From Williamsia muralis NBRC 105860 (GTDB lineage: Bacteria > Actinomycetota > Actinomycetes > Mycobacteriales > Mycobacteriaceae), in assembly GCF_001598915.1 (NCBI RefSeq), contig NZ_BDAP01000005.1, forward strand, positions 248,001 to 312,000: a DNA stretch of 64,000 bases, in the 5' to 3' direction. Of the stretch, positions 1-64,000 are shown in pieces. Under the pieces are notes generated by a model that was not told where the DNA came from, searched no databases, and was given only the letters and a program-made list of their open reading frames with translations. A program made the translations under genes and the position numbers. Position 1 is the first letter of the stretch, and each line of letters opens with the position of its first letter.

Positions 1-1
1 C

Positions 2-667
2 GGCGGGCTGCTCACCGTGTGGCCGTCGCAGCAGGCCGGATCGCTGCTCGAATACCTGGTTCAGCCCCTGCTCAGTTGGTCCTGGCTCAGCTCGGTGCCG
101 TTGGCCATCTCCGAGCGTCTGCTACCCCGGTCGATGGCCGTGGCGAACGGGCAGTTCCTGGTGACGTCGCTGGATGACTACCGCCGCGCCGGCGGCCACA
201 GCGCGGTTCGCGCCAACATCACCGAGGATCTCGCGTTGGCCCGCCGTTATCGCTCCGCCGGGATGTCGTCGGCGATCCGCAGCGGTCGTGGGGTCGTCTG
301 GTGCCGGATGTACGACGGTGCGGCAGACACCTGGGGCGGATACCGGCGGTGGCTGAGCACCGAGTTCGGAAGCCCTGCCGGCGCGAGCATCGTCGCCTTG
401 GTCGCCGGTGCCGTCTATGTACTGCCGGTGGTGGACCTGGTCCGCGGTCGACGACGGTCCCGTGCGTTGCTGTCGCTGACTGCGGCGTCCGCGTCCCGAA
501 TGGTCGCCCGACATGCCGAAACCGGAGCGCTCAGCCCGGTCGACATCATCTCGGCCATCGCACATCCTGTGTCGACCGCGCTGGCCGTTGCAGCGGTGGG
601 CGACTCACTGCGAGCCCGCCGGCGCGGCACACTCGACTGGAAAGGTCGCGGTCTCACGCCACGCTGA
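2..667 (+). CDS. Family 2 glycosyltransferase, C-terminal part (cut by window edge)
   Basis: The reading frame is open to the left edge, so the start lies outside; about 221 residues are visible. The stretch NGQFLVTSLDDYRRAGGH followed by ITEDLALARRYRSAG is the acceptor/ED region of membrane GT2 enzymes of the CrtQ (carotenoid glycosyltransferase) type. A hydrophobic segment near SIVALVAGAVYVLPVVDLV suggests C-terminal membrane anchoring. A prenyl synthase and a phytoene synthase lie within 5 kb, so a role in glycosylating carotenoids is plausible but inferred. It is convergent with metF, 25 bases away. The GT2 assignment is good; the substrate is uncertain. Confidence 0.7.
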   Translation, partial: GGLLTVWPSQQAGSLLEYLVQPLLSWSWLSSVPLAISERLLPRSMAVANGQFLVTSLDDYRRAGGHSAVRANITEDLALARRYRSAGMSSAIRSGRGVVWCRMYDGAADTWGGYRRWLSTEFGSPAGASIVALVAGAVYVLPVVDLVRGRRRSRALLSLTAASASRMVARHAETGALSPVDIISAIAHPVSTALAVAAVGDSLRARRRGTLDWKGRGLTPR

Positions 668-692
668 TCGACGGGCGGAGCCGGTCGGACTG

Positions 693-1628
693 TCAGGCAG
701 CCATCACGTTCATACCGAGGCGCTCGAGGACCTCGCTGGTGGCCTTGGCGAAGTTGAGACTGCAGAAGTGCAGACACGGCACGCCCTCATCGATCAACCG
801 CTGGGCCATCTCCGTGGCCAGGTCGATCCCGACGGCCCTCACAGCTTCCCGGTTCTCCTCCGAACCGTCGCCCGCCGCCGCGGCGAGCCGCCGGTCGACG
901 GCCTCGGGCAGCACCGATCCCGACAGCTCGACCATCCGCCGGACCGACGCCAGTGACGTGATCGGCATGATCCCGGGGATCAGCGGCTTGGCACCCTGTT
1001 CGGGGTCCATGGCGGTGACCCGGTCGCGCAATCGCAGGAAGTCGTCGACGTCGAAGAACATCTGCGTGATCGAATACTGGGCTCCGGCGCGGAGTTTCGA
1101 CACCAGATACTTGGTGTCGTGGTCGAGGTCCGGCGCGCGGTGATGGCCTTCCGGGAACGACGCGACACCGACGTTGAAGTCGCCGAGTTCTTGCACGAGC
1201 CGCACCAGTTGCTCGGCGTACTCGACGCCCTCGGGGTGCTTGACCCACTCGCCGAGCGGATCACCCGGGGGGTCACCGCGCAACGCGAGGATGTTGGTGA
1301 TGCCCTTGTCCGCGTACCCACCGATCATCGCGCGCAGTTCGGCGACGCTGTGCCCGACCGCTGTCAGGTGCGCCACCGGCAGCAATGTGGTCTCCCGGGC
1401 GAGCTGACCGGTGATACGCAACGTGCGGTCGCGGGTGGACCCGCCCGCCCCGTAGGTCATGGACACAAAAGCGGGACCCATTCGTTCGAAGATCCGCACC
1501 GTACGCCACAGACGCGCCTCGGCCTGCTCATCGCGGGGCGGGTAGAACTCGACCGAAAACGGCACCGGCCCCGGATGTGGCTCGGCCAGCCGCTGCACGA
1601 TCGACGGGTGGGATTGCTGCGAACTCAC
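693..1628 (-). CDS. metF: 5,10-methylenetetrahydrofolate reductase
   Basis: The 311-residue protein reduces methylene-THF to methyl-THF using a flavin cofactor, supplying methyl groups for methionine synthesis. Family motifs are visible: the N-terminal FSVEFYPPRD, SMTYGAGGSTRDRT, LALRGDPPGDP, the FPEGH segment and the C-terminal PCLHFCSLN. Longer in-frame extensions exist upstream, but the GTG at 1628 has a TATGCT hexamer six bases before it, typical of leaderless actinobacterial starts, and gives the usual family length. It is divergent from the prenyl synthase, with 104 bases between. From memory, M. tuberculosis has an unrelated or very divergent gene (Rv2172c) at this spot. Confidence 0.93.
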   Translation of the reverse strand: MSSQQSHPSIVQRLAEPHPGPVPFSVEFYPPRDEQAEARLWRTVRIFERMGPAFVSMTYGAGGSTRDRTLRITGQLARETTLLPVAHLTAVGHSVAELRAMIGGYADKGITNILALRGDPPGDPLGEWVKHPEGVEYAEQLVRLVQELGDFNVGVASFPEGHHRAPDLDHDTKYLVSKLRAGAQYSITQMFFDVDDFLRLRDRVTAMDPEQGAKPLIPGIMPITSLASVRRMVELSGSVLPEAVDRRLAAAAGDGSEENREAVRAVGIDLATEMAQRLIDEGVPCLHFCSLNFAKATSEVLERLGMNVMAA

Positions 1629-1732
1629 CTGACAAGCATACGGTCGGCGCCGTGGTCGAGACCATGTGGTGCCACAGACGTGGTCAACCCGCGACAACAC
1701 GACACGGATCGCGCCACCGCTAAGGTGAAGCC

Positions 1733-2809
1733 GTGGCAATCGAGTACCTGCGCGACGTCCCGATGGCGACCACCGAGTTGTTGCGGCAGGTCTTCGAAGA
1801 TCGCAGGCCCACGGTCACTGCCATCTCCCCGGGTTTCGCCGAGGCGGTGGATGCGATGGAGGCTTTTGTACTGCGCGGCGGCAAACGGGTCCGGCCCACC
1901 TTTGCCTGGGCCGGTTACCGCGCTGCCGGCCCGGCCCGGACACTTCCCGACGAGATGCTGACCGTGTGCGCGGCCCTCGAGCTCGTACAGGCCTGCGCCC
2001 TGATCCACGACGACATCATCGATCGTTCCGACACCCGCCGGGGTCACCCCACCATCCACCGCCAGTTCGAAGAAGGACATCGGGCCGTCGGCTGGCTCGG
2101 CGCGGCGGACCACTACGGCGAAGGCGCGGCCATCCTGCTCGGCGATCTCGCACTCGCCTGGGCGGACGATCTGCTCGCCGGCGCCGGATTCGCCCCCGAC
2201 GTGTTCGGCCAGGTCACACCGGTGTGGTCCGGGATGCGGACAGAGGTACTGGCCGGGCAGCTGCTGGACATCCGGACCGAGGCGTCGGGGGACGAATCCC
2301 CTGCCGCTGCACATCGGGTGATGCGGTTCAAGACGGCGGCGTACACCGTGGAACGGCCGCTGCAGCTCGGCGCCGTGATCGGTGGCGGCGATGACGCCCT
2401 GGTGGATGCTCTGCGCTCGTTCGGCACCGACATCGGCGTGGCGTTCCAGCTTCGCGACGACCTGCTCGGGGTGTTCGGCGATCCGTCGGTGACCGGTAAG
2501 CCGGCAGGCGACGACCTCCTGGCAGGCAAGCGCACCGCACTTCTGGCCGCCGCACTCGATTTCGCCGACACCAACGATCCGGTTGCCGCACAGAAGCTTC
2601 GGGACGGGATCGGGCACGACCTCGGTCCAGCGGACTTGGCGGAGATCACCGGGATCATCGAGAACAGTGGTGCAGTGCAGGCTGTGGAGCAGCAGATCGA
2701 CGGTCTCGTCGCCTCGGCTCTGACGACCTTGGCCGCCAGCAACGCGACCCCGGCCGCCAAATCCGAATTGACGGACCTGGCAACGGCCATGACCCGGCGG
2801 CAGACCTGA
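1733..2809 (+). CDS. idsA2: Polyprenyl (likely geranylgeranyl) diphosphate synthase
   Basis: This 358-residue trans-prenyltransferase condenses IPP with allylic diphosphates. The first Asp-rich motif is IHDDIIDRSDTRRGH and the second is QLRDDLLGVFGD, both intact; the GGKRVRP segment binds pyrophosphate. The GTG start at 1733 follows a TAAGGT hexamer by six bases, suggesting leaderless transcription; an in-frame ATG at 1763 is the alternative. It directly abuts mptA, which overlaps phytoene synthase, so it may act as the crtE of a carotenoid route and also feed polyprenyl phosphate for mannosyl carriers. By position it matches idsA2 (Rv2173). Chain length cannot be fixed from sequence alone. 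Confidence 0.88.
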   Translation: MAIEYLRDVPMATTELLRQVFEDRRPTVTAISPGFAEAVDAMEAFVLRGGKRVRPTFAWAGYRAAGPARTLPDEMLTVCAALELVQACALIHDDIIDRSDTRRGHPTIHRQFEEGHRAVGWLGAADHYGEGAAILLGDLALAWADDLLAGAGFAPDVFGQVTPVWSGMRTEVLAGQLLDIRTEASGDESPAAAHRVMRFKTAAYTVERPLQLGAVIGGGDDALVDALRSFGTDIGVAFQLRDDLLGVFGDPSVTGKPAGDDLLAGKRTALLAAALDFADTNDPVAAQKLRDGIGHDLGPADLAEITGIIENSGAVQAVEQQIDGLVASALTTLAASNATPAAKSELTDLATAMTRRQT

Positions 2810-4366
2810 ATGGCTCGCTCTGACACCTCGCGTCCGCGCACGCCGGTGGGAGACAACATTCGTCGGCTGCGTGAGTTCGGTGCGACGGCGATCGGCGGAT
2901 CCGTCCTGCTCGGTTTCGCCGGATCATTGCTCGTCACCATCGGGAGCTTCGGAGTCGGCGACATCCCGCGGAATCAGACGTCACTGCAGGATCTGGGATT
3001 GTCGTGGCTGTCGTTCGGACACGGGAAAACCCTGGCGGGGATGTCGTTCTGGCTTGGTGTGGCGGTGATGGTGGTCGCGTGGGTGCGCGTGGGTCGCACG
3101 CTCCGCGCCGCCACCCCGACCGACGGCGCCGCCCGCACTGTCGGCTGGGCAGCCATCGCGTGGTCGGCGCCCCTGATGGTCGCCATGCCGCTCTACAGCC
3201 GGGATGTGTACGCGTATCTCGCCCAGGGGGCGTTGTTACGCGACGGATTCAACCCGTATGCCGATGGGCCTGCCGTACAGCCCGGGGCCCTGCTCGACTC
3301 GATGGCCCAGGTATGGGCGACCACCACAGCTCCCTATGGTCCCGCGTTCATGTCGCTCACGGGCGCGGTCACCCGGGTGACCGGCGACGAACCCGTCGTT
3401 GGTGTGCTGGTCATGCGGCTGGTCCTGGTGCCCGGGCTGTTCTTGACGTTGTGGGCGCTTCCGAAGCTGGCCAGGCATTTCGGCACCGACCCCGCTCTGG
3501 CGCTCTGGCTCGCCGTCCTCAATCCTCTTGTGCTGGTGCACCTGGTGGGAGGACCGCACGTCGAGCTGCTGATGATGGGCGTCCTGATCGCCGGGGTCAC
3601 GCTCGTGGTGACACGCAGACACGTTGTCGGCGTCGGCGTTCTCGCACTCGCCATGTCGATCAAGATCACCGCCGGTGTCGCCATCCCCTTCGTGTTGTGG
3701 ATCTGGTTGTCCCACATCCGCGATGAGCGTGACGTCCGGGCCAAGGACGTGGCTCGCGTGCTCGCCTGGATCATCGGGGTGTCCGCGGCCGTCTTCGGAC
3801 TGCTGACGTTGCTCGTCGGCCACGGGTTCGGCTGGCTGCTGGGGCTGACGTGGGCGGCGAAGATCATCAATTGGCTGACAATTCCCACCGCGGTGGCGCA
3901 CCTCATCACTTTTGCCGCATCACCTTTCGCCGCCTTGCCGCTGTTGCCGGTGCTCGAGGTGACGCGCGCGGTGGGGTCGGTTGTCCTGGCGCTCACCCTG
4001 GTGGGTCTCTGGTTGTGGTTCCGACGAGGTGAGCGCGCCGCGGTCACCGGGATGGCGTGGGCCATGCTCGCCGTCCTCTTACTCGAACCGTCCACGCTGC
4101 CCTGGTATTACACCTGGGCGCTTGTGCTGGCTGCCGCCTTCACCATCGAGCGATGGGCAGTCGTGGCCATCGTGTTCTATTCGGTGTTCCTCCTCCAGGT
4201 GTTCGGGCCGGACGACGAGATATTCATGTACAAGCTGACCGATGTGGTTGTCGCCGTTGCCCTCTCGGTACTAGCGGGTTGGTCGTTGATCCGCGAGGAC
4301 CCGTTGCGTCTGCGCCGGGTGACCCGTGGACCCTCCCCGGCCCCCGTCACCGGAACGCCCGCATGA
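2810..4366 (+). CDS. mptA: Alpha-1,6-mannosyltransferase, GT-C type (MptA-like)
   Basis: This 518-residue polytopic membrane protein has a dozen or so hydrophobic segments. It uses polyprenyl-phosphate-mannose to extend the alpha-1,6-mannan backbone of lipomannan/lipoarabinomannan on the outer face of the membrane. Diagnostic stretches are YSRDVYAYLAQGALL with NPYADGPA, APYGPAFM, GGPHVELLMMG and the C-terminal LPWYYTWAL. The ATG follows the stop codon of the prenyl synthase with no gap, and its own stop overlaps the next start as ATGA, so the three genes should be translated together. The position equals Rv2174 (mptA). Confidence 0.88.
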   Translation: MARSDTSRPRTPVGDNIRRLREFGATAIGGSVLLGFAGSLLVTIGSFGVGDIPRNQTSLQDLGLSWLSFGHGKTLAGMSFWLGVAVMVVAWVRVGRTLRAATPTDGAARTVGWAAIAWSAPLMVAMPLYSRDVYAYLAQGALLRDGFNPYADGPAVQPGALLDSMAQVWATTTAPYGPAFMSLTGAVTRVTGDEPVVGVLVMRLVLVPGLFLTLWALPKLARHFGTDPALALWLAVLNPLVLVHLVGGPHVELLMMGVLIAGVTLVVTRRHVVGVGVLALAMSIKITAGVAIPFVLWIWLSHIRDERDVRAKDVARVLAWIIGVSAAVFGLLTLLVGHGFGWLLGLTWAAKIINWLTIPTAVAHLITFAASPFAALPLLPVLEVTRAVGSVVLALTLVGLWLWFRRGERAAVTGMAWAMLAVLLLEPSTLPWYYTWALVLAAAFTIERWAVVAIVFYSVFLLQVFGPDDEIFMYKLTDVVVAVALSVLAGWSLIREDPLRLRRVTRGPSPAPVTGTPA

Positions 4367-5274
4367 TCGGTGACGGGCGACTCGAACCCGCCTACGAGCA
4401 CTGCCGCAAGCTCACCGCCACCCATGGCCGCAGTTACTACCTTGGTACGCAACTGCTCTCGCGGCGACAACGTGCCGGGGTCTACGCGCTTTACGGTTTC
4501 GCGCGCATGGTCGACGACATCGTCGACACGGGATCCGGGCAACACCGACTGTCCGCACTCGACGCGATCGAGGCCGACCTGCACGCGGCCCTGTCCGATC
4601 CGGGACATCTCCCCCGCCGGCCCGAAGTTCAGGCTGTCGCGGACACCATCACCACTTTCGACATCGACCGCCGGTACTTCGACGCGTTCATGCGCTCGAT
4701 GAGGATGGACGTCCCCGACAGCGACATCCACGTCGCGCGGTACCGGACGATGGCTGAACTGCGCGACTACATGTACGGGTCGGCAAGCGTGATCGGATTG
4801 CAGATGTTGCCGATCCTGGGCACGGTGGACGACGGGGATGTCGCCATTGCGCCCGCGCGAGCGCTCGGCGACGCGTTCCAGCTGACCAACTTCATCCGGG
4901 ACGCCGGCGAAGACCTCGATCGCGACCGCATCTATCTACCTACCGACGAACTCGCGATCTTCGGGGTGGACGAATCCATGCTGCGACGGTGCCGCCGCAC
5001 AGGTCAGGTACCGGGTGAACTACGCCGCGCCCTGGCGCATCTGATCGCGGTGACCCGTGCCGAATATCGCCGCGCCGAACCGGGAATCGAGATGCTGTCG
5101 CCGTCGAGCCGGCCGGGCATCCGAGCAGCATTCACCATGTACCGCGCGATCCTCGATGAGGTGGAACGTAGCGGCTACCGGGTACTCACCGAACGCGTGC
5201 GGGTGTCAAAACCGGCCCGCCTCGGTCACGTCGCCCGTGCCGTGAGCACCCGTGGCACGCTTGCCCGGTCCTGA
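4363..5274 (+). CDS. crtB: Phytoene/squalene synthase family, likely phytoene synthase
   Basis: This 303-residue enzyme would join two prenyl diphosphates head to head. Visible motifs are SYYLGTQLL, ALYGFARMVDDIVD (first Asp motif) and QLTNFIRDAGEDLDRDRIYLP (second Asp motif). The ATG at 4363 overlaps the mptA stop by four bases (ATGA); longer in-frame extensions lie inside mptA and are not needed. With a prenyl synthase in the same operon the product is probably C40 phytoene, although squalene-type chemistry cannot be excluded. I do not recall this gene at the mycobacterial version of the locus, so it looks like a lineage insertion. Convergent with the next minus-strand gene. Confidence 0.85.
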   Translation: MIGDGRLEPAYEHCRKLTATHGRSYYLGTQLLSRRQRAGVYALYGFARMVDDIVDTGSGQHRLSALDAIEADLHAALSDPGHLPRRPEVQAVADTITTFDIDRRYFDAFMRSMRMDVPDSDIHVARYRTMAELRDYMYGSASVIGLQMLPILGTVDDGDVAIAPARALGDAFQLTNFIRDAGEDLDRDRIYLPTDELAIFGVDESMLRRCRRTGQVPGELRRALAHLIAVTRAEYRRAEPGIEMLSPSSRPGIRAAFTMYRAILDEVERSGYRVLTERVRVSKPARLGHVARAVSTRGTLARS

Positions 5275-5311
5275 GCGCCGGTACCCGACCGGCCCGATCC
5301 AAACGGACTGG

Positions 5312-5677
5312 TCAGAACGCTTCTGCCTGGGCCCGACGCACCATCTCACGGGCCTGATGCCCGTGCAGTGCCTGAGCCGGGGTGATGTCGAGGTCATCGT
5401 GAGGCGTGAACAGCCACCGCAAGGCCTCGTCGCGGCTGAAGCCGCCGTCGAGGAGGACATCGATGAGCCCGGGAAGATGTTTGGTGATCTCCGGGCCGTC
5501 CAAGAACAGGGCCGGGATGGCCACCTGCCCGTCACGGCGAACCGCCAGCAACTGGTGGTCGGTGATCAGGTTGAGGATCTTGCTGTTCGAGAATCCCATT
5601 CGGGAGGAGACCTGCGACACCGACAACACCTCGACGTCAGCAGGCAGCGTGTCTTCGGAAAGCGGTACGGAACCCAC
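5312..5677 (-). CDS. Rv2175c-like winged-helix DNA-binding protein
   Basis: A protein of about 121 residues. It contains a helix-turn-helix-like segment (LSVSQVSSRMGFSNSKILNLI) followed by the family-specific tail RWLFTPHDDL and LHGHQAREMVRRAQAEAF. The tail closely matches my memory of M. tuberculosis Rv2175c, a substrate of the kinase PknL, and the gene stands divergently beside pknL here as well. The GTG at 5677 is preferred because TACCCT lies seven bases upstream; an earlier in-frame GTG at 5719 would add 14 residues. Expected to be a kinase-controlled DNA-binding protein; its target sites are unknown. Confidence 0.8.
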   Translation of the reverse strand: MGSVPLSEDTLPADVEVLSVSQVSSRMGFSNSKILNLITDHQLLAVRRDGQVAIPALFLDGPEITKHLPGLIDVLLDGGFSRDEALRWLFTPHDDLDITPAQALHGHQAREMVRRAQAEAF

Positions 5678-5823
5678 GGAGACGAGGGTACCCAGGCGAT
5701 GGTCGACGCGTCGAATCACCGGTCCGGGCGCGGGCGCCACACATGTTCCGTGATCTTTTCTCGACACTCCCTCGCTAGGGTGGACTCGTTGTTCGTGTCC
5801 CGCCCTGCCGAGAAAGGCCCAAG

Positions 5824-8061
5824 TTGGTGAACGCCCCGTCCGACGTGTTGCTCGGCGTCCTGATCGAGCGTCGCTATCGGATCGATGCGCTGATCGCCCG
5901 CGGCGGGATGTCGAGTGTGTACCTGGGCATGGATCTGCGCCTCGATCGTCCGGTGGCGGTCAAGGTCATGGATCCGCGTTTCTCGGCCGACCCGCAATTC
6001 CTTGCCCGCCTGGAGTTCGAGGCCCGGTCGGTTGCCCGGCTGAAGGACCCCGGCCTGGTCGCGGTGTACGACCAGGGCGCGGACGGCGACTACGCATTCC
6101 TGGTGATGGAGCTCGTCCAGGGCGGCACCCTGCGCGAGTTGCTGCGTGAGCGCGGACCGATGCCACCCCACGCGGTCACCGCGGTCGCGGCGCCGGTCCT
6201 GGGAGCACTCGGTGCCGCGCATCGCGCCGGGCTGGTGCACCGCGACGTCAAACCCGAGAACGTCCTCATCTCCGACGACGGGGGGGTCAAGGTCGTCGAC
6301 TTCGGGTTGGTCCGGGCGATCGCTGCCGCCGGGATCACCTCCAACAGCGTGATCCTCGGAACAGCTGCCTACCTCTCCCCCGAACAGGTTGAAACCGCGT
6401 CGGCCGATGCTCGTTCCGACGTGTACTCAACCGGCATCCTGGTGTTCGAGATGCTCACCGGCCGAACACCTTTCACGGGCGACACCGCCCTGGGTCTGGC
6501 CTACCAGCGGTTGCACAACGACGTCCCGCCGCCGGGTTCGGTGATCCCGGGTGTGCCCCGCGAGTTCGATGAGTTCGTCCTCACCGCGACCGCACGCAAC
6601 CCTGCGGATCGCTATCGCGACGGACATCACATGCGCGAGGTACTCGACGAGATCGCGGACGATCTGCAACTGCCCGCGTTCACCGTCCCGGCGCCGACCC
6701 GCTCCGCCGAACGCGAGACCATGGTCGCGTTCCGCGACCGCCAGCAACACCGTCCCGGCGCCGCCGTCGACCCGGACCTCACCGACCCGTTGCCGGCCAG
6801 AGCCGCCGCGCAACCAGACGTCCGTAATCCGACTCGTGTGCAGACACTTCCACCGGACACCCGGCATCCCGAAGGGCACGGACCGCCTCAACCGCCGACG
6901 CCCCCACCCGCATACGCCCAGGGCCCGCCGCCCGGCTCGCCCATGTTGCTGTCGCATGCCACCGAGTTCGAGGAACGCCGGCGCAAGTCGCGCCGCAATG
7001 CGCTGATCTGGGTGCTCGTGGTGGTGCTGCTCGCCGCGACGCTCGGCGTCGCCGGATGGTGGCTCGGGTCGGGTCGCTTCACCACCGTTCCGGAATTGAA
7101 CGGGATGGACCGCGTGGCAGCGACCGAGGCGATCGAAGACGCCGGACTCGACGTGGTGGACAAGCCGACTTACGACAACGAGCTGCCCGTCGACCAGGTG
7201 ATGGCCGTCGAGCCCGCGCCCGGCACGCGCGTCAGCAGATTCTCGGACGTCGATCTGTCGTATTCGGTGGGACAGCCCAAAGTCCCAGACCTCTCCTCGG
7301 GTGATCCGCTCGCCGTGGTCGAGAAACGTCTGCGCGACCGCACTCTCACACCCGTGGTTGCACGCCAGCAGTACAGCGCCACCGCGCCGAAGGGCTCGGT
7401 GGTCTCACTCAGTCCCAGTTCGGGCACCACGGTTGCGGTCGGCAGTGAAGTGCAGATCATCACCAGCAGAGGCCCCGAGCCGATCTCGGTGCCCGATGTG
7501 ACGGGACGCGATCAGGACGACGCCACCGCACTGCTCAAGACGGCGAAACTCAAGGCCGGCACCGTCCGCAAGGAGTTCAGCCCGGATGTCGACGGCGGCA
7601 AGGTGATCGGTACCGACCCCGGCGCGGGCACACTCGCGGAGCCGGGCAGCACCGTCACACTCGTGGTGTCCGACGCGATCAAGGTGCCGGACCTGTCCGG
7701 CAAGACCCCCGACGAGGCGAGGCGGGTCCTGCAAGACGCGGGGCTGATCGCGCAAGACGGCGGCACGTCCACCGACGGTGACGCGAAGGCGGGCACCATC
7801 ACCACGGCCAGCCCCGCCTTCGGGGCGCGGGTGGACCCTCGTGACCCGGTCGTGCGCATCTTCGTATCCGACGGCGTCGATGTCCCGAACGTCACCGGCG
7901 ACACGGTCGGGACCGCGAAGAGCAAACTCGAGGCGGCCGGCCTCTCCGTGGACAGCCGGGGCCTGACGCGCTCGAGTGTGTCGCTCGTGGTCGGGCAGAA
8001 TCCGGGTGGCGGTACCCGGGTGAAGCAGGGCAGTACGGTTCAGATCACCTCGTTCCCCTGA
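5824..8061 (+). CDS. pknL: PknL-type serine/threonine kinase with five PASTA repeats
   Basis: This 745-residue membrane kinase has a catalytic domain at about 18-280: glycine loop ARGGMSSVY, Lys47 in AVKVMD, HRDVKPENV with catalytic Asp141, DFG at 159-161 and the APE-equivalent SPEQ. A Pro-rich juxtamembrane stretch (about 285-390) precedes one membrane segment (393-415). Five tandem PASTA units follow, beginning near VPEL, VPDLSS, VPDVTG, VPDLSG and VPNVTG. PASTA domains sense muropeptides or lipid II, so this should couple wall status to phosphorylation. The start is TTG 5824 or GTG 5827, behind GAAAGG. M. tuberculosis PknL, from memory, lacks PASTA repeats. Divergent from its likely substrate gene. 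Confidence 0.93.
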   Translation: MVNAPSDVLLGVLIERRYRIDALIARGGMSSVYLGMDLRLDRPVAVKVMDPRFSADPQFLARLEFEARSVARLKDPGLVAVYDQGADGDYAFLVMELVQGGTLRELLRERGPMPPHAVTAVAAPVLGALGAAHRAGLVHRDVKPENVLISDDGGVKVVDFGLVRAIAAAGITSNSVILGTAAYLSPEQVETASADARSDVYSTGILVFEMLTGRTPFTGDTALGLAYQRLHNDVPPPGSVIPGVPREFDEFVLTATARNPADRYRDGHHMREVLDEIADDLQLPAFTVPAPTRSAERETMVAFRDRQQHRPGAAVDPDLTDPLPARAAAQPDVRNPTRVQTLPPDTRHPEGHGPPQPPTPPPAYAQGPPPGSPMLLSHATEFEERRRKSRRNALIWVLVVVLLAATLGVAGWWLGSGRFTTVPELNGMDRVAATEAIEDAGLDVVDKPTYDNELPVDQVMAVEPAPGTRVSRFSDVDLSYSVGQPKVPDLSSGDPLAVVEKRLRDRTLTPVVARQQYSATAPKGSVVSLSPSSGTTVAVGSEVQIITSRGPEPISVPDVTGRDQDDATALLKTAKLKAGTVRKEFSPDVDGGKVIGTDPGAGTLAEPGSTVTLVVSDAIKVPDLSGKTPDEARRVLQDAGLIAQDGGTSTDGDAKAGTITTASPAFGARVDPRDPVVRIFVSDGVDVPNVTGDTVGTAKSKLEAAGLSVDSRGLTRSSVSLVVGQNPGGGTRVKQGSTVQITSFP

Positions 8062-8125
8062 GGTTGCCCGACCGGCGAACATGCCCGGTCTCCTTCGATT
8101 GGCCCGGTGTGATGTGATTGCCGGT

Positions 8126-8196
8126 GACACGGGGTGCCGAACACGTCGGCTGAGATCAGACCCGCTGTACCTGACCAGGTAATGCTGGCGGAGGGA
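8126..8196 (+). promoter_or_regulatory. TPP riboswitch (THI element)
   Basis: The conserved thiamine pyrophosphate aptamer blocks appear in order: CGGGGTGC at 8130-8137, GGCTGAGATCAGACCCG at 8148-8164, ACCTGA at 8169-8174, CCAG-GTAATG-CTGG hairpin at 8175-8188 and GCGGAGGGA at the 3' end. The GGAGGG at 8190-8195 is both the closing part of the aptamer and the only good ribosome site for the next gene. Ligand binding should therefore hide the ribosome site and switch off translation. Confidence 0.9.
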
Positions 8197-8204
8197 TGTC
8201 CATC

Positions 8205-9005
8205 GTGAATTCAGTTGCGCCCGAGAACGATTCCGACCACCGGCCACTGTCCGAGCAGATCGTCCTGGTGACCGGCGGGGCCCGTGGACTCGGCGCCGCC
8301 ATCACCCGGGCGTTCGCCCTCCAGGGCGCGCGTGTGGTCATCAACTTCCACCGCAGCCAGGCGGCCGCCGACGCGCTCGCCGACGAACTGGGGGCCGGCC
8401 GATGCCTGGCCGTGCAGGCAGATGTCACCGATCGGAACGCCGTGCTGGACATGTTCGCAACCGCCCGTGCGCATTTCGGAGCTCCCGTCACCACCGTGAT
8501 CAACAACGCGCTGATCGATTTCTCGTTCAACGGCGATGCACGGCCGGCAGTCGACGCCATCGAATGGCAGGCGTTCGACGCCCAACTACGGGGCAGTGTT
8601 GCAGGCGCCCTGCACACCACACAGGCAGCTCTGCCCGGGATGCGCGAGGCGGGATTCGGCCGGATCGTCACCATCGGGACCAACCTCGTCCAGAACCCCG
8701 TTGTGCCCTACCACGACTACACCGCGGCCAAGGCTGCACTGCTCGCGTTGACGCGGACTTTGTCGGCCGATCTCGGACCCGAGTCGATCACCGTCAACAT
8801 GGTGTCCGGTGGCCTGCTGCGAACCACCGACGCCAGCGCCGCCACCCCCGAGGCGGTGTTCGATCTCATCGCCCAGAGCACGCCTCTGCGACGGGTCACC
8901 ACTCCCGCCGAGTTCGCCGACGCGGTTCTGTTCTTCGCGTCACCGTGGGCACGGGCGGTGACCGGTCAGAACCTGGTGGTCGACGGTGGCCTCGTCAAGG
9001 ATTGA
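8205..9005 (+). CDS. Short-chain dehydrogenase/reductase under TPP control
   Basis: This 266-residue NAD(P)-dependent SDR resembles 3-oxoacyl-ACP reductases. The cofactor loop is TGGARGLGAA; NNAL replaces the usual NNAG; the active site reads YHDYTAAKAA with Tyr and Lys four apart; the C-terminal GQNLVVDGG is typical. ATG 8196 would sit directly on the ribosome site, whereas GTG 8205 has GGAGGG nine bases upstream, so 8205 is chosen. The TPP riboswitch implies a role in thiamine synthesis, salvage or a thiamine-linked reaction. From memory, comparative work on thiamine regulons named a TPP-regulated SDR oarX; this may be its counterpart. The substrate is unknown. Confidence 0.88.
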   Translation: MNSVAPENDSDHRPLSEQIVLVTGGARGLGAAITRAFALQGARVVINFHRSQAAADALADELGAGRCLAVQADVTDRNAVLDMFATARAHFGAPVTTVINNALIDFSFNGDARPAVDAIEWQAFDAQLRGSVAGALHTTQAALPGMREAGFGRIVTIGTNLVQNPVVPYHDYTAAKAALLALTRTLSADLGPESITVNMVSGGLLRTTDASAATPEAVFDLIAQSTPLRRVTTPAEFADAVLFFASPWARAVTGQNLVVDGGLVKD

Positions 9006-9030
9006 GGCACCGCCCCCTCCCGTCGAGCGG

Positions 9031-10443
<1,413 letters not shown>

Positions 10444-10953
10444 CTAATGCCCCGCGTGATCGAGCTGCCCCTCACCTCGGAACGCCTCGATGGCCAGCCA
10501 CTTGTTCAGGTTGTGCCGGGCGTCGGCGAGCGCGTCGTGGGCGTCGTCCGGAACCGGAGGCAATTCGGGACGGCCGCTCAATTCCCAGTGTTGGCGCAGC
10601 TCACGGGTGTACCTCGGCATCGACCGGGGCAGGGCGGTCATCGGTCCCCACAATTGGCAGAGCACCACGTGGTCGTAGGCGCCCACCCAGGCCCACAGCT
10701 CGATGCGGCCTTCCCCGGCGGTCAGGAACTCCAGCAGGTCGTCCCGGATGCGCGCGCGGCTACGGTATGCCTTGGACGCCGGCGACGGCAGCTTCGGCAG
10801 AACCTGTGCGCGAACCCACTGGCCGGCCCGGTCGGGATCGAACTCGGTGGACACCGCGTAGAACTCACGTCCGTCCTCGGCGACGACCCCGATCGACACC
10901 AATTCGATCGTTCGTCCGTCCTCGATGAACTCGCAGTCGTAGAAATAACGCAC
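10444..10953 (-). CDS. DEDDh 3'-5' exoribonuclease, Rv2179c family
   Basis: This 169-residue protein opens with RYFYDCEFIEDG, giving the first Asp-x-Glu metal pair, followed by AWVGAYDHVVL (second Asp) and HDALADARHN (His and last Asp). This is the DEDDh exonuclease layout. The family member from M. tuberculosis, Rv2179c, is from memory an exoribonuclease. It lies seven bases after the acyltransferase gene and 12 before aroG, suggesting one transcript. The RNA substrate is unknown. Confidence 0.85.
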   Translation of the reverse strand: MRYFYDCEFIEDGRTIELVSIGVVAEDGREFYAVSTEFDPDRAGQWVRAQVLPKLPSPASKAYRSRARIRDDLLEFLTAGEGRIELWAWVGAYDHVVLCQLWGPMTALPRSMPRYTRELRQHWELSGRPELPPVPDDAHDALADARHNLNKWLAIEAFRGEGQLDHAGH

Positions 10954-10960
10954 CGGCGGC

Positions 10961-11668
10961 TCAGGCGGCCGGCGATGTGTTGGTGGCGGGTGGCTGCCCC
11001 TGCTCCTTGAGCGAGGCGGCGTACACGTCCACGTATTGCTGGCCGCTCAGGTGCATCAACTCGTACATGATCTCGTCGGTGACGGCGCGCTCGATGAAAC
11101 GGTTGCCCTCCATCCCCTCGTAACGACTGAAGTCGAGGGGCTTGCCGATCTTGACGGTGATGCGTCCGAACCGCGGGATCGTTGTCCCGGGCGGGTTGAG
11201 TTCGCTCGTGCCGATCATGGCCACGGGGATCACCGGGACACCGCATTCCATCGCGATCCGCGCGAGGCCGGTCTTGCCCTTGTAGAGTCGCCCGTCCGGC
11301 GACCGGGTTCCCTCCGGATACATCGCCATCAGGTCGCCGGTGTCGAGTTTGCGTTTGGCGGCCGTCAGGGCTCCGGCCGCGGCGTCGGCACCGGTGCGGT
11401 CGATGGGGATCTGACTCGAGGCGTTGAAGAACCACCGCTGGAAGGCGCCCTTGGCGCCCGTTCCGGTGAAGTACTCGCTCTTGGCGAGGAAGTACATCCG
11501 CCGCGGCACCATCAGCGGCAGATAGAAACTGTCGACCACCGCAAGATGATTACTCGCCAGGATCGCCGGGCCCTTGGCCGGAAGGTTCTCCAGCCCTTCG
11601 ACTTTGGGGCGCCCCAGCACTCGCAGCGCCGGCCCCATCAGGACGTATTTGAAGACCCAGTACCACAT
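10961..11668 (-). CDS. 1-acylglycerol-3-phosphate acyltransferase (PlsC family)
   Basis: This 235-residue protein has the acyltransferase signature NHLAVVDSFYLPL (NHx4D) near residue 40 and the second block MYPEGTRSPDGRLYKGKTGLARIA. It is the usual size for PlsC-type enzymes, which add the second acyl chain to lysophosphatidate or a related lysolipid at the membrane. It corresponds in place to Rv2182c. The Ala/Pro-rich tail is unremarkable. The exact lysolipid acceptor is uncertain. Confidence 0.88.
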   Translation of the reverse strand: MWYWVFKYVLMGPALRVLGRPKVEGLENLPAKGPAILASNHLAVVDSFYLPLMVPRRMYFLAKSEYFTGTGAKGAFQRWFFNASSQIPIDRTGADAAAGALTAAKRKLDTGDLMAMYPEGTRSPDGRLYKGKTGLARIAMECGVPVIPVAMIGTSELNPPGTTIPRFGRITVKIGKPLDFSRYEGMEGNRFIERAVTDEIMYELMHLSGQQYVDVYAASLKEQGQPPATNTSPAA

Positions 11669-11758
11669 GTCTTCCCACTCTCCGACGAATCACTTCCGAC
11701 CGCCACTGTCACCGACACCACATACGCACAAAACCTTACCCACCCCGCTGCGGTGGCG

Positions 11759-12751
11759 TCAGCGCCTGGCCTCGGTCCTCGCGATCTGGGCTGCGCCGAT
11801 CATCCCGGCCGCCTCGCCCAGTTGGGTCCCGCGGATTCGCGCCATCCTCCGGTGTCCGGCACCGGTGAGCAACGCCGAGTAGTGTTCGCGCGCCTCGTCC
11901 AGGAACAGACCCGAGGACGAACCGACACCGCCTGCGAGTACCACCAGGTCGGGGTCGAACACGTCACAACACATCGCCAGACCCAGTCCCAGCCAACGGG
12001 CGAACTCGGCGAACGCTGCCAGCGCCAGCGCATCACCTTCGTGCGCCGCCGCCGCTATCCGCCGTCCGGTCAGCGAGCCGGGGTCGTCCGCGATGTCGCG
12101 GGCGAGTTTGCTGTTCCACATCCCGCCGTCGGCGATCAGCTCGACCACCGTGTCGACCAGAGCCGTTCCGCTGCAATACCTTTCCCAACACCCGAACTTG
12201 CCGCACGAGCATGGCCTGCCGTCGGGCATCACCCGCAGATGGCCGAGTTCGGGGGCGACACCGAAGCTGCCGCGGTAGATCTCGCCGTCGAGCAGCAACC
12301 CCGCTCCGATGCCTGTGCCGATCGCGATGACCAGCGTGTTGTGACCTCGCGCGGCTGCGCCGAAGTGATACTCGGCGACTGCGGCGGCGTTGGCGTCGTG
12401 TTCGCAGACCACCGGCAGTCCGATCCTGCGCGACATCTCCTCGGCCACACGCGCCTCGCGCCAGGGCAGATGAGGCGAGAAGCGGATGACCTGACGATCG
12501 CTGGTGAGGAACCCGGCGACGGCGAGACCCACCCCGATGACGTCCCAGCGTGCGGTCAGTTCGGCGACGGTGCGGTCGAGGCAGGTCTCGAGCGCGGACA
12601 CCGTCGTGGGGGTCTGAGCCCGTACCGTGTCGTGCACCTGTCCCTGCTCGTCGACGATCGCGGCACGGATGCTGGTGCCGCCGATGTCGATACCGATCGC
12701 CATGTCCCCGCGCTGCCCTTGTCGGTTCGGCGTGGACTCGTGGGCACTCAC
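11759..12751 (-). CDS. ROK-family sugar kinase, probably glucokinase
   Basis: A 330-residue ROK kinase. Visible features are the ATP phosphate loop AIGIDIGGTSIRAAI, catalytic Asp in EHDANAAAVAEYHFGA, IAIGTGIGAG, the ELGH motif and the structural zinc site CSCGKFGCWERYCSG. Such proteins phosphorylate glucose or a related hexose in the cytoplasm. The GTG start at 12751 overlaps the stop of the preceding minus-strand gene as GTGA, indicating coupling. The ORF also has an internal ATG 16 codons in (GDMAIGIDIGG) that could be the true start. Sugar specificity is inferred from family only. Confidence 0.88.
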   Translation of the reverse strand: MSAHESTPNRQGQRGDMAIGIDIGGTSIRAAIVDEQGQVHDTVRAQTPTTVSALETCLDRTVAELTARWDVIGVGLAVAGFLTSDRQVIRFSPHLPWREARVAEEMSRRIGLPVVCEHDANAAAVAEYHFGAAARGHNTLVIAIGTGIGAGLLLDGEIYRGSFGVAPELGHLRVMPDGRPCSCGKFGCWERYCSGTALVDTVVELIADGGMWNSKLARDIADDPGSLTGRRIAAAAHEGDALALAAFAEFARWLGLGLAMCCDVFDPDLVVLAGGVGSSSGLFLDEAREHYSALLTGAGHRRMARIRGTQLGEAAGMIGAAQIARTEARR

Positions 12752-13194
12752 GGATCACCCCGCGGGACGTCCCCCACCGGCTCGAACAGCACGGTGATGG
12801 GCTGATAGCCGGCGTCACGGGCACTCGTGCCGGCCGGACGGTGCGGCCCGGGTTCCGGACGCGCCCCGATGACCTGCTCCAGCGCCTGCTGAACCGCCTC
12901 GAGGATGGCGATCAGCTGACTGAGCAGCTGCCACAACAGATCCCCGGCCTCGTCGATGATCGTGTCGAACGCCAAGCGGGCCTGACCGGCGAAGTCGGTT
13001 GCCACGAACGAGGCGCCGTCCCCCGTCGCGCCGGCCGCCCGTCTCGCCGCCGCCCCGTTCTCGTCGAGCAGCACGGACGCGAAGTGGTCGACTCGCTCGA
13101 GGACACCGAGGACGAGGGTGCGCCAGGCCTCGGCTTCGCTACCTGACCGGGCGCCGCCGGGCCCACCTGCGGCCCTGCCCTGCTCGTCGCTCAC
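12748..13194 (-). CDS. Hypothetical protein, helical core
   Basis: I do not recognise this roughly 148-residue protein. It has a Gly/Ala-rich N terminus and an amphipathic helical middle (WRTLVLGVLERVDHFASVLL, then LLWQLLSQLIAILEAVQQALEQVIG). The tail is Pro/Gly-rich and includes ITVLFEPVGDVPRGDP. No signal peptide or convincing membrane span is seen. GTG 13194 has AGAAGG five bases upstream; ATG 13227 is an alternative without a clear ribosome site. It is coupled by a four-base overlap to the ROK kinase and follows the ArsA-like ATPase, so it may belong to that operon. Confidence 0.65.
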   Translation of the reverse strand: MSDEQGRAAGGPGGARSGSEAEAWRTLVLGVLERVDHFASVLLDENGAAARRAAGATGDGASFVATDFAGQARLAFDTIIDEAGDLLWQLLSQLIAILEAVQQALEQVIGARPEPGPHRPAGTSARDAGYQPITVLFEPVGDVPRGDP

Positions 13195-13265
13195 GCCGGC
13201 CTTCTCTCGTTCGACTGCTTGCGCCATCGGACACTCTCGCGGTGCCCGCCATTCTTACTCATCTG

Positions 13266-14522
13266 TCAGTTCTGCGGCCACACATCGGGGTCCGGCCGAA
13301 AGCGTACGGTGAGGTCGCCGGCGTCCCAGAATGCGCCCAGGACGACGCAGCGCCGCAAGACCGACGGCAACCGTATCCGCTGCCGCACCCCGCTCACGGT
13401 GATCATCAAATCGTCGCCGCTGCGGCCGAGCTGCAGTCCCGACGGGTCGGGAAGCGACTGCGTCCACGTCATCCGATAGACCGAATCGAGTCCGGCCCCG
13501 GACTCGCGTTCGACCCGCGCGGCCCGTGGACCCACCGCCGCCATCTGTCCCCCGGACAGATCGACGCCGAGCTTGCGCAACGACAGGACCGAATCGATCG
13601 GCCCGGACAGCCACGGCACGCACACCACTTCGGCCTCGTCCTTGGTCGCCCGCAGATGATCGAGCGCCGCCGACTGGGCAGCGATCTGATGGTCGAGCCA
13701 CGAAGAACCGCCGGGCGCGTCCGCTGTGTGCGCGTCGACCGACAACACCTCGGGCAGAACACGATTGGCCAAGATGGTCGACACCGGCAGCCCCATCACC
13801 TGCAAGACGGCTCGGGCACGGTCCAGTGAGGCCGCACCGTTGCGGTCGACCCCGACCACCACGTGGACGTGAACACCGGACGCGTCGAACAGCAGCTCGT
13901 CGACGTCCGCGCAATCGCGCACCAGGGCATCGACCATCCCCACGACGCGGGCGATACGTGCGTTGTCCGCTGCGGCCGCCAGGCGCCGGTGACGCGGCCA
14001 CAACCTCTCGATCATGTCGGCCACCATCTGCGGAACCCGCATGAGCTCGAAGGGATCGACACCACCGGACATGTCGATCACCACCTGCGCCCATTCACCT
14101 GACGCGGCCTCATCGCGAATCCGGCGCAGTGCCAGCAACGATTCGACTCCGGGCATCCCGAGGATCTCCTCGGGGTCCAGGCCGGACACCACCGCGCCGG
14201 CCCCGGGCACACCCGTACCGGTCAGTTCCCCGGCGGTCAGCGCAGAACGCACCGAACCCCACATCTGCGAGACCATCGCCAATGTGTCCAGTTCGAGTAT
14301 GTCCACCTGTTGCGAGGCAGGGACAGGCTCGCCCGGAGAAGCGAACACGCCAAAGATCGCCGAGACGTCACGGAAGCGGCCGAGTGACACCAGAAGCGTC
14401 TTCCCGCGTCGTCCGGACCCGCTGTGGTGCTGCGGCAGGCCGACGGCACCGGCGGCGGCAACCGTCGACGTTCCGGCACCACCCGGCCCGAGAACGAGGT
14501 GGATGGGCGCTAGATCGATCAG
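13266..14522 (-). CDS. ArsA-like ATPase with degenerate P-loop and probable CTG start
   Basis: The frame from GTG 14390 lacks the nucleotide-binding N terminus. Reading further upstream in frame to CTG 14522 adds 44 codons, including LVLGPGGAGTSTVAAAGAVG, clearly the Walker A region of an ArsA/GET3-type ATPase. No ATG, GTG or TTG lies between the in-frame stop near 14580 and 14390. CTG 14522 overlaps the preceding TGA as CTGA, the same four-base spacing as the neighbours. The loop is GPGGAGTST where GKGGVGKT is usual, so both lysines are missing. Later ArsA-like stretches include VVIDMSGGVDPFELMRVP. Total about 418 residues; position matches Rv2184c. Confidence 0.75.
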   Translation of the reverse strand: MIDLAPIHLVLGPGGAGTSTVAAAGAVGLPQHHSGSGRRGKTLLVSLGRFRDVSAIFGVFASPGEPVPASQQVDILELDTLAMVSQMWGSVRSALTAGELTGTGVPGAGAVVSGLDPEEILGMPGVESLLALRRIRDEAASGEWAQVVIDMSGGVDPFELMRVPQMVADMIERLWPRHRRLAAAADNARIARVVGMVDALVRDCADVDELLFDASGVHVHVVVGVDRNGAASLDRARAVLQVMGLPVSTILANRVLPEVLSVDAHTADAPGGSSWLDHQIAAQSAALDHLRATKDEAEVVCVPWLSGPIDSVLSLRKLGVDLSGGQMAAVGPRAARVERESGAGLDSVYRMTWTQSLPDPSGLQLGRSGDDLMITVSGVRQRIRLPSVLRRCVVLGAFWDAGDLTVRFRPDPDVWPQN

Positions 14523-14956
14523 TCTTCGACTCTCTTCTTCAGTTCTTTCAGGGCCGCGTCGGTGATGGCCTTCTCAGCCCGCCGCTTGAGCTGGCCGATC
14601 ATCGGTATCGACAGGTCCACGGTCAGTTCGTAGGTGACCTTCGTCGACCCGGGTGCCTGCTGCACCAACCGGTAACTACCGTGCTGCGCGGTCTGCAGAT
14701 CGCTGCTGACCAGGTCCCAGCTCACAGAGTGCCCATCGGCGGCCCATTCGTAACTCAATTCGTAGGTGTCCTTGAGGACGCCGGCATCGAGCACGAACCG
14801 AACCTGCTTCGCGCGGCCTCCGGGGCCTGGGACGGTCACCTCCACCTTGCGCGCCGCCGAAACCCACCGCGGGTACTGCTCGAAATCTGCGATGACCGCC
14901 ATGATGTCGGCTGCGTCTGCGTTGATCACGATGGATTGTTCGGTGCGGTCGGTCAT
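14519..14956 (-). CDS. SRPBCC/polyketide-cyclase family protein (Rv2185c-like)
   Basis: A 145-residue START-like fold protein beginning MTDRTEQSIVINADAADIM, with the family segment FEQYPRWVSAARKVEV and a C-terminal amphipathic helix (MIGQLKRRAEKAITDAALKELKKRVED region). These proteins bind hydrophobic ligands in a deep cavity. The ATG at 14956 overlaps the stop of the next upstream gene (ATGA), and its stop overlaps the CTG of the ATPase gene. Longer in-frame extensions are antisense-like and unneeded. The ligand is unknown. Matches Rv2185c (TB16.3) by position and length as I recall. Confidence 0.85.
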   Translation of the reverse strand: MTDRTEQSIVINADAADIMAVIADFEQYPRWVSAARKVEVTVPGPGGRAKQVRFVLDAGVLKDTYELSYEWAADGHSVSWDLVSSDLQTAQHGSYRLVQQAPGSTKVTYELTVDLSIPMIGQLKRRAEKAITDAALKELKKRVED

Positions 14957-15372
14957 CGTGAACCTCCCGCGGCCGGTGCGCCGGCTGCCGGTCCGCCGAC
15001 GTGACGGGATTGCTCGAGGCGGTCTTTCACCTCGAACGACATGACGCGACCGGCCACCCGGCGCCGGTGGTTCATCCGCGCCAGCTCGGTCCCGCGCGCT
15101 CTCGGCTCGGACGGGAGCGTCCCGGTCGGCTCCGCGTGCAGGAAATAGTGCAGCACGAAGCCGTCGAGCACCCGCTCGAGCCACAGCTCGGTCGTCCCCT
15201 CGACGGGGCCCGACACCTTCCAGCGCACACCTTGCTCTTTTCGGTCCTGAACCACGGTCAGCCGCAGATCAGGCCACCATCGGCGCCAATTGGCGCGGTC
15301 GGCGATCACCGCGGTCGCCGACTCGGGCGGCGCCGCGATGAAGGTTTGGTCGGCAACCTGGATACTGGTCAC
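14953..15372 (-). CDS. Second SRPBCC-type protein (Rv2186c-like)
   Basis: A 139-residue protein starting at GTG 15372 (TSIQVADQTFIAAPPESATAVI), with ANWRRWWPDLRLTVV and WLERVLDGFVLHYFLHAE, consistent with a polyketide-cyclase/START-like barrel. The tail is Arg/Gly/Ala-rich (MNHRRRVAGRVMSFEVKDRLEQ). It is first in a chain of three four-base overlaps leading through the other SRPBCC protein to the ArsA-like ATPase, which suggests a functional unit. The function is unknown. Confidence 0.8.
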   Translation of the reverse strand: MTSIQVADQTFIAAPPESATAVIADRANWRRWWPDLRLTVVQDRKEQGVRWKVSGPVEGTTELWLERVLDGFVLHYFLHAEPTGTLPSEPRARGTELARMNHRRRVAGRVMSFEVKDRLEQSRHVGGPAAGAPAAGGSR

Positions 15373-15445
15373 CGCATTAGCTTCACATATCGGCGTGCCG
15401 GTCCGACCACAACCCTGCTTTGAGGGTCCGCAGCGCGGCAGGCGG

Positions 15446-16570
15446 TCACAGCAGCTGCCGGAGCCGGCCGGCCATGTGTTCCCACCGCCACCGCGACTGG
15501 ACCCAATCCCGTCCCGCAGCACCCATCGATGCGCACAGGTCCGGGTCTCCCAGCAGAGCTGTCAGGGCATCGGTGATCTCTCTGATCGACCGGCCGTCCA
15601 CGACCAGACCCGTTTCGCCCTGCTTCACCGTTTCCGGGGCGCCTCCCGACTCACCGGCGATCACCGGGATCCCCGACGCCGAGGCTTCCAGGTAGACGAT
15701 GCCGAGACCTTCGACATCCAGTCCCCGACCTCTGGTGCGCGCCGGCATCGCGAAGACATCCGCGATGTTGTGGTACGCGGCAAGCTCGTCGGCGGGTACC
15801 GAGCCGGTGAACAGAACGTGCTCGGCGACACCGACTTTGCGTGCCAGGTCCCGAAGCCGCTCGGCATCGGGGCCACCCCCGACGATCACCAACGTGGCGT
15901 CGCGGATCTCTGCACGGACCTCGGGCAACGCCCGGATCAACATGTCCTGCCCTTTGCGTGGGACCAGCCGGGACAGACACAGTATGGTCGGCGCGTCACC
16001 GAGCCCGTGCAATTGCCGAAGACGTTGTCGGGCAACGTCATCCGGCTTGAACCGTTCGGTGTCCACACCCGGCGGTAGGTGTTCGAGTGCCGCGCGGGGG
16101 CCGAATGCCGCACTGAAACGGTCACGCGTGTACTTGCTCACGTACGTGATCACGTCCGTGCCTCGGCCGATCACGCCGAGACCCTGCCGCGCCACCGGAA
16201 GCATCGACCAGCCGACCTCGTGCCCGTGCGTACTGGCGATCACACGCTGTGCGCCTGCGCGTCGCATGGCCGGACCGAGCACGGCCAGAGGAGCCGCCGC
16301 CCCGAACCAGACGGTGTCGACCTGATGCGCCCGAACCAGATCGGCTGCCCGCCGCGCAACCGCAGGCGTGGGCAACATCAACGTCGTGGGATGGCGGACG
16401 ACCTCGTAGCCCTGCTCCGCGTCGAACCGGATGTGGCTGTCTTCGCGCCATCGCGGCGCATAGACGACCACGTCGCCGGCGGGCAACCGCTCGACCAGGT
16501 TCTGCAAGTACGACTGGATACCCCCCTGCCGGGGCGGAAAGTCGTTGGTGACCAACAGCGTACGGTGCAT
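15446..16570 (-). CDS. pimB: Mannosyltransferase PimB (GDP-mannose-dependent, GT4)
   Basis: A 374-residue GT4 enzyme that adds the second mannose to phosphatidylinositol monomannoside using GDP-mannose on the cytoplasmic face. Motifs are LLVTNDFPPRQGGIQSYL at the N terminus, THGHEVGWSMLP, YVSKYTRDRF, CLSRLVPRKGQDMLIRALP and the donor-site EGLGIVYLEASASGIPVIAG with the E-x7-E spacing. ATG 16570 is preceded by TACGGT at six bases, a leaderless arrangement; upstream in-frame sequence reads as antisense of the next gene. Equivalent to Rv2188c. It probably feeds the lipomannan pathway completed by MptA at the left of the window. Confidence 0.93.
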   Translation of the reverse strand: MHRTLLVTNDFPPRQGGIQSYLQNLVERLPAGDVVVYAPRWREDSHIRFDAEQGYEVVRHPTTLMLPTPAVARRAADLVRAHQVDTVWFGAAAPLAVLGPAMRRAGAQRVIASTHGHEVGWSMLPVARQGLGVIGRGTDVITYVSKYTRDRFSAAFGPRAALEHLPPGVDTERFKPDDVARQRLRQLHGLGDAPTILCLSRLVPRKGQDMLIRALPEVRAEIRDATLVIVGGGPDAERLRDLARKVGVAEHVLFTGSVPADELAAYHNIADVFAMPARTRGRGLDVEGLGIVYLEASASGIPVIAGESGGAPETVKQGETGLVVDGRSIREITDALTALLGDPDLCASMGAAGRDWVQSRWRWEHMAGRLRQLL

Positions 16571-16589
16571 TGGCTCACCGTAGCGGCGA

Positions 16590-18035
16590 TCAGGGTGACG
16601 CAGTGAGCCAGCCACGCCACTGATCGACGAGTTCCTCGCGCGAGATCCCCAGAACGATGTTCGAGGCGGTGTCCTGGGACTTGACCACCAGCTGAGGGTC
16701 GGTCGGCTGATCAGCGCCGGCCAGCGCCACATAAAAACGTTTGAGTTTGTCGTCGCCGAACTTGTCCGCGATGAAGGCCGCCACAGACCACGCGGACTGG
16801 TAGGACAACGCCGCGTCGGGACTGCCCGGAGAGAAGTTCGCATCGCTGGGTAGGTCCGCAGGCACCTCACCGGCTGCGACCTGCCCGGCCAGGGTCGGGG
16901 CGGCGTCGGCGAGGCGGGTGTACGTCCCTCGGCGGCCGACATATTCGGCCACCCCTTCGGTCACCCAGACCGGGGCGGCCTGAGCGGTGACGGTGCGAGC
17001 GGCGACGTGGAACAGCTCATGCCGGAGCACCACCGCGAGTGCGTTCGGATCCAGTTGCGCCGCTTGAGGACTGAAGACCACACGTTGCCCCAGGGCGGTC
17101 GGTCCAGCGGGATCGACTCCTGTGAAGATCGAGACGGCCGCGGCAGCCTGGGCGTCAGCGGTCGCAGCACCGGTGAGCGATCGGAACTCGTCGTCGGTGG
17201 GGGCAGCGATGATCCCGGCGCCCTGCGGCCACTTGGTGCCCCAGAACTGCGTGACGGCTCCGGCGGCGGCCGGCAGCAGTTGCTCCAGGCGGGCGGTGAA
17301 GCCGGTGTCGGACCCGTTGGTCAACACCAAGGACTCCCCCGGCGCGGTGGCGACGGACGTCGCCGACGGTGACGGGAACTCCCACACCTGACCCGCAGGC
17401 GCGGGCTGCCCGAACAGCGGCCCCGCATCGGCGACCATCTTCCAGCCCTCCGGGTACTGGGCCATCACCATGGGGAGGTCGAGCACAACCGGGATCGAGT
17501 CGATCCCCTCGTAGCCGTATCGCAACTGCACGGGGGCCACCCAGGAGTCGCTGCTCCCCTGCGCGTCGAGACGCTCCTGGAGTTCGGCGGGGACAAGACG
17601 CTCGAACTCGCGGCTCGCCGACAATCGGAACTCGAAAGCACTGAGCGGCAAGGCCGGCAGACCCGCTGCCGATGCACCCGTCCGCTCACGCAAGGCAGTG
17701 GTCGCCGAGGCATCCAACTGGGCCAGAGCCGACTCGGCATCCCCCTCGCGCAGGGCATCGGTGTAGGCCTGCAAGGTCAGGGTGACCCCCAGCGACCGTG
17801 ACTGTTCGTACGGATTCTGCGGACGCGCGGACTGAGTTGCAGCAGGTGGATCGGTGTCCGAGTCCGACGGCCACACCAGCACTGTCGCGACGATGCCGAC
17901 AACGACCACGAGCACCACGGCGATCAGGACCCACAACCACTTCCGGCGCAGCGGATTCCGGCGCTCGGACGTGGCGTTCGCTGCCGGTGCGGCATCGAGG
18001 TCCTCGCGCTCTGGGGACTCGCGCTCGGATGTCAC
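16590..18035 (-). CDS. Membrane-anchored HExxH metalloprotease (peptidase MA-like)
   Basis: About 481 residues. A basic N terminus (ERRNPLRRKW) precedes one membrane helix (LWVLIAVVLVVVVGIVATVLV) and a large outside domain. Near residue 390 there is LRHELFHVAARTV, an HExxH zinc motif, and about 20 residues on WVTEGVAEYVG supplies the likely third ligand Glu. This is the gluzincin layout of peptidase MA families. GTG 18035 lies 17 bases after the NlpC/P60 stop; longer starts would overlap that gene. It sits between a wall hydrolase and PimB, so an envelope substrate is plausible but unproven. Confidence 0.75.
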   Translation of the reverse strand: MTSERESPEREDLDAAPAANATSERRNPLRRKWLWVLIAVVLVVVVGIVATVLVWPSDSDTDPPAATQSARPQNPYEQSRSLGVTLTLQAYTDALREGDAESALAQLDASATTALRERTGASAAGLPALPLSAFEFRLSASREFERLVPAELQERLDAQGSSDSWVAPVQLRYGYEGIDSIPVVLDLPMVMAQYPEGWKMVADAGPLFGQPAPAGQVWEFPSPSATSVATAPGESLVLTNGSDTGFTARLEQLLPAAAGAVTQFWGTKWPQGAGIIAAPTDDEFRSLTGAATADAQAAAAVSIFTGVDPAGPTALGQRVVFSPQAAQLDPNALAVVLRHELFHVAARTVTAQAAPVWVTEGVAEYVGRRGTYTRLADAAPTLAGQVAAGEVPADLPSDANFSPGSPDAALSYQSAWSVAAFIADKFGDDKLKRFYVALAGADQPTDPQLVVKSQDTASNIVLGISREELVDQWRGWLTASP

Positions 18036-18051
18036 TGGCGGTCCGGTGACT

Positions 18052-19095
18052 TCAGTATCGACGGGCCGAGTTGTACGGGCCGGCTCCGTCGATCGGAGCG
18101 ACCTTGACCGGGACACCGAATGTCGAGGCGTGCACCACGTAGCCGTTACCGATGTACATGCCCACGTGGGTGGCGTCGGGGTAGTAGATGATCAGATCGC
18201 CGGGCCGCAGAGCATCTCGCTCCACCGGGGTGCCGCCCGCCAGTTGCGCCTGGCTGGACCGCGGCAGCGTCTTCCCTGCTTGTTTGTATGCCCACACCAT
18301 CAGCCCGGAGCAATCGAATTGATCCGGCCCGGTGGCGCCCCACACGTAGGGATCGCCGATCCGGGTGAGCGCAGCACGAACAGCGATGACCTCGGGGGCC
18401 GTCCCGGCGGGCAACATCGAGGCGTCGAACTCGATCTTGGGCCCGGCCAGTGCAGCGAGCTGCTTGCCGGTCAACGACTCGTACATCGCCCTGATCTCGG
18501 TGGCCTTGAAGATTCGTTCACTCTGCCTGGCCTGCAGGTCTGCGCTGGTCTTCTCGGCGACGGCCACTGCCTGCTCGGCCTTCGTCTTCGCGTCCTGCGC
18601 CACCTTTTGCGCTTCCAGCGCTTTGTCGTTGGCGACCTTGAACGTCTTCACGTCGGCAACGGTCTGACGCGAGATCATCTCGAGTCCGGACATCTGGTCG
18701 AGCAACGATTGCGGCGAGTCACTGACGAGGACGGCGTAGAGACGATTGACCCGCGCGCCCCGGTAACTGGCGTTGACCAGTGCATCAACTGCGCCCTGCA
18801 GGCTTTCGGCCTGCTTCTCCTGCTCGGCAAGGGTGCGCTCGGCCGCCGAAGCGGCCTCGTTCGCCGCCGTGACAGCGCCGCGCTGGTTGTTCAGTTCGAT
18901 CGTGGTGTTGTGAATGGCCTCGGTGGCCTGCTCGGCCTCGCGGCCCAGCTGCGTGTATTCGGTGAGCATGTCATCCGGGCTCTGCGGTCCCGGTTCGGCA
19001 CCGGCCGGCGCACCTGCGCCCAGTGCAACCGCCAACGCCAACACCACAGCCGCGATCACGGTCTGCATGACGGCGGCATAACGCTTCCGCACCAC
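18052..19095 (-). CDS. Secreted NlpC/P60 peptidoglycan endopeptidase with coiled coil (Rv2190c-like)
   Basis: The protein has a signal peptide (RKRYAAVMQTVIAAVVLALA, cut near AGAEPG). A long coiled coil follows from about 45 to 215 (EAEQATEAIHNTTIELNNQ onward). The C-terminal NlpC/P60 domain carries FDCSGLMVWAYKQAG with the nucleophile Cys, THVGMYIGNG with the His, and VVHASTFG. The layout resembles RipA-type hydrolases, whose coiled coil controls access to the active site that cuts stem peptides. GTG 19095 has AGGAG ten bases upstream; the frame extends to GTG 19116. Corresponds to Rv2190c. Confidence 0.88.
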   Translation of the reverse strand: MVRKRYAAVMQTVIAAVVLALAVALGAGAPAGAEPGPQSPDDMLTEYTQLGREAEQATEAIHNTTIELNNQRGAVTAANEAASAAERTLAEQEKQAESLQGAVDALVNASYRGARVNRLYAVLVSDSPQSLLDQMSGLEMISRQTVADVKTFKVANDKALEAQKVAQDAKTKAEQAVAVAEKTSADLQARQSERIFKATEIRAMYESLTGKQLAALAGPKIEFDASMLPAGTAPEVIAVRAALTRIGDPYVWGATGPDQFDCSGLMVWAYKQAGKTLPRSSQAQLAGGTPVERDALRPGDLIIYYPDATHVGMYIGNGYVVHASTFGVPVKVAPIDGAGPYNSARRY

Positions 19096-19291
19096 GACGA
19101 TGAAACTCCTCAACACTTCACGCGGGCCAACCCGAGCCCTTCTACCTCTGTGTGTACCGAACAGATCAGCTGCCCACTCGGTACGTCTTGTTCGACCGAT
19201 CCCGCTGCACTGACCAACCCGGCCAGGCTACACAGGCCTTCGCCCCACCGAGCGCGGACGGCCAGACTGTCTGCAACCGGGTGTTCGGAAG

Positions 19292-19332
19292 CCATTGGGC
19301 GGGTGCCGCTCGAGTGCGGCCCCGCCCAATGG
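19292..19332 (-). terminator. Hairpin terminator after the small NlpC/P60 gene
   Basis: Perfect 12-base arms CCATTGGGCGGG and CCCGCCCAATGG flank a GC-rich inner segment that can also pair (CCGC with GCGG). It lies 20 bases past the stop of the minus-strand gene ending at 19352. There is no strong U-run, which is common in high-GC actinobacteria. Confidence 0.6.
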
Positions 19333-19351
19333 TCGTGTTCAGTTGTGTAGA

Positions 19352-19927
19352 TCAGTAGCGACGGATGTCGACGATCGACTGGTCGTTGAGACCCATCCGA
19401 CCGACGGGCACGCCCTCGGTCGAGGAGTGGACGACCTGGCCGCCACCGACGTAGATGCCCGCGTGGCCGCCACCGTTGTAGATCACGACGTCGCCGGGCT
19501 GGATGTTCGCAGCGTCGACGTGGGTGCCACCGCCGAGCTGGCCGTAGCTGTCCCGGGGAATGGTCTGACCGGCCTGCTGGTGCGACCAGTAGACGAGACC
19601 TGAGCAGTCGAATGCGCTGGGGCCGGCTGCGCCGTAGACATACGGCGAACCGATCTTGCTCACTGCGGCATCAGCGGCGATCTGGCCTGCGGGCCGGACC
19701 GGCTGCGCTGCCTGCGGCAGGATGTTGGGGGATTTGAACTCGTTGGGGATCTGGTTTTCGGCCAGGCCCGGGATCTCGAAGGTTCCGACACCGGGAACGG
19801 TGATCGGAGCAGCCATGGCCGGCGCTGCGGCCATTCCCATGGTGCCGAGAGTGATCGATCCGGCGATCAGTGCGCCCCGGGCGCTCTTGATGCCCCGGTT
19901 CGGCTGTTGCAAACGATGTTTCGCCAC
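19352..19927 (-). CDS. Small secreted NlpC/P60 endopeptidase
   Basis: A 191-residue protein with a signal peptide (KSARGALIAGSITLGTMGM, cleavage near AMAAPI) and a short linker. The compact NlpC/P60 domain contains SKIGSPYVYGAAGPSAFDCSGL (nucleophile Cys), GGGHAGIYVGGG (His) and QVVHSSTEG. It lacks the coiled-coil domain of its neighbour, so resembles RipB/RipD-type enzymes. It sits behind a c-di-AMP riboswitch, as cell-wall hydrolase genes often do in actinobacteria. It should cut peptidoglycan stem peptides outside the cell. The start ATG at 19927 is firm. Confidence 0.9.
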   Translation of the reverse strand: MAKHRLQQPNRGIKSARGALIAGSITLGTMGMAAAPAMAAPITVPGVGTFEIPGLAENQIPNEFKSPNILPQAAQPVRPAGQIAADAAVSKIGSPYVYGAAGPSAFDCSGLVYWSHQQAGQTIPRDSYGQLGGGTHVDAANIQPGDVVIYNGGGHAGIYVGGGQVVHSSTEGVPVGRMGLNDQSIVDIRRY

Positions 19928-19949
19928 GAAGCGATGTCTCCTGTTTCTT

Positions 19950-20112
19950 CCCTATCCGCCTACCGGGTTAGCTGTCGGATTCGGGCCGGAAGATGGCCCT
20001 ACCCGGTGAACCCAGAAGTCTGAAGACCTCAGGGTTCAGTGGGATTCACCCCGGATGTGAACTCGCATTCGCATCAGTGGTTCCCCGGTTCACCAGGACG
20101 GTGATTGAGCGG
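19950..20112 (-). promoter_or_regulatory. Cyclic di-AMP riboswitch (ydaO/yuaA type)
   Basis: Read on the minus strand, the leader holds the conserved ydaO blocks in order: CCGCTCAATCACCG, GGTGAACCGGGGAACCA, GGGGTGAATCCC, GGGTAGGGCC, then CCCGAATCCGACAGCTAACC ending in GGTAGGCGG. The gene starts about 25 bases later. A TAGGGT hexamer at 20120-20115 is a plausible -10 element with transcription starting at the first block. In Streptomyces such switches turn off resuscitation or hydrolase genes at high c-di-AMP. Confidence 0.88.
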
Positions 20113-20230
20113 CGACCCTACGATCCGCTCCGGTTGGAGTGGACGCTTTCGCAAGGTCTCAGAAAGGTTACGAAACCGTGATGGTCCGTGTCCACTAGGG
20201 GACCGACAGGAGACCGACCGGCGTGTCGGG

Positions 20231-20512
20231 TCATCCAGCTCGCAGATGACCGCCAGATCGGGGAACAAAAACCCTGTTACCTGCGTTGACTGCCACGTCC
20301 TGACCGTGACGGTCAGACTTGCCGATCATGCCCGCAGCATGGAACACCGCAATGGCGTCATCGATGCGCGCCTGGTGGTCAATAACGAATTCATCACAGC
20401 GAACTTCGTCGTTTGCGCTGTTGGGGACACCTACGGGACCCAGGAAAACGGTCATCATGCAGTCGTCGCAGGCGACCCGACGGCCTGGGCAGGTGTTGCA
20501 GTCTATGAGCAT
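20231..20512 (-). CDS. Small conserved protein with paired CxxC motifs
   Basis: A 93-residue protein starting at ATG 20512, seven bases after a GGAG site. The N terminus MLIDCNTCPG...CDDCMMTVFLG carries two CxxC pairs (Cys5/Cys8 and Cys15/Cys18) that could bind zinc or an Fe-S cluster, followed by an acidic helical part. I recall small actinobacterial proteins starting MLIDCDTC with a similar CxDC pair near uvrC-like/NlpC genes; no function is known to me. The overlapping plus-strand frame of 174 codons is its shadow. Here it is divergent from the SOS-boxed nuclease and upstream of the c-di-AMP leader. Confidence 0.75.
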   Translation of the reverse strand: MLIDCNTCPGRRVACDDCMMTVFLGPVGVPNSANDEVRCDEFVIDHQARIDDAIAVFHAAGMIGKSDRHGQDVAVNAGNRVFVPRSGGHLRAG

Positions 20513-20670
20513 TGTGATCTCCGTCTCATTCGGTTTAGGGGGCCTTTTCTCAGGGTTCTCAGGGTTCTCCCTGACGTCCGGAGCCCTCTGATTCGACCCC
20601 GATGGCCGAACGCTAACTCCACGGTCTGACAAGCCATCTCGCACTGCGCCACCGCGGCGATGTCGGTGGT

Positions 20671-20686
20671 TCGAACTAATGTTCGC
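20671..20686. promoter_or_regulatory. LexA (SOS) box over the -10 region
   Basis: TCGAAC-TAAT-GTTCGC matches the actinobacterial SOS box TCGAAC-N4-GTTCGA at 11 of 12 fixed positions. Its centre, TAATGT at 20677-20682, is also a -10-like hexamer seven bases before GTG 20690. LexA bound here would directly block the promoter of the DnaQ-UvrC fusion gene. Confidence 0.8.
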
Positions 20687-20689
20687 GGT

Positions 20690-22447
20690 GTGAGTGTTGT
20701 TGGTGAGGCTGCTGGGACTCAGCTGTGTTTCGACGATCCCGTACTGGACCACCCCGACGACGTCCCCCTGCGGGAGACCACATTCGTGGTGGTGGACCTC
20801 GAGACCACCGGGGGCAGCCCGATGGGCGACCGGATCACCGAGATCGGCGCCGTGAAGGTCCGGGGCGGCGAGGTGCTGGGCGACTTCGCGACTCTCGTGG
20901 ATCCACAGCGCGGCATCCCTCCACACATCGTTCGCCTCACCGGCATCACCGAAGCGATGGTCTACCAGGCCCCGACGATCGACCAGGTGCTCCCGGCCTT
21001 CCTCGAATTCGCCCGCGACTCGGTGATCGTGGCGCACAACGCCCGGTTCGACACCGGCTTCCTGCGCGCCGCTGCCACCGAGCTCGGCCACCCGTGGCCG
21101 TTCCGCCGGGTGCTGTGCACCGTGAAGCTGGCCCGTCGAGTCCTGACCAGAGACGAGGCGCCGACTGTCAAACTCTCGGCGCTCGCCGACCTCTTCGCCG
21201 TCCAGACCCGCCCGACCCACCGAGCGCTCGACGACGCCCGCGCAACCGTCGAGGTGATGCACCGGCTCTTCGAGCGGGTCGGCAATCTCGGCATCCACAC
21301 CTTCGGCGACCTCCGCAACTTCCTGCCAGGGGTCTCCCGTGCCACGCGGAACAAGAGGGGCCTGGCAGACCACCTGCCGTCAGAACCCGGTGTCTATATG
21401 TTCCGGGGCCCCTCTGACGAGGTCTTGTACGTGGGCACCGCAACCGACCTGCGCAGGCGGGTCCGCAGCTATTTCACCGGTTCGGAGAACCGCACCCGGA
21501 TACGCGAGATGGTCGAACTGGCGACGCGCGTCGACCACGTCCAGTGTGCCCATCGGATCGAGGCCGGGGTGCGCGAACTCCGCCTCCTCGGCGCCTACGC
21601 GCCGCCCTACAACCGCCGGTCGAAGTTCCCACATCTCGGCTGGTGGATATGTCTCACCGAGGAGGCGTTCCCGCGCTTGAAGATCAGCCGGACCCCGACC
21701 GCGACCTCGGTCGGCCCCTTTCGTTCCCGCGCCATCGCCTATGACGTCGCAGACCTCATCGCCGAAACATGCGGCCTGCGCACGTGCCGTACCGCACTAC
21801 GGGCCACTGCACTTCATGTGTGCGAGGTGGGCCCGGGCGGGCGGCGCGTGGTCGGCGGCTGCCATGCGGCCACCACCGAACCACTTGGTGCCGAGGCATA
21901 TCTTCCCCGAGCCCGAACCGTCGCCGAGCTGTTCAGCGGCCGAACCGACCTCCCTGTTCAGCTGGCTCTGGACAAACTCGAGTCGCTCGCCCGTGCCGAG
22001 CTCTTCGAGAACGCCGCGCGGTTGCGCGATCGCCTCGACCACCTCATCGCCCACCTGGAACGGTGTCAGCGGCTGGCTGCGCTGGCCCGCATCTCGGAAA
22101 TGGTCGCCGCCGCACCCGATGGACGCGGCGGATGGGACCTGGCGGTGATCAGGCACGGCCGCCTCGCAAGCGCCGGGGTCGCCGCGCGGGGCGTTCCGCC
22201 GATGCCCGTGGTCGCCGCGCTCGCGGCCGGTGCGGAGACGGTGCTCCCCGAACCGGGACCGCTGTACGGCGCGCCCCACGAGGAAGTCGCGTTGGTGTAC
22301 CGGTGGCTCACCGGACCAGGTGTTCGAATCGTCTGTGCCTCCAGCGGGTTCAGCCTGCCGCGGCACGGTGGCGGCCGGCACGTCCACTGGCGCGACAAGG
22401 TGGGTACGGCGCGTCGCACCATCACACTCGAGGGCGACCTAGGCTGA
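20690..22447 (+). CDS. DnaQ-like exonuclease fused to UvrC/Cho-type GIY-YIG nuclease
   Basis: About 585 residues. The N-terminal DEDDh exonuclease (about 25-200) has FVVVDLETTGGSP, VAHNARFDTGFL and HRALDDARATVEV. The GIY-YIG domain (about 230-310) reads GVYMFRGPSDEVLYVGTATDLRRRVRSYF, with a later UvrBC-like stretch around LDKLESLARAELFENAARLRDRL. It resembles UvrC without the C-terminal endonuclease/HhH part, as in Cho, and would incise damaged DNA. It corresponds to Rv2191. GTG 20690 fits leaderless transcription from the TAATGT hexamer inside the SOS box; an ATG at 20660 precedes that promoter and is rejected. Confidence 0.88.
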   Translation: MSVVGEAAGTQLCFDDPVLDHPDDVPLRETTFVVVDLETTGGSPMGDRITEIGAVKVRGGEVLGDFATLVDPQRGIPPHIVRLTGITEAMVYQAPTIDQVLPAFLEFARDSVIVAHNARFDTGFLRAAATELGHPWPFRRVLCTVKLARRVLTRDEAPTVKLSALADLFAVQTRPTHRALDDARATVEVMHRLFERVGNLGIHTFGDLRNFLPGVSRATRNKRGLADHLPSEPGVYMFRGPSDEVLYVGTATDLRRRVRSYFTGSENRTRIREMVELATRVDHVQCAHRIEAGVRELRLLGAYAPPYNRRSKFPHLGWWICLTEEAFPRLKISRTPTATSVGPFRSRAIAYDVADLIAETCGLRTCRTALRATALHVCEVGPGGRRVVGGCHAATTEPLGAEAYLPRARTVAELFSGRTDLPVQLALDKLESLARAELFENAARLRDRLDHLIAHLERCQRLAALARISEMVAAAPDGRGGWDLAVIRHGRLASAGVAARGVPPMPVVAALAAGAETVLPEPGPLYGAPHEEVALVYRWLTGPGVRIVCASSGFSLPRHGGGRHVHWRDKVGTARRTITLEGDLG

Positions 22448-22451
22448 GTCA

Positions 22452-22727
22452 ATGATTACCGCCATCGTCTTGATCCAGACCGATGTCCATCAGATCCCGG
22501 AGACCGCCCAGGCTGTGGCCGACATCTCAGGCGTCACCGAGGTGTACTCGTGTGCGGGTGACGTCGACCTGATCGCGAAGATCCGAGTCCGGGACCACGC
22601 GGAGATCGCCGACGTCGTCACCGCCGCGATCAGTCGGCTGCCGGGTGTGAAGCACACCGCCACCCACATCGCCTTCAAGAGCTACTCCAGCGCCGACGTC
22701 GACGCCGGCTTCTCCATCGGCGAGTAA
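22452..22727 (+). CDS. Stand-alone Lrp/AsnC ligand-binding (RAM) domain protein
   Basis: A 91-residue protein (MITAIVLIQTDVHQIPETAQAVADI, then VYSCAGDVDLIAKIRVRD and LPGVKHTATHIAF) that is entirely an AsnC/Lrp effector-binding fold. It has no helix-turn-helix, so cannot bind DNA alone. Such proteins form ring oligomers that bind amino acids and may act on full-length Lrp partners. ATG 22452 lies four bases after the nuclease stop, but TAGGCT six bases upstream suggests it also has its own leaderless promoter. It is convergent with trpD; the ligand is unknown. Confidence 0.85.
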   Translation: MITAIVLIQTDVHQIPETAQAVADISGVTEVYSCAGDVDLIAKIRVRDHAEIADVVTAAISRLPGVKHTATHIAFKSYSSADVDAGFSIGE

Positions 22728-22744
22728 CGAAGGAACACCCGGGC

Positions 22745-22764
22745 GGCCGCCCTGGTCGGCGGCC
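22745..22764. terminator. Possible bidirectional hairpin between convergent genes
   Basis: GGCCGCC and GGCGGCC arms around CTGGTC lie between the RAM-domain gene and trpD, which converge here. The stem is only seven bases and has no U-run, so its activity is uncertain. Confidence 0.35.
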
Positions 22765-22802
22765 TACCGGGGAGCCCGCCTGACAACCCCATGGAGGGTG
22801 CG

Positions 22803-23855
22803 TCAGAGGGCGTTGCTCACGCGCACCCAGTTGTCGAGCAGGGTCGCGGCCGCGCCGGAGTCGATTGCGTCGGCAGCCACGTCGATCTGCGTGCGCAGCT
22901 GTTCGTGCAGATCGGCGCCGCGGTCGCGGCGGTAGGCAGCCAGTGCGCCGGCAGCATTGAGCACCACGGCATCGCGTACCGGCCCCGTCGCGCCGGCGAA
23001 CAGGTCCCGCGCGACCTGCGCATTGTGGTCCGCGTCGCCGCCTCGAAGTGCTTCCAACTCGACCCGGGCCAGACCGATGGTCGTTGGGTCCACAGTCTGT
23101 TTGTGCACGGCACCGTCGACAACCTGCCACACGGTTGACGTCGTCGTCGTGGTCAGTTCGTCGAGGCCGTCGTCGCCGCGGACGACGAGTACAGAATGAC
23201 CACGATCAGCGAATGTCTGGGCGAGTACCGGCGCGAGATCGGCAAAGGCACACCCAACAAGGCCGCTGGTCGGCTGTGCCGGATTGGTCAGGGGGCCAAG
23301 CACATTGAAGACCGTCGGTATGCCGATCTCCTTGCGGGGGGCCGCCGCGAACCGCAACGCGGGATGAAACACGGGGGCAAAACAGAAGGCGATGCCCGCC
23401 TGGCCGACACAGGTGGCGACGCCGTCGGCGGTCAGCGCGATCTTGACGCCCAGAGCCTCCAGGACATCGGCGCCACCGCTCTTCGACGACGCCGCGCGAT
23501 TGCCGTGCTTGACCACCGGCACACCGGCTGCGGCCACCACGACCGATGCCATCGTCGAGATGTTCACCGTGTTCGACCGGTCACCACCGGTTCCCACGAT
23601 GTCGACGCAATCGCCGGTCGTGGGCACCACACTGGAGTGGGCGAGCATCCCCGTTGCCAGGCCCAGCAATTCCCCGGGGGTCGGCCCCTTGAGCTTCATC
23701 GCCACCCCGAAGGCGGCGATCTGCGCTGGGGTCGCGTTGTCGGTCATGATCTCGTTCATCGCCCACTCGGCACCGTCGGGATCCAGGTCGTGGCCATCGG
23801 CCAGAACACCGAGAATCTGCGGCCACGTACGGGCCGGAACGTTCGAGTGGGTCAC
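22803..23855 (-). CDS. trpD: Anthranilate phosphoribosyltransferase
   Basis: A 350-residue enzyme transferring phosphoribosyl from PRPP to anthranilate in tryptophan synthesis. Motifs seen are [17 protein letters not shown] (PRPP loop), [23 protein letters not shown] (anthranilate site), [11 protein letters not shown] and [13 protein letters not shown] 23855 follows TAGGCT by six bases, so it probably has a leaderless start even though another minus-strand gene ends nine bases upstream. It stands alone from other trp genes, as in M. tuberculosis (Rv2192c). Confidence 0.95.
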
Positions 23856-23864
23856 AGTGGCAGC

Positions 23865-24389
23865 CTAGCCACCCCCCGCAACCTGATTCGTCGGCGGTTG
23901 CAGCACCTGCCAGCCCACTGCAGAGCCGCCGTGCCGCTGGGCCAGACCGGCCATCCGGGAGCGTTCCTGGGACACGTGCAGGGCATCGATCAGCTGTACG
24001 CGAGCCAGTGCCACCACCTCGTTGTCGCCGGCGGCCTCGACACCGGTCCCCGGTGGAACCGGAACGGGCCCGTAGTGGTCCTGGGCGGCGAGTTCCAGAG
24101 CCCCTGGGACGGACCCGGACGGCAGCACCAGCAGGTGCCGCAGAACCGACTGTTCGTGCTCGCGCCAACCGGAATCGGCGAGCACCGCCGACGCCGCCTC
24201 CGCGTCGTCGAAACTCTCGGCTGTCACCACGAGAGACGGATCGTCGGCAGACAACTCCCCGTTGGGCTTTCGGCCACCGGCGAGCCGACCGGACCATCGT
24301 TTCCACCGGGACACTTCGACCGGGTTCCCGTTCACGTCGCGAGGCACCCCACCAGCCTCCCAGGTGTGTGATTTCCAGCTCTCGGACAC
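23865..24389 (-). CDS. Hypothetical protein upstream of trpD
   Basis: I do not recognise this 174-residue protein. It begins SESWKSHTWEAGGVPRDVNGNPVEVSRW and contains VVTAESFDDAEAASAVLADSGW followed by VLRHLLVLPSG, then VVALARVQLIDALHVSQERSR. It looks cytoplasmic, with no signal peptide. It is nine bases upstream of trpD on the same strand and divergent from ctaE. A frame of 292 codons overlaps it on the same strand, but that protein is Arg-rich and shadow-like, so this frame is preferred. I do not recall a counterpart at this point in M. tuberculosis. Confidence 0.6.
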   Translation of the reverse strand: MSESWKSHTWEAGGVPRDVNGNPVEVSRWKRWSGRLAGGRKPNGELSADDPSLVVTAESFDDAEAASAVLADSGWREHEQSVLRHLLVLPSGSVPGALELAAQDHYGPVPVPPGTGVEAAGDNEVVALARVQLIDALHVSQERSRMAGLAQRHGGSAVGWQVLQPPTNQVAGGG

Positions 24390-24496
24390 GCCGGGAACAG
24401 GGCATATGCAGGCGTCTACCTGGGTCGGCGCGACCCGCCGGAAAAAATTCTGGACCCAAGTAGTCAGCGCTTACTACGAACCGTCATACTTCTGGG

Positions 24497-25108
24497 GTGA
24501 CTAGCGCTGCAGCACCCACAGGATCAGCTATCACCCAGCGCGTGCACTCGCTGAACCGACCCAACATGGTCAGCGTCGGCACGATTGTGTGGCTTTCGAG
24601 CGAGCTGATGTTCTTTGCCGGATTGTTCGCGATGTACTTCGTCGCGCGAGCCGGAAACTACGGCAACTGGCCGATGGAGCCCACCGAGCTCAACCTGACG
24701 TTGGCGATCCCGGTGACCACCGTGTTGATCCTGTCGTCGGTGACATGCCAGCTCGGTGTCTTCGCCGCCGAGCGTGGCGACGTCTTCGGCCTTCGCCGGT
24801 GGTACACGATCACGCTGATCATGGGCGCGATCTTCGTCGCCGGTCAGGCGTACGAGTACTACCACCTGGTTCACGAGGGCACGACGTTGTCGTCAAGCGC
24901 CTACGGCTCGGTGTTCTACATCACCACCGGGTTCCACGGCCTGCACGTCATCGGCGGTCTCGTCGCCTTTGTCTTCTTGCTGATCCGCACGCGGTTGAGC
25001 AAGTTCACCCCGGCTCAGGCAACCGCCGCGATCGTCGTGTCCTACTACTGGCACTTCGTCGACATCGTCTGGATTGCCCTGTTCGCGACCATTTACTTCA
25101 TCCGGTAA
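24497..25108 (+). CDS. ctaE: Cytochrome c oxidase subunit III
   Basis: A 203-residue membrane protein with five or so helices, part of the aa3 oxidase that reduces oxygen. Recognisable parts are [22 protein letters not shown], the [11 protein letters not shown] stretch, the helix around [13 protein letters not shown] and the final [25 protein letters not shown] 24497 lies six bases after CATACT, a likely leaderless -10. It leads the ctaE-qcrCAB unit, which builds the bc1-aa3 supercomplex. Confidence 0.95.
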
Positions 25109-25162
25109 CGCGCACCACACTTCAGCCCAGGCAGAGTCAGTCCGCTTAGCAGAGAGACACAG

Positions 25163-26086
25163 ATGAGTTCATCTCCCCCACCCACCTCACCCGGGGATTC
25201 GGTTGAGGGCGCCCTGAGCGAGGGCGCAGGCAGGATCGACGCGAAAAAGGCCAAGGCACGCCGCAAGTTGCGACGTCGCGCGTCCGGCATCCTGCTGTTG
25301 CTCGCAGGTCTTGTGGTCGCCGGAGGCCTGGCCACCGCGATCACCCCGGACCCGCAGGTCGCCAAGGCGGACAGCGAGTCGAGTGCGGCGCTGATCCAGG
25401 ATGGCCGCAAGCTCTACGAGACGTCCTGCATCACGTGCCACGGCGCCAACCTCGAAGGTGTACTCGACCGCGGACCGTCACTGGTCGGCGTCGGCGATGC
25501 GTCGGTGTACTTCCAGGTCTCGTCCGGGCGCATGCCCGCGGTCCGTGGTGAGGCTCAGATCCAGCGCAAGCCGGCCAAGTTCACCCAGGCCCAGATCGAC
25601 CAACTCGGCGCCTACATCCAGTCGGTCGGCGGCGGCCCCCAGGTCGTGTACGCCAAGGACGCCAACGGAAACGTCATCTTCGAAGACGGTTACCCGGTTG
25701 TCGAGCAGGAGCAGTTGCGCGGCGAGAACATCGGCCGCGGTAGCGAGCTGTTCCGGCTGAACTGCGCGTCGTGCCACAACTTCACCGGTCGCGGCGGCGC
25801 ACTGTCGTCGGGCAAGTTCGCGCCGGTCCTCGACCCAGCCGATGAGCAACAGATCTACACGGCGATGTTGACCGGACCGCAGAACATGCCCAAGTTCTCG
25901 GATCGTCAGCTCACCGACGAGGAAAAGCGGGACATCATCGGCTACGTCAAGTACGCGACGCGCCCCGAAGCACCGGGCGGGTACGCCCTGGGCGGCTTCG
26001 GACCGGTCTCCGAGGGAATGGCGATGTGGGCTGTCGGCGTAGTGGCTATCGTCGCCGCCGCGATGTGGATGGGATCACGCACATGA
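25163..26086 (+). CDS. qcrC: Di-heme cytochrome c subunit of the bc1 complex
   Basis: A 307-residue protein with an N-terminal membrane helix ([19 protein letters not shown]) and two c-type heme sites, CITCHG and CASCHN. A C-terminal helix ([19 protein letters not shown]) follows. The two heme domains carry electrons from the Rieske centre directly to CtaC, replacing a soluble cytochrome c. Its stop overlaps the qcrA start (ATGA). Confidence 0.96.
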
Positions 26087-27255
26087 GCGATCAACACAAA
26101 TCTGTCCCCACCCAGGACGAGCTCGACGGGATGAGCAACGACCAGCTGGTCAAGCTCGGAACCAATCTCGATGGTGTGGAGATCATCCACCGTCGGGAAC
26201 GGTTCCCCGAGCCCGGCAGCAAGGCGGAGAAGCGCGCGGAGCGGTCGGTCGCGCTCTGGTTCCTGCTGGCCGGTCTGTCTGCGGTGGCCTGCTTTGTCAT
26301 CTTCATCTTCAACCACTGGGAATTCGTGATGCCCGGTGGAGACCACTACTGGCAGTACATCTTCAACACTCCCCTGCTGGGCGTGACCTTCGGATTGTCG
26401 ATCCTCTCCATCGGAGTGGGCGCCATCCAGTTCACCAAGAAGTTCATCCCCGAAGAGATCTCGGTCCAGGACCGCCACGACGGCGGCTCCACCGAGGTCG
26501 ACAAGAAGACCGCTGCCGCCATGCTCGGCAACACCGTGACGTCGTCCACGATCGGTCGTCGGAAGATGATCATCGGTGCCGGACTCTTCGGCCTCGGAAC
26601 CTTCGCGGTCACCGGCCTCGTCGCCCTGGTCGGCGGAATCATCAAGAACCCGTGGGCCGAGGGCAAGGACTCCCCGCTCTGGAACACCGGGTGGTCGCCG
26701 ATCCACAACTCGCCCGAAACCCCCAACGAGACGGTCTTCCTGCGTCGCGACACCGGCAACCCACACCAAGTTGTCCTCGTCCGGCCGGAAGATCTCGATG
26801 CCGGCGGCATGGAGACGGTCTTCCCGTGGCGGGTCTCCGATGGCGTCGGAGAGACGGAAGAATCTCGGCACAAGCTCCTCGAGGGACTGCGTGCGGTGGA
26901 CAACCCCGTGATGTTGATCCGCCTGCGTCCCAACGATGCGGCCCGGGCCATCAAGCGCAAGAACCAGGAAAGTTTCAACTACGGCGACTACTTCGCTTAC
27001 ACGAAGGTCTGCTCGCACCTCGGTTGCCCGGCATCGCTCTTCGAGCAGCAGACCAACCGTATCCTCTGCCCGTGTCACCAGTCCCAGTTCGATGCCCTCG
27101 AGTTCGCCAAGCCGATCTTCGGTCCAGCTGCTCGCGCGCTCGCGCAGTTGCCCATTACTGTGAATGAACAGGGTTATCTGGTGGCGGCCGGCGACTTCAT
27201 CGAACCCGTCGGGCCGGCGTTCTGGGAACGCGGCCAGGGGAAGGACAGACCATGA
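26083..27255 (+). CDS. qcrA: Rieske iron-sulfur subunit of the bc1 complex
   Basis: A 390-residue protein from ATG 26083, four bases inside the qcrC stop. It has an extended N-terminal part with three membrane helices (including [19 protein letters not shown] and [19 protein letters not shown]), then the Rieske fold with CSHLGCP and CPCHQSQF ligating the 2Fe-2S cluster through two Cys and two His. The long N terminus is typical of actinobacterial QcrA. Couples to qcrB by another ATGA. Confidence 0.96.
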
Positions 27256-28868
27256 GCAAACTCGCGCAACGCGCAGAAGAGGTCGACAGCCGGTATCACC
27301 TGGCTCCCGGTCTCCGTCGGCAGATCAACAAGGTCTTCCCCACCCACTGGTCCTTCCTGCTCGGCGAGATCGCGCTCTACAGCTTTGTGATCCTGCTGAT
27401 CTCGGGTGTGTACCTGACGTTCTTCTTCGATCCGTCGATGAGCGAGGTCGTCTACAACGGCGCCTACGAACCGCTCAACGGCGTGATGATGACCAAGGCG
27501 TACGCCACCACGCTCGACATCTCGTTCGAGGTCCGCGGCGGTCTGTTCGTCCGACAGCTCCACCACTGGGCAGCACTGCTGTTCGCGGCGTCGATCATCA
27601 TCCACATGGCCCGCATCTTCTTCACCGGTGCGTTCCGCCGGCCACGTGAGGCCAACTGGGTCATCGGCTGCATGCTGCTGCTCCTGGCGATGTTCGAGGG
27701 CTTCTTCGGATACTCACTCCCCGACGACCTGCTCTCGGGCACCGGCGTCCGCGCTGCCATGTCGGGCATCGTCCTCGGAATACCGCTTGTCGGTACCTGG
27801 ATCCACTGGGCCCTGTTCGGCGGTCAGTTCCCGGGCGACATCATCATTCCGCGGCTCTACATACTGCACGTGCTGCTTTTCCCAGGCATCATCCTGGCCC
27901 TGATCGGTGCACACCTCGCACTGGTCTGGTACCAGAAGCACACTCAGTTCCCCGGCCCCGGCCGCACCGAACAGAACGTTGTCGGCGTCCGCATCCTCCC
28001 GATCTTCGCGGCGAAGGCCGGTGCACTGTTCGCGGTCACCTTCGGCTTCCTCGCGATCATCTCCGGCATCTTCCAGATCAACCCGGTGTGGGTGCTCGGG
28101 CCATACAACCCGGCGCACGTGTCGGCAGGTTCGCAGCCCGACATCTACATGATGTGGACCGACGGACTTGCCCGCCTGATGCCGGCGTGGGAGGTCTACT
28201 TCGGAAACGCGTACACGATCCCAGCGATCTTCTGGGTGGTAGTTGTCATCGGGATCATCATCACCGTGATGTTCGCCTATCCCTGGATAGAGAAGCGTCT
28301 CACCGGCGACGATGCGCACCACAACCTGCTGCAGCGGCCTCGTGACACTCCGGTGCGCACAGGTATCGGCGCGATGGCACTCGCTTTCTACATCGTGCTC
28401 ACCGTGTCGTGCATGAACGACATCATCGCGTACAAGTTCCACATATCGCTCAACGCGACCACGTGGATGGGACGCATCGGTCTGATCATCGTGCCGCCGC
28501 TCGCGTACTACATCGCTTACCGCTGGGCCCTGGCCCTGCAGCGCAGTGACCGCTTCGTGCTCGAGCACGGCATCGAAACCGGAATCATCAAGCGTCTCCC
28601 GCATGGTGAGTACATCGAGCTGCACCAGCCGCTCGGACCTCTCGATGATCACGGTCACCCGCTTCCGATGCCGTACGAGGGTGCAGCGCTACCCAAGCGG
28701 ATGAACAAGCTGGGCTCGGCCGGACACCCCGGTAGCGGTTCGCTCCTGGTGGCTGACCCACCGGAAGAGCAACAGCGTCAGATCGAGCTCGACAGCGAAG
28801 CCCACCACGTCGAGAAGGACGCCCTGCGCGCTCTTCAGGCTCGTGGCGGAAGCCCGTTCACCGACTGA
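27252..28868 (+). CDS. qcrB: Cytochrome b subunit of the bc1 complex
   Basis: A 538-residue membrane protein that oxidises menaquinol. It has the cytochrome b core with heme-ligand His regions ([22 protein letters not shown] and [21 protein letters not shown]), the Qo-site segment near [11 protein letters not shown] and the PDW-like part around [14 protein letters not shown]. An actinobacterial C-terminal extension (after [12 protein letters not shown]) reaches into the cytoplasm. The orthologue is the target of Q203-type inhibitors. It ends the operon before a strong terminator. Confidence 0.96.
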
Positions 28869-28886
28869 TCTGCAACACCACAAGGA

Positions 28887-28917
28887 ATCCGGGTCCCGTA
28901 TCGGGGCCCGGATTTTT
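28887..28917 (+). terminator. Intrinsic terminator after qcrB
   Basis: A 12-pair stem (ATCCGGGTCCCG against CGGGGCCCGGAT, one G-T pair) with a three-base loop is followed by a run of six T. It is the clearest rho-independent terminator in the window and lies 18 bases after the qcrB stop. Confidence 0.9.
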
Positions 28918-29160
28918 TGTGCCCGGGTTTCTTGTGTGTGGACAGATTCCTCAGACCAGGCACCTCTCCCCTACCCCACCGCCGTGCTCGCGATCGGTGT
29001 GCTCAGAAGGACGTCTCCTGAGCGTCTCGACAACGACGGGAAAGACTTGAGCCACAGGACGCGCACGCGGCCGTCAAAGGACGATCTGGAGCCGGAGACG
29101 CCCGACACGGAACCACAAACGAGCAGGCGGATAAGCGGCAGCGCTACAGGGCCGCCAGGA
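28918..29160. other. Intergenic stretch without a supported gene
   Basis: About 240 bases lie between the qcrB terminator and the end of the minus-strand acetyltransferase. Open frames exist on both strands, but none has family-like sequence or a good ribosome site. As I recall, M. tuberculosis has mmpS3 (Rv2197c) near this point; nothing like it is visible here. Confidence 0.5.
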
Positions 29161-29706
29161 TCACCAGAGGTCGCCGGAGCGCCAGTCGCACAGCAGACGA
29201 CCATCGGGCCGGCCGATCTCACCGAAGACGTGAACGCCTCCACGGTCGTCAGGCGTCGTGATCGAGCCGTCTGGCGTCAGCGCCCCGAGTTCGCCCTCCC
29301 ACGGGCGCCAGCCTCGTGCACGATAGAGGGCTTCGCCCGCCGCACTGGCGCTGAGCGCCCCGAAGTCGTAGGCGTTGAGGACTATTCGCTCGCACGCTTC
29401 CATCACCTGGTGGCCGAGACCCTGTCGTTGCCGTGTGGGGTCGACTGCAACCGCTTCCACATACCCGACGCGGAGTGGTTCTTCGTCGACGACGATGGAT
29501 CTGGCCACCACCGCCGCATGAGCCACCACGTCGCCGCCGTCGGACGCGACCATGACGTGCAGGCCGCCGAGGGCGTGGTCGTAGTCGGTGTCTGCGAACT
29601 CACCGTCGAAAGCGCGGTCGAAGAGCTCACGCAGGTGGCGGCGCTGCAAAGCACTCAGCTCCCAGGTGTGCCGTATCTCTACGGACGTCCCAGGAGCTGA
29701 GTGCAA
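29161..29706 (-). CDS. AAC(2')-I-type aminoglycoside N-acetyltransferase (GNAT)
   Basis: A 181-residue GNAT protein that follows the AAC(2')-I family along its length: DTDYDHALGGLHVMV, VVAHAAVVARSIVV, LRVGYVEAVAVDPTRQRQGLG (acetyl-CoA loop), GALSASAAGEALYRARGWRPWEG, TPDDRGGVHVF and the C-terminal LLCDWRSGDLW. From memory the M. tuberculosis enzyme is also 181 residues. Members acetylate the 2'-amino group of aminoglycosides, though the natural role is unclear. Start TTG 29706 is chosen because it fits family length and avoids the ctaF overlap; GTG 29772 and TTG 29814 lie inside ctaF. It follows ctaF by 25 bases. Confidence 0.85.
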   Translation of the reverse strand: MHSAPGTSVEIRHTWELSALQRRHLRELFDRAFDGEFADTDYDHALGGLHVMVASDGGDVVAHAAVVARSIVVDEEPLRVGYVEAVAVDPTRQRQGLGHQVMEACERIVLNAYDFGALSASAAGEALYRARGWRPWEGELGALTPDGSITTPDDRGGVHVFGEIGRPDGRLLCDWRSGDLW

Positions 29707-29731
29707 AGAAGAATCGATGTTGTTCTGCTGG

Positions 29732-30148
29732 TCAGTGCTTTTCTTGCCCGGTGTGGTATTCGAACACCAGACCGGCGACCGCCCCGATGATGGCTGCAGC
29801 AGCGAATCCGACAAACCAGAAGTTGCTTGTCGCCATGGCCACGGCGAGGGTCGCAGCGCCGAGCGCGATCACCACAGGCCACCAGCTGCCGGGGCTGAAG
29901 AAACCCAATTCGCCTGAACCGTCGGACACCTCGGCGTCTTCGTAGTCCTCGGGGCGGATGTCCACGCGGCGAGCGACGAATCGGAAGTACGTTCCGATGA
30001 TCATGGTCAGGCCGCCGGTCATGACCAGACCGGTGACACCGACCCACTCGACGTTCTTGCTGGACAACCCGCTGGCCAGCCCGTAGGCGATGGCGACCAG
30101 GAAGAAGAACCCGGTGAGTACCTCGAAGAGGCGCGCTTCAATTCTCAT
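29732..30148 (-). CDS. ctaF: Cytochrome c oxidase subunit IV (actinobacterial CtaF)
   Basis: A 138-residue protein with four membrane helices (LFEVLTGFFFLVAIAYGLA, GLVMTGGLTMIIGTYF, WWPVVIALGAATLAVAMA, FWFVGFAAAAIIGAVAGLVF) and the conserved loop RVDIRPEDYEDAEVSDGSGELGFFSPGS. This subunit is specific to actinobacterial aa3 oxidases. It follows ctaC by 17 bases and precedes the acetyltransferase by 25, so all three are probably cotranscribed. Confidence 0.94.
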   Translation of the reverse strand: MRIEARLFEVLTGFFFLVAIAYGLASGLSSKNVEWVGVTGLVMTGGLTMIIGTYFRFVARRVDIRPEDYEDAEVSDGSGELGFFSPGSWWPVVIALGAATLAVAMATSNFWFVGFAAAAIIGAVAGLVFEYHTGQEKH

Positions 30149-30165
30149 CTCGTGGCTCCTGGGTA

Positions 30166-31251
30166 CTAGTTCGAGGCCGTCTGGGTGCCGCGGCGGGTGT
30201 CGAAAGGCTTGGTGGTCAGCGCTGTGGCGGGCTCACCGATCGATTCGAGTGCCTGGGCGTTGGTGGCGTTGGGGTTCGATTCGCGGAACTTGATGTAGCG
30301 GTCGAACTCCTCGGGACTGACAGCACGCACCTCGAAGTTCATCATCGAGTGGTACGTACCGCACATCTCGGCACAACGCCCGACGAAGGCGCCTTCGCGG
30401 TCGATCGAGCTGACCTGGAAGCGGTTGTCGGTGTGGTTCTCCTCCGGGAAGGGGAACACGTCGCGCTTGAACAGGAACTCGGGGACCCAGAACGAGTGGA
30501 CAACATCGTTCGAAGCGATCTCGAACTCGATGCGCTTGCCGGTCGGCAAGACCAAGACCGGGATCTCTTCGGAGTTACCCGTGGTCTCGATCTTGTCGTA
30601 CATGAGGTACTCGCGGATGTTGTTGCGCTCCGCGTCGATGGCGTTCTGTTCGTTGTGGCCGGCCTGCTCGGCCTTCTCGCCGGCGTGCTCCTCCAGCTCG
30701 GCCCGCTGGTTCTCGTACGGGTTCTCGCGGGTGCCGTCGTAACGGGAGCCGTCTTCCAGCTGCACCGTGCGGTAGCCGAACTTCCAGTTCCACTGGAAGG
30801 CAGTGACGTTCACGACCACATCTGGATCGGACTTCTTCGCCTCGACATCGTTCTGCACGATGATCGTGAAGTAGAAGAGCACCGCGATGATCACGAACGG
30901 GATGGCCGTATAGGTCAACTCGAGCGGCACGTTGTATGCGGTCTGACGCGGGAACTCGTCGCCACCGGGCTTCTTGCGGTGGAAGGTGACGGTCCAGAAG
31001 GTCAGCGCCCACACGATGATTCCCATGACGAGGGCAGCGATCACCGACCAGGTCCATAGGTGACGCATGCTTTCGGCCTCGGGCGTGATGCCCTCGGGCC
31101 AGCCGAACCGCATCACTTCTTCAGCGCTGCAGCTCGACAGCATCATCGCGCCGACACCCAAGAACAGGGTCGCGCTGATCTGCTTGATTCGACGTCCGCG
31201 GTGCTGACGCTTAGTCGATGCCGGAGGTCGCCCACCGTGTGCCAATTTCAC
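30166..31251 (-). CDS. ctaC: Cytochrome c oxidase subunit II
   Basis: A 361-residue protein with a lipoprotein signal (LFLGVGAMMLSSC, lipobox Cys near residue 41), two membrane helices and an extracellular CuA domain. The copper ligands appear as VVHSFWVPEFLFKRDV and GRCAEMCGTYHSMM. It accepts electrons from QcrC. A charged insertion (ENQRAELEEHAGEKAEQ region) is typical of actinobacterial CtaC. GTG 31251 and TTG 31245 are both possible starts; AGGAAGG is spaced better for the TTG. Divergent from asnB. Confidence 0.95.
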   Translation of the reverse strand: MKLAHGGRPPASTKRQHRGRRIKQISATLFLGVGAMMLSSCSAEEVMRFGWPEGITPEAESMRHLWTWSVIAALVMGIIVWALTFWTVTFHRKKPGGDEFPRQTAYNVPLELTYTAIPFVIIAVLFYFTIIVQNDVEAKKSDPDVVVNVTAFQWNWKFGYRTVQLEDGSRYDGTRENPYENQRAELEEHAGEKAEQAGHNEQNAIDAERNNIREYLMYDKIETTGNSEEIPVLVLPTGKRIEFEIASNDVVHSFWVPEFLFKRDVFPFPEENHTDNRFQVSSIDREGAFVGRCAEMCGTYHSMMNFEVRAVSPEEFDRYIKFRESNPNATNAQALESIGEPATALTTKPFDTRRGTQTASN

Positions 31252-31485
31252 GCCTTCCTACCCTGCCCAGACTGCAAACAGCCACACCGCCACCCACGAT
31301 TGGTAGCTCGTGTACTACGCAGCGTAGACCAACCGCCCGCAACATTCGTATCGGGGTTTGGGTTCGTGTCACCGACGCCCGGAATGCCGAGGACGCGCAT
31401 GGGCCGGGCGGGCGGGGGTGGCCGTTGTTGCGGCATACTCGGGCATGTTCGAAGTGCTGTCCGGAGGACGAATTGAGGCTTTTTC

Positions 31486-33414
31486 GTGTGTGGTCTGCTA
31501 GGTCTGTTGTCCAGCGACGCGTCTGCGGGAGAGTCTGCCGAATTGGTGGCCGCGGCGTCGCACTGCATGCGCCACCGTGGGCCTGACGAGCCGGGTGGAA
31601 CGTGGCACGACGCGGATGTCGCCTTCGGGTTCAACCGTCTCGCGTTCATCGACATCGAGCACTCGCATCAGCCGCTGCGCTGGGGTCCCGCGGACAATCC
31701 GGAGCGGTACGCGTTGGTCTTCAACGGCGAGATCTACAACTACCTCGAGCTTCGTGAACAGCTGAGCCGGGACGAGGGCGCAGAGTTTCGCACCCAGGGT
31801 GACGGCGAGGCCATCGTCGCTGCCTTCCATCACTGGGGTCCTGACGCGGTCGCCCGGCTGCGTGGCATGTTCGCCTTCGCGATCTGGGACACCGAGGAGC
31901 GGTCGATGTTCATCGCCCGCGACCCCTTCGGCATCAAGCCGCTCTTCATCGCGACGGGCTCGGGCGGAACGGTCTTCGGCAGCGAGAAGAAGAGCCTCCT
32001 CGAACTCCTCGACCGGATCGGCGTCGCGGACGGTCTCGACCCCCGCGCAGTCCAGCACTACACGGTGCTGCAGTACGTACCGGAACCAGAAACCCTGCAC
32101 GCGGGCATCCGTCGCCTCGAGTCCGGCAGCTACGCCACCATCAAGCCCGGACAACGACCGCAGGTGCGTCGGTACTTCACTCCCCAGTTCAAGGTTCGCC
32201 CGTTCACCCCGGACACCCAGCAGAAGCGATACGACGAGATCGCCGCAGCGCTCGAGGATTCGGTCGCCAAACACATGCGTGCCGATGTCACGGTGGGCTC
32301 GTTCCTCTCCGGGGGCATCGATTCGACGGCCATCGCGGCGCTGGCGATCAGGCACAACCCGGACCTGATCACGTTCACGACCGGGTTCGAGCGCGAGGGC
32401 TACTCCGAGGTGGACGTGGCAGCCGAATCGGCCGCGGCCATCGGCGCTCGGCACGTCGTCAAGGTCGTCGGACCTGCCGAGTTCGCCGCCGCGATCCCGG
32501 AGATCGTGTGGTACCTCGACGACCCCGTCGCCGACCCGGCTCTGGTGCCGCTGTATTTCGTGGCGAAAGAAGCACGTAAGCACGTCAAGGTGGTCTTGTC
32601 CGGAGAAGGTGCCGACGAACTCTTCGGCGGGTACACGATCTACAAAGAACCGTTGTCGCTCAAGCCTTTCGAGCGGCTACCCCGAGGACTGCGAGTGGCA
32701 GCGGGCCGGTTGTCGGACCGCATACCCGAGGGCACACGCGGTAAGAGCCTGCTGCACCGCGGCTCGATGTCGCTCGAAGAGCGGTACTACGGGAACGCAC
32801 GCAGCTTCGACGACGCGCGGCTACGCGCTGTCCTGAAGGATTTCCGACCGGATTGGACCCACACTGATGTGACAGCTCCGATCTACGCGACCTCGCAGGG
32901 GTGGGACCCGGTGGCGCGGATGCAGCATCTCGACCTGTTCACCTGGCTTCGCGGCGACATCCTGGTGAAGGCCGACAAGATCACCATGGCGAACTCGCTC
33001 GAGTTGCGGGTTCCCTTCCTCGACCCCGAGGTGATGCGGGTCGCCGAGGCCCTGCCCTTCGACGAGAAGATCTCGCACGGCACCACCAAATACGCGTTGC
33101 GGAAGGCCCTCGAGCAAATAGTCCCGGCGCACGTACTGCACCGCAAGAAGCTGGGGTTCCCCGTTCCGCTGCGTCACTGGCTGGCCGGGACCGAACTCTA
33201 CGACTGGGCTCAGCAGACCGTCGAGAAGTCTCAGACCGAGCACATCTTCAACAAAGACGCGGTGCGGCAGATGCTGACGGAGCATCGCGCCGGAGTGGTC
33301 GACAACAGTCGACGACTCTGGACGGTGCTGATCTTCATGGTGTGGCACGGGATCTTCGTCGAGGGCACCATCACGCCCCAGATCGAAGATCACCGCTACC
33401 CCGTCAAGCTCTAG
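31486..33414 (+). CDS. asnB: Glutamine-hydrolysing asparagine synthase family (AsnB/LtsA)
   Basis: A 642-residue amidotransferase. The start GTG is followed at once by Cys2 (CGLLGLLSS), the glutaminase nucleophile. The N-terminal domain has CMRHRGPDEPGG and LVFNGEIYNYLELR; the synthetase domain has the ATP loop FLSGGIDSTAIA and SGEGADELFGGY. In Corynebacterium the related LtsA, beside ctaC-ctaF as here, amidates diaminopimelate in peptidoglycan and gives lysozyme resistance. That role is as likely as asparagine synthesis. GAGG is eight bases upstream. Convergent with adoK. Confidence 0.93.
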   Translation: MCGLLGLLSSDASAGESAELVAAASHCMRHRGPDEPGGTWHDADVAFGFNRLAFIDIEHSHQPLRWGPADNPERYALVFNGEIYNYLELREQLSRDEGAEFRTQGDGEAIVAAFHHWGPDAVARLRGMFAFAIWDTEERSMFIARDPFGIKPLFIATGSGGTVFGSEKKSLLELLDRIGVADGLDPRAVQHYTVLQYVPEPETLHAGIRRLESGSYATIKPGQRPQVRRYFTPQFKVRPFTPDTQQKRYDEIAAALEDSVAKHMRADVTVGSFLSGGIDSTAIAALAIRHNPDLITFTTGFEREGYSEVDVAAESAAAIGARHVVKVVGPAEFAAAIPEIVWYLDDPVADPALVPLYFVAKEARKHVKVVLSGEGADELFGGYTIYKEPLSLKPFERLPRGLRVAAGRLSDRIPEGTRGKSLLHRGSMSLEERYYGNARSFDDARLRAVLKDFRPDWTHTDVTAPIYATSQGWDPVARMQHLDLFTWLRGDILVKADKITMANSLELRVPFLDPEVMRVAEALPFDEKISHGTTKYALRKALEQIVPAHVLHRKKLGFPVPLRHWLAGTELYDWAQQTVEKSQTEHIFNKDAVRQMLTEHRAGVVDNSRRLWTVLIFMVWHGIFVEGTITPQIEDHRYPVKL

Positions 33415-33440
33415 CCTCGGCGTAGGCCGGGGCGGCCATC

Positions 33441-34436
<996 letters not shown>

Positions 34437-34558
34437 TCACCCGGTGATGGGGCTAACGCTACATACGCCCACAGACGAAGCAGGGCATACCCCGAATCCG
34501 CCGAAAGTATGGGCTGGCGCCTCCAGCCGGGCCGGCATGACAACTGCCTGGACAGGAC

Positions 34559-34592
34559 AACGGCCGCATCCGAGTGATCGGATGCGGCCGTT
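34559..34592. terminator. Strong hairpin after the Fe-S protein gene
   Basis: Perfect 13-base arms AACGGCCGCATCC and GGATGCGGCCGTT enclose an eight-base loop. It lies about 33 bases past the stop of the minus-strand gene ending at 34625. A second GC-rich hairpin (AGCCCCGTCGGGGCT) sits between. U-runs are short, so termination is inferred from stem strength. Confidence 0.6.
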
Positions 34593-34624
34593 GCCGAGAG
34601 CCAGAGCCCCGTCGGGGCTGGGCG

Positions 34625-34999
34625 TCAGTTGAACGAGTCGCCGCAGGCGCAGCTGCCGGTCGCGTTCGGGTTGTCGATGGTGAAGCCCTGCTTCTCGATG
34701 GTGTCGACGAAGTCGATGCTCGCGCCCATGACGTACGGCGCGCTCATCCGGTCGACGGCCAGTCCGACGCCGTCGAACTCGACAACCAGGTCGCCGTCGA
34801 GGTTGCGGTCGTCGAAGTAGAGCTGATAGCGCAGGCCTGCGCAGCCACCGGGCTGAACCGCGATGCGCAGCATGAGCTCTTCGCGACCTTCCTGCTCGCG
34901 CAGGGCCTTGGCCTTCGCGGCAGCGGCATCGGTCAGAATCACACCGTGGGCAGGCGCTTCGGTCTCGGTCTGCACAGCGGTCTCATTCGATGCGGTCAT
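34625..34999 (-). CDS. A-type iron-sulfur carrier (HesB/IscA/ErpA family)
   Basis: A 124-residue protein with the A-type signature: VILTDAAAAKAKALREQEG, the first cluster Cys in VQPGGCAGLRYQLYFD and the C-terminal GSCACGDSFN with two Cys. It passes Fe-S clusters to client proteins. SD GAGGAG precedes ATG 34999. By position it equals Rv2204c. Possible clients encoded nearby are LipA and the Rieske protein, by inference. Confidence 0.93.
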   Translation of the reverse strand: MTASNETAVQTETEAPAHGVILTDAAAAKAKALREQEGREELMLRIAVQPGGCAGLRYQLYFDDRNLDGDLVVEFDGVGLAVDRMSAPYVMGASIDFVDTIEKQGFTIDNPNATGSCACGDSFN

Positions 35000-35133
35000 G
35001 GATTCTCCTCAGTGTGCGGGGCGTAGGCGTGCGATCGGCACAGTTGCCAGGTATCGGATGCGAACTTCCAACGCCTATAACCGTACTCCTGTCCCACCTA
35101 TTCCCGCGTCACGCGGGCGGGCGAAAGCGCCGG

Positions 35134-36189
35134 TCACCACTCCTCGGCGACGTGCCGCGCGAGTCGGCGCAGCTGGTTGTCGGCGTCATCCATCGCGAGC
35201 TGGACCGATCCTGCGATGTCGACGATCGAGTCAGCCCTGGCGATACCCGCCTCGGCGATCTGCGCGGGGGTGAGCGTCACCTGGCCTGCCAGCACAACGG
35301 TCGGGATACCTCGCCGACGCGCGGCGGTGGTGAGCGCCGCGACGACCTTGCCCTTGAGGGTTTGTTCGTCACACCGCCCCTCGCCGGTGATCACCAGGTC
35401 CACGTCGTCGATGAGTTGCTGTTGTCCGGTCGCCTCGGCGATAACGGTCGCCCCGGACACCCTCGACGCCCCGAGCGCGATCAGCGCGGCACCCAGTCCC
35501 CCGGCCGCGCCTGCGCCTGCATCCTCGGTGATGTCGCGGCCGGCGAGACCGTTGAGTGACGTGGCCCATTCGGCCATGCCTTCCTCCAACAAGGAGACGG
35601 TCTGGGGGTCGGCGCCCTTCTGCGGCCCGAACACATTTGCCGCACCACCTGGGCCGAGCAGCGGGTTCTCGACATCCGAGGCAGCCACCAACGTGACCGA
35701 CCTCAGCAAATGTGCGGCGCCGTCGAGACCACCCAGCGCGTCGATCAGACCACGACCGCCGTCGGTACTCGCGCTGCCGCCCAGCCCCACAACGATCTCG
35801 GTGGCGCCGGCGGCCACCGCGGCGGCCACCAGCTGGCCGACCCCGAACGTGTCCGCGGACAGCGCGGTCCGCGGAGTGGGGCCGCCTCCCAACTGGTGCA
35901 GCCCGCAGGCCTGCGCACATTCGACGTAGGCGGTCGCACGGTCCCCCCGACGATCCAGCAGCCAGTCGGCCCGAACCGACGCTCCGAGTGGACCTGCCAC
36001 CGTCTCGCTGCGGCGGTCGCCGAAGCGGCTGGCCAGGACATCGACGAATCCTGGTCCACCATCGGACTGGGGCACCGATATCAACTCGTCGCCGGGACGT
36101 CCCAGCTTCCACCCGGCCGCGATGGCCTGGGCGGCCGCGACCGCTGTGAGGGTGTCACCGAAGGAGTCCGGGGCGATCAAAGCCTTCAT
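35134..36189 (-). CDS. Glycerate kinase
   Basis: A 351-residue GarK/GlxK-type glycerate kinase. It begins MKALIAPDSFGDTLTA, with VPQSDGGPGFVDVL, VVGLGGSASTDGGRGLIDALG (active-site glycine-rich loop) and LVITGEGRCDEQTLKGKVV. It phosphorylates D-glycerate using ATP. ATG 36189 is supported by the conserved N terminus and by TATACT six bases upstream; the frame extends 58 codons further without family similarity. Counterpart of Rv2205c. Confidence 0.92.
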   Translation of the reverse strand: MKALIAPDSFGDTLTAVAAAQAIAAGWKLGRPGDELISVPQSDGGPGFVDVLASRFGDRRSETVAGPLGASVRADWLLDRRGDRATAYVECAQACGLHQLGGGPTPRTALSADTFGVGQLVAAAVAAGATEIVVGLGGSASTDGGRGLIDALGGLDGAAHLLRSVTLVAASDVENPLLGPGGAANVFGPQKGADPQTVSLLEEGMAEWATSLNGLAGRDITEDAGAGAAGGLGAALIALGASRVSGATVIAEATGQQQLIDDVDLVITGEGRCDEQTLKGKVVAALTTAARRRGIPTVVLAGQVTLTPAQIAEAGIARADSIVDIAGSVQLAMDDADNQLRRLARHVAEEW

Positions 36190-36313
36190 GGAGGGAGTAT
36201 AGGAACGGCAAGGCAGCTCCGGCAGCGCAGCGAAGACGCCGGCTGCCCCGGCCAGCGGGGAGTCCTGCACCACCCGGGGATCAGAACTGCCGCCGGGGAG
36301 ATAATCTGACGGG

Positions 36314-36985
36314 GTGAAATTGCCCTGGAAGAAGGACGACGTCGAAGGCGACACCGTCGACACGACCGCCGGTCAGACAACGGTGGAAGAAACTGCGGGC
36401 AGTCGCAGGTACACCGAGGGCAAAGGTCGCCCGACTCCCAAGCGGCGTGACGCCCAGGGCAAGCGACGCGGACCGGTCAGCCCGGCCCCGCTGACCCGCG
36501 CCGAGGCACGGGCACGGAAGAAAGAACTCAAGGGGTCGAACGTCACCCTGACCAAGGCCGAGAAGAAGGACCAGGCCGACGCTCGGCGTCAGCAGCGCGC
36601 CGACCAGCGTCAGAAGATGATGGAAGGCGACGAGCGGTATCTGATGCCGCGCGACAAGGGCGAGGTGCGTCGTTACGCCCGCGACATCGTCGACTCCCGC
36701 AGGAACTTCGCCGGGATGTTCATGCCCTTCGCCATCCTGCTGATCATCGTCATGTTCGTGCCGGCCATCGCGGTGTACGCCACCCTGCTCATGCTGGTCT
36801 TTGTGATCTTCCTGGTGATCGACGGAGTGTTGCTGGGACGGATTTTGAACAATCGTGTCCGCGAGCGGTTCCCGAGCACCGAAGACGGCGGATTCAAGCT
36901 CGGCTGGTACGGATTCAGCCGCGCTATGCAGCTGCGGTTCATGCGGGCACCAAAACCGAGGGTCAAGCCGGGTGACGCGGTCTGA
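36314..36985 (+). CDS. DUF3043 membrane protein
   Basis: A 223-residue protein with a long, strongly charged N terminus (about 1-125, Lys/Arg/Glu-rich, including KDKGEVRRYARDIVDSRRN-like sequence) and two adjacent membrane helices (MFMPFAILLIIVMFVPAIAVYA and LLMLVFVIFLVIDGVLLG). It matches the actinobacterial DUF3043 family (Rv2206). The function is unknown. GTG 36314 lies six bases after TAATCT, a leaderless layout. The cobU-cobT fusion starts six bases after its stop. Confidence 0.88.
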   Translation: MKLPWKKDDVEGDTVDTTAGQTTVEETAGSRRYTEGKGRPTPKRRDAQGKRRGPVSPAPLTRAEARARKKELKGSNVTLTKAEKKDQADARRQQRADQRQKMMEGDERYLMPRDKGEVRRYARDIVDSRRNFAGMFMPFAILLIIVMFVPAIAVYATLLMLVFVIFLVIDGVLLGRILNNRVRERFPSTEDGGFKLGWYGFSRAMQLRFMRAPKPRVKPGDAV

Positions 36986-36991
36986 GCGACG

Positions 36992-38731
36992 ATGCGCACT
37001 CTGATCCTTGGTGGAATTCGTTCAGGTAAATCAGCTTTCGGCGAGGGACTGCTCCCGGCAACCGGCGTCCGATACATCGCCACCGCGGCCGATCCGGCGA
37101 CTGGCGACCCACAGTGGTCACAGCGCATCGCCGCGCACCGGTCACGACGGCCGGCCGGTTGGCAGACGGTGGAGTCCGCCGACGTCGCCGGTCGACTTCG
37201 CTCCGACCCGGACGTGGTGACTCTTGTCGACGATCTCGGCGGGTGGGTCAGCAGACAGATCGACGATGTGGGCGGCTGGGACGACGACAACTTCGACCTC
37301 TCCGACAAGATTGCCGAATTCGTTTCTGCGATAGCCGATTTCACCGGAGACCTGGTCATCATCAGTCCCGAGGTGGGCCTGTCCCTGGTGGCGCCCACGC
37401 CGGCGGGACGGCTGTTTCAGGATCAGCTGGGGCTTCTCAACAACGCCGTGGCGGCAACGTGTGACCGGACGGTCCTGGTCGTCGCGGGCAAAGTGCTCGA
37501 GATCAGCGACCCGCAGCCGGCTGCCATCAACGCTGTCAGCGCCGCGCCCGTCCCGGTCGAGGCATCGACATCCGAGGACATCGAGGCCACGTCGGCAACC
37601 CCACAGACCGAGGGGTCCGACGATTCCGGGCAGCACGCCGGCCTCGGCGCCGCGACGGAGTTCGAACTCCCCGAGCAATTCGACTTCATCGCCGCACCCG
37701 ACCGTGATGCAGCCATTGCGGCCAGGGCACGACAGGGCGAACTGACCAAACCCACCGGCTCGCTGGGTCGGCTCGAAGAGATCGCAGTGTGGGTCGCTTC
37801 ATGCCAAGGAGTCTGTCCCCCATCGCCTTTCGGTCAGCCGACGGTTGTTGTGTTCGCCGGCGACCACGGGGTCGCCCGCGCCGGGGTGTCGGCGTACCCA
37901 CCTGAGGTGACGGCACAGATGGTCGCCAACTTCACCGCCGGTGGAGCCGCGGTGAACGTGCTGGCCAGACTGCACGGTGCGAAGGTCAGGGTCGAGGATC
38001 TCGCGGTCGACGCCGAGACCCCCGAAGCCATCAGCCGGTTCAAGGTGCGGCGCAGCTCGGGAGACCTCACCGTCGAAGATGCTCTGACCACCGAGCAGAC
38101 CCGCGCCGCCCTCGCCGCCGGGCGGGCCATCGCCGACCAAGAGATCGACAGTGGCGCCGATCTTTTGATCGCCGGCGAGATGGGTATCGGCAACACCACG
38201 CCCGCAACGATTCTCGTCGGTCTTCTGACGGACAACGAGCCCGTGGTGGTGGTCGGCCGTGGAACCGGCATCGACGACAACGGCTGGATCCGCAAGACTG
38301 CGGCGGTGCGCGACGGGATGCGTCGTGCGCGCCCCCACGGCAGGGTTCCCCTCGAGTTGCTGCGCACCGTGGCAGGCGCGGAGATCACCGCTATGGCGGG
38401 CTTCCTGGCCCAGGCCGCGTTACGGCGCACACCGGTCATCCTCGACGGTCTTGTGGTCACAGCCGCTGCGCTGGTTGCCAACGACATGGCGCCCGGTGCT
38501 CGCGAGTGGTGGTTGGCCGGGCATCGATCCGCCGAGCCGGCTCACAGCCTCGCGCTCAAGCAACTCGATCTCGAGCCGCTCCTTGACCTCTCGATGCGTC
38601 TCGGTGAAGGCAGCGGTGCTTTGACCGCTCTCCCGGTGGTGCAGTCCGCGGTGGCCACACTCGCCTCGATGGCCACCTTCGCCGAAGCCCAGGTCACCGG
38701 CGCACCGGAACCCACGCGCGCCGGTCGATGA
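36992..38731 (+). CDS. cobT: CobU-CobT fusion for cobalamin lower-ligand assembly
   Basis: A 579-residue two-domain protein. Residues 1-170 are CobU: P-loop [24 protein letters not shown] and [24 protein letters not shown]. This domain makes adenosylcobinamide-GDP. A variable acidic linker covers about 171-228. Residues 229-575 are CobT, the nicotinate-nucleotide:dimethylbenzimidazole phosphoribosyltransferase: [44 protein letters not shown] and [12 protein letters not shown]. The start codon is ATG. It is coupled by ATGA to cobS. M. tuberculosis, from memory, has separate cobU and cobT genes. Confidence 0.92.
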
Positions 38732-39492
38732 GCCTTCGCCGCGCGCTGCGCGGTCCCCAGACCGCGCTGTCCTGGTTGACCATCCTGCCGGTGGCGGAAC
38801 CACCGGGCCCGTTCGACCGCGCCTTGGGCGGCGCGGTGATCGGGTCCACTCCCCTGGTCGGTGCGGTCCTCGGCGGCATCGCCGCCACAGCCGCTTTCGG
38901 GTTGTCGTTCACCGACTTACCGGTGTTGATGCTCGGTCTGTTGATCGTCGGGTTGTTGGCGGTCCTGACCCGGGGCATGCACCTCGATGGGCTGGCCGAC
39001 ACCGCCGACGGACTCGGCTGTTTCGGTCCGCCCGAGCGGGTTCACGAGGTGATGCACAGCGGCAGCACCGGTCCCTTCGGCGCAGCGACGCTGGTGCTGG
39101 TGATGGGTGCGCAGGCAACCGGATACGGCGCCCTCATCGAACAGGGAAACTGGGCCGCCATCGTCTTCGTGGTCTTCCTCAGTCGCGTGGCCCCCGTGAT
39201 CGGATGCCGGATCACGTTGCACGCCACCGAGAAATCGAAGTTCGGTGCGTTGACCGCGGGCACGCAGCGGCTGACCATCCCGTTCTGGGTGATGGGTGCT
39301 GTGGTCGCCGGGTTCGCCATCGAGCCGGTACCGCCGATCCCCGGTGCGTTCACCGCAGTGGTGGTCGCAGCCTTCGCCTGGGCATTCACCGCGCACTGTT
39401 CCCGACGGTTCGACGGCGTGAACGGCGACGTTCTCGGCGCTCTCGTCGAGCTGAGCGCACTGATCGCCTTGTGCGGGATGTTGATCGGCTGA
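38728..39492 (+). CDS. cobS: Adenosylcobinamide-GDP ribazoletransferase (cobalamin synthase)
   Basis: A 254-residue polytopic membrane protein. It joins adenosylcobinamide-GDP (from the CobU domain) with alpha-ribazole phosphate (from the CobT domain). The metal-binding motif [18 protein letters not shown] and the flanking segments PLVGAVLGG and [16 protein letters not shown] are diagnostic. The ATG overlaps the cobU-cobT stop, so all three late cobalamin activities are produced together. Confidence 0.94.
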
Positions 39493-39509
39493 CAGGCCGG
39501 ACGCCGACC

Positions 39510-40610
39510 TCAGCCGTAGAGCTTGGTCATCCAGCCGTGCGTGTCGGCGAACGTCCCGCGCTGTATGCCGGTGAGGGTGTCGCGCAGGGCCATCGTCACC
39601 TTGCCCGGCTGGCCGTCGGCGATCGTGTAGTCGTCGACGTCGCCCTTGACGTGTCCGACCGGGGTGATCACCGCGGCGGTGCCACAGGCGAAGACCTCCG
39701 TGATCTCGCCCGATGCCACGCCTTTGCGTAGCTCCTCCACGCTGATCTTGCGTTCACTGACGTCGAACCCGGCGTCGGTCGACAACTGCAGCAACGATTC
39801 CCGGGTGATCCCAGGCAACAGTGATCCCGACAGCTCCGGGGTCACGAGCTTGGCGTCGGCACCGGATCCGAACACGAAGAACAGGTTCATCCCGCCCATC
39901 TCTTCGATGTGACGACGCTCGATGGCGTCGAGCCAGACCACCTGGTCGCATCCGTGCTCGGCGGCCTGGGCCTGTGCCAGCAGTGACGCCGCGTAGTTGC
40001 CACCGAACTTGGCCGCGCCGGTACCGCCGGGCGCCGCCCGCACGTACTCGGTGGACAACCAGACGCTCACCGGATGAACGCCGCGGGGGAAGTACGCACC
40101 GGCAGGCGACGCGATCAGCATGTACCGGTACTCAGTCGCGGGCCGCACCCCGAGGCCGGGCTCGGTGGCGATCATGAACGGGCGCAGATAGAGCGACGAC
40201 TCGCCGCCGGCTGCGGGCACCCACTCGTGATCCGCGGCCAGCAGGGCTTGCAGCGAGGCCATGAAGTCCTCGGTGCTCAGTTCAGGCATGGCCAGCCGAC
40301 GCGCCGAACGCTGCATCCGCGCTGCGTTGGCGTCGGGCCGGAACGATGCGATCGTCCCGTCGGACTGCCGATAGGCCTTGAGACCTTCGAAGATCTCCTG
40401 GGCGTAGTGCAGCACCATCGCCGAAGGATCCAGGGCGATCGGGCCGTACGGGACGATGCTCGCGTCGTGCCAGCCCTTGTCCGCGCTGTAATCGATGATC
40501 ACCATGTGGTCGGTGAAATGCCTGCCGAATCCCGGGGCTTCCAGGATGTCGGCGCGGCGCGACTGGGACACCGGCTGGGGATGCTCGGTCCGGACGAACT
40601 CCAAGGTCAT
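39510..40610 (-). CDS. ilvE: Branched-chain amino acid aminotransferase
   Basis: A 366-residue fold-type IV PLP enzyme interconverting branched-chain amino acids and keto acids. Motifs are [46 protein letters not shown] with the PLP lysine, [11 protein letters not shown] and [18 protein letters not shown] 40610 fits the conserved start [11 protein letters not shown] and follows TACCAT by six bases. Convergent with cobS, 17 bases apart. Confidence 0.95.
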
Positions 40611-40701
40611 CAGGCAATGGTAACGCTCACCCGTGAGCCGATTCCGACCACCGATTCCGCGTGGCCCGACCACCCCCGGTCCGCAGGCGAAACGGGCGGG
40701 G

Positions 40702-41820
40702 TCAGCCGGCGTTCGCGGTCACGAACGGCGGCAGCACCACCTCACACTCGAGAGCCCGTCCCCGGACATCGATCACCACGGTGTCGCCTTTGGCGACGCC
40801 TGCGGCACTGTCGATGAGCGCCAGGGCAATTCCGGTCTTGAGTGTCGGAGAGAAGGTGCCCGATGTGCACACGCCGATCCGGTCACCGCCTGCTGCCGAC
40901 AACACGGGCAGATCGGCACGCGGCACGCCGCGCCCGGTCGCCCGCAGACCCCACAGCCGCCGCACCGGGCCCGCCTCCTTCTCGGCCAGCAGGGCGTCGC
41001 GACCGAAGAACTCCGGTTTTTTCCATCCGACAGCCCAGCTGCAACGGGCCTGCAGTGGACTGATGTCGACCGACAGTTCGTGTCCGTGCAAGGGGTAACC
41101 CATCTCGGTGCGGAGGGTGTCGCGAGCTCCCAATCCGGCCGGCTGCCCGCCGGCCGCGACAACTGCGGACAGAAGGGCATCGAAGACCGGTGCGCTGTCG
41201 TCCCACGACGGCAGCAACTCGTAGCCGCGTTCACCGGTGTATCCGGTCCGGCACACCCGCACCGGATACCTCGCGTCACCCACCGCCAACTCGGCATCGG
41301 CGAACGACATGTAGTCCATCTCCGTCGGCACGCCCAGATCCGCGAGCACCTGCGCCGAGCGGGGTCCCTGAACCGCGATGACACCGAAGTCGCGATGACG
41401 GTTCCGGACCTCGATCCCGTCAGGGGCGACGGCCGCGAGCGCCGCGACCACTGCAGCCGTGTTCGCGGCGTTCGGAACCATGAACACCTCGTCGTCGGAC
41501 ACCCAGTAGACGATCAGGTCGTCGATGACACCGCCGGTTTCGTTGGTGCACAACGTGTATTGGGCCTTGCCCGGCGCGATCTTGTTCAGATCGTTGGTGA
41601 GGGTGCGGTTGACGAACTCCGCAGCTCCCGGTCCGGTGACGGACGCCTTGCCGAGGTGACTGACGTCGAATATCCCGACCGCCTCACGCACGGCGGTGTG
41701 CTCGGCGACGGTGCCCGCATAGGACACCGGCATGTTCCATCCGCCGAATGCCGCGAAACTCGCGCCCAGTGTGCGGTGCGATTCCTCGATCGGTCCGGCC
41801 AGCAATTCACCTTCGCTCAT
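40702..41820 (-). CDS. gcvT: Glycine cleavage system T protein (aminomethyltransferase)
   Basis: A 372-residue folate-binding enzyme that releases ammonia and passes the methylene group from lipoyl-GcvH to THF. Recognised parts are [66 protein letters not shown] and the C-terminal [15 protein letters not shown] 41820 follows TAGCGT by six bases. Glycine cleavage needs lipoate, made by the lipB-lipA pair nearby. Confidence 0.94.
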
Positions 41821-41913
41821 GGCGTTACGCTATCGCGCCCACGGCGGGCCCGGGAGCGAGGCGAACTAGGATCGACAATCGGGAAGCATGTCGGCTATGA
41901 GTGGGAGTGAAAC

Positions 41914-43425
41914 GTGAGCAAGTCAAGCGCGAACCGTCGGCTGGGTCCGGAACTGTCTCTGGTGACCCAGATCGGCAAGGGCGACGACGTTCTGGTCATC
42001 GGATTGACGACCGCCGAGGACGACGGCACTCCCACATTGGTGATCGGCGATGGACTGCTCGACGATGCGCAAGCAGGCGCAGTGGACGCCGCGCTGTCTG
42101 CGGTCGGGGCGACCGGCGCGGCCGGCCAGCTCACCCGGATCCCGGCACCCCCCGGGCTCGGCGTCTCCTCTGTCCTCGCGGTGGGCCTGGGTGCCCCGGC
42201 CAAACTCGATGACAGCGAACACGTTCGACGGCAGGCAGGCGTTGCCGCCCGCAGCCTCGAGGGGGTGGCCAGTGCGCTCACCACGCTGTCCACAATCGAT
42301 CTGACCGCCGCCGCCCAGGGCTTCTTCCTCGGCTCCTACCGCTTCGACGAGTTCCGTTCGAAGGAGCCGGAGAAGTCCGGGGTCACCGCGGTCAAGCTCC
42401 TGGTGCCCGCCACGGACAAGCAGACCAAAAAAGATCTCGAGCGCGCCGAGGCCATCGCCACCGCCGTCGCGACAGCTCGCGACTTCGTCAATACCCCGCC
42501 GAGCCATCTGTACCCCGACGAGTTCGCACAACGCGCCAAGGCCCTCGGCTCCGCCGCCGGCCTCAAGGTGGAGATCCTCGACGAGGCAGCCCTGGCCAAG
42601 GACGGCTACGGCGGCATCGTCGGGGTCGGCCAGGGCAGTTCCCGGCCACCGCGCCTGGTGCGACTCACCCACACCGCGGGCCGCAAGGCGAAAACCGTTG
42701 CGCTCGTGGGTAAGGGCATCACCTTCGACACCGGTGGCATCTCGATCAAGCCAGCATCCGGCATGGATCACATGACGTCGGACATGGGCGGAGCTGCGGC
42801 GATCGTGGCCACCACCATCCTCGCGGCCAAACTCGACGTCGGCGTCAACGTCATCGCCACCGTCCCGATGGCCGAGAACATGCCGTCCGGCACCGCCCAA
42901 CGTCCCGGCGACGTCCTCACCCAGTACGGCGGCAAGACCGTCGAGGTGCTCAACACCGATGCCGAGGGCCGGCTCATCCTCGCCGACGCGATCGTGCGCG
43001 CGTGCGAGGACAACCCCGACTACCTCATCGACACCGCGACACTCACCGGGGCGCAGATGGTGGCCCTGGGGACACGCACACCCGGTGTGATGGGCACCGA
43101 GGAGTTCCGTGACCGTGTCGCGACGATCTCCCGCTCGGTGGGCGAATCAGGTTGGGCGATGCCGTTTCCCGAGGAATTGCGTTCAGATCTCGACTCCCGG
43201 GTCGCCGACCTGGCCAACATCACCAATCACCGTTGGGGCGGAATGCTCTCGGCCGGCGTGTTCCTGCGCGAGTTCGTCGCCGACGGAGTGGAGTGGGCCC
43301 ACATCGACATCGCCGGACCTGCGTTCAACACCGGAGGCCCGTGGGGCTATACCGGTAAAGGCGGTACAGGCGTCCCCGTACGCACCATCTTCGCCGTGCT
43401 CGAGGAGATCGCTGCCGAAGGGTAG
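41914..43425 (+). CDS. pepB: Leucyl aminopeptidase (M17)
   Basis: A 503-residue M17 aminopeptidase. The catalytic C-terminal half has [31 protein letters not shown] (metal-binding Lys and Asp residues), [14 protein letters not shown], with the central NTDAEGRL signature intact, and [22 protein letters not shown]. The N-terminal macro-like domain is less conserved. It removes N-terminal residues from cytoplasmic peptides. GTG 41914 has GGGAG upstream. Orthologue of Rv2213. Confidence 0.95.
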
Positions 43426-43559
43426 AGCAAAAGGTAGGGTTTAGACCGGCGGTTCGGCCCACCAGGAAGTACCGCCACAACGCCGCGTCACCAACACCGG
43501 TGGCCCGGACTCAGACCGCAGACCGTACACCGGATCTCGAAATCGAGGAGTCGACAACG

Positions 43560-45320
43560 ATGGCCTTCTCCGTCCAAATGCCCGCCCTGGGTGAAAGCGT
43601 CACCGAGGGCACAGTCACCAGGTGGCTCAAGCAGGAGGGTGACACGGTCGAGGCCGATGAACCGTTGCTCGAGGTGTCGACCGACAAGGTCGACACCGAG
43701 ATCCCGGCCCCTGCCTCAGGTGTCCTGACAAAAATCGTCGCCCAAGAGGACGACGTGGTCGAGGTCGGCGGCGAGCTGGCCCAGATCGGCGAAGAAGGCG
43801 AATCGGGCGGAAGCTCCGACGACGCAGACTCCGGCGATACCGGTTCCGACGAGGCGCCCGCCGAGCAAGAGGCGGAACCCGAAGCCGAACCAGAGCCTGA
43901 ATCCGAACCCGAGCCGGCCAAGCCCGCCGCTTCGGGATCGGGATCGAGTGAAGGCACCGACGTCACCATGCCCGAACTGGGTGAGTCCGTGACAGAGGGC
44001 ACCGTGACGCGCTGGCTGAAAGAGGTCGGCGACTCGGTCGAGGCCGACGAGGCCCTCGTCGAGGTCTCCACGGACAAGGTCGACACGGAGATCCCATCGC
44101 CGGCGGCCGGCACACTGCTCGAGATCGTCGCCCAGGAAGACGACGTGGTCGAGGTCGGCGGGCGTCTGGCGGTCATCGGTTCAGCCGACGCCAAACCGTC
44201 CGCACCCGAGCCTGAGCCGGAACCCGAGGCGAAAGCCGAGCCGGAGCCAGAACCCGAGCCAGAGCCGGAACCTGAGCCCGAGCCAGAACCCGAGGCGAAG
44301 AAGCCCGAGCCCGCCCCGAAGTCCGAGCCCGCCGAGAAGTCGGCCCCTGCGTCCAGCGGTGGCGACAGCGGCTCGAGTCCATACGTGACGCCACTGGTCC
44401 GCAAACTCGCGACCGAGAACAACGTCGACCTGAACTCGATCAAGGGCACCGGTGTCGGTGGCCGTATCCGCAAGCAGGATGTGCTCGCCGCCGCCGAGGC
44501 CGCAAAGACCCCGCCGGCAGCCGAGAAGTCCGCCGAGCCCGCACCCGCGGCGCAAGCGTCTTCGTCTGCGGTCGCGCCGCGGCCGGAGCTGGCCCAGCTG
44601 GTCGGTACCACGCAGAAGATCAACAGGATTCGCCAGATCACGGCCAAGAAGACTCGCGAGTCCCTGCAGGAGAGCGCTCAGCTCACGCAGGTCTTCGAGG
44701 TCGACATGACCAAGATCGTGACGCTACGCAAGGCGGCGAAGGAAGGCTTCAAGTCGAGCGAGGGCGTGAACCTGACGTTCCTGCCGTTCATCGCGAAGGC
44801 TGTCGTCGAGGCCCTCAAGGCCCATCCCAACGTCAACGCCTCGATCGATGAGGACGCCAAGGAGATCACCTACTACTCGAAGGTGCATCTCGGTATCGCT
44901 GTGGACACCGAGCAGGGTCTGCTCTCGCCGGTGATCCACAACGCCGACGACCTCTCGGTCGCCGGACTCGCGCGGGCGATCGCCGACATCGCGAGCAGGG
45001 CTCGGAGCAACAAGCTCAAGCTCGACGACCTGACCGGTGGCACGTTCACCATCACCAACATCGGCAGCCAGGGCGCGTTGTTCGACACCCCGATCCTGGT
45101 TCCGCCGCAGGCCGCGATGTTGGGTACCGGCGCGATCGTCAAACGCCCGGTGGTGCTCACCGGAGCAGACGGTTCCGAATCGATCGCGGTGCGGTCGATG
45201 TCGTACCTGCCGCTGACCTACGACCACCGATTGATCGACGGTGCCGACGCCGGACGCTTCCTCACCACGGTGAAGCATCGTCTGGAAGAAGCGGCGTTTG
45301 AGGCAGATCTCGGCCTTTAA
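43560..45320 (+). CDS. dlaT: Dihydrolipoamide acyltransferase E2 with two lipoyl domains
   Basis: A 586-residue E2 subunit. Two lipoyl domains at about 1-76 and 135-210 each carry the lipoylated Lys in [10 protein letters not shown]. They are joined by Glu/Pro/Ala-rich swinging linkers, the second with a long PE repeat. Then come an E3-binding domain ([19 protein letters not shown]) and the catalytic core with [15 protein letters not shown] holding the active His and Asp. It serves the pyruvate dehydrogenase (and perhaps another 2-oxo acid) complex. ATG 43560 has GAGGAG eight bases upstream; a longer GTG-started frame is unnecessary. lipB and lipA follow. Confidence 0.94.
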
Positions 45321-45323
45321 TCG

Positions 45324-46235
45324 ATGCGCATCGCCGTTGCGGGATCATCTGGATTGATCGGCACGGCCCTGGTGGACAGTCTCACCGGGGCCGGCCACCA
45401 GGTGGTCCGTCTCGTTCGCAGGCCGACGACGGCGCAGAACGAGATCCATTGGCAGCCTGAATCTTTCGGCATAGATCCCAGTTCAATGCGCGGCACCGAT
45501 GCCGTGGTCAACCTGTGTGGCCGGGGCATCGGCGACCGGCGCTGGTCCGGGCATGTCAAGCAGCAACTGCGAGACAGCCGGATCATCCCGACACAGGTGC
45601 TCGCCGATGCCGTACGGGCCGCACGGATACCGGTACTGGTGAACGCGAGCGCCACCGGCTACTACGGCGACACCGGGTCGACGGCGGTCACCGAGGAGAG
45701 CCCGTCCGGGACGGGTTTCCTTGCCGACCTGACCACCGACTGGGAAGCCGCGGCGATGTCGGCATCGGTACCCGGCGAGCACCGCGTCACTCTGCTCAGG
45801 ATCTCGCCCGTGATGTCGCCGACGGGCGGAATCCTCGGCAAGCTCCGACCTCTGTTCCGGCTGGGTCTGGGAGCCAAGCTCGGTGACGGCCGTCAGTATC
45901 TCCCCTGGATCAGCCTCGTGGACGCTGTCCGCGCGATCGAGTTCGTGCTGGACCGGTCGCTTGCCGGGCCGGTCAACATCTGTGGCCCGGCGTCGGTGAC
46001 GAACAACGAGTTCACCAAGACATTCGGTCGCACTCTAGGGCGCCCGGCTCCGTGGACGGTCCCGGGTTTTGCACTCAAGAGGGGTGCCGGTGAGATGGCC
46101 GAGGAAATGTTGTTGGGGGGCCAGAACGTTGTACCTGCTGTGCTGACCGGCAACGACTTCGACTATCGGCATCCGACCATCGCCGCGGCGTTGGCGTATG
46201 CCACCGGCCGCGAGGGCCGAGGAGCGGCAGGATGA
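45324..46235 (+). CDS. TIGR01777-family NAD-dependent epimerase-like protein
   Basis: A 303-residue atypical extended SDR. It has the N-terminal Rossmann motif [50 protein letters not shown] and [18 protein letters not shown]; the C terminus ([26 protein letters not shown]) is family-typical. The enzymatic role of TIGR01777 proteins is not established. It starts three bases after the E2 stop and precedes lipB, as in M. tuberculosis (Rv2216). Confidence 0.9.
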
Positions 46236-46242
46236 AAAAGCG

Positions 46243-46986
46243 ATGACCAGTTCACGACTGTCCCGAGACCCGATCGAGGTTCGCCGACTGGGCCGGGTGG
46301 ACTACCAGGAGACATTCGACCTGCAGCACCGGCTCGCTTCTGACCGTGCCGACGGTGTGCTGGACCACGACGTACTGCTGTTGCTGGAACACCCGCCCGT
46401 CTACACCGCCGGCAGACGAACCGAAGACGCCGACCGGCCGACAGACGGTTCACCCGTCATCGACGTGGACCGCGGCGGGAAGATCACCTGGCACGGCCCT
46501 GGCCAGCTCGTCGCCTATCCGATCGTCGCGCTCGCCCAACCGGTTGATGTCGTGGACTACGTGCGCCGGCTGGAAGAGGCGATGATCGCCGTGTGCTCGC
46601 AGCTCGGCCTTCCGACATACCGAGTCGACGGCCGGTCGGGCGTCTGGGTGCTCGGAGCAGGAGGCGGAAGTGCGGATCGGAAGATCGGTGCCATCGGCAT
46701 CAGGGTCGCTCGCGCTGTGGCCCTGCACGGGATCGCCATCAACTGCAATCCGGATCTCGATGCGTTCGGTTCGATCATTCCGTGCGGTATCCCCGACGCC
46801 GGGGCAGGTTCTCTGACAGGCGAATTGGGTCGCACGGTCACAGTCGACGAGGTGCTCCCCCTGCTGGAGAAGGCCGTGGTCGACGCGCTCGACGGCACCC
46901 TCCCGGTCAGCGACCACCCGGCGCCGACCGAGCCCTCCCCGCAGGTCTTCGCACCTGCCCGCACCGGCGTAGCATCGATCCAGTGA
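46243..46986 (+). CDS. lipB: Octanoyl-ACP:protein octanoyltransferase
   Basis: A 247-residue enzyme that moves octanoyl from ACP to lipoyl domains such as those of the E2 just upstream. Motifs are [36 protein letters not shown], and [26 protein letters not shown] with the catalytic Lys and GIPDAG region Cys ([10 protein letters not shown]). ATG 46243 lies eight bases after the previous stop; its own stop overlaps lipA as GTGA. Confidence 0.95.
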
Positions 46987-48035
46987 CCGTTTCGCAGGAC
47001 AAACCATCTCAATCCAGCGCCCCCGGGTCCGTTGGTCCCAATGGCCGCAAGTTGCTCCGGCTCGAGGCGCGCAACGCCGAGACGCCGATCGAGCGCAAGC
47101 CGTCGTGGATCAAGACCCGCGCCACCATGGGCCCGGAGTTCACCGAACTCAAAGCCCTGGTGAAGAGCGAGGGCCTGCACACGGTCTGCGAAGAAGCGGG
47201 ATGTCCCAACATCTACGAATGCTGGGAAGACCGTGAGGCCACCTTCCTGATCGGCGGCGAACAGTGCACCCGTCGGTGCGACTTCTGTCAGATCGACACC
47301 GGTAAGCCGAGCGACCTCGACCGTGACGAGCCCCGCCGGGTGGCGGAGTCGGTCGCCACGATGGGGTTGCGCTACTCCACCGTGACCGGTGTGGCGCGCG
47401 ACGATCTCCCTGACGGCGGTGCCTGGCTGTACGCCGAGACCGTGCGTTACATCAAGCAGCTCAACCCGAACACCGGCGTCGAGTTGTTGATCCCCGACTT
47501 CAACGCCGACCCCGACCAACTCGCCGAGGTGTTCGCCTCACGGCCCGAGGTGCTGGCCCACAACGTCGAGACGGTGCCGCGCATCTTCAAGCGCATCCGT
47601 CCCGCGTTCCGCTACCAGCGCAGCCTCGACGTGATCACCGCTGCGCGCGACGCCGGCCTGGTCACCAAGTCCAACCTCATCCTCGGGATGGGCGAGACAC
47701 CGGACGAGGTCCGCGAGGCCATGGCCGATCTGCACAATGCCGGCTGCGACATCCTGACCATCACGCAGTACCTGCGTCCGTCGCCACGGCATCACCCGGT
47801 CGATCGGTGGGTCAAGCCCGAAGAGTTCGTCGAGCACTCCACGTTCGCCGACAACCTGGGGTTCGCCGGCGTGATGGCGGGGCCACTGGTGCGTTCGTCG
47901 TACCGGGCCGGCCGTCTGTATGCCCAGGCGATGGCTCACCACGGCCGGGAGTTGCCCGCCGAGATGGCCCACCTGACCGACGGTGGCAGCGCCACCCAGG
48001 AAGCCACGTCGCTGCTCGCCCGCCTCGCCCGCTGA
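46983..48035 (+). CDS. lipA: Lipoyl synthase (radical SAM)
   Basis: A 350-residue radical SAM enzyme that inserts two sulfurs into octanoyl groups. Cluster motifs are [12 protein letters not shown] (auxiliary 4Fe-4S) and CTRRCDFC (radical SAM CX3CX2C); [19 protein letters not shown] and the closing RSSYRAG (Arg-Ser-Ser-Tyr) are conserved. GTG 46983 overlaps the lipB stop, giving coupled synthesis of the two lipoylation enzymes. Confidence 0.96.
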
Positions 48036-48121
48036 CCCGGCACTCCGCCGCCACCGGACGTTGACCGTCGGGTTGGGACGGCCTGGTCAACTGATTTGGA
48101 TGGTTCAGTATCCTGGACCAC

Positions 48122-48862
48122 ATGGCTAAGGCACCAAAAGCGACAAAAGAGGCGAAGGCAGCAGCGAAGGCTGCCCGTAAGGAAGCGTCGCGGGCCCGCC
48201 GCAAGCAGCTCTGGCAGGCGTTCCAAATGCAGCGCAAAGAAGACAAGCTGCTTCTGCCCTACATGATCGGCGCGGTTGTTCTCCTGGTCGGCCTGGCCGT
48301 GCTCATCGGTGTGCTCACCGGATCGCTGGTGTTCGTTCTGCCGCTGGGCATCGTTCTGGGTGTGCTGATCGCATTCATCATCTTCGGTCGTCGTGTTCAG
48401 AAGACGGTGTTCACCAAAGCGGAGGGCCAGGCCGGCGCCGCAGCGTGGGCGCTGGACAACATGCGTGGACAGTGGCGGGTCAAGCAGGCGGTCACGGGCA
48501 CCGCACATCTCGACGCGATCCATCGGGTCATCGGCAAGCCCGGGGTCATCCTCGTCGCCGAAGGCGCGCCCCATCGCACCAAATCGTTGCTGGCACAGGA
48601 AAAGAAGCGGATTTCCCGACTGGTCGGCGATACACCGATCTACGACGTGACCGTCGGCAACGAGGAGGGCCAGGTACCTCTGAAGAGCCTCGAACGCCAT
48701 CTGAACAAATTGCCGAACAACATCAACAAGGCGCGGATCGACGCCCTGGAATCACGTCTTGCGGCGTTGGGCGGGAAGCAGCCCGGACCGGGAATGCCCA
48801 AGGGCCCGATGCCGCAGGGTGCGAAGATGCGCAACGTTCAGCGCGCCGCCCGCCGCCGCTAG
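48122..48862 (+). CDS. DUF4191 membrane protein
   Basis: A 246-residue protein with a basic, Ala/Lys-rich N terminus (TKEAKAAAKAARKEASRARRKQ) and two adjacent membrane helices (MIGAVVLLVGLAVLIGVLTG and LVFVLPLGIVLGVLIAFIIFG). A soluble C-terminal part follows, containing GKPGVILVAEGAP and RLVGDTPIYDVTVGNEEGQVPL. It matches the actinobacterial DUF4191 family (Rv2219 position). The function is unknown. ATG 48122 follows TATCCT by seven bases. Confidence 0.88.
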   Translation: MAKAPKATKEAKAAAKAARKEASRARRKQLWQAFQMQRKEDKLLLPYMIGAVVLLVGLAVLIGVLTGSLVFVLPLGIVLGVLIAFIIFGRRVQKTVFTKAEGQAGAAAWALDNMRGQWRVKQAVTGTAHLDAIHRVIGKPGVILVAEGAPHRTKSLLAQEKKRISRLVGDTPIYDVTVGNEEGQVPLKSLERHLNKLPNNINKARIDALESRLAALGGKQPGPGMPKGPMPQGAKMRNVQRAARRR

Positions 48863-48918
48863 TCCTCCGCACTTCGCACTTCCCCCACTCCGCACTTCTC
48901 CACACAGCTCCGCACAGA

Positions 48919-48985
48919 ACAGCGCCACCCGTTCTGGTCACATCCACTCTGCAGATGGTGGATGGGCCGAAACGGGTGGCGCTGT
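48919..48985. terminator. Nested inverted repeat between convergent genes
   Basis: Perfect 15-base arms ACAGCGCCACCCGTT (48919-48933) and AACGGGTGGCGCTGT (48971-48985) flank a spacer that forms its own stem (CATCCAC with GTGGATG). It stands between the DUF4191 gene and the RDD gene, which converge, so a bidirectional terminator is likely. Confidence 0.6.
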
Positions 48986-49007
48986 CGTCGGCGTGTGTGG
49001 CGGGAGG

Positions 49008-49475
49008 CTAGCGGGTACGGACCAACGCGGTACCGGTTGCCCGATCGTGCAGTCCCCGGCCATCGGCATCATTGATCAGAGGCGGAACCAGGAAGACGAT
49101 GAGGATCTGCCGGCCCAGCGATCGCAGAAGTCCCACCCGCTCGCCCCCGTCCACCCTGGCCACCCGCAAGCCGGTGATGAACTGGCCCGGGGTGAAGCCG
49201 AATGCGGTCAAGGTCACGGCTCCGACCACAAACCAGACGAGCAGGACGATCGTCGACAGCGACGACGACTGCAGGTCCTGGACAAACAGCAGCGAGATAC
49301 CGCCGCACATCAGCCAATCCACGAGCAGACCCACGCAGCGGTGCCACGACGACGCCAGCGCTCCGGGCCCCGATTCGGGCAGTCCGAGCTGTTCACCGCG
49401 GTAGGTGCCGTCGTCGACACCATCGTGCAGAGCCGACTGAGGGCCCGAGAGCCACGATCCGGTGATTCGTCCCAT
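49008..49475 (-). CDS. RDD-family membrane protein
   Basis: A 155-residue protein with two to three membrane helices (CVGLLVDWLMCGGISLLFV and STIVLLVWFVVGAVTLTAFG). The RDD signature is partly recognisable as WHRCVGLLVDWL with a later GFTPGQFITGLRVARVDGG. It corresponds to the small membrane protein beside glnA1 in mycobacteria. ATG 49475 follows TATGAT by six bases. The much longer frame upstream runs into the glnA1 promoter and gene and is rejected. Function unknown. Confidence 0.88.
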   Translation of the reverse strand: MGRITGSWLSGPQSALHDGVDDGTYRGEQLGLPESGPGALASSWHRCVGLLVDWLMCGGISLLFVQDLQSSSLSTIVLLVWFVVGAVTLTAFGFTPGQFITGLRVARVDGGERVGLLRSLGRQILIVFLVPPLINDADGRGLHDRATGTALVRTR

Positions 49476-49573
49476 TGCCCAATCATAGATGTGCTGCCGA
49501 ATCCGTCGGACCGGACGCGACTCGCCCCGACACGCCGTGATCGGTACCGTCGTTGCGTCGCGGACTTCCCTAC

Positions 49574-49611
49574 GTAACACAGGCGAAACACCGAGGTATC
49601 TGCCAAGCAAC
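49574..49611. promoter_or_regulatory. GlnR binding site upstream of glnA1
   Basis: Four pentamers at exact six-base spacing, GTAAC-n6-GAAAC-n6-GTATC-n6-GCAAC, match the actinobacterial GlnR box (gTnAC-n6-GaAAC repeated). A TAGAGT -10-like hexamer lies at 49650-49655, placing the box roughly 50-90 bases before transcription start, suitable for an activator responding to nitrogen limitation. Confidence 0.8.
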
Positions 49612-49736
49612 CTGGTGTCAATACGGTCAGCGGTGATGATCCGCCGCTCTAGAGTGGCAAGGACAGTCGTCAGACCCAGGTAGAACCCAAGAATCGGTCT
49701 GACTACAACGGGTACGAGTGAAGGAGTCACCCACAG

Positions 49737-51170
49737 GTGTACAACACAAAAGAAGAACTGCTCGAGGGCATCAAGTCCGAGGGCGTCGAATATGTCGACA
49801 TCCGGTTCTGCGATCTCCCCGGGGTGATGCAGCACTTCTCCATCCCGGCATCGGCTTTCGATGAGAGCGTCTTCGAGGACGGCCTGGCATTCGACGGATC
49901 GTCGGTGCGCGGCTTCCAGTCGATCGACGAGTCGGACATGATGCTCCTCCCCGACCCGGCGACTGCGCGGATCGACCCGTTCCGCAAGGCGAAGACGATG
50001 AACGTCACCTTCTTCGTGCACGACCCGTTCACGCGCGAGGCCTACAGCCGCGACCCGCGAAACATCGCCCGCAAGGCCGAGGACTACCTGGCCAGCACCG
50101 GCATCGCCGATACCTGCTTCTTCGGCGCCGAGGCCGAGTTCTACATCTTCGACTCGGTGTCCTTCAGCTCCGAGATCAACGGCACCCACTACCAGGTGGA
50201 GTCCGAATCAGGCTGGTGGAACACGGTTTCGCAGACCGACCCCGACGGTTCACCCAACCTCGGATACAAGGTCCGCCAGAAGGGCGGGTACTTCCCGGTC
50301 GCCCCGTACGACCACTACGTCGATCTGCGTGATGAGATCTCGACCAACCTCCAGAAGGCCGGCTTCATCCTCGAGCGCGGACACCACGAGGTGGGCACCG
50401 CCGGACAGGCCGAGATCAACTACAAGTTCAACACCCTGCTGCACGCAGCCGACGACGTTCAGCTGTTCAAGTACATCGTGAAGAACACCGCATGGCAGAA
50501 CGGCAAGACCGTCACCTTCATGCCCAAGCCCCTCTTCGGCGACAACGGATCGGGCATGCACGCCCACCAGTCGCTGTGGAAAGACGGCAAGCCTCTCTTC
50601 CACGACGAGGCCGGCTACGCGGGACTGTCGGATCTGGCCCGCCACTACATCGGCGGCATCCTGCACCACGCGCCGTCGCTGCTGGCGTTCACCAACCCCA
50701 CGGTCAACTCTTACAAGCGGCTCGTGCCGGGCTACGAGGCCCCCATCAACCTGGTCTACAGCCAGCGCAACCGCAGCGCCTGCGTGCGTATCCCGATCAC
50801 CGGCAACAACCCGAAGGCCAAGCGCCTCGAGTTCCGTTGCCCGGACAGCTCGGGCAACCCGTACCTGGCGTTCGCCGCGATGATGATGGCCGGCCTGGAC
50901 GGCATCAAGAACAAGATCGAGCCGCACGAGCCCGTCGACAAGGACCTCTACGAGCTCCCGCCCGAGGAGGCCAAGGGCATCCCCCAGGCCCCGACGTCGC
51001 TCGGCGCGGTCATCGACCGCCTCGAAGAGGATCACGAATACCTCACCGAGGGTGGCGTGTTCACCGAGGACCTGATCGAGACCTGGATCTCGTTCAAGCG
51101 TGAGAACGAAATCGAGCCGGTGCAGATCCGTCCGCACCCCTACGAGTTCTCTCTCTACTACGACGTCTGA
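49737..51170 (+). CDS. glnA: Glutamine synthetase type I
   Basis: A 477-residue GSI-beta enzyme, the main ammonia-assimilating synthetase. Visible are [18 protein letters not shown], the beta-subunit [45 protein letters not shown] (metal site), [18 protein letters not shown] (ATP site), NRSACVRIP and the adenylylation Tyr in [12 protein letters not shown]. That Tyr is the target of GlnE, encoded downstream in this window. GTG 49737 gives the N terminus expected from mycobacterial GlnA1; AAGGAG is ten bases upstream. A GlnR box precedes it. Confidence 0.97.
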
Positions 51171-51209
51171 TCCGCCTCCGGCGAAGGACGTCTGATCCGC
51201 CACCGGCGA
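51162..51209. repeat. Tandem duplication of the glnA1 3' end
   Basis: Two 23-base copies (51162-51184 and 51187-51209) with a 25-base period differ at one position. The first covers the last codons and stop of glnA1; the second repeats the GACGTCTGA stop region just outside the gene. Confidence 0.8.
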
Positions 51210-51232
51210 TCAGCGCCTGAGTACAAACCCGG

Positions 51233-51269
51233 CCGGCCCGGTGAACTGTCACGCAGTTCACCGGGCCGG
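51233..51269 (+). terminator. Hairpin terminator after glnA1
   Basis: Perfect 15-base arms CCGGCCCGGTGAACT and AGTTCACCGGGCCGG enclose a seven-base loop, about 60 bases past the glnA1 stop. The following sequence has only two T residues, so it is an I-shaped high-GC terminator. Confidence 0.7.
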
Positions 51270-51370
51270 TTCGGCGTATCCAGGCCCACACCCTGCCCAC
51301 GGAATGAACCGTCGACCGCACCGGTTGGCGTGAAGAGGTTCACCCGTCACAACGTCGCAGGGAGTCATTC

Positions 51371-52030
51371 GTGAAGATCGGCATCATCGGAGCAGGCAAG
51401 ATCGGCGGAACCCTCACGCGCCGCCTCACCCAACTCGGACATGAGGTCCGGGTCGCCAACTCGCGCGACCCGCAGACGCTCGCCGACCTGGCATCGGAGA
51501 CCGGGGCCACCGCGGTGTGGGCGTCGGAAGCAGCCGAGGACGCCGATCTCGTGATCGTCAGCATCCCGCAGAAGAACACTCCCGACCTGGCGCCGGGCAT
51601 CGTGTCGGCGCGCAAAGCCGGTGCGCCCATCATCGAGACGAACAACTACTACCCGCAGCAGCGCGACGGCAAGATCGACGCCATCGAAGACGGCACACCC
51701 GAGAGCGTGTGGGTGTCGCAGCTCCTCGGAGAGCCGGTCTACAAGGTGTTCAACGGCATCTTCTGGAAGCACCTGCTCGAAAAGGGTGTCCCGGCCGGGA
51801 CACAGGGCCGCATCGCACTCCCGATCGCGGGTCCGGATGACGAGGGCAAGAAAGTCGTCTCCCAGCTCGTCGACGACCTGGGGTTCGATCCGGTCGACGC
51901 CGGAAGCCTCGAGGAGTCGTGGCGTCAGCAACCGGGCACCCCGGTGTACGGCAAGGACTACGGGATCGACGGCACCATCGAAGCGCTTGCGCAGGCGACG
52001 CCGGAACGCACCGCCGAGTGGCGCGCCTGA
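51371..52030 (+). CDS. NAD(P)-binding oxidoreductase, F420:NADP reductase-like
   Basis: A 219-residue protein starting with the dinucleotide loop KIGIIGAGKIGGTLTRRL, then VRVANSRDPQTL (NADP-preferring) and DLVIVSIPQ. The later TNNYYPQQRDGKID and VFNGIFWKHLLEKG resemble the F420-dependent NADP reductase (Fno) family and related proteins of unknown substrate. AGGGAG is six bases before GTG 51371. It stands alone between the glnA1 terminator and the FKBP gene. The F420 link is inferred from family only. Confidence 0.75.
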   Translation: MKIGIIGAGKIGGTLTRRLTQLGHEVRVANSRDPQTLADLASETGATAVWASEAAEDADLVIVSIPQKNTPDLAPGIVSARKAGAPIIETNNYYPQQRDGKIDAIEDGTPESVWVSQLLGEPVYKVFNGIFWKHLLEKGVPAGTQGRIALPIAGPDDEGKKVVSQLVDDLGFDPVDAGSLEESWRQQPGTPVYGKDYGIDGTIEALAQATPERTAEWRA

Positions 52031-52148
52031 CCCCACGAGCGACGTCCGCCCGCGCCGAGTGATTCGTCGCGGGCGGATGTGTTTGCGTCACAGCACATTC
52101 GCCGACCGCAGTGGTCGGTCAGCGATCGGCAACTGCTACGTTGCCTGG

Positions 52149-52739
52149 ATGACCTTCAAGCGTTTGCTCCCGGCCCTCATCGTGTCCTCGACGCTGATGC
52201 TGGCCGCATGCGGCTCCGACGCCGACTCCGCCACCTCCGAATCAACCGCCGCGGGGATCACCACCACCGCAGCACCCGCGGGATGCCCGACCGTGGCCCC
52301 GGAGTCCGACGTGGAACCTGAGTGGACGTTGCCAGGAAACACCGGTGAGGTCGCTGTCACCGGCTCCACCGACACCACCGCGCCCGCCATCGAGGTCACC
52401 ACACCCTTCTCCGTCGACCAGACGACCGTTCACACGCTGACCGAGGGTGACGGCGCGCTCGTGCCAGACACCGCGGAGGTGACGGTCTGCTACATGGGGG
52501 TGAACGGCCGCGACGGAACCGTGTTCGACAGCAGCTACGAGCGCGGCGTGCCTGTCGACTTCCCGCTCGACCGCGTCGTTCCAGGCTTCCAGAAGGCCAT
52601 CGCCGGTCAGAAGGTCGGATCCACCGTGGCCGTCGCGATGACCTCTGCCGATGGTTACGCGAACGGCAATCCCCAGGCCGGTATCGAAGCCGGCGACACG
52701 CTGGTTTTCGCCATCAAGATCATCTCCGCCGAGAGCTGA
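52149..52739 (+). CDS. FKBP-type peptidyl-prolyl isomerase lipoprotein
   Basis: A 196-residue lipoprotein with signal peptide LLPALIVSSTLMLAAC (lipobox Cys21) and a Thr/Ser/Ala-rich linker. The FKBP domain shows VTVCYMGVNGRDGTVFDSSYERG, FPLDRVVPGFQKAIAGQKVGS and the end ISAES. It should assist folding of exported proteins at the membrane. ATG 52149 follows TACGTT by six bases. Only one FKBP domain is present, and the flap residues deviate from the consensus YGxxG, so catalytic strength is uncertain. Confidence 0.85.
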   Translation: MTFKRLLPALIVSSTLMLAACGSDADSATSESTAAGITTTAAPAGCPTVAPESDVEPEWTLPGNTGEVAVTGSTDTTAPAIEVTTPFSVDQTTVHTLTEGDGALVPDTAEVTVCYMGVNGRDGTVFDSSYERGVPVDFPLDRVVPGFQKAIAGQKVGSTVAVAMTSADGYANGNPQAGIEAGDTLVFAIKIISAES

Positions 52740-52786
52740 TCAGAGGTCAGAAGTGAGGCCGCGGCCGGCTCGGTACCGAAGAGACG

Positions 52787-53770
52787 TCAGCTCGGTACCA
52801 GTGCGACCACCAGTGCGCGATGGTCGGACCTCGTCACCGAGAAGGTGGACAACGACGTCGCGGTGAATCCGCGTGTCACCACGTGGTCGATGCCGATCAG
52901 CGGCGGGTAGCTGCGATCGTCCGGGTAGGTCAACTGCACGCCCTCGCCCGCCTGCTCGGTCGCATCCCGGAATCCGCGCTCCAGCAGCGACCGGTACTGC
53001 GCGTGGTCCCATGTCGCGTTGAAGTCTCCGCTGACGATCACCCGATCTCCGGTGACCCCATGCAGCGTTTCGCGCAGGCGTTTCATCTCGTCCACCCATC
53101 GATCCGGGTCGTAGGGGTAGGGCGGGATCGGATGTACGGCGAAGACGGTGGTGCCGGGCGCGCCGGGAAGGTCCACGTCCGCACGCAGGTTTCCCAGCGC
53201 GAACCCGTTCAGTTCAGCAGTGTTGCGAAGGGGGTAACGGCTGAATATGCCGGTGCCGGTACCACCTTCGCCGGGTACCACGAACTCGTACGGCATCATC
53301 CCGCGTAGATCTGTGCCCTCGAGTGATGCAAGGGACTCGGGCGTGAGCTCCTCGACGGTGAGCAGCGCCGCCCCGGTCGCCCGGACCCGCGACACCACTT
53401 CCCCGGCATCGGCCTTGCCGAGCTTGAGGTTGGCCTGCACCACTGTCACCGACCCGCGAGTGGGTGCATCAGCCGCTTTGAACAGCGGCGCCTGGGTCCA
53501 GATGCCCACCCCCAAGAGGACAACGGCCAGCACGGTGGAGATCCACCGTCGTGTCACGGCGAGGATGAGGATGGCAGGAACGATGGCGAGCAACATCAGC
53601 GGTACGGCACTGGCAGCAGCGATCGCCACCTGCCCACGGCCTGGGAAGAAATGCAGCCACACCGCCGCCAGGGCAACCGCGAACAGCGCCCAGCCGATCA
53701 CCACGGCAAAGAAGTAGAGGACCTTGAACGCGGCTCCCCGGTCTGCCAGACGCTGCGAGCGCCGCCTCAC
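52787..53770 (-). CDS. Membrane-anchored endonuclease/exonuclease/phosphatase-family protein
   Basis: A 327-residue protein with three N-terminal membrane helices and an outside-facing EEP domain. Motifs are [13 protein letters not shown] (Asn), [11 protein letters not shown] (Glu), VHPIPPYP (His), [14 protein letters not shown] and [13 protein letters not shown]. The EEP fold includes DNases, lipid phosphatases and sphingomyelinases; the substrate is open. The GTG start overlaps the glnE stop (GTGA), so it is cotranslated with glnE, though a functional link is not evident. Confidence 0.85.
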
Positions 53771-56700
53771 CCGCCGAATACCTTCAGTACCACGGCTTTT
53801 GCTCGCCGGGTCACGCGCAGATAGTTGTCCAAGAACTCCCCCGAGTCGTCATCGTGCCATCCGGCCGCAAAAGCAACCGCGCGCAACGTCTTTCCCGGCG
53901 CCGGCAACTGGTCCACTGCCTTACCGCGCACCAGCACCAGCGCGTTGCGTGCCTTCGTCGCCGTCAGCCACGCCTCCTTGAGGAGGTGAACGTCATTCTC
54001 CCCGAGCAGTTCTGCCGAGCCGATGGCGTCGAGACATTGCAAGGTGGATGTGTTGTGCAGGGCCGGGATCCGGTGCCCGTGCCGCAACTGCAACAGCTGG
54101 ACCGTCCACTCGACGTCGGCGAGGCCACCTCGTCCCAGTTTCGTATGAGTTGCCGGGTCGGCCCCGCGTGGGAGACGTTCGGCATCCACCCGGGCTTTGA
54201 TCCGCCGGATCTCACGGACCGCATCCGAGGACACGCCGCCCTCCGGGTATCGGATCTGGTCGGCCATGTGCAGGAAGGCGACTCCGAGGTCCTCATCGCC
54301 GGCGACCTGGTGCGCTCGGAGCAACGCCTGGATCTCCCAGGCCTGCGCCCACTGCTGGTAGTACGTCGCGTAGGCGGCGAGGGTGCGAACCACCGGGCCG
54401 TTGCGGCCTTCCGGGCGCAGCCCGGTGTCGACCTCGAGCGGAGGGTCGGCACTCGGCGTCCCGAGGAGTTGGCGCACCCGGTCGGCGATCGAGTTGGCCC
54501 ACCGGACCGCCTCGGACTCGTCCACGCCCTCCACGGGTTCGCAGACGAAGAGCACGTCGGCGTCTGACCCGTAACCCAGTTCGCCGCCACCGAGCCGGCC
54601 CATGCCGATCACGGCCATCCGGGCGGGAGCGGGTGATTTCCGTTCGGCGACCGAGGCTTTGGTGACCACCGTCAGCGCGGCATTCAACACACCGGCCCAT
54701 ACCAGCGACAGCGCTCGGCACACCTGCGGGACGTCGAGCATGCCCAGGATGTCGGCCGAAGCAACCCTGGCCAGTTCGGCTCGCCGATGTGAGCGCGCCA
54801 CTGCGATGGCCGATTTGAGGTCACGCTGCCGGACGGCCGAGGCGACCATGCCGCCGACCACGTCCTTGGGATCGACCTCGATGAGCTTGGGACCCAAGGC
54901 GCCGTCCGCATACAACCGGATCACATCTGGGGACCGCATCAGCAGCTCGGCTGCGTAGGCCGAAGTGCCCAGCACCGTCATCAACCGTTCGGCGACCACA
55001 CCCTCGTCGCGGATCAGGCGCAGGAACCAGTCGCGATCGGCCGCTGCGTCGCACAGCCTCCGGTAGTTGAGAAGGCCCGCGTCCGGATCTGGTGTGCGAC
55101 TAAGCCATTCGAGCAACGTCGGCAGAAGCAGTTCCTGGATCTGACCGCGGCGCCCGGTCTCGGAGACCAGCGCTTTCAGGTGCCCCAGCGCGTTCTGCGG
55201 TTTGCTGTAGCCGAGCGCGCCCAGACGCCGGATCGCCGATTCGTCCGACAGTCTCAACTCGTCCTTGTCGAAACGTGTGACCGCTTCGAGCAACGGACGG
55301 TAGAAGATCTTCTCGTGCAGGCGGCGGACCCGATGCGACTGTCGTCGGATCTCTTCGCGCAGCACGCCCCCCGCATCGAGGTCGCCGGTGGGTCTGATGT
55401 GCGCGGCGCGGGCCAGCCACCGCATGGCCTCCACATCGGTGAACTCGGGAAGCGTATGCGTGCGCTTGAGCCGTTGGAGCTGCAGGCAGTGTTCCAGCAG
55501 ACGCAAGAACTCGTAGGAGGCAATGAGATTGGCGCCGTCGTCGCGGCCGATGTACCCGCCGTCCCGCAACACCGTGAGGGCCTCGACGGTTCCCTTGACC
55601 CGAAGCGTTTCGTCGACCCGGCCGTGCACCATCTGCAAGAGCTGAACGGCGAACTCGACATCGCGCAGCCCACCGCGACCGAGTTTGATCTCGCGCTCGC
55701 GCATGTCCTCGGGCAGCATCGACTCGACGCGGCGGCGCATCGCCTGCACGTCGATGACGAAGTCTTCGCGCTCAGAGGCCTCCCACACCATCGGGCTCAG
55801 CGCGTCCACGTACTGGCGGCACAGTTCCATGTCGCCGGTCATCGGCCGCGCCTTGAGCAGGGCCTGGAACTCCCACGTCTTGGCCCAGCGCTTGTAGTAG
55901 GTGACATGCGCATCGAGGGTTCGGGTGAGAGCGCCCGCCTTGCCTTCCGGCCGTAGCGCGGCATCCACCTCGAAGAAGGCAAGCGATCCCACGCGCATCA
56001 TCTCGCCGGCGATACGGCTGGTCTGCGCATCGGCGGGCTCGCTGACGAAGATGACATCGACGTCGCTGACGTAATTCAGTTCGCGCGCACCGCATTTGCC
56101 CATGGCGATCACACCGATGCGACAGGTCAGCGGGTCGTCACCGCAGATCTCGGCAATGGCGACCGCCAAGGCCGCCGTGAGAGCCGCGTCGGCGAGATCG
56201 GCCAAGAAGTTGCTCACATCGCTGAACCACAGGACCGGTTCGTCCTCGACGGTGGGCGCGAGGTCGCGGGCGGCCACCTGCAGCAGCAGGTCGCGATAGG
56301 CGAGCCGCAGCGCAACCACCGCTTTCGGGCCTGTCTCGCGTGCCCGGAACAGCAGGTTCCCGTTGTCTTCGTGTCCCGACTCGGGTTGTGCGTCAACGGA
56401 ATCGAGCATCGACTGCAGAACCTCTGCCGGTTCGGGCAGGTCCTTACGAGTCAGCAATCGCCACGCATGGTTTTCGGCGACGAGGTGGTCTCCCAACGCC
56501 GTCGACGAACCCAATACGGCGAACAGACGTCCCCTGAAACCGCGGTCGGTGCGTAACAGCCCGTCGATGTCCGCCCATTCCGGGCCGACGGCAGCGTGCA
56601 GCCGGACGAGCGCTCTGAGCGCGATGTCCGCACTCGGCGCGCGCGAAAGCGCCCACAACAGATCGACACTCTCTTCTGCATCCCAGCCGAGCGTCGCCAG

Positions 56701-56778
56701 ATCCGCAGCCGCTGTTGCTTCCAGCAGTCCGAGTCGGCCGACACTGGGCACTCGAGATCGCGAGGCAGGTGGGTTCAC
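53767..56778 (-). CDS. glnE: Glutamine synthetase adenylyltransferase/deadenylase
   Basis: About 1003 residues, a bifunctional enzyme that adds and removes AMP on the GlnA1 tyrosine according to nitrogen status. Two nucleotidyltransferase halves are seen: [19 protein letters not shown] and [19 protein letters not shown], each with the G-S/x-D-x-D motif, plus [18 protein letters not shown] and [19 protein letters not shown] in the corresponding linker helices. GTG 56778 gives the N terminus [19 protein letters not shown] expected from mycobacterial GlnE; ATG 56817 is an alternative. It lies between glnA2 and the EEP gene. Confidence 0.95.
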
Positions 56779-56847
56779 AACACACAACGGTACTGGTCGA
56801 GCTGTCGGCGGCACCATCAGCCCACACGGGCCGGCGCCGCCGGAGAG

Positions 56848-58191
56848 TTACAGGGCCAGGTAGTTCTTCAGTTCGAACGGCGTGACGTGGCTGCGGTACT
56901 CGGTCCACTCCGCCCACTTGTTGCGCAGGAAGTACTCGAAGACGTGTTCGCCGACGGCCTCGGCGACCAATTCGGACTTCTCCATCTTCGTGAGAGCCTC
57001 GGCCAGACTTCCCGGCAACTCGCGATACCCCATGGCCCGGCGCTCTGCCGGAGTCAGCGCGAACACGTCGTCTTCGGCGTGTTCGGGTAGCTCGTAGCCT
57101 TCCTTGATTCCCTTGAGCCCTGCGGCCAGCAATACGGCGAAGGTGAGGTACGGGTTGCAAGCGGAGTCGGGGCTGCGGACCTCGATCCGGCGGGAGGAGG
57201 CCTTGTTGGGCGTGTACAGCGGCAGGCGGATGAGCGCCGAGCGGTTGGCCGCGCCCCAGCTGGCGGCCGTCGGGGCCTCACCACCGTGGATCAGGCGCTT
57301 GTAGCTGTTCACCCACTGGTTCGTGATGGCACTGATTTCGTCGGCGTGGTGCAGGATGCCGGCAATGAACTGTTTTCCGGTGTCCGACAGCTGCATCGGG
57401 TCGTCGGGATTGTGGAAGGCATTGGTGTCGCCCTCGAACAGGCTCATGTGGGTGTGCATCGCCGAGCCGGCGTACTCGCTGAACGGCTTGGGCATGAACG
57501 TCGCCCAGACGTTCTCACCGATCGCGACCTCTTTGACGACGTAACGGAACGTCATCACGTTGTCGGCCATGGACAGGGCGTCGGCGTACCGCAGGTCGAT
57601 CTCCTGCTGTCCGGGTGCACCCTCATGGTGGGAGAACTCCACCGAGATGCCCATCGACTCGAGGGCTTCGATGGCGTGGCGCCTGAAGTTGGGCGCCGAA
57701 TCATGTACTGCCTGATCGAAATAGCCACCGCTGTCGGCGGGGATGGGGATCGACCCGTCGACACTGGGCGGGTTCTTGAGCAGGAAGAACTCGATCTCGG
57801 GGTGCACATAGCAGCTGAATCCCTGATCGGCGGCCTTGTTCAACTGCCGACGGAGGACGTGGCGCGAATCTGCCCAGGACGGTTCACCGTCGGGCATCAC
57901 GATGTCGCAGAACATGCGCGCGGAGTGGTGCCGCCCGGTGCTGGTGGTCCAGGGCAGGATCTGGAACGTGGACGGATCGGGCTTCGCGATCGTGTCGGCC
58001 TCGGACACCCGTGAAAAGCCCTCGATGGCCGACCCGTCGAACCCGATACCCTCGGCAAAAGCGCCTTCGAGCTCGGCAGGCGCGATCGCGACCGACTTCA
58101 GATATCCGAGAACGTCGGTGAACCAGAGGCGAACAAAACGAATGTCGCGCTCTTCAAGGGTCCGGAGCACGAATTCTTTTTGGCGATCCAT
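56848..58191 (-). CDS. glnA2: Glutamine synthetase-like GlnA2
   Basis: A 447-residue GSI-alpha-type protein. Seen are RLWFTDVLGYLKSVAI, GFDGSAIEGFSRVSEAD, HPEIEFFLL, SHHEGAPGQQEIDLRYADAL, KPFSEYAGSAMHTHMSL and NRSALIRLP. It lacks the LYELPPEE adenylylation site of GlnA1, with LTPAERRAMGY in its place, so should escape GlnE. Mycobacterial GlnA2 is not essential, and some homologues use polyamines as substrate, so glutamine synthesis is not certain. TAGGCT lies eight bases before ATG 58191. Confidence 0.93.
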   Translation of the reverse strand: MDRQKEFVLRTLEERDIRFVRLWFTDVLGYLKSVAIAPAELEGAFAEGIGFDGSAIEGFSRVSEADTIAKPDPSTFQILPWTTSTGRHHSARMFCDIVMPDGEPSWADSRHVLRRQLNKAADQGFSCYVHPEIEFFLLKNPPSVDGSIPIPADSGGYFDQAVHDSAPNFRRHAIEALESMGISVEFSHHEGAPGQQEIDLRYADALSMADNVMTFRYVVKEVAIGENVWATFMPKPFSEYAGSAMHTHMSLFEGDTNAFHNPDDPMQLSDTGKQFIAGILHHADEISAITNQWVNSYKRLIHGGEAPTAASWGAANRSALIRLPLYTPNKASSRRIEVRSPDSACNPYLTFAVLLAAGLKGIKEGYELPEHAEDDVFALTPAERRAMGYRELPGSLAEALTKMEKSELVAEAVGEHVFEYFLRNKWAEWTEYRSHVTPFELKNYLAL

Positions 58192-58276
58192 GACATCGGA
58201 GCCTAGGAGCGCGGTGTTAAATCGATGTTACAAGCGCGCATCAACCAGAATATCCAGCGGATTTCACCCTGGAATC

Positions 58277-59893
58277 TCAACATTTGAGGTTTTCTTCCGG
58301 AAGTGTGAGATCGACGAAGTATGCGGTGACGGCGTCATCCACACAGTCATCGCCCTGCAATGATGCCGTGTGCTGATCGCCCTCGAACGTGATCAGCCGG
58401 GCGCGTAGTTGCCGCGCGAGTTCCACACCCGCCTGGTAGGGAGTCGCCGGGTCGTTGGTGGTGGATACGACCACCGTGGTGGGCAGGTCGGGGACTTCGA
58501 GTTCATGGGGCGTGCTCGTCGGTGGCACCGGCCAGAACGCGCAGGCGTCACGGGCGCCCCGGCCGGTTCCGCGACCGTCGTCGGCAAACGGCGCCACCCT
58601 GCGGGATTCGACATCGAGACGATCGATCTGGGCCTGATCGGTCAGTGGCGGGTCGTCCACACAACGCACCACCGTGAAGGTGTCCAAGGTGTTCGTGTAC
58701 GCGCCCGAGGAGTCGCGGCCCTCGTACAGGTCGGCCAGCCGCAGCAACGTACTCCCGTTGCCCTCGGTCAGCTGCGCCAAGCCCTCTCGCAGCGGTTCCC
58801 AGAGCGTGTCCGAATACAAGGCCTGGCTCACCCCTGTCATCGCGTCGCCGTAGGTGAGTCGACGGTCTTGCGTCGTCGGGACCGGCGCGTCGATCAGCGG
58901 CCGGGTCAACTGCTGGAACCGTGCCGTGGCCTTCGACGGGTCCGGACCGAGAGCACAGTCGGGGTACCGGGCGCAGTCGGCAGAGAACGCATCAAACGCC
59001 GATTGGAAACCTTCTCGCTGCGCCACGGCATCCTCGACCGGGTCGGCCGACGGATCCACTGCTCCGTCGTTGACCATGGCTCGGACCTTGGTCGGGAACT
59101 GCTCGGCGTACGTCGCACCGATGCGGGTGCCGTAGGAATAGCCCAGATAGTTCAACTGCTCGTCCCCGAGTACCGCACGGAGGACGTCCATGTCCTTGAC
59201 CACGTCGTCGGTACCGACATGCGCGAGGTACTCCGTACCCAGGCGTTCGGCGCACTTCTGGGCGAACGACCGCGCGCGGTCCTCGATCGCGGCGATGCCA
59301 TCGGGCGTCATGTCGACGAGGGTCTCGGCCCGTTCCGCGTCGCGTTCCTCGTCGGTCAGGCAACGGACCTCCGGCGTCGACCTGCCGATCCCCCGCGGGT
59401 CGAACCCGATCAGGTCAAAGCGTTCGGAGACGTCGAGACCGCCGAGGAAGTCGGCCTGCGCCGCGATGAACTCGACCGCAGAGGCTCCCGGCCCGCCCGG
59501 GTTCACCAGCAGTGAGCCGATCTTGTTGCCGGACGCCCGCAACCGGAACATCGCGATCTGTGCCACCTGCCCCTCGGGGTCGGCGTAGTCCACCGGAACC
59601 GACACGGTCGCGCAATCGCTGCGGTCGGCCGGATAGCCGTTCAGCTCCTGGTCGGCGAAGTCGGTGCACGGACCCCAGCGGACCTCTTGTCCGTAGAACC
59701 GGTCGAGGTCCGGAGTCGGGGCCACACCGGTGGTGAACGTTGCGTCGGTCGGTGTGCCCGACACACCTTCGGTGCATGCGGCCGTCAGCAACAGCGCCAT
59801 CAGGATCGTCACCACCGTGACGACTCGTCGCGGCCCGGTCGGGCCCTGGTCCACGAGCCGAGTCGGCCTCTCATCCATGCTCACCGTCATCAT
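58277..59893 (-). CDS. Hip1/CaeA-type lipoprotein serine protease (alpha/beta hydrolase)
   Basis: About 538 residues. A lipoprotein signal (VVTVVTILMALLLTAAC) leads into the tripeptidyl-aminopeptidase-like fold: SLLVNPGGPGASAVEF (oxyanion side), GFDPRGIGRST, the nucleophile in LGYSYGTRIGATYAEQFP, Asp in TTNDPATPYQ and His in EGDQHTASLQG. The paralogues Rv2223c/Rv2224c sit here in M. tuberculosis; Rv2224c (Hip1) is a cell-envelope protease affecting GroEL2. Only one copy is present in this window. Several starts are possible (ATG 59893, 59890, 59878); none has a good ribosome site. Confidence 0.9.
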   Translation of the reverse strand: MMTVSMDERPTRLVDQGPTGPRRVVTVVTILMALLLTAACTEGVSGTPTDATFTTGVAPTPDLDRFYGQEVRWGPCTDFADQELNGYPADRSDCATVSVPVDYADPEGQVAQIAMFRLRASGNKIGSLLVNPGGPGASAVEFIAAQADFLGGLDVSERFDLIGFDPRGIGRSTPEVRCLTDEERDAERAETLVDMTPDGIAAIEDRARSFAQKCAERLGTEYLAHVGTDDVVKDMDVLRAVLGDEQLNYLGYSYGTRIGATYAEQFPTKVRAMVNDGAVDPSADPVEDAVAQREGFQSAFDAFSADCARYPDCALGPDPSKATARFQQLTRPLIDAPVPTTQDRRLTYGDAMTGVSQALYSDTLWEPLREGLAQLTEGNGSTLLRLADLYEGRDSSGAYTNTLDTFTVVRCVDDPPLTDQAQIDRLDVESRRVAPFADDGRGTGRGARDACAFWPVPPTSTPHELEVPDLPTTVVVSTTNDPATPYQAGVELARQLRARLITFEGDQHTASLQGDDCVDDAVTAYFVDLTLPEENLKC

Positions 59894-60080
59894 CGTGCCA
59901 CGCGAACGAGGCCGCACAGGCCTGCTGCGAAGTCGGTGAGGTTCCGCCGAGATCACGTCCGTGTGACAAGTTCCACTGCCGACACCATTTCTCCTCGCGC
60001 CGCGGAGTGCCACACTGGTGGGGTCATCCACCCACCCGGGTACCCGCGGATGCGGGACTCGAGGCACGAAAGAGACAACG

Positions 60081-60950
60081 ATGTCCGAAAATTCGGTTTA
60101 TGGCGCTGCTCCCTCCGCACCAATTTCTGGCGAAGCAGCCACCTCCTCCCCCCGCCGCCGCATCACCCGCGTGCATCACCTGGCCCAGATGAAGTCTGAA
60201 GGCGAGAAGTGGTCGATGCTCACCGCGTACGACTACTCCAGTGCCCGGATCTTCGACGATGCCCAGATCCCGGTTCTCCTCGTCGGTGATTCCGCGGCAA
60301 ACGTCGTCTACGGCTACGACACCACCATCCCCGTCAGCATCGACGAACTGCTCCCCCTGGTCCGCGGGGTCGTGAAGGGTGCGCCGCACGCGCTGGTGGT
60401 CGCCGATCTCCCGTTCGGCAGCTACGAGGCCGGGCCGCAGCAGGCCCTGGAGTCCTCGATCCGATTCTTCAAAGAGGGCGGCGCCCATGCCGTCAAACTC
60501 GAGGGCGGCGAACGCGTCGCCGACCAGATCGCCACACTGACCGCGGCAGGCATCCCGGTGATGGCACACATCGGCTTCACTCCCCAGAGCGTCAACGGCC
60601 TCGGCGGTTTCCGCGTTCAGGGCCGTGGTGATGCCGGCGACCAACTGATCGCCGACGCCATCGCCGTCCAGGAGGCCGGCGCATTCGCTGTGGTGATGGA
60701 GATGGTCCCTGCCGACCTCGCGGGACAGATCAGCCGCAAACTCACCATCCCCACCGTGGGCATCGGAGCCGGCAACGAAACCGACGCACAAGTACTCGTA
60801 TGGCAGGACATGGCCGGCTTCACGCACGGCAAGACCGCCCGGTTCGTCAAGCGCTACGCCGACGTCGGCGGCGAATTGCGCCGTGCCGCAGAGCAGTACG
60901 CGGACGAGGTGCGTCGCGGACAGTTCCCCGGACCCGAGCACAGCTACTAG
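60081..60950 (+). CDS. panB: 3-methyl-2-oxobutanoate hydroxymethyltransferase
   Basis: A 289-residue (beta-alpha)8 enzyme making ketopantoate from ketoisovalerate and methylene-THF in pantothenate synthesis. Motifs are [63 protein letters not shown] and [23 protein letters not shown] 60081 starts [14 protein letters not shown], a short non-conserved N terminus common in actinobacteria; GAAAGAG is upstream. Divergent from the Hip1-type gene. Confidence 0.95.
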
Positions 60951-61013
60951 GGCTTTCAGCTCGGTCGGCCGCAAATGCGAGCCCGTCCGCGGGCGGACCG
61001 GCATAGTGGTCGG

Positions 61014-62000
61014 ATGCGCGATTTCTATCCGGCCATCGAGCCGTACGCCTCCGGACACCTCGATGTCGGTGACGGGCAACAGATCTACTGGGAGCAGAGC
61101 GGCAACCCGGGCGGCAAACCCGTGGTGTTCGTCCACGGCGGTCCGGGCGGCGGTACGTCACCGAATCAGCGACAGTTCTTCCACCCCGATGCCTATCGGA
61201 TCGTCTTGTTCGACCAACGGGGATGTGGGCAGTCCCGGCCCCACATCGCCGACGGCGCCGACTTGTCCGTCAACACCACCGACCATCTCATCGCCGACAT
61301 GGAGAAGTTGCGCACGGAGTTGGCGATCGACCGGTGGCAGGTGTTCGGCGGTTCCTGGGGGTCGACGCTGGGACTCGCCTACGCACAGCGGCACCCCGAG
61401 CGGGTCACAGAGCTGGTGCTCCGTGGGATCTTCCTGCTGCGCCGCAGCGAGATCGACTGGTACTACAACGGCGGTGCCGCCAACATCTACCCGGATCTGT
61501 GGGAGTCGTACCTCGAGCCGATTCCCGAGTCGGACCGCGACGGCGACCTCGTCGAGGCCTACCACCGACTGTTGACAGGCGACGATCGCGCCGCAGCGGT
61601 GCGGGCCGCAGTGGCGTGGACGACGTGGGAGAAATCGACCAGCTACCTACTTCCTCAGCGCGCCAACGCAGACGAGGACGGCGACTCCGAACGCTATGCT
61701 CTCGCTTTCGCCGGCATCGAGAACCATTACTTCACGCACCGCGGCTTCCTCGACGAGGGGCAACTGCTGCGCGACGCACATCGGATCGCACACATCCCGG
61801 GTGTGATCGTCCAGGGTCGCTATGACGTGGTGTGTCCCGCACGAAGCGCCTGGGACCTTCACCGCGCGTGGCCTGCGGCCGAGTTGCATATGGTGGACGA
61901 TGCCGGGCATGCCTCGTTCGAAACGGGTATCCGCCACCAACTGATCGAAGCAACGGACCGCTTTGCCGGTCTCGACCAACAGAAGGGAAGAACCCGGTGA
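61014..62000 (+). CDS. pip: Proline iminopeptidase (S33)
   Basis: A 328-residue alpha/beta hydrolase releasing N-terminal proline. Motifs are VFVHGGPGGGTSPNQRQFF, LFDQRGCGQSRPH, the nucleophile in VFGGSWGSTLGLAYAQ, YFTHRGFLDEG, GRYDVVCP (Asp) and DAGHASFE (His). ATG 61014 lies six bases after CATAGT, a likely leaderless -10. Its stop overlaps the CYTH-CHAD start as GTGA. Confidence 0.92.
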   Translation: MRDFYPAIEPYASGHLDVGDGQQIYWEQSGNPGGKPVVFVHGGPGGGTSPNQRQFFHPDAYRIVLFDQRGCGQSRPHIADGADLSVNTTDHLIADMEKLRTELAIDRWQVFGGSWGSTLGLAYAQRHPERVTELVLRGIFLLRRSEIDWYYNGGAANIYPDLWESYLEPIPESDRDGDLVEAYHRLLTGDDRAAAVRAAVAWTTWEKSTSYLLPQRANADEDGDSERYALAFAGIENHYFTHRGFLDEGQLLRDAHRIAHIPGVIVQGRYDVVCPARSAWDLHRAWPAAELHMVDDAGHASFETGIRHQLIEATDRFAGLDQQKGRTR

Positions 62001-63520
62001 GCGCCGACGAGGTTCTGGAAGTCGAACTCAAGTACGACCTGAATGCCGGAGCGTCCGTACCCGATCTGACCACTCTCGATGTGGTGCATTCGGTGTCCGG
62101 ACCGGTGGTCGAGCACTTGGACGCAACCTATTACGACACCGAAGCTCTCGATCTGGCCAGCAACAAGATCACCTTGCGCAGACGGGCCGGAGGACACGAC
62201 GAGGGCTGGCATCTCAAGCGTCCCGCCCCCGCGAACAGCAATGCCCGCCGCGAGCTACACGCCCCGCTGGACTCGGTGGTCGACGCCAGCACCGAAACAC
62301 AGACGGACCATTTCGCGGCCGTGGTGCCCCACGCATTGGCCGATCAGGTCGGTGTTCACGTCCGCGGTCGGCGCCTGATCCCCATCGCCACGATCGCCAC
62401 CGTGCGGCACATCACCGAACTGCGCGACGAGGACGACAACGTACTGGCCGTCCTGTGCGACGACAACGTGACCGCCCAGTCACTGCTTCCCGGCGGACAC
62501 GCCCAGAGCTGGAACGAGTGGGAACTCGAACTGGTCAACGGCAACGAGAAGCTGCTCAAGAAGGCCGACAAGTTGTTGCGCGCCAACGGGGCTCGTACCG
62601 CGTCCAGTGCATCGAAGTTGGCCAGGACGATCGGGCCGACCCCCACCGGCAAAGCCCACTCCATCGGGAAGAAACCCAGCGCTCTCGAGCTCGTCATCTC
62701 GGAGCTGGCCGAGCACCGCGACCACCTGATCGCTCAAGATCCCCTCGTCCGCGAGAATGCGCCCGACTCTGTGCATCAGATGCGGGTGGCAACCAGACGA
62801 GCGCGTAGCGTGCTGCAGTCGTTCCCGCATGTGTTGTCCGCCGACACGGCCGAACACCTGGGCGGCGAGCTGAAACACCTCGCAGCAGTTCTCGGCGAAG
62901 CCCGGGACGCCGAGGTACAACTCGAACGCAACGAACACCTGCTCGAGAACGAAAAGGCATCGGAGTCGATCGTCACCGCACTGATCGACGACCAACGCGA
63001 AACGCACCGCATCGCACTCGAACTGGCCATCGACTTCCTGCGCTCGAAGCGGTATTTCGAGCTGCTCGAAGAGCTCGACCGCACCATCGCCGAGCCCGAA
63101 GCCGGCGAGGATGCAGAACTCACCGCCGCCGACGCGCTCGACCACGCGATCAAACGCAGCGCCAAGCGTGTCGAGAAGGCTCAGCGCAAACTCGAGGAAC
63201 TCACCGACGGCACACCTGAATGGGTGGAGCAACTCCACACCATCCGCAAACGCGCAAAGCAGTTGCGGTACAGCGCCGAATCGGGTGAGCAACTGCAGAG
63301 CAACAAACACCGCAAGATCGCAAAGGTCGCCAAGGGTGAACAGAGCGTGCTGGGCGATTTCCACGATGCGGAAGTCAGTCGCGAGCACCTCGCATCGCTG
63401 GCATCCGCATCCGGCATCACCCCGGCTGATGCTTTTGTCTACGGTCGCCTCGACGCACGTGAGGAGTTCGCGGCCAAGGCTGCGCTCGCCGAGTACGACA
63501 AGATCCGCTCGGCTCGGTGA
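61997..63520 (+). CDS. CYTH-CHAD domain protein
   Basis: A 507-residue protein. The N-terminal CYTH (triphosphate tunnel) domain, about 1-200, shows EVLEVELKYDL (the ExExK metal/phosphate motif) and paired basic strands (KITLRRRAGG, HLKRPA). The CHAD domain, about 225-500, has VHQMRVATRRARSVLQSF and LHTIRKRAKQLRYSAE with conserved His and basic residues that bind polyphosphate. The protein likely handles inorganic tri- or polyphosphate. GTG 61997 overlaps the preceding stop. The middle is unusually rich in Glu and Lys. Position equals Rv2226. Confidence 0.92.
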   Translation: MSADEVLEVELKYDLNAGASVPDLTTLDVVHSVSGPVVEHLDATYYDTEALDLASNKITLRRRAGGHDEGWHLKRPAPANSNARRELHAPLDSVVDASTETQTDHFAAVVPHALADQVGVHVRGRRLIPIATIATVRHITELRDEDDNVLAVLCDDNVTAQSLLPGGHAQSWNEWELELVNGNEKLLKKADKLLRANGARTASSASKLARTIGPTPTGKAHSIGKKPSALELVISELAEHRDHLIAQDPLVRENAPDSVHQMRVATRRARSVLQSFPHVLSADTAEHLGGELKHLAAVLGEARDAEVQLERNEHLLENEKASESIVTALIDDQRETHRIALELAIDFLRSKRYFELLEELDRTIAEPEAGEDAELTAADALDHAIKRSAKRVEKAQRKLEELTDGTPEWVEQLHTIRKRAKQLRYSAESGEQLQSNKHRKIAKVAKGEQSVLGDFHDAEVSREHLASLASASGITPADAFVYGRLDAREEFAAKAALAEYDKIRSAR

Positions 63521-63535
63521 TCGTGTGGCCGACCA

Positions 63536-64000
63536 TCACGACACAGCGGTGAAGACCACCGTCGGTTCGTGAGGGTCGGCCTCGGTCAGCCTCACCTGGA
63601 TCCGAGTGCCTTCCGGTGGGTCGCCGAGACAGCTGCCGAACACCGCTGGGTCGGAGATGAAGACCTGAGCGTGACGGTTACCGCGCTTCCCGTGCAGGAC
63701 TGTGGCAGTGAAACTCTCGCCCACCCGGCTCGACAACAGCATCGCCTCGGCGAGGTCGAGGCCGGCCCGGTCGGCCTTGCCGGCAACCGAACTCGAACTC
63801 CGCATCACATCGGGAAGAGTCGGTAGCGCCGTGCGGACCCACGGAGGAATCGACTCCCCCGACGCGAGCGCCAGGCACACCTCGGTGGCGAAACGATCGG
63901 CAAGCCGGCGCAGCGGTGCCGTCACATGCGCGTACACACCGGCGATACCGCCGTGGCCGGTGACCGTGTCCGGCGGGATCTCCCCCAACATCGCCAGATA
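63536..64000 (-). CDS. RNB-domain ribonuclease, C-terminal part (cut by window edge)
   Basis: The frame is open to the right edge, so the N-terminal part lies outside; about 154 residues are visible. The stretch VYAHVTAPLRRLADRFATEVCLAL is the end of an RNB catalytic domain (Y-x-H-x-T-x-PLRR-x-AD), as in RNase II/R. A short C-terminal beta-rich region follows (FTATVLHGKRGNRHAQVFI), possibly a reduced S1-like domain. It would degrade RNA 3' to 5'. Convergent with the CYTH-CHAD gene, 15 bases apart. Confidence 0.8.
   Translation of the reverse strand, partial: YLAMLGEIPPDTVTGHGGIAGVYAHVTAPLRRLADRFATEVCLALASGESIPPWVRTALPTLPDVMRSSSSVAGKADRAGLDLAEAMLLSSRVGESFTATVLHGKRGNRHAQVFISDPAVFGSCLGDPPEGTRIQVRLTEADPHEPTVVFTAVS

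Follow-up and report, generated by a model that had tools for sequence, protein, structure and literature searches.

TPP-repressed genes normally supply TPP, and a THI-element-regulated gene for a 3-oxoacyl-ACP-reductase-like protein, OarX, was reportedly described by Rodionov et al. 2002. A layout in which the base stem of the riboswitch overlaps the start site of the controlled gene has been described for Actinobacteria (PMC1262725). C-S bond cleavage by CmoJ, which is homologous to DszA and YxeK, yields an aldehyde, namely benzaldehyde from an S-benzyl substrate (PMC10863075), and an F-H/Y motif has been reported for HMP/thiamin symporters (PMC11452348). Among the literature matches listed, none used oarX as the name of a thiamine-regulated SDR, and no title or abstract beginning described a TPP-controlled SDR with a monooxygenase of the CmoJ kind. 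The terms monooxygenase, short-chain and oar were absent from the main text of PMC3766115, and the terms monooxygenase and dehydrogenase from that of PMC2211319.

A cmscan search of the whole window (the 64-kb stretch of Williamsia muralis NBRC 105860 DNA that was analyzed here) returned two matches above the gathering score, a TPP riboswitch at 8120-8213 (+) and a c-di-AMP riboswitch at 19942-20121 (-). The TPP match (RF00059, 66.3 bits against a gathering score of 54.3, E 8.4e-11) spans model positions 1-105, which is the whole model. The TPP riboswitch recognized in the initial annotation was thereby confirmed, and its identity, taken by itself, is close to certain. The Rfam alignment was mapped onto coordinates (Table 1), with the helices labeled P1, P2 and P4 after the numbering for TPP aptamers. 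P1 joins G8126-A8129 with U8197-C8200 and the helix called P4 here joins C8170-U8172 with A8192-G8194, while further pairings are C8130-G8133 with C8161-G8164, G8136-A8140 with U8146-C8150, and C8175-G8178 with C8185-U8186-G8188.

Table 1. Features of the TPP riboswitch and the SDR gene (positions in the 64-kb window)
Feature	Position	Strand	Remark
TPP riboswitch aptamer	8120..8213, core about 8125-8201	+	RF00059 match
P1 5' arm	8126..8129	+	Rfam alignment mapped onto coordinates
P4 CCU, partner of AGG 8192-8194 in the ribosome site	8170..8172	+	Rfam alignment
GGAGGG ribosome site inside the aptamer	8190..8195	+	part in P4 helix, then P1
P1 3' arm	8197..8200	+	Rfam alignment mapped onto coordinates
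SDR gene, NCBIfam NF006393	8205..9005	+	likely start GTG 8205; ATG 8196 in the same frame

A leader model, R1, was built from 24 leaders, comprising that of the window and those of 23 related loci, which it therefore matches by construction. Across 24 leaders the 20 mapped pairs of the aptamer form in 97.9% of cells, and both sides have changed in 6 of the 20. The covariation score exceeded that of 500 of 500 shuffles; on two of the five covariation measures shuffles equaled the leaders, in 47 of 500 for the number of double-changed pairs and in 160 of 500 for pair types. The three P4 pairs that hold AGG 8192-8194 are invariant in the 24 leaders, and thus covariation neither supports nor contradicts that pairing. 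A promoter and terminator scan of 7950-9100, of a kind that is uninformative for Actinomycetota, found none.

The GGAGGG had been proposed as the sole usable ribosome site for GTG 8205, within a compact layout that has no separate expression platform, and both proposals held up. AGG 8192-8194 lies in P4 and AUGUCC in P1, with GTG 8205 following 9 nt after GGAGGG. Duplex energies with the 16S tail were calculated for the 20-nt stretch preceding every in-frame start codon as far as 8400. The value was -11.6 for GTG 8205, compared with -3.5 and -3.1 for the next in-frame GTGs at 8268 and 8334. ATG 8196 reached -10.0 with the same GGAGGG at zero spacing, and it was rejected as the SDR start on the grounds of that spacing and of its position within the aptamer's own GGGATGTC, of which it is also a part in leaders where the gene starts most plausibly 50-110 nt downstream. 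Since ATG 8196 belongs to the aptamer and an ATG stands exactly at the place of GTG 8205 in four Williamsia relatives (L005, L007, L008 and L043), GTG 8205 is the likely start of the SDR gene.

Start classes and free-base letters were read by eye for the SDR-adjacent leaders of the related loci, 44 in number without L024 (leader before thiM), with L053 (broken frame) left out, and for that of the window. In the compact class, formed by the window and 14 loci, the SDR begins 3-5 nt behind GGGATGTC; in the extended class of 29 loci the most plausible start lies about 50-110 nt behind it, and about half of these loci also have a nearer in-frame start codon. GGAGG is completed by a free base that is G in 11 of the 15 leaders of the compact class versus 1 of 29 extended leaders, many of these rows being close relatives.

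Direct sequestration of the ribosome site by the aptamer is a prediction supported by the P4/P1 pairing of the GGAGGG region together with the ATG found at the position of GTG 8205 in the four relatives. In ligand-free folds of 8100-8240, 8062-8240 and 8115-8215, forcing the aptamer costs 2.8, 5.1 and 1.4 kcal/mol, respectively; P1, P2 and P4 are not formed, and the start codon is frequently paired with another part of the RNA. The unpaired probability, which varies with the stretch folded, is 0.36-0.80 at 8192-8194 and 0.04-0.18 at 8190-8191, leaving the core partly open. The modeled folds agree with a ligand-dependent structure and are no proof of a switch; they were set aside for that purpose as they offered no clean on-state. 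The riboswitch and its direct-overlap layout are both of known kinds and ordinary for the phylum, as the whole RF00059 model and the overlap of base stem and start described for Actinobacteria are found here too, with no structural difference.

Relatives of the SDR were examined at the best 80 loci of a pattern scan (69-99% identity over the best segment), and fractions of these loci are no census. R1 identified a same-strand TPP leader at 45 of them, of which 22 are independent matches among the other 57 loci and the remaining 23 are those from which the model was built. The leader stands directly before the SDR at 44 of the 45 loci and at the head of an operon in L024. No leader was found with R1 at the other 35 of the best 80 loci. 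The model also gave 15 opposite-strand TPP matches, and L061 has a match of that orientation only. RF00059, applied to 38 of the best 80 loci, gave 24 of them a same-strand leader that exceeds the gathering score, and the leader of the SDR in L051 was seen by R1 alone (60.3 bits). On the SDR tree (81 rows) the leader label changes 6 times, compared with a mean of 26.5 after shuffling. Leaderless rows are mainly Lysobacteraceae and Burkholderiales, and also include Gandjariella, a Sandaracinaceae bacterium and Azoarcus; their SDR genes adjoin unrelated genes, such as those for carbamoyl-phosphate synthase and FeoB. Among the best 80 loci the riboswitch-SDR pair spans Actinomycetota and Pseudomonadota, with representatives in Beta- and Gammaproteobacteria and one Rhizobium, so that the actinobacterial scope first given to it was too narrow.

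Within the window's family, 34 of 121 genomes, distributed over 11 of the 31 genera, have the SDR (E <= 1e-75, 64-100% identity). When the two lists were compared by eye, an R1 match was adjacent to it in 30 of the 34 genomes, the outcome expected if SDR orthologues keep the leader, which had been set as a check in the initial annotation. The four exceptions are G016, with a weak match (43.5 bits), G096, which begins at a contig end, and two genomes without a match, G112 and G019. One of the 30, G107, does not reach the Rfam threshold (37 bits). Upstream of the SDR with its weak TPP leader, that genome has two tRNA clusters (L130 2657-3312, -), each of three genes, that look identical. Another genome, titled Kitasatospora arboriphila (L053/G005), has the Williamsia gene order at the SDR, and the genome survey assigned it to the genus of the window; it is probably misnamed, and no single frame holds its SDR intact.

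An FMN-dependent monooxygenase of the NtaA/DmoA family lies directly downstream of the SDR in 31 of the best 80 loci (64-100% identity to that of L016), namely in 29 of 45 with a leader versus 2 of the 35 for which none was found (Fisher p 3e-8, uncorrected for relatedness). The description of the SDR as a lone gene is correct for Williamsia and does not extend to those 29 leader-bearing loci, with their second gene directly behind it. The four monooxygenases scanned match TIGR03860 at 510-550 bits (cut-off 279.7), and the closest PDB relatives are YtnJ (331 bits), which we take to be CmoJ, an NTA-monooxygenase-like protein (309 bits) and DszA (287 bits). TIGR03860 membership is thus shared with CmoJ and the NtaA/DmoA family, while the predicted TPP control and the adjacent SDR set the partner apart from them. 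In the family survey the monooxygenase was beside the SDR in 14 of 34 SDR genomes; in G002 the contig ends 162 bases on. No orthologous monooxygenase was found in the Williamsia genome itself, the best match being 49% identical. This protein was rejected as a partner because it has other neighbors and none of the genome's three TPP matches lies there. As read from the open reading frames, its gene stands in a row with ABC transporter-like genes, an MFS-like gene and another SDR (C4, L104 3125-9378).

A sodium/solute symporter of a putative ThiV type was found within about 2.2 kb in 13 of the best 80 loci, and in all 13 an opposite-strand TPP match precedes it; the two other opposite-strand matches lie close to the end of a contig (L035 and L051). 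The linked symporter resembles ThiV, the HMP sodium symporter, in its sodium/solute type, in having a TPP match of its own and in carrying the F-H/Y motif. It differs in that the two symporters scanned (99.7 and 93.4 bits) fall under the general symporter cut-off of 184. In L024 (Arthrobacter sp. H14) a TPP leader, thiM, thiE, thiD, the SDR and the monooxygenase stand in one row. The monooxygenase partner, the TPP-linked symporter and this thi operon with an SDR are new here. The monooxygenase of L024 (4807-6035) is split into two frames, by either a real break or a sequencing error.

The SDR has SDR Pfam domains and scores 438.5 bits against NF006393 (cut-off 292), for which the name 3-oxoacyl-ACP reductase (PRK08642) is an annotation. 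Thr159, Tyr172 and Lys176 of the 266-aa protein are invariant in 57 aligned sequences, with Thr159 at what we take, from other SDRs, to be the usual position of the catalytic Ser. Outside the closest strains, identity to the window SDR is 69-82% at the best loci; among these loci, the nearest full-length record with a name, from Williamsia muralis, encodes an SDR 98% identical to it. The protein is a candidate for the OarX that Rodionov et al. reportedly described in 2002, with whose 3-oxoacyl-ACP-reductase-like character the NCBIfam name agrees. The kinase and aroG genes given as neighbors in the initial annotation are correct as location. They were rejected as functional neighbors and do not provide context, since among the best 80 loci they are confined to those of the Williamsia type.

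The 5.54-Mb Williamsia genome has three TPP matches, including one before thiO-thiS-thiG (56.7 bits; genes read from the open reading frames) and one at the start of thiC (51.3 bits, below the gathering score); the third is that of the SDR. ThiC and ThiG are present by profile, and thiO, thiS, thiE and thiD are readings of open reading frames. The profile search did not find TenA in this genome and gave only a below-cut-off match for ThiM (20.2 bits), and a search for ThiV, run without a positive control, had no match. With ThiM in this state, no kinase is evident for a thiazole alcohol that the SDR might produce, whereas HMP would have ThiD. Among the family genomes, an intact thiC is missing from 14 of 34 with the SDR versus 13 of 87 others (raw p 0.003), and this link was discarded as proof that the SDR is tied to thiC loss because it disappeared on control for genus (p 0.19 within genera, p 0.26 by genus). 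In 50 genomes of the best 80 loci, a thiC above cut-off is missing from 11 of 33 with a leader versus 0 of 17 without, a comparison that is likewise confounded and in which completeness is not told.

We propose that the TPP-bound aptamer would cover the SDR ribosome site and act as a translational off-switch, and that the SDR would be an accessory thiamine-salvage enzyme made at low TPP. The enzyme would reduce pyrimidine carboxaldehyde (4-amino-5-formyl-2-methylpyrimidine) to HMP, for subsequent use by ThiD and ThiE. In relatives, the NtaA/DmoA/CmoJ-type FMN monooxygenase of the same operon would free the aldehyde from pyrimidine-CH2-S-R or -N-R compounds, such as a thiaminase I exchange product, and the ThiV-type symporter would bring in the pyrimidine. 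The partner genes suggest salvage, and the symporter, together with the absence of a ThiM above cut-off, suggests the pyrimidine half. The step from aldehyde to HMP is suggested by the aldehyde chemistry of CmoJ, by aldehyde reduction, for which an SDR is a natural enzyme, and by a weak match to the SDR-type pyridoxal 4-dehydrogenase (NF047923, 133.2 bits, cut-off 325). The window SDR is related to that enzyme without being a member of its family; that enzyme acts on a ring comparable to that of HMP, and pyridoxine and HMP are chemically similar. The mechanism as a whole, in which we infer the TPP response, the direction of the reaction and the substrate, is put forward tentatively, at slightly under an even chance. 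In Williamsia, with no orthologous monooxygenase and no ThiV match, the SDR would have to work by itself or with other partners. A complete TPP-regulated recovery route for the pyrimidine, with ThiV-type uptake, CmoJ-like cleavage and the SDR as HMP-aldehyde reductase, of which Williamsia would have kept only the reductase, is rather doubtful. The 35 leaderless relatives among the best 80 and the missing partners in Williamsia count against the main reading. The broader suggestion that the locus points to an unassigned step in thiamine metabolism is likely right, in view of leaders in two phyla and of the monooxygenase and symporter partners. The regulated set, in which the SDR stands with a flavin monooxygenase of a C-S/C-N-cleaving type and with what is likely an importer of a precursor, reveals a testable gap in B1 salvage, and could bear on HMP supply from degraded or conjugated thiamine in bacteria without thiC.

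Several other activities of the SDR were weighed against the reduction of the pyrimidine aldehyde. With the same switch, it could reduce an oxidized hydroxyethyl side chain (an aldehyde) of the thiazole half, or of thiamine, to the alcohol, which would suit both the thiM of the L024 operon and the natural aptitude of SDRs for aldehydes. We consider this unlikely, as the Williamsia genome has no ThiM above cut-off, a strong thiG match is kept in 13 of the 14 genomes that carry the SDR but no intact thiC, and the linked symporter resembles an HMP transporter, although these points leave room for an aldehyde of intact thiamine. Alternatively, the SDR and monooxygenase may detoxify a thiamine analogue or conjugate and supply no precursor. 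TPP repression fits supply better than defense, the symporter under the same predicted control suggests deliberate uptake, and in L024 the enzyme pair accompanies thiMED; such pairs are nevertheless common in catabolism, and the patchy spread over the family's genomes and genera and the span of two phyla are in keeping with detoxification, which we judge to be very improbable.

The remaining candidate is a general 3-oxoacyl-ACP reductase or other housekeeping enzyme that was captured by TPP control, to which we assign a low probability. Its NCBIfam name and the unrelated genes beside the leaderless relatives would accord with such a role, but the SDR scores far under the cut-offs of FabG-type models (160.5 against 296 and 129.8 against 297.75 bits) and its linkage to thiamine-related partners is repeated.

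The c-di-AMP riboswitch elsewhere in the window (RF00379, 78.2 bits, gathering score 38) is followed by an open reading frame at 19352-19927 (-) that, judged from its sequence, reads like a secreted NlpC/P60-type protein, and next after it is a second NlpC/P60-like open reading frame at 18052-19116 (-).
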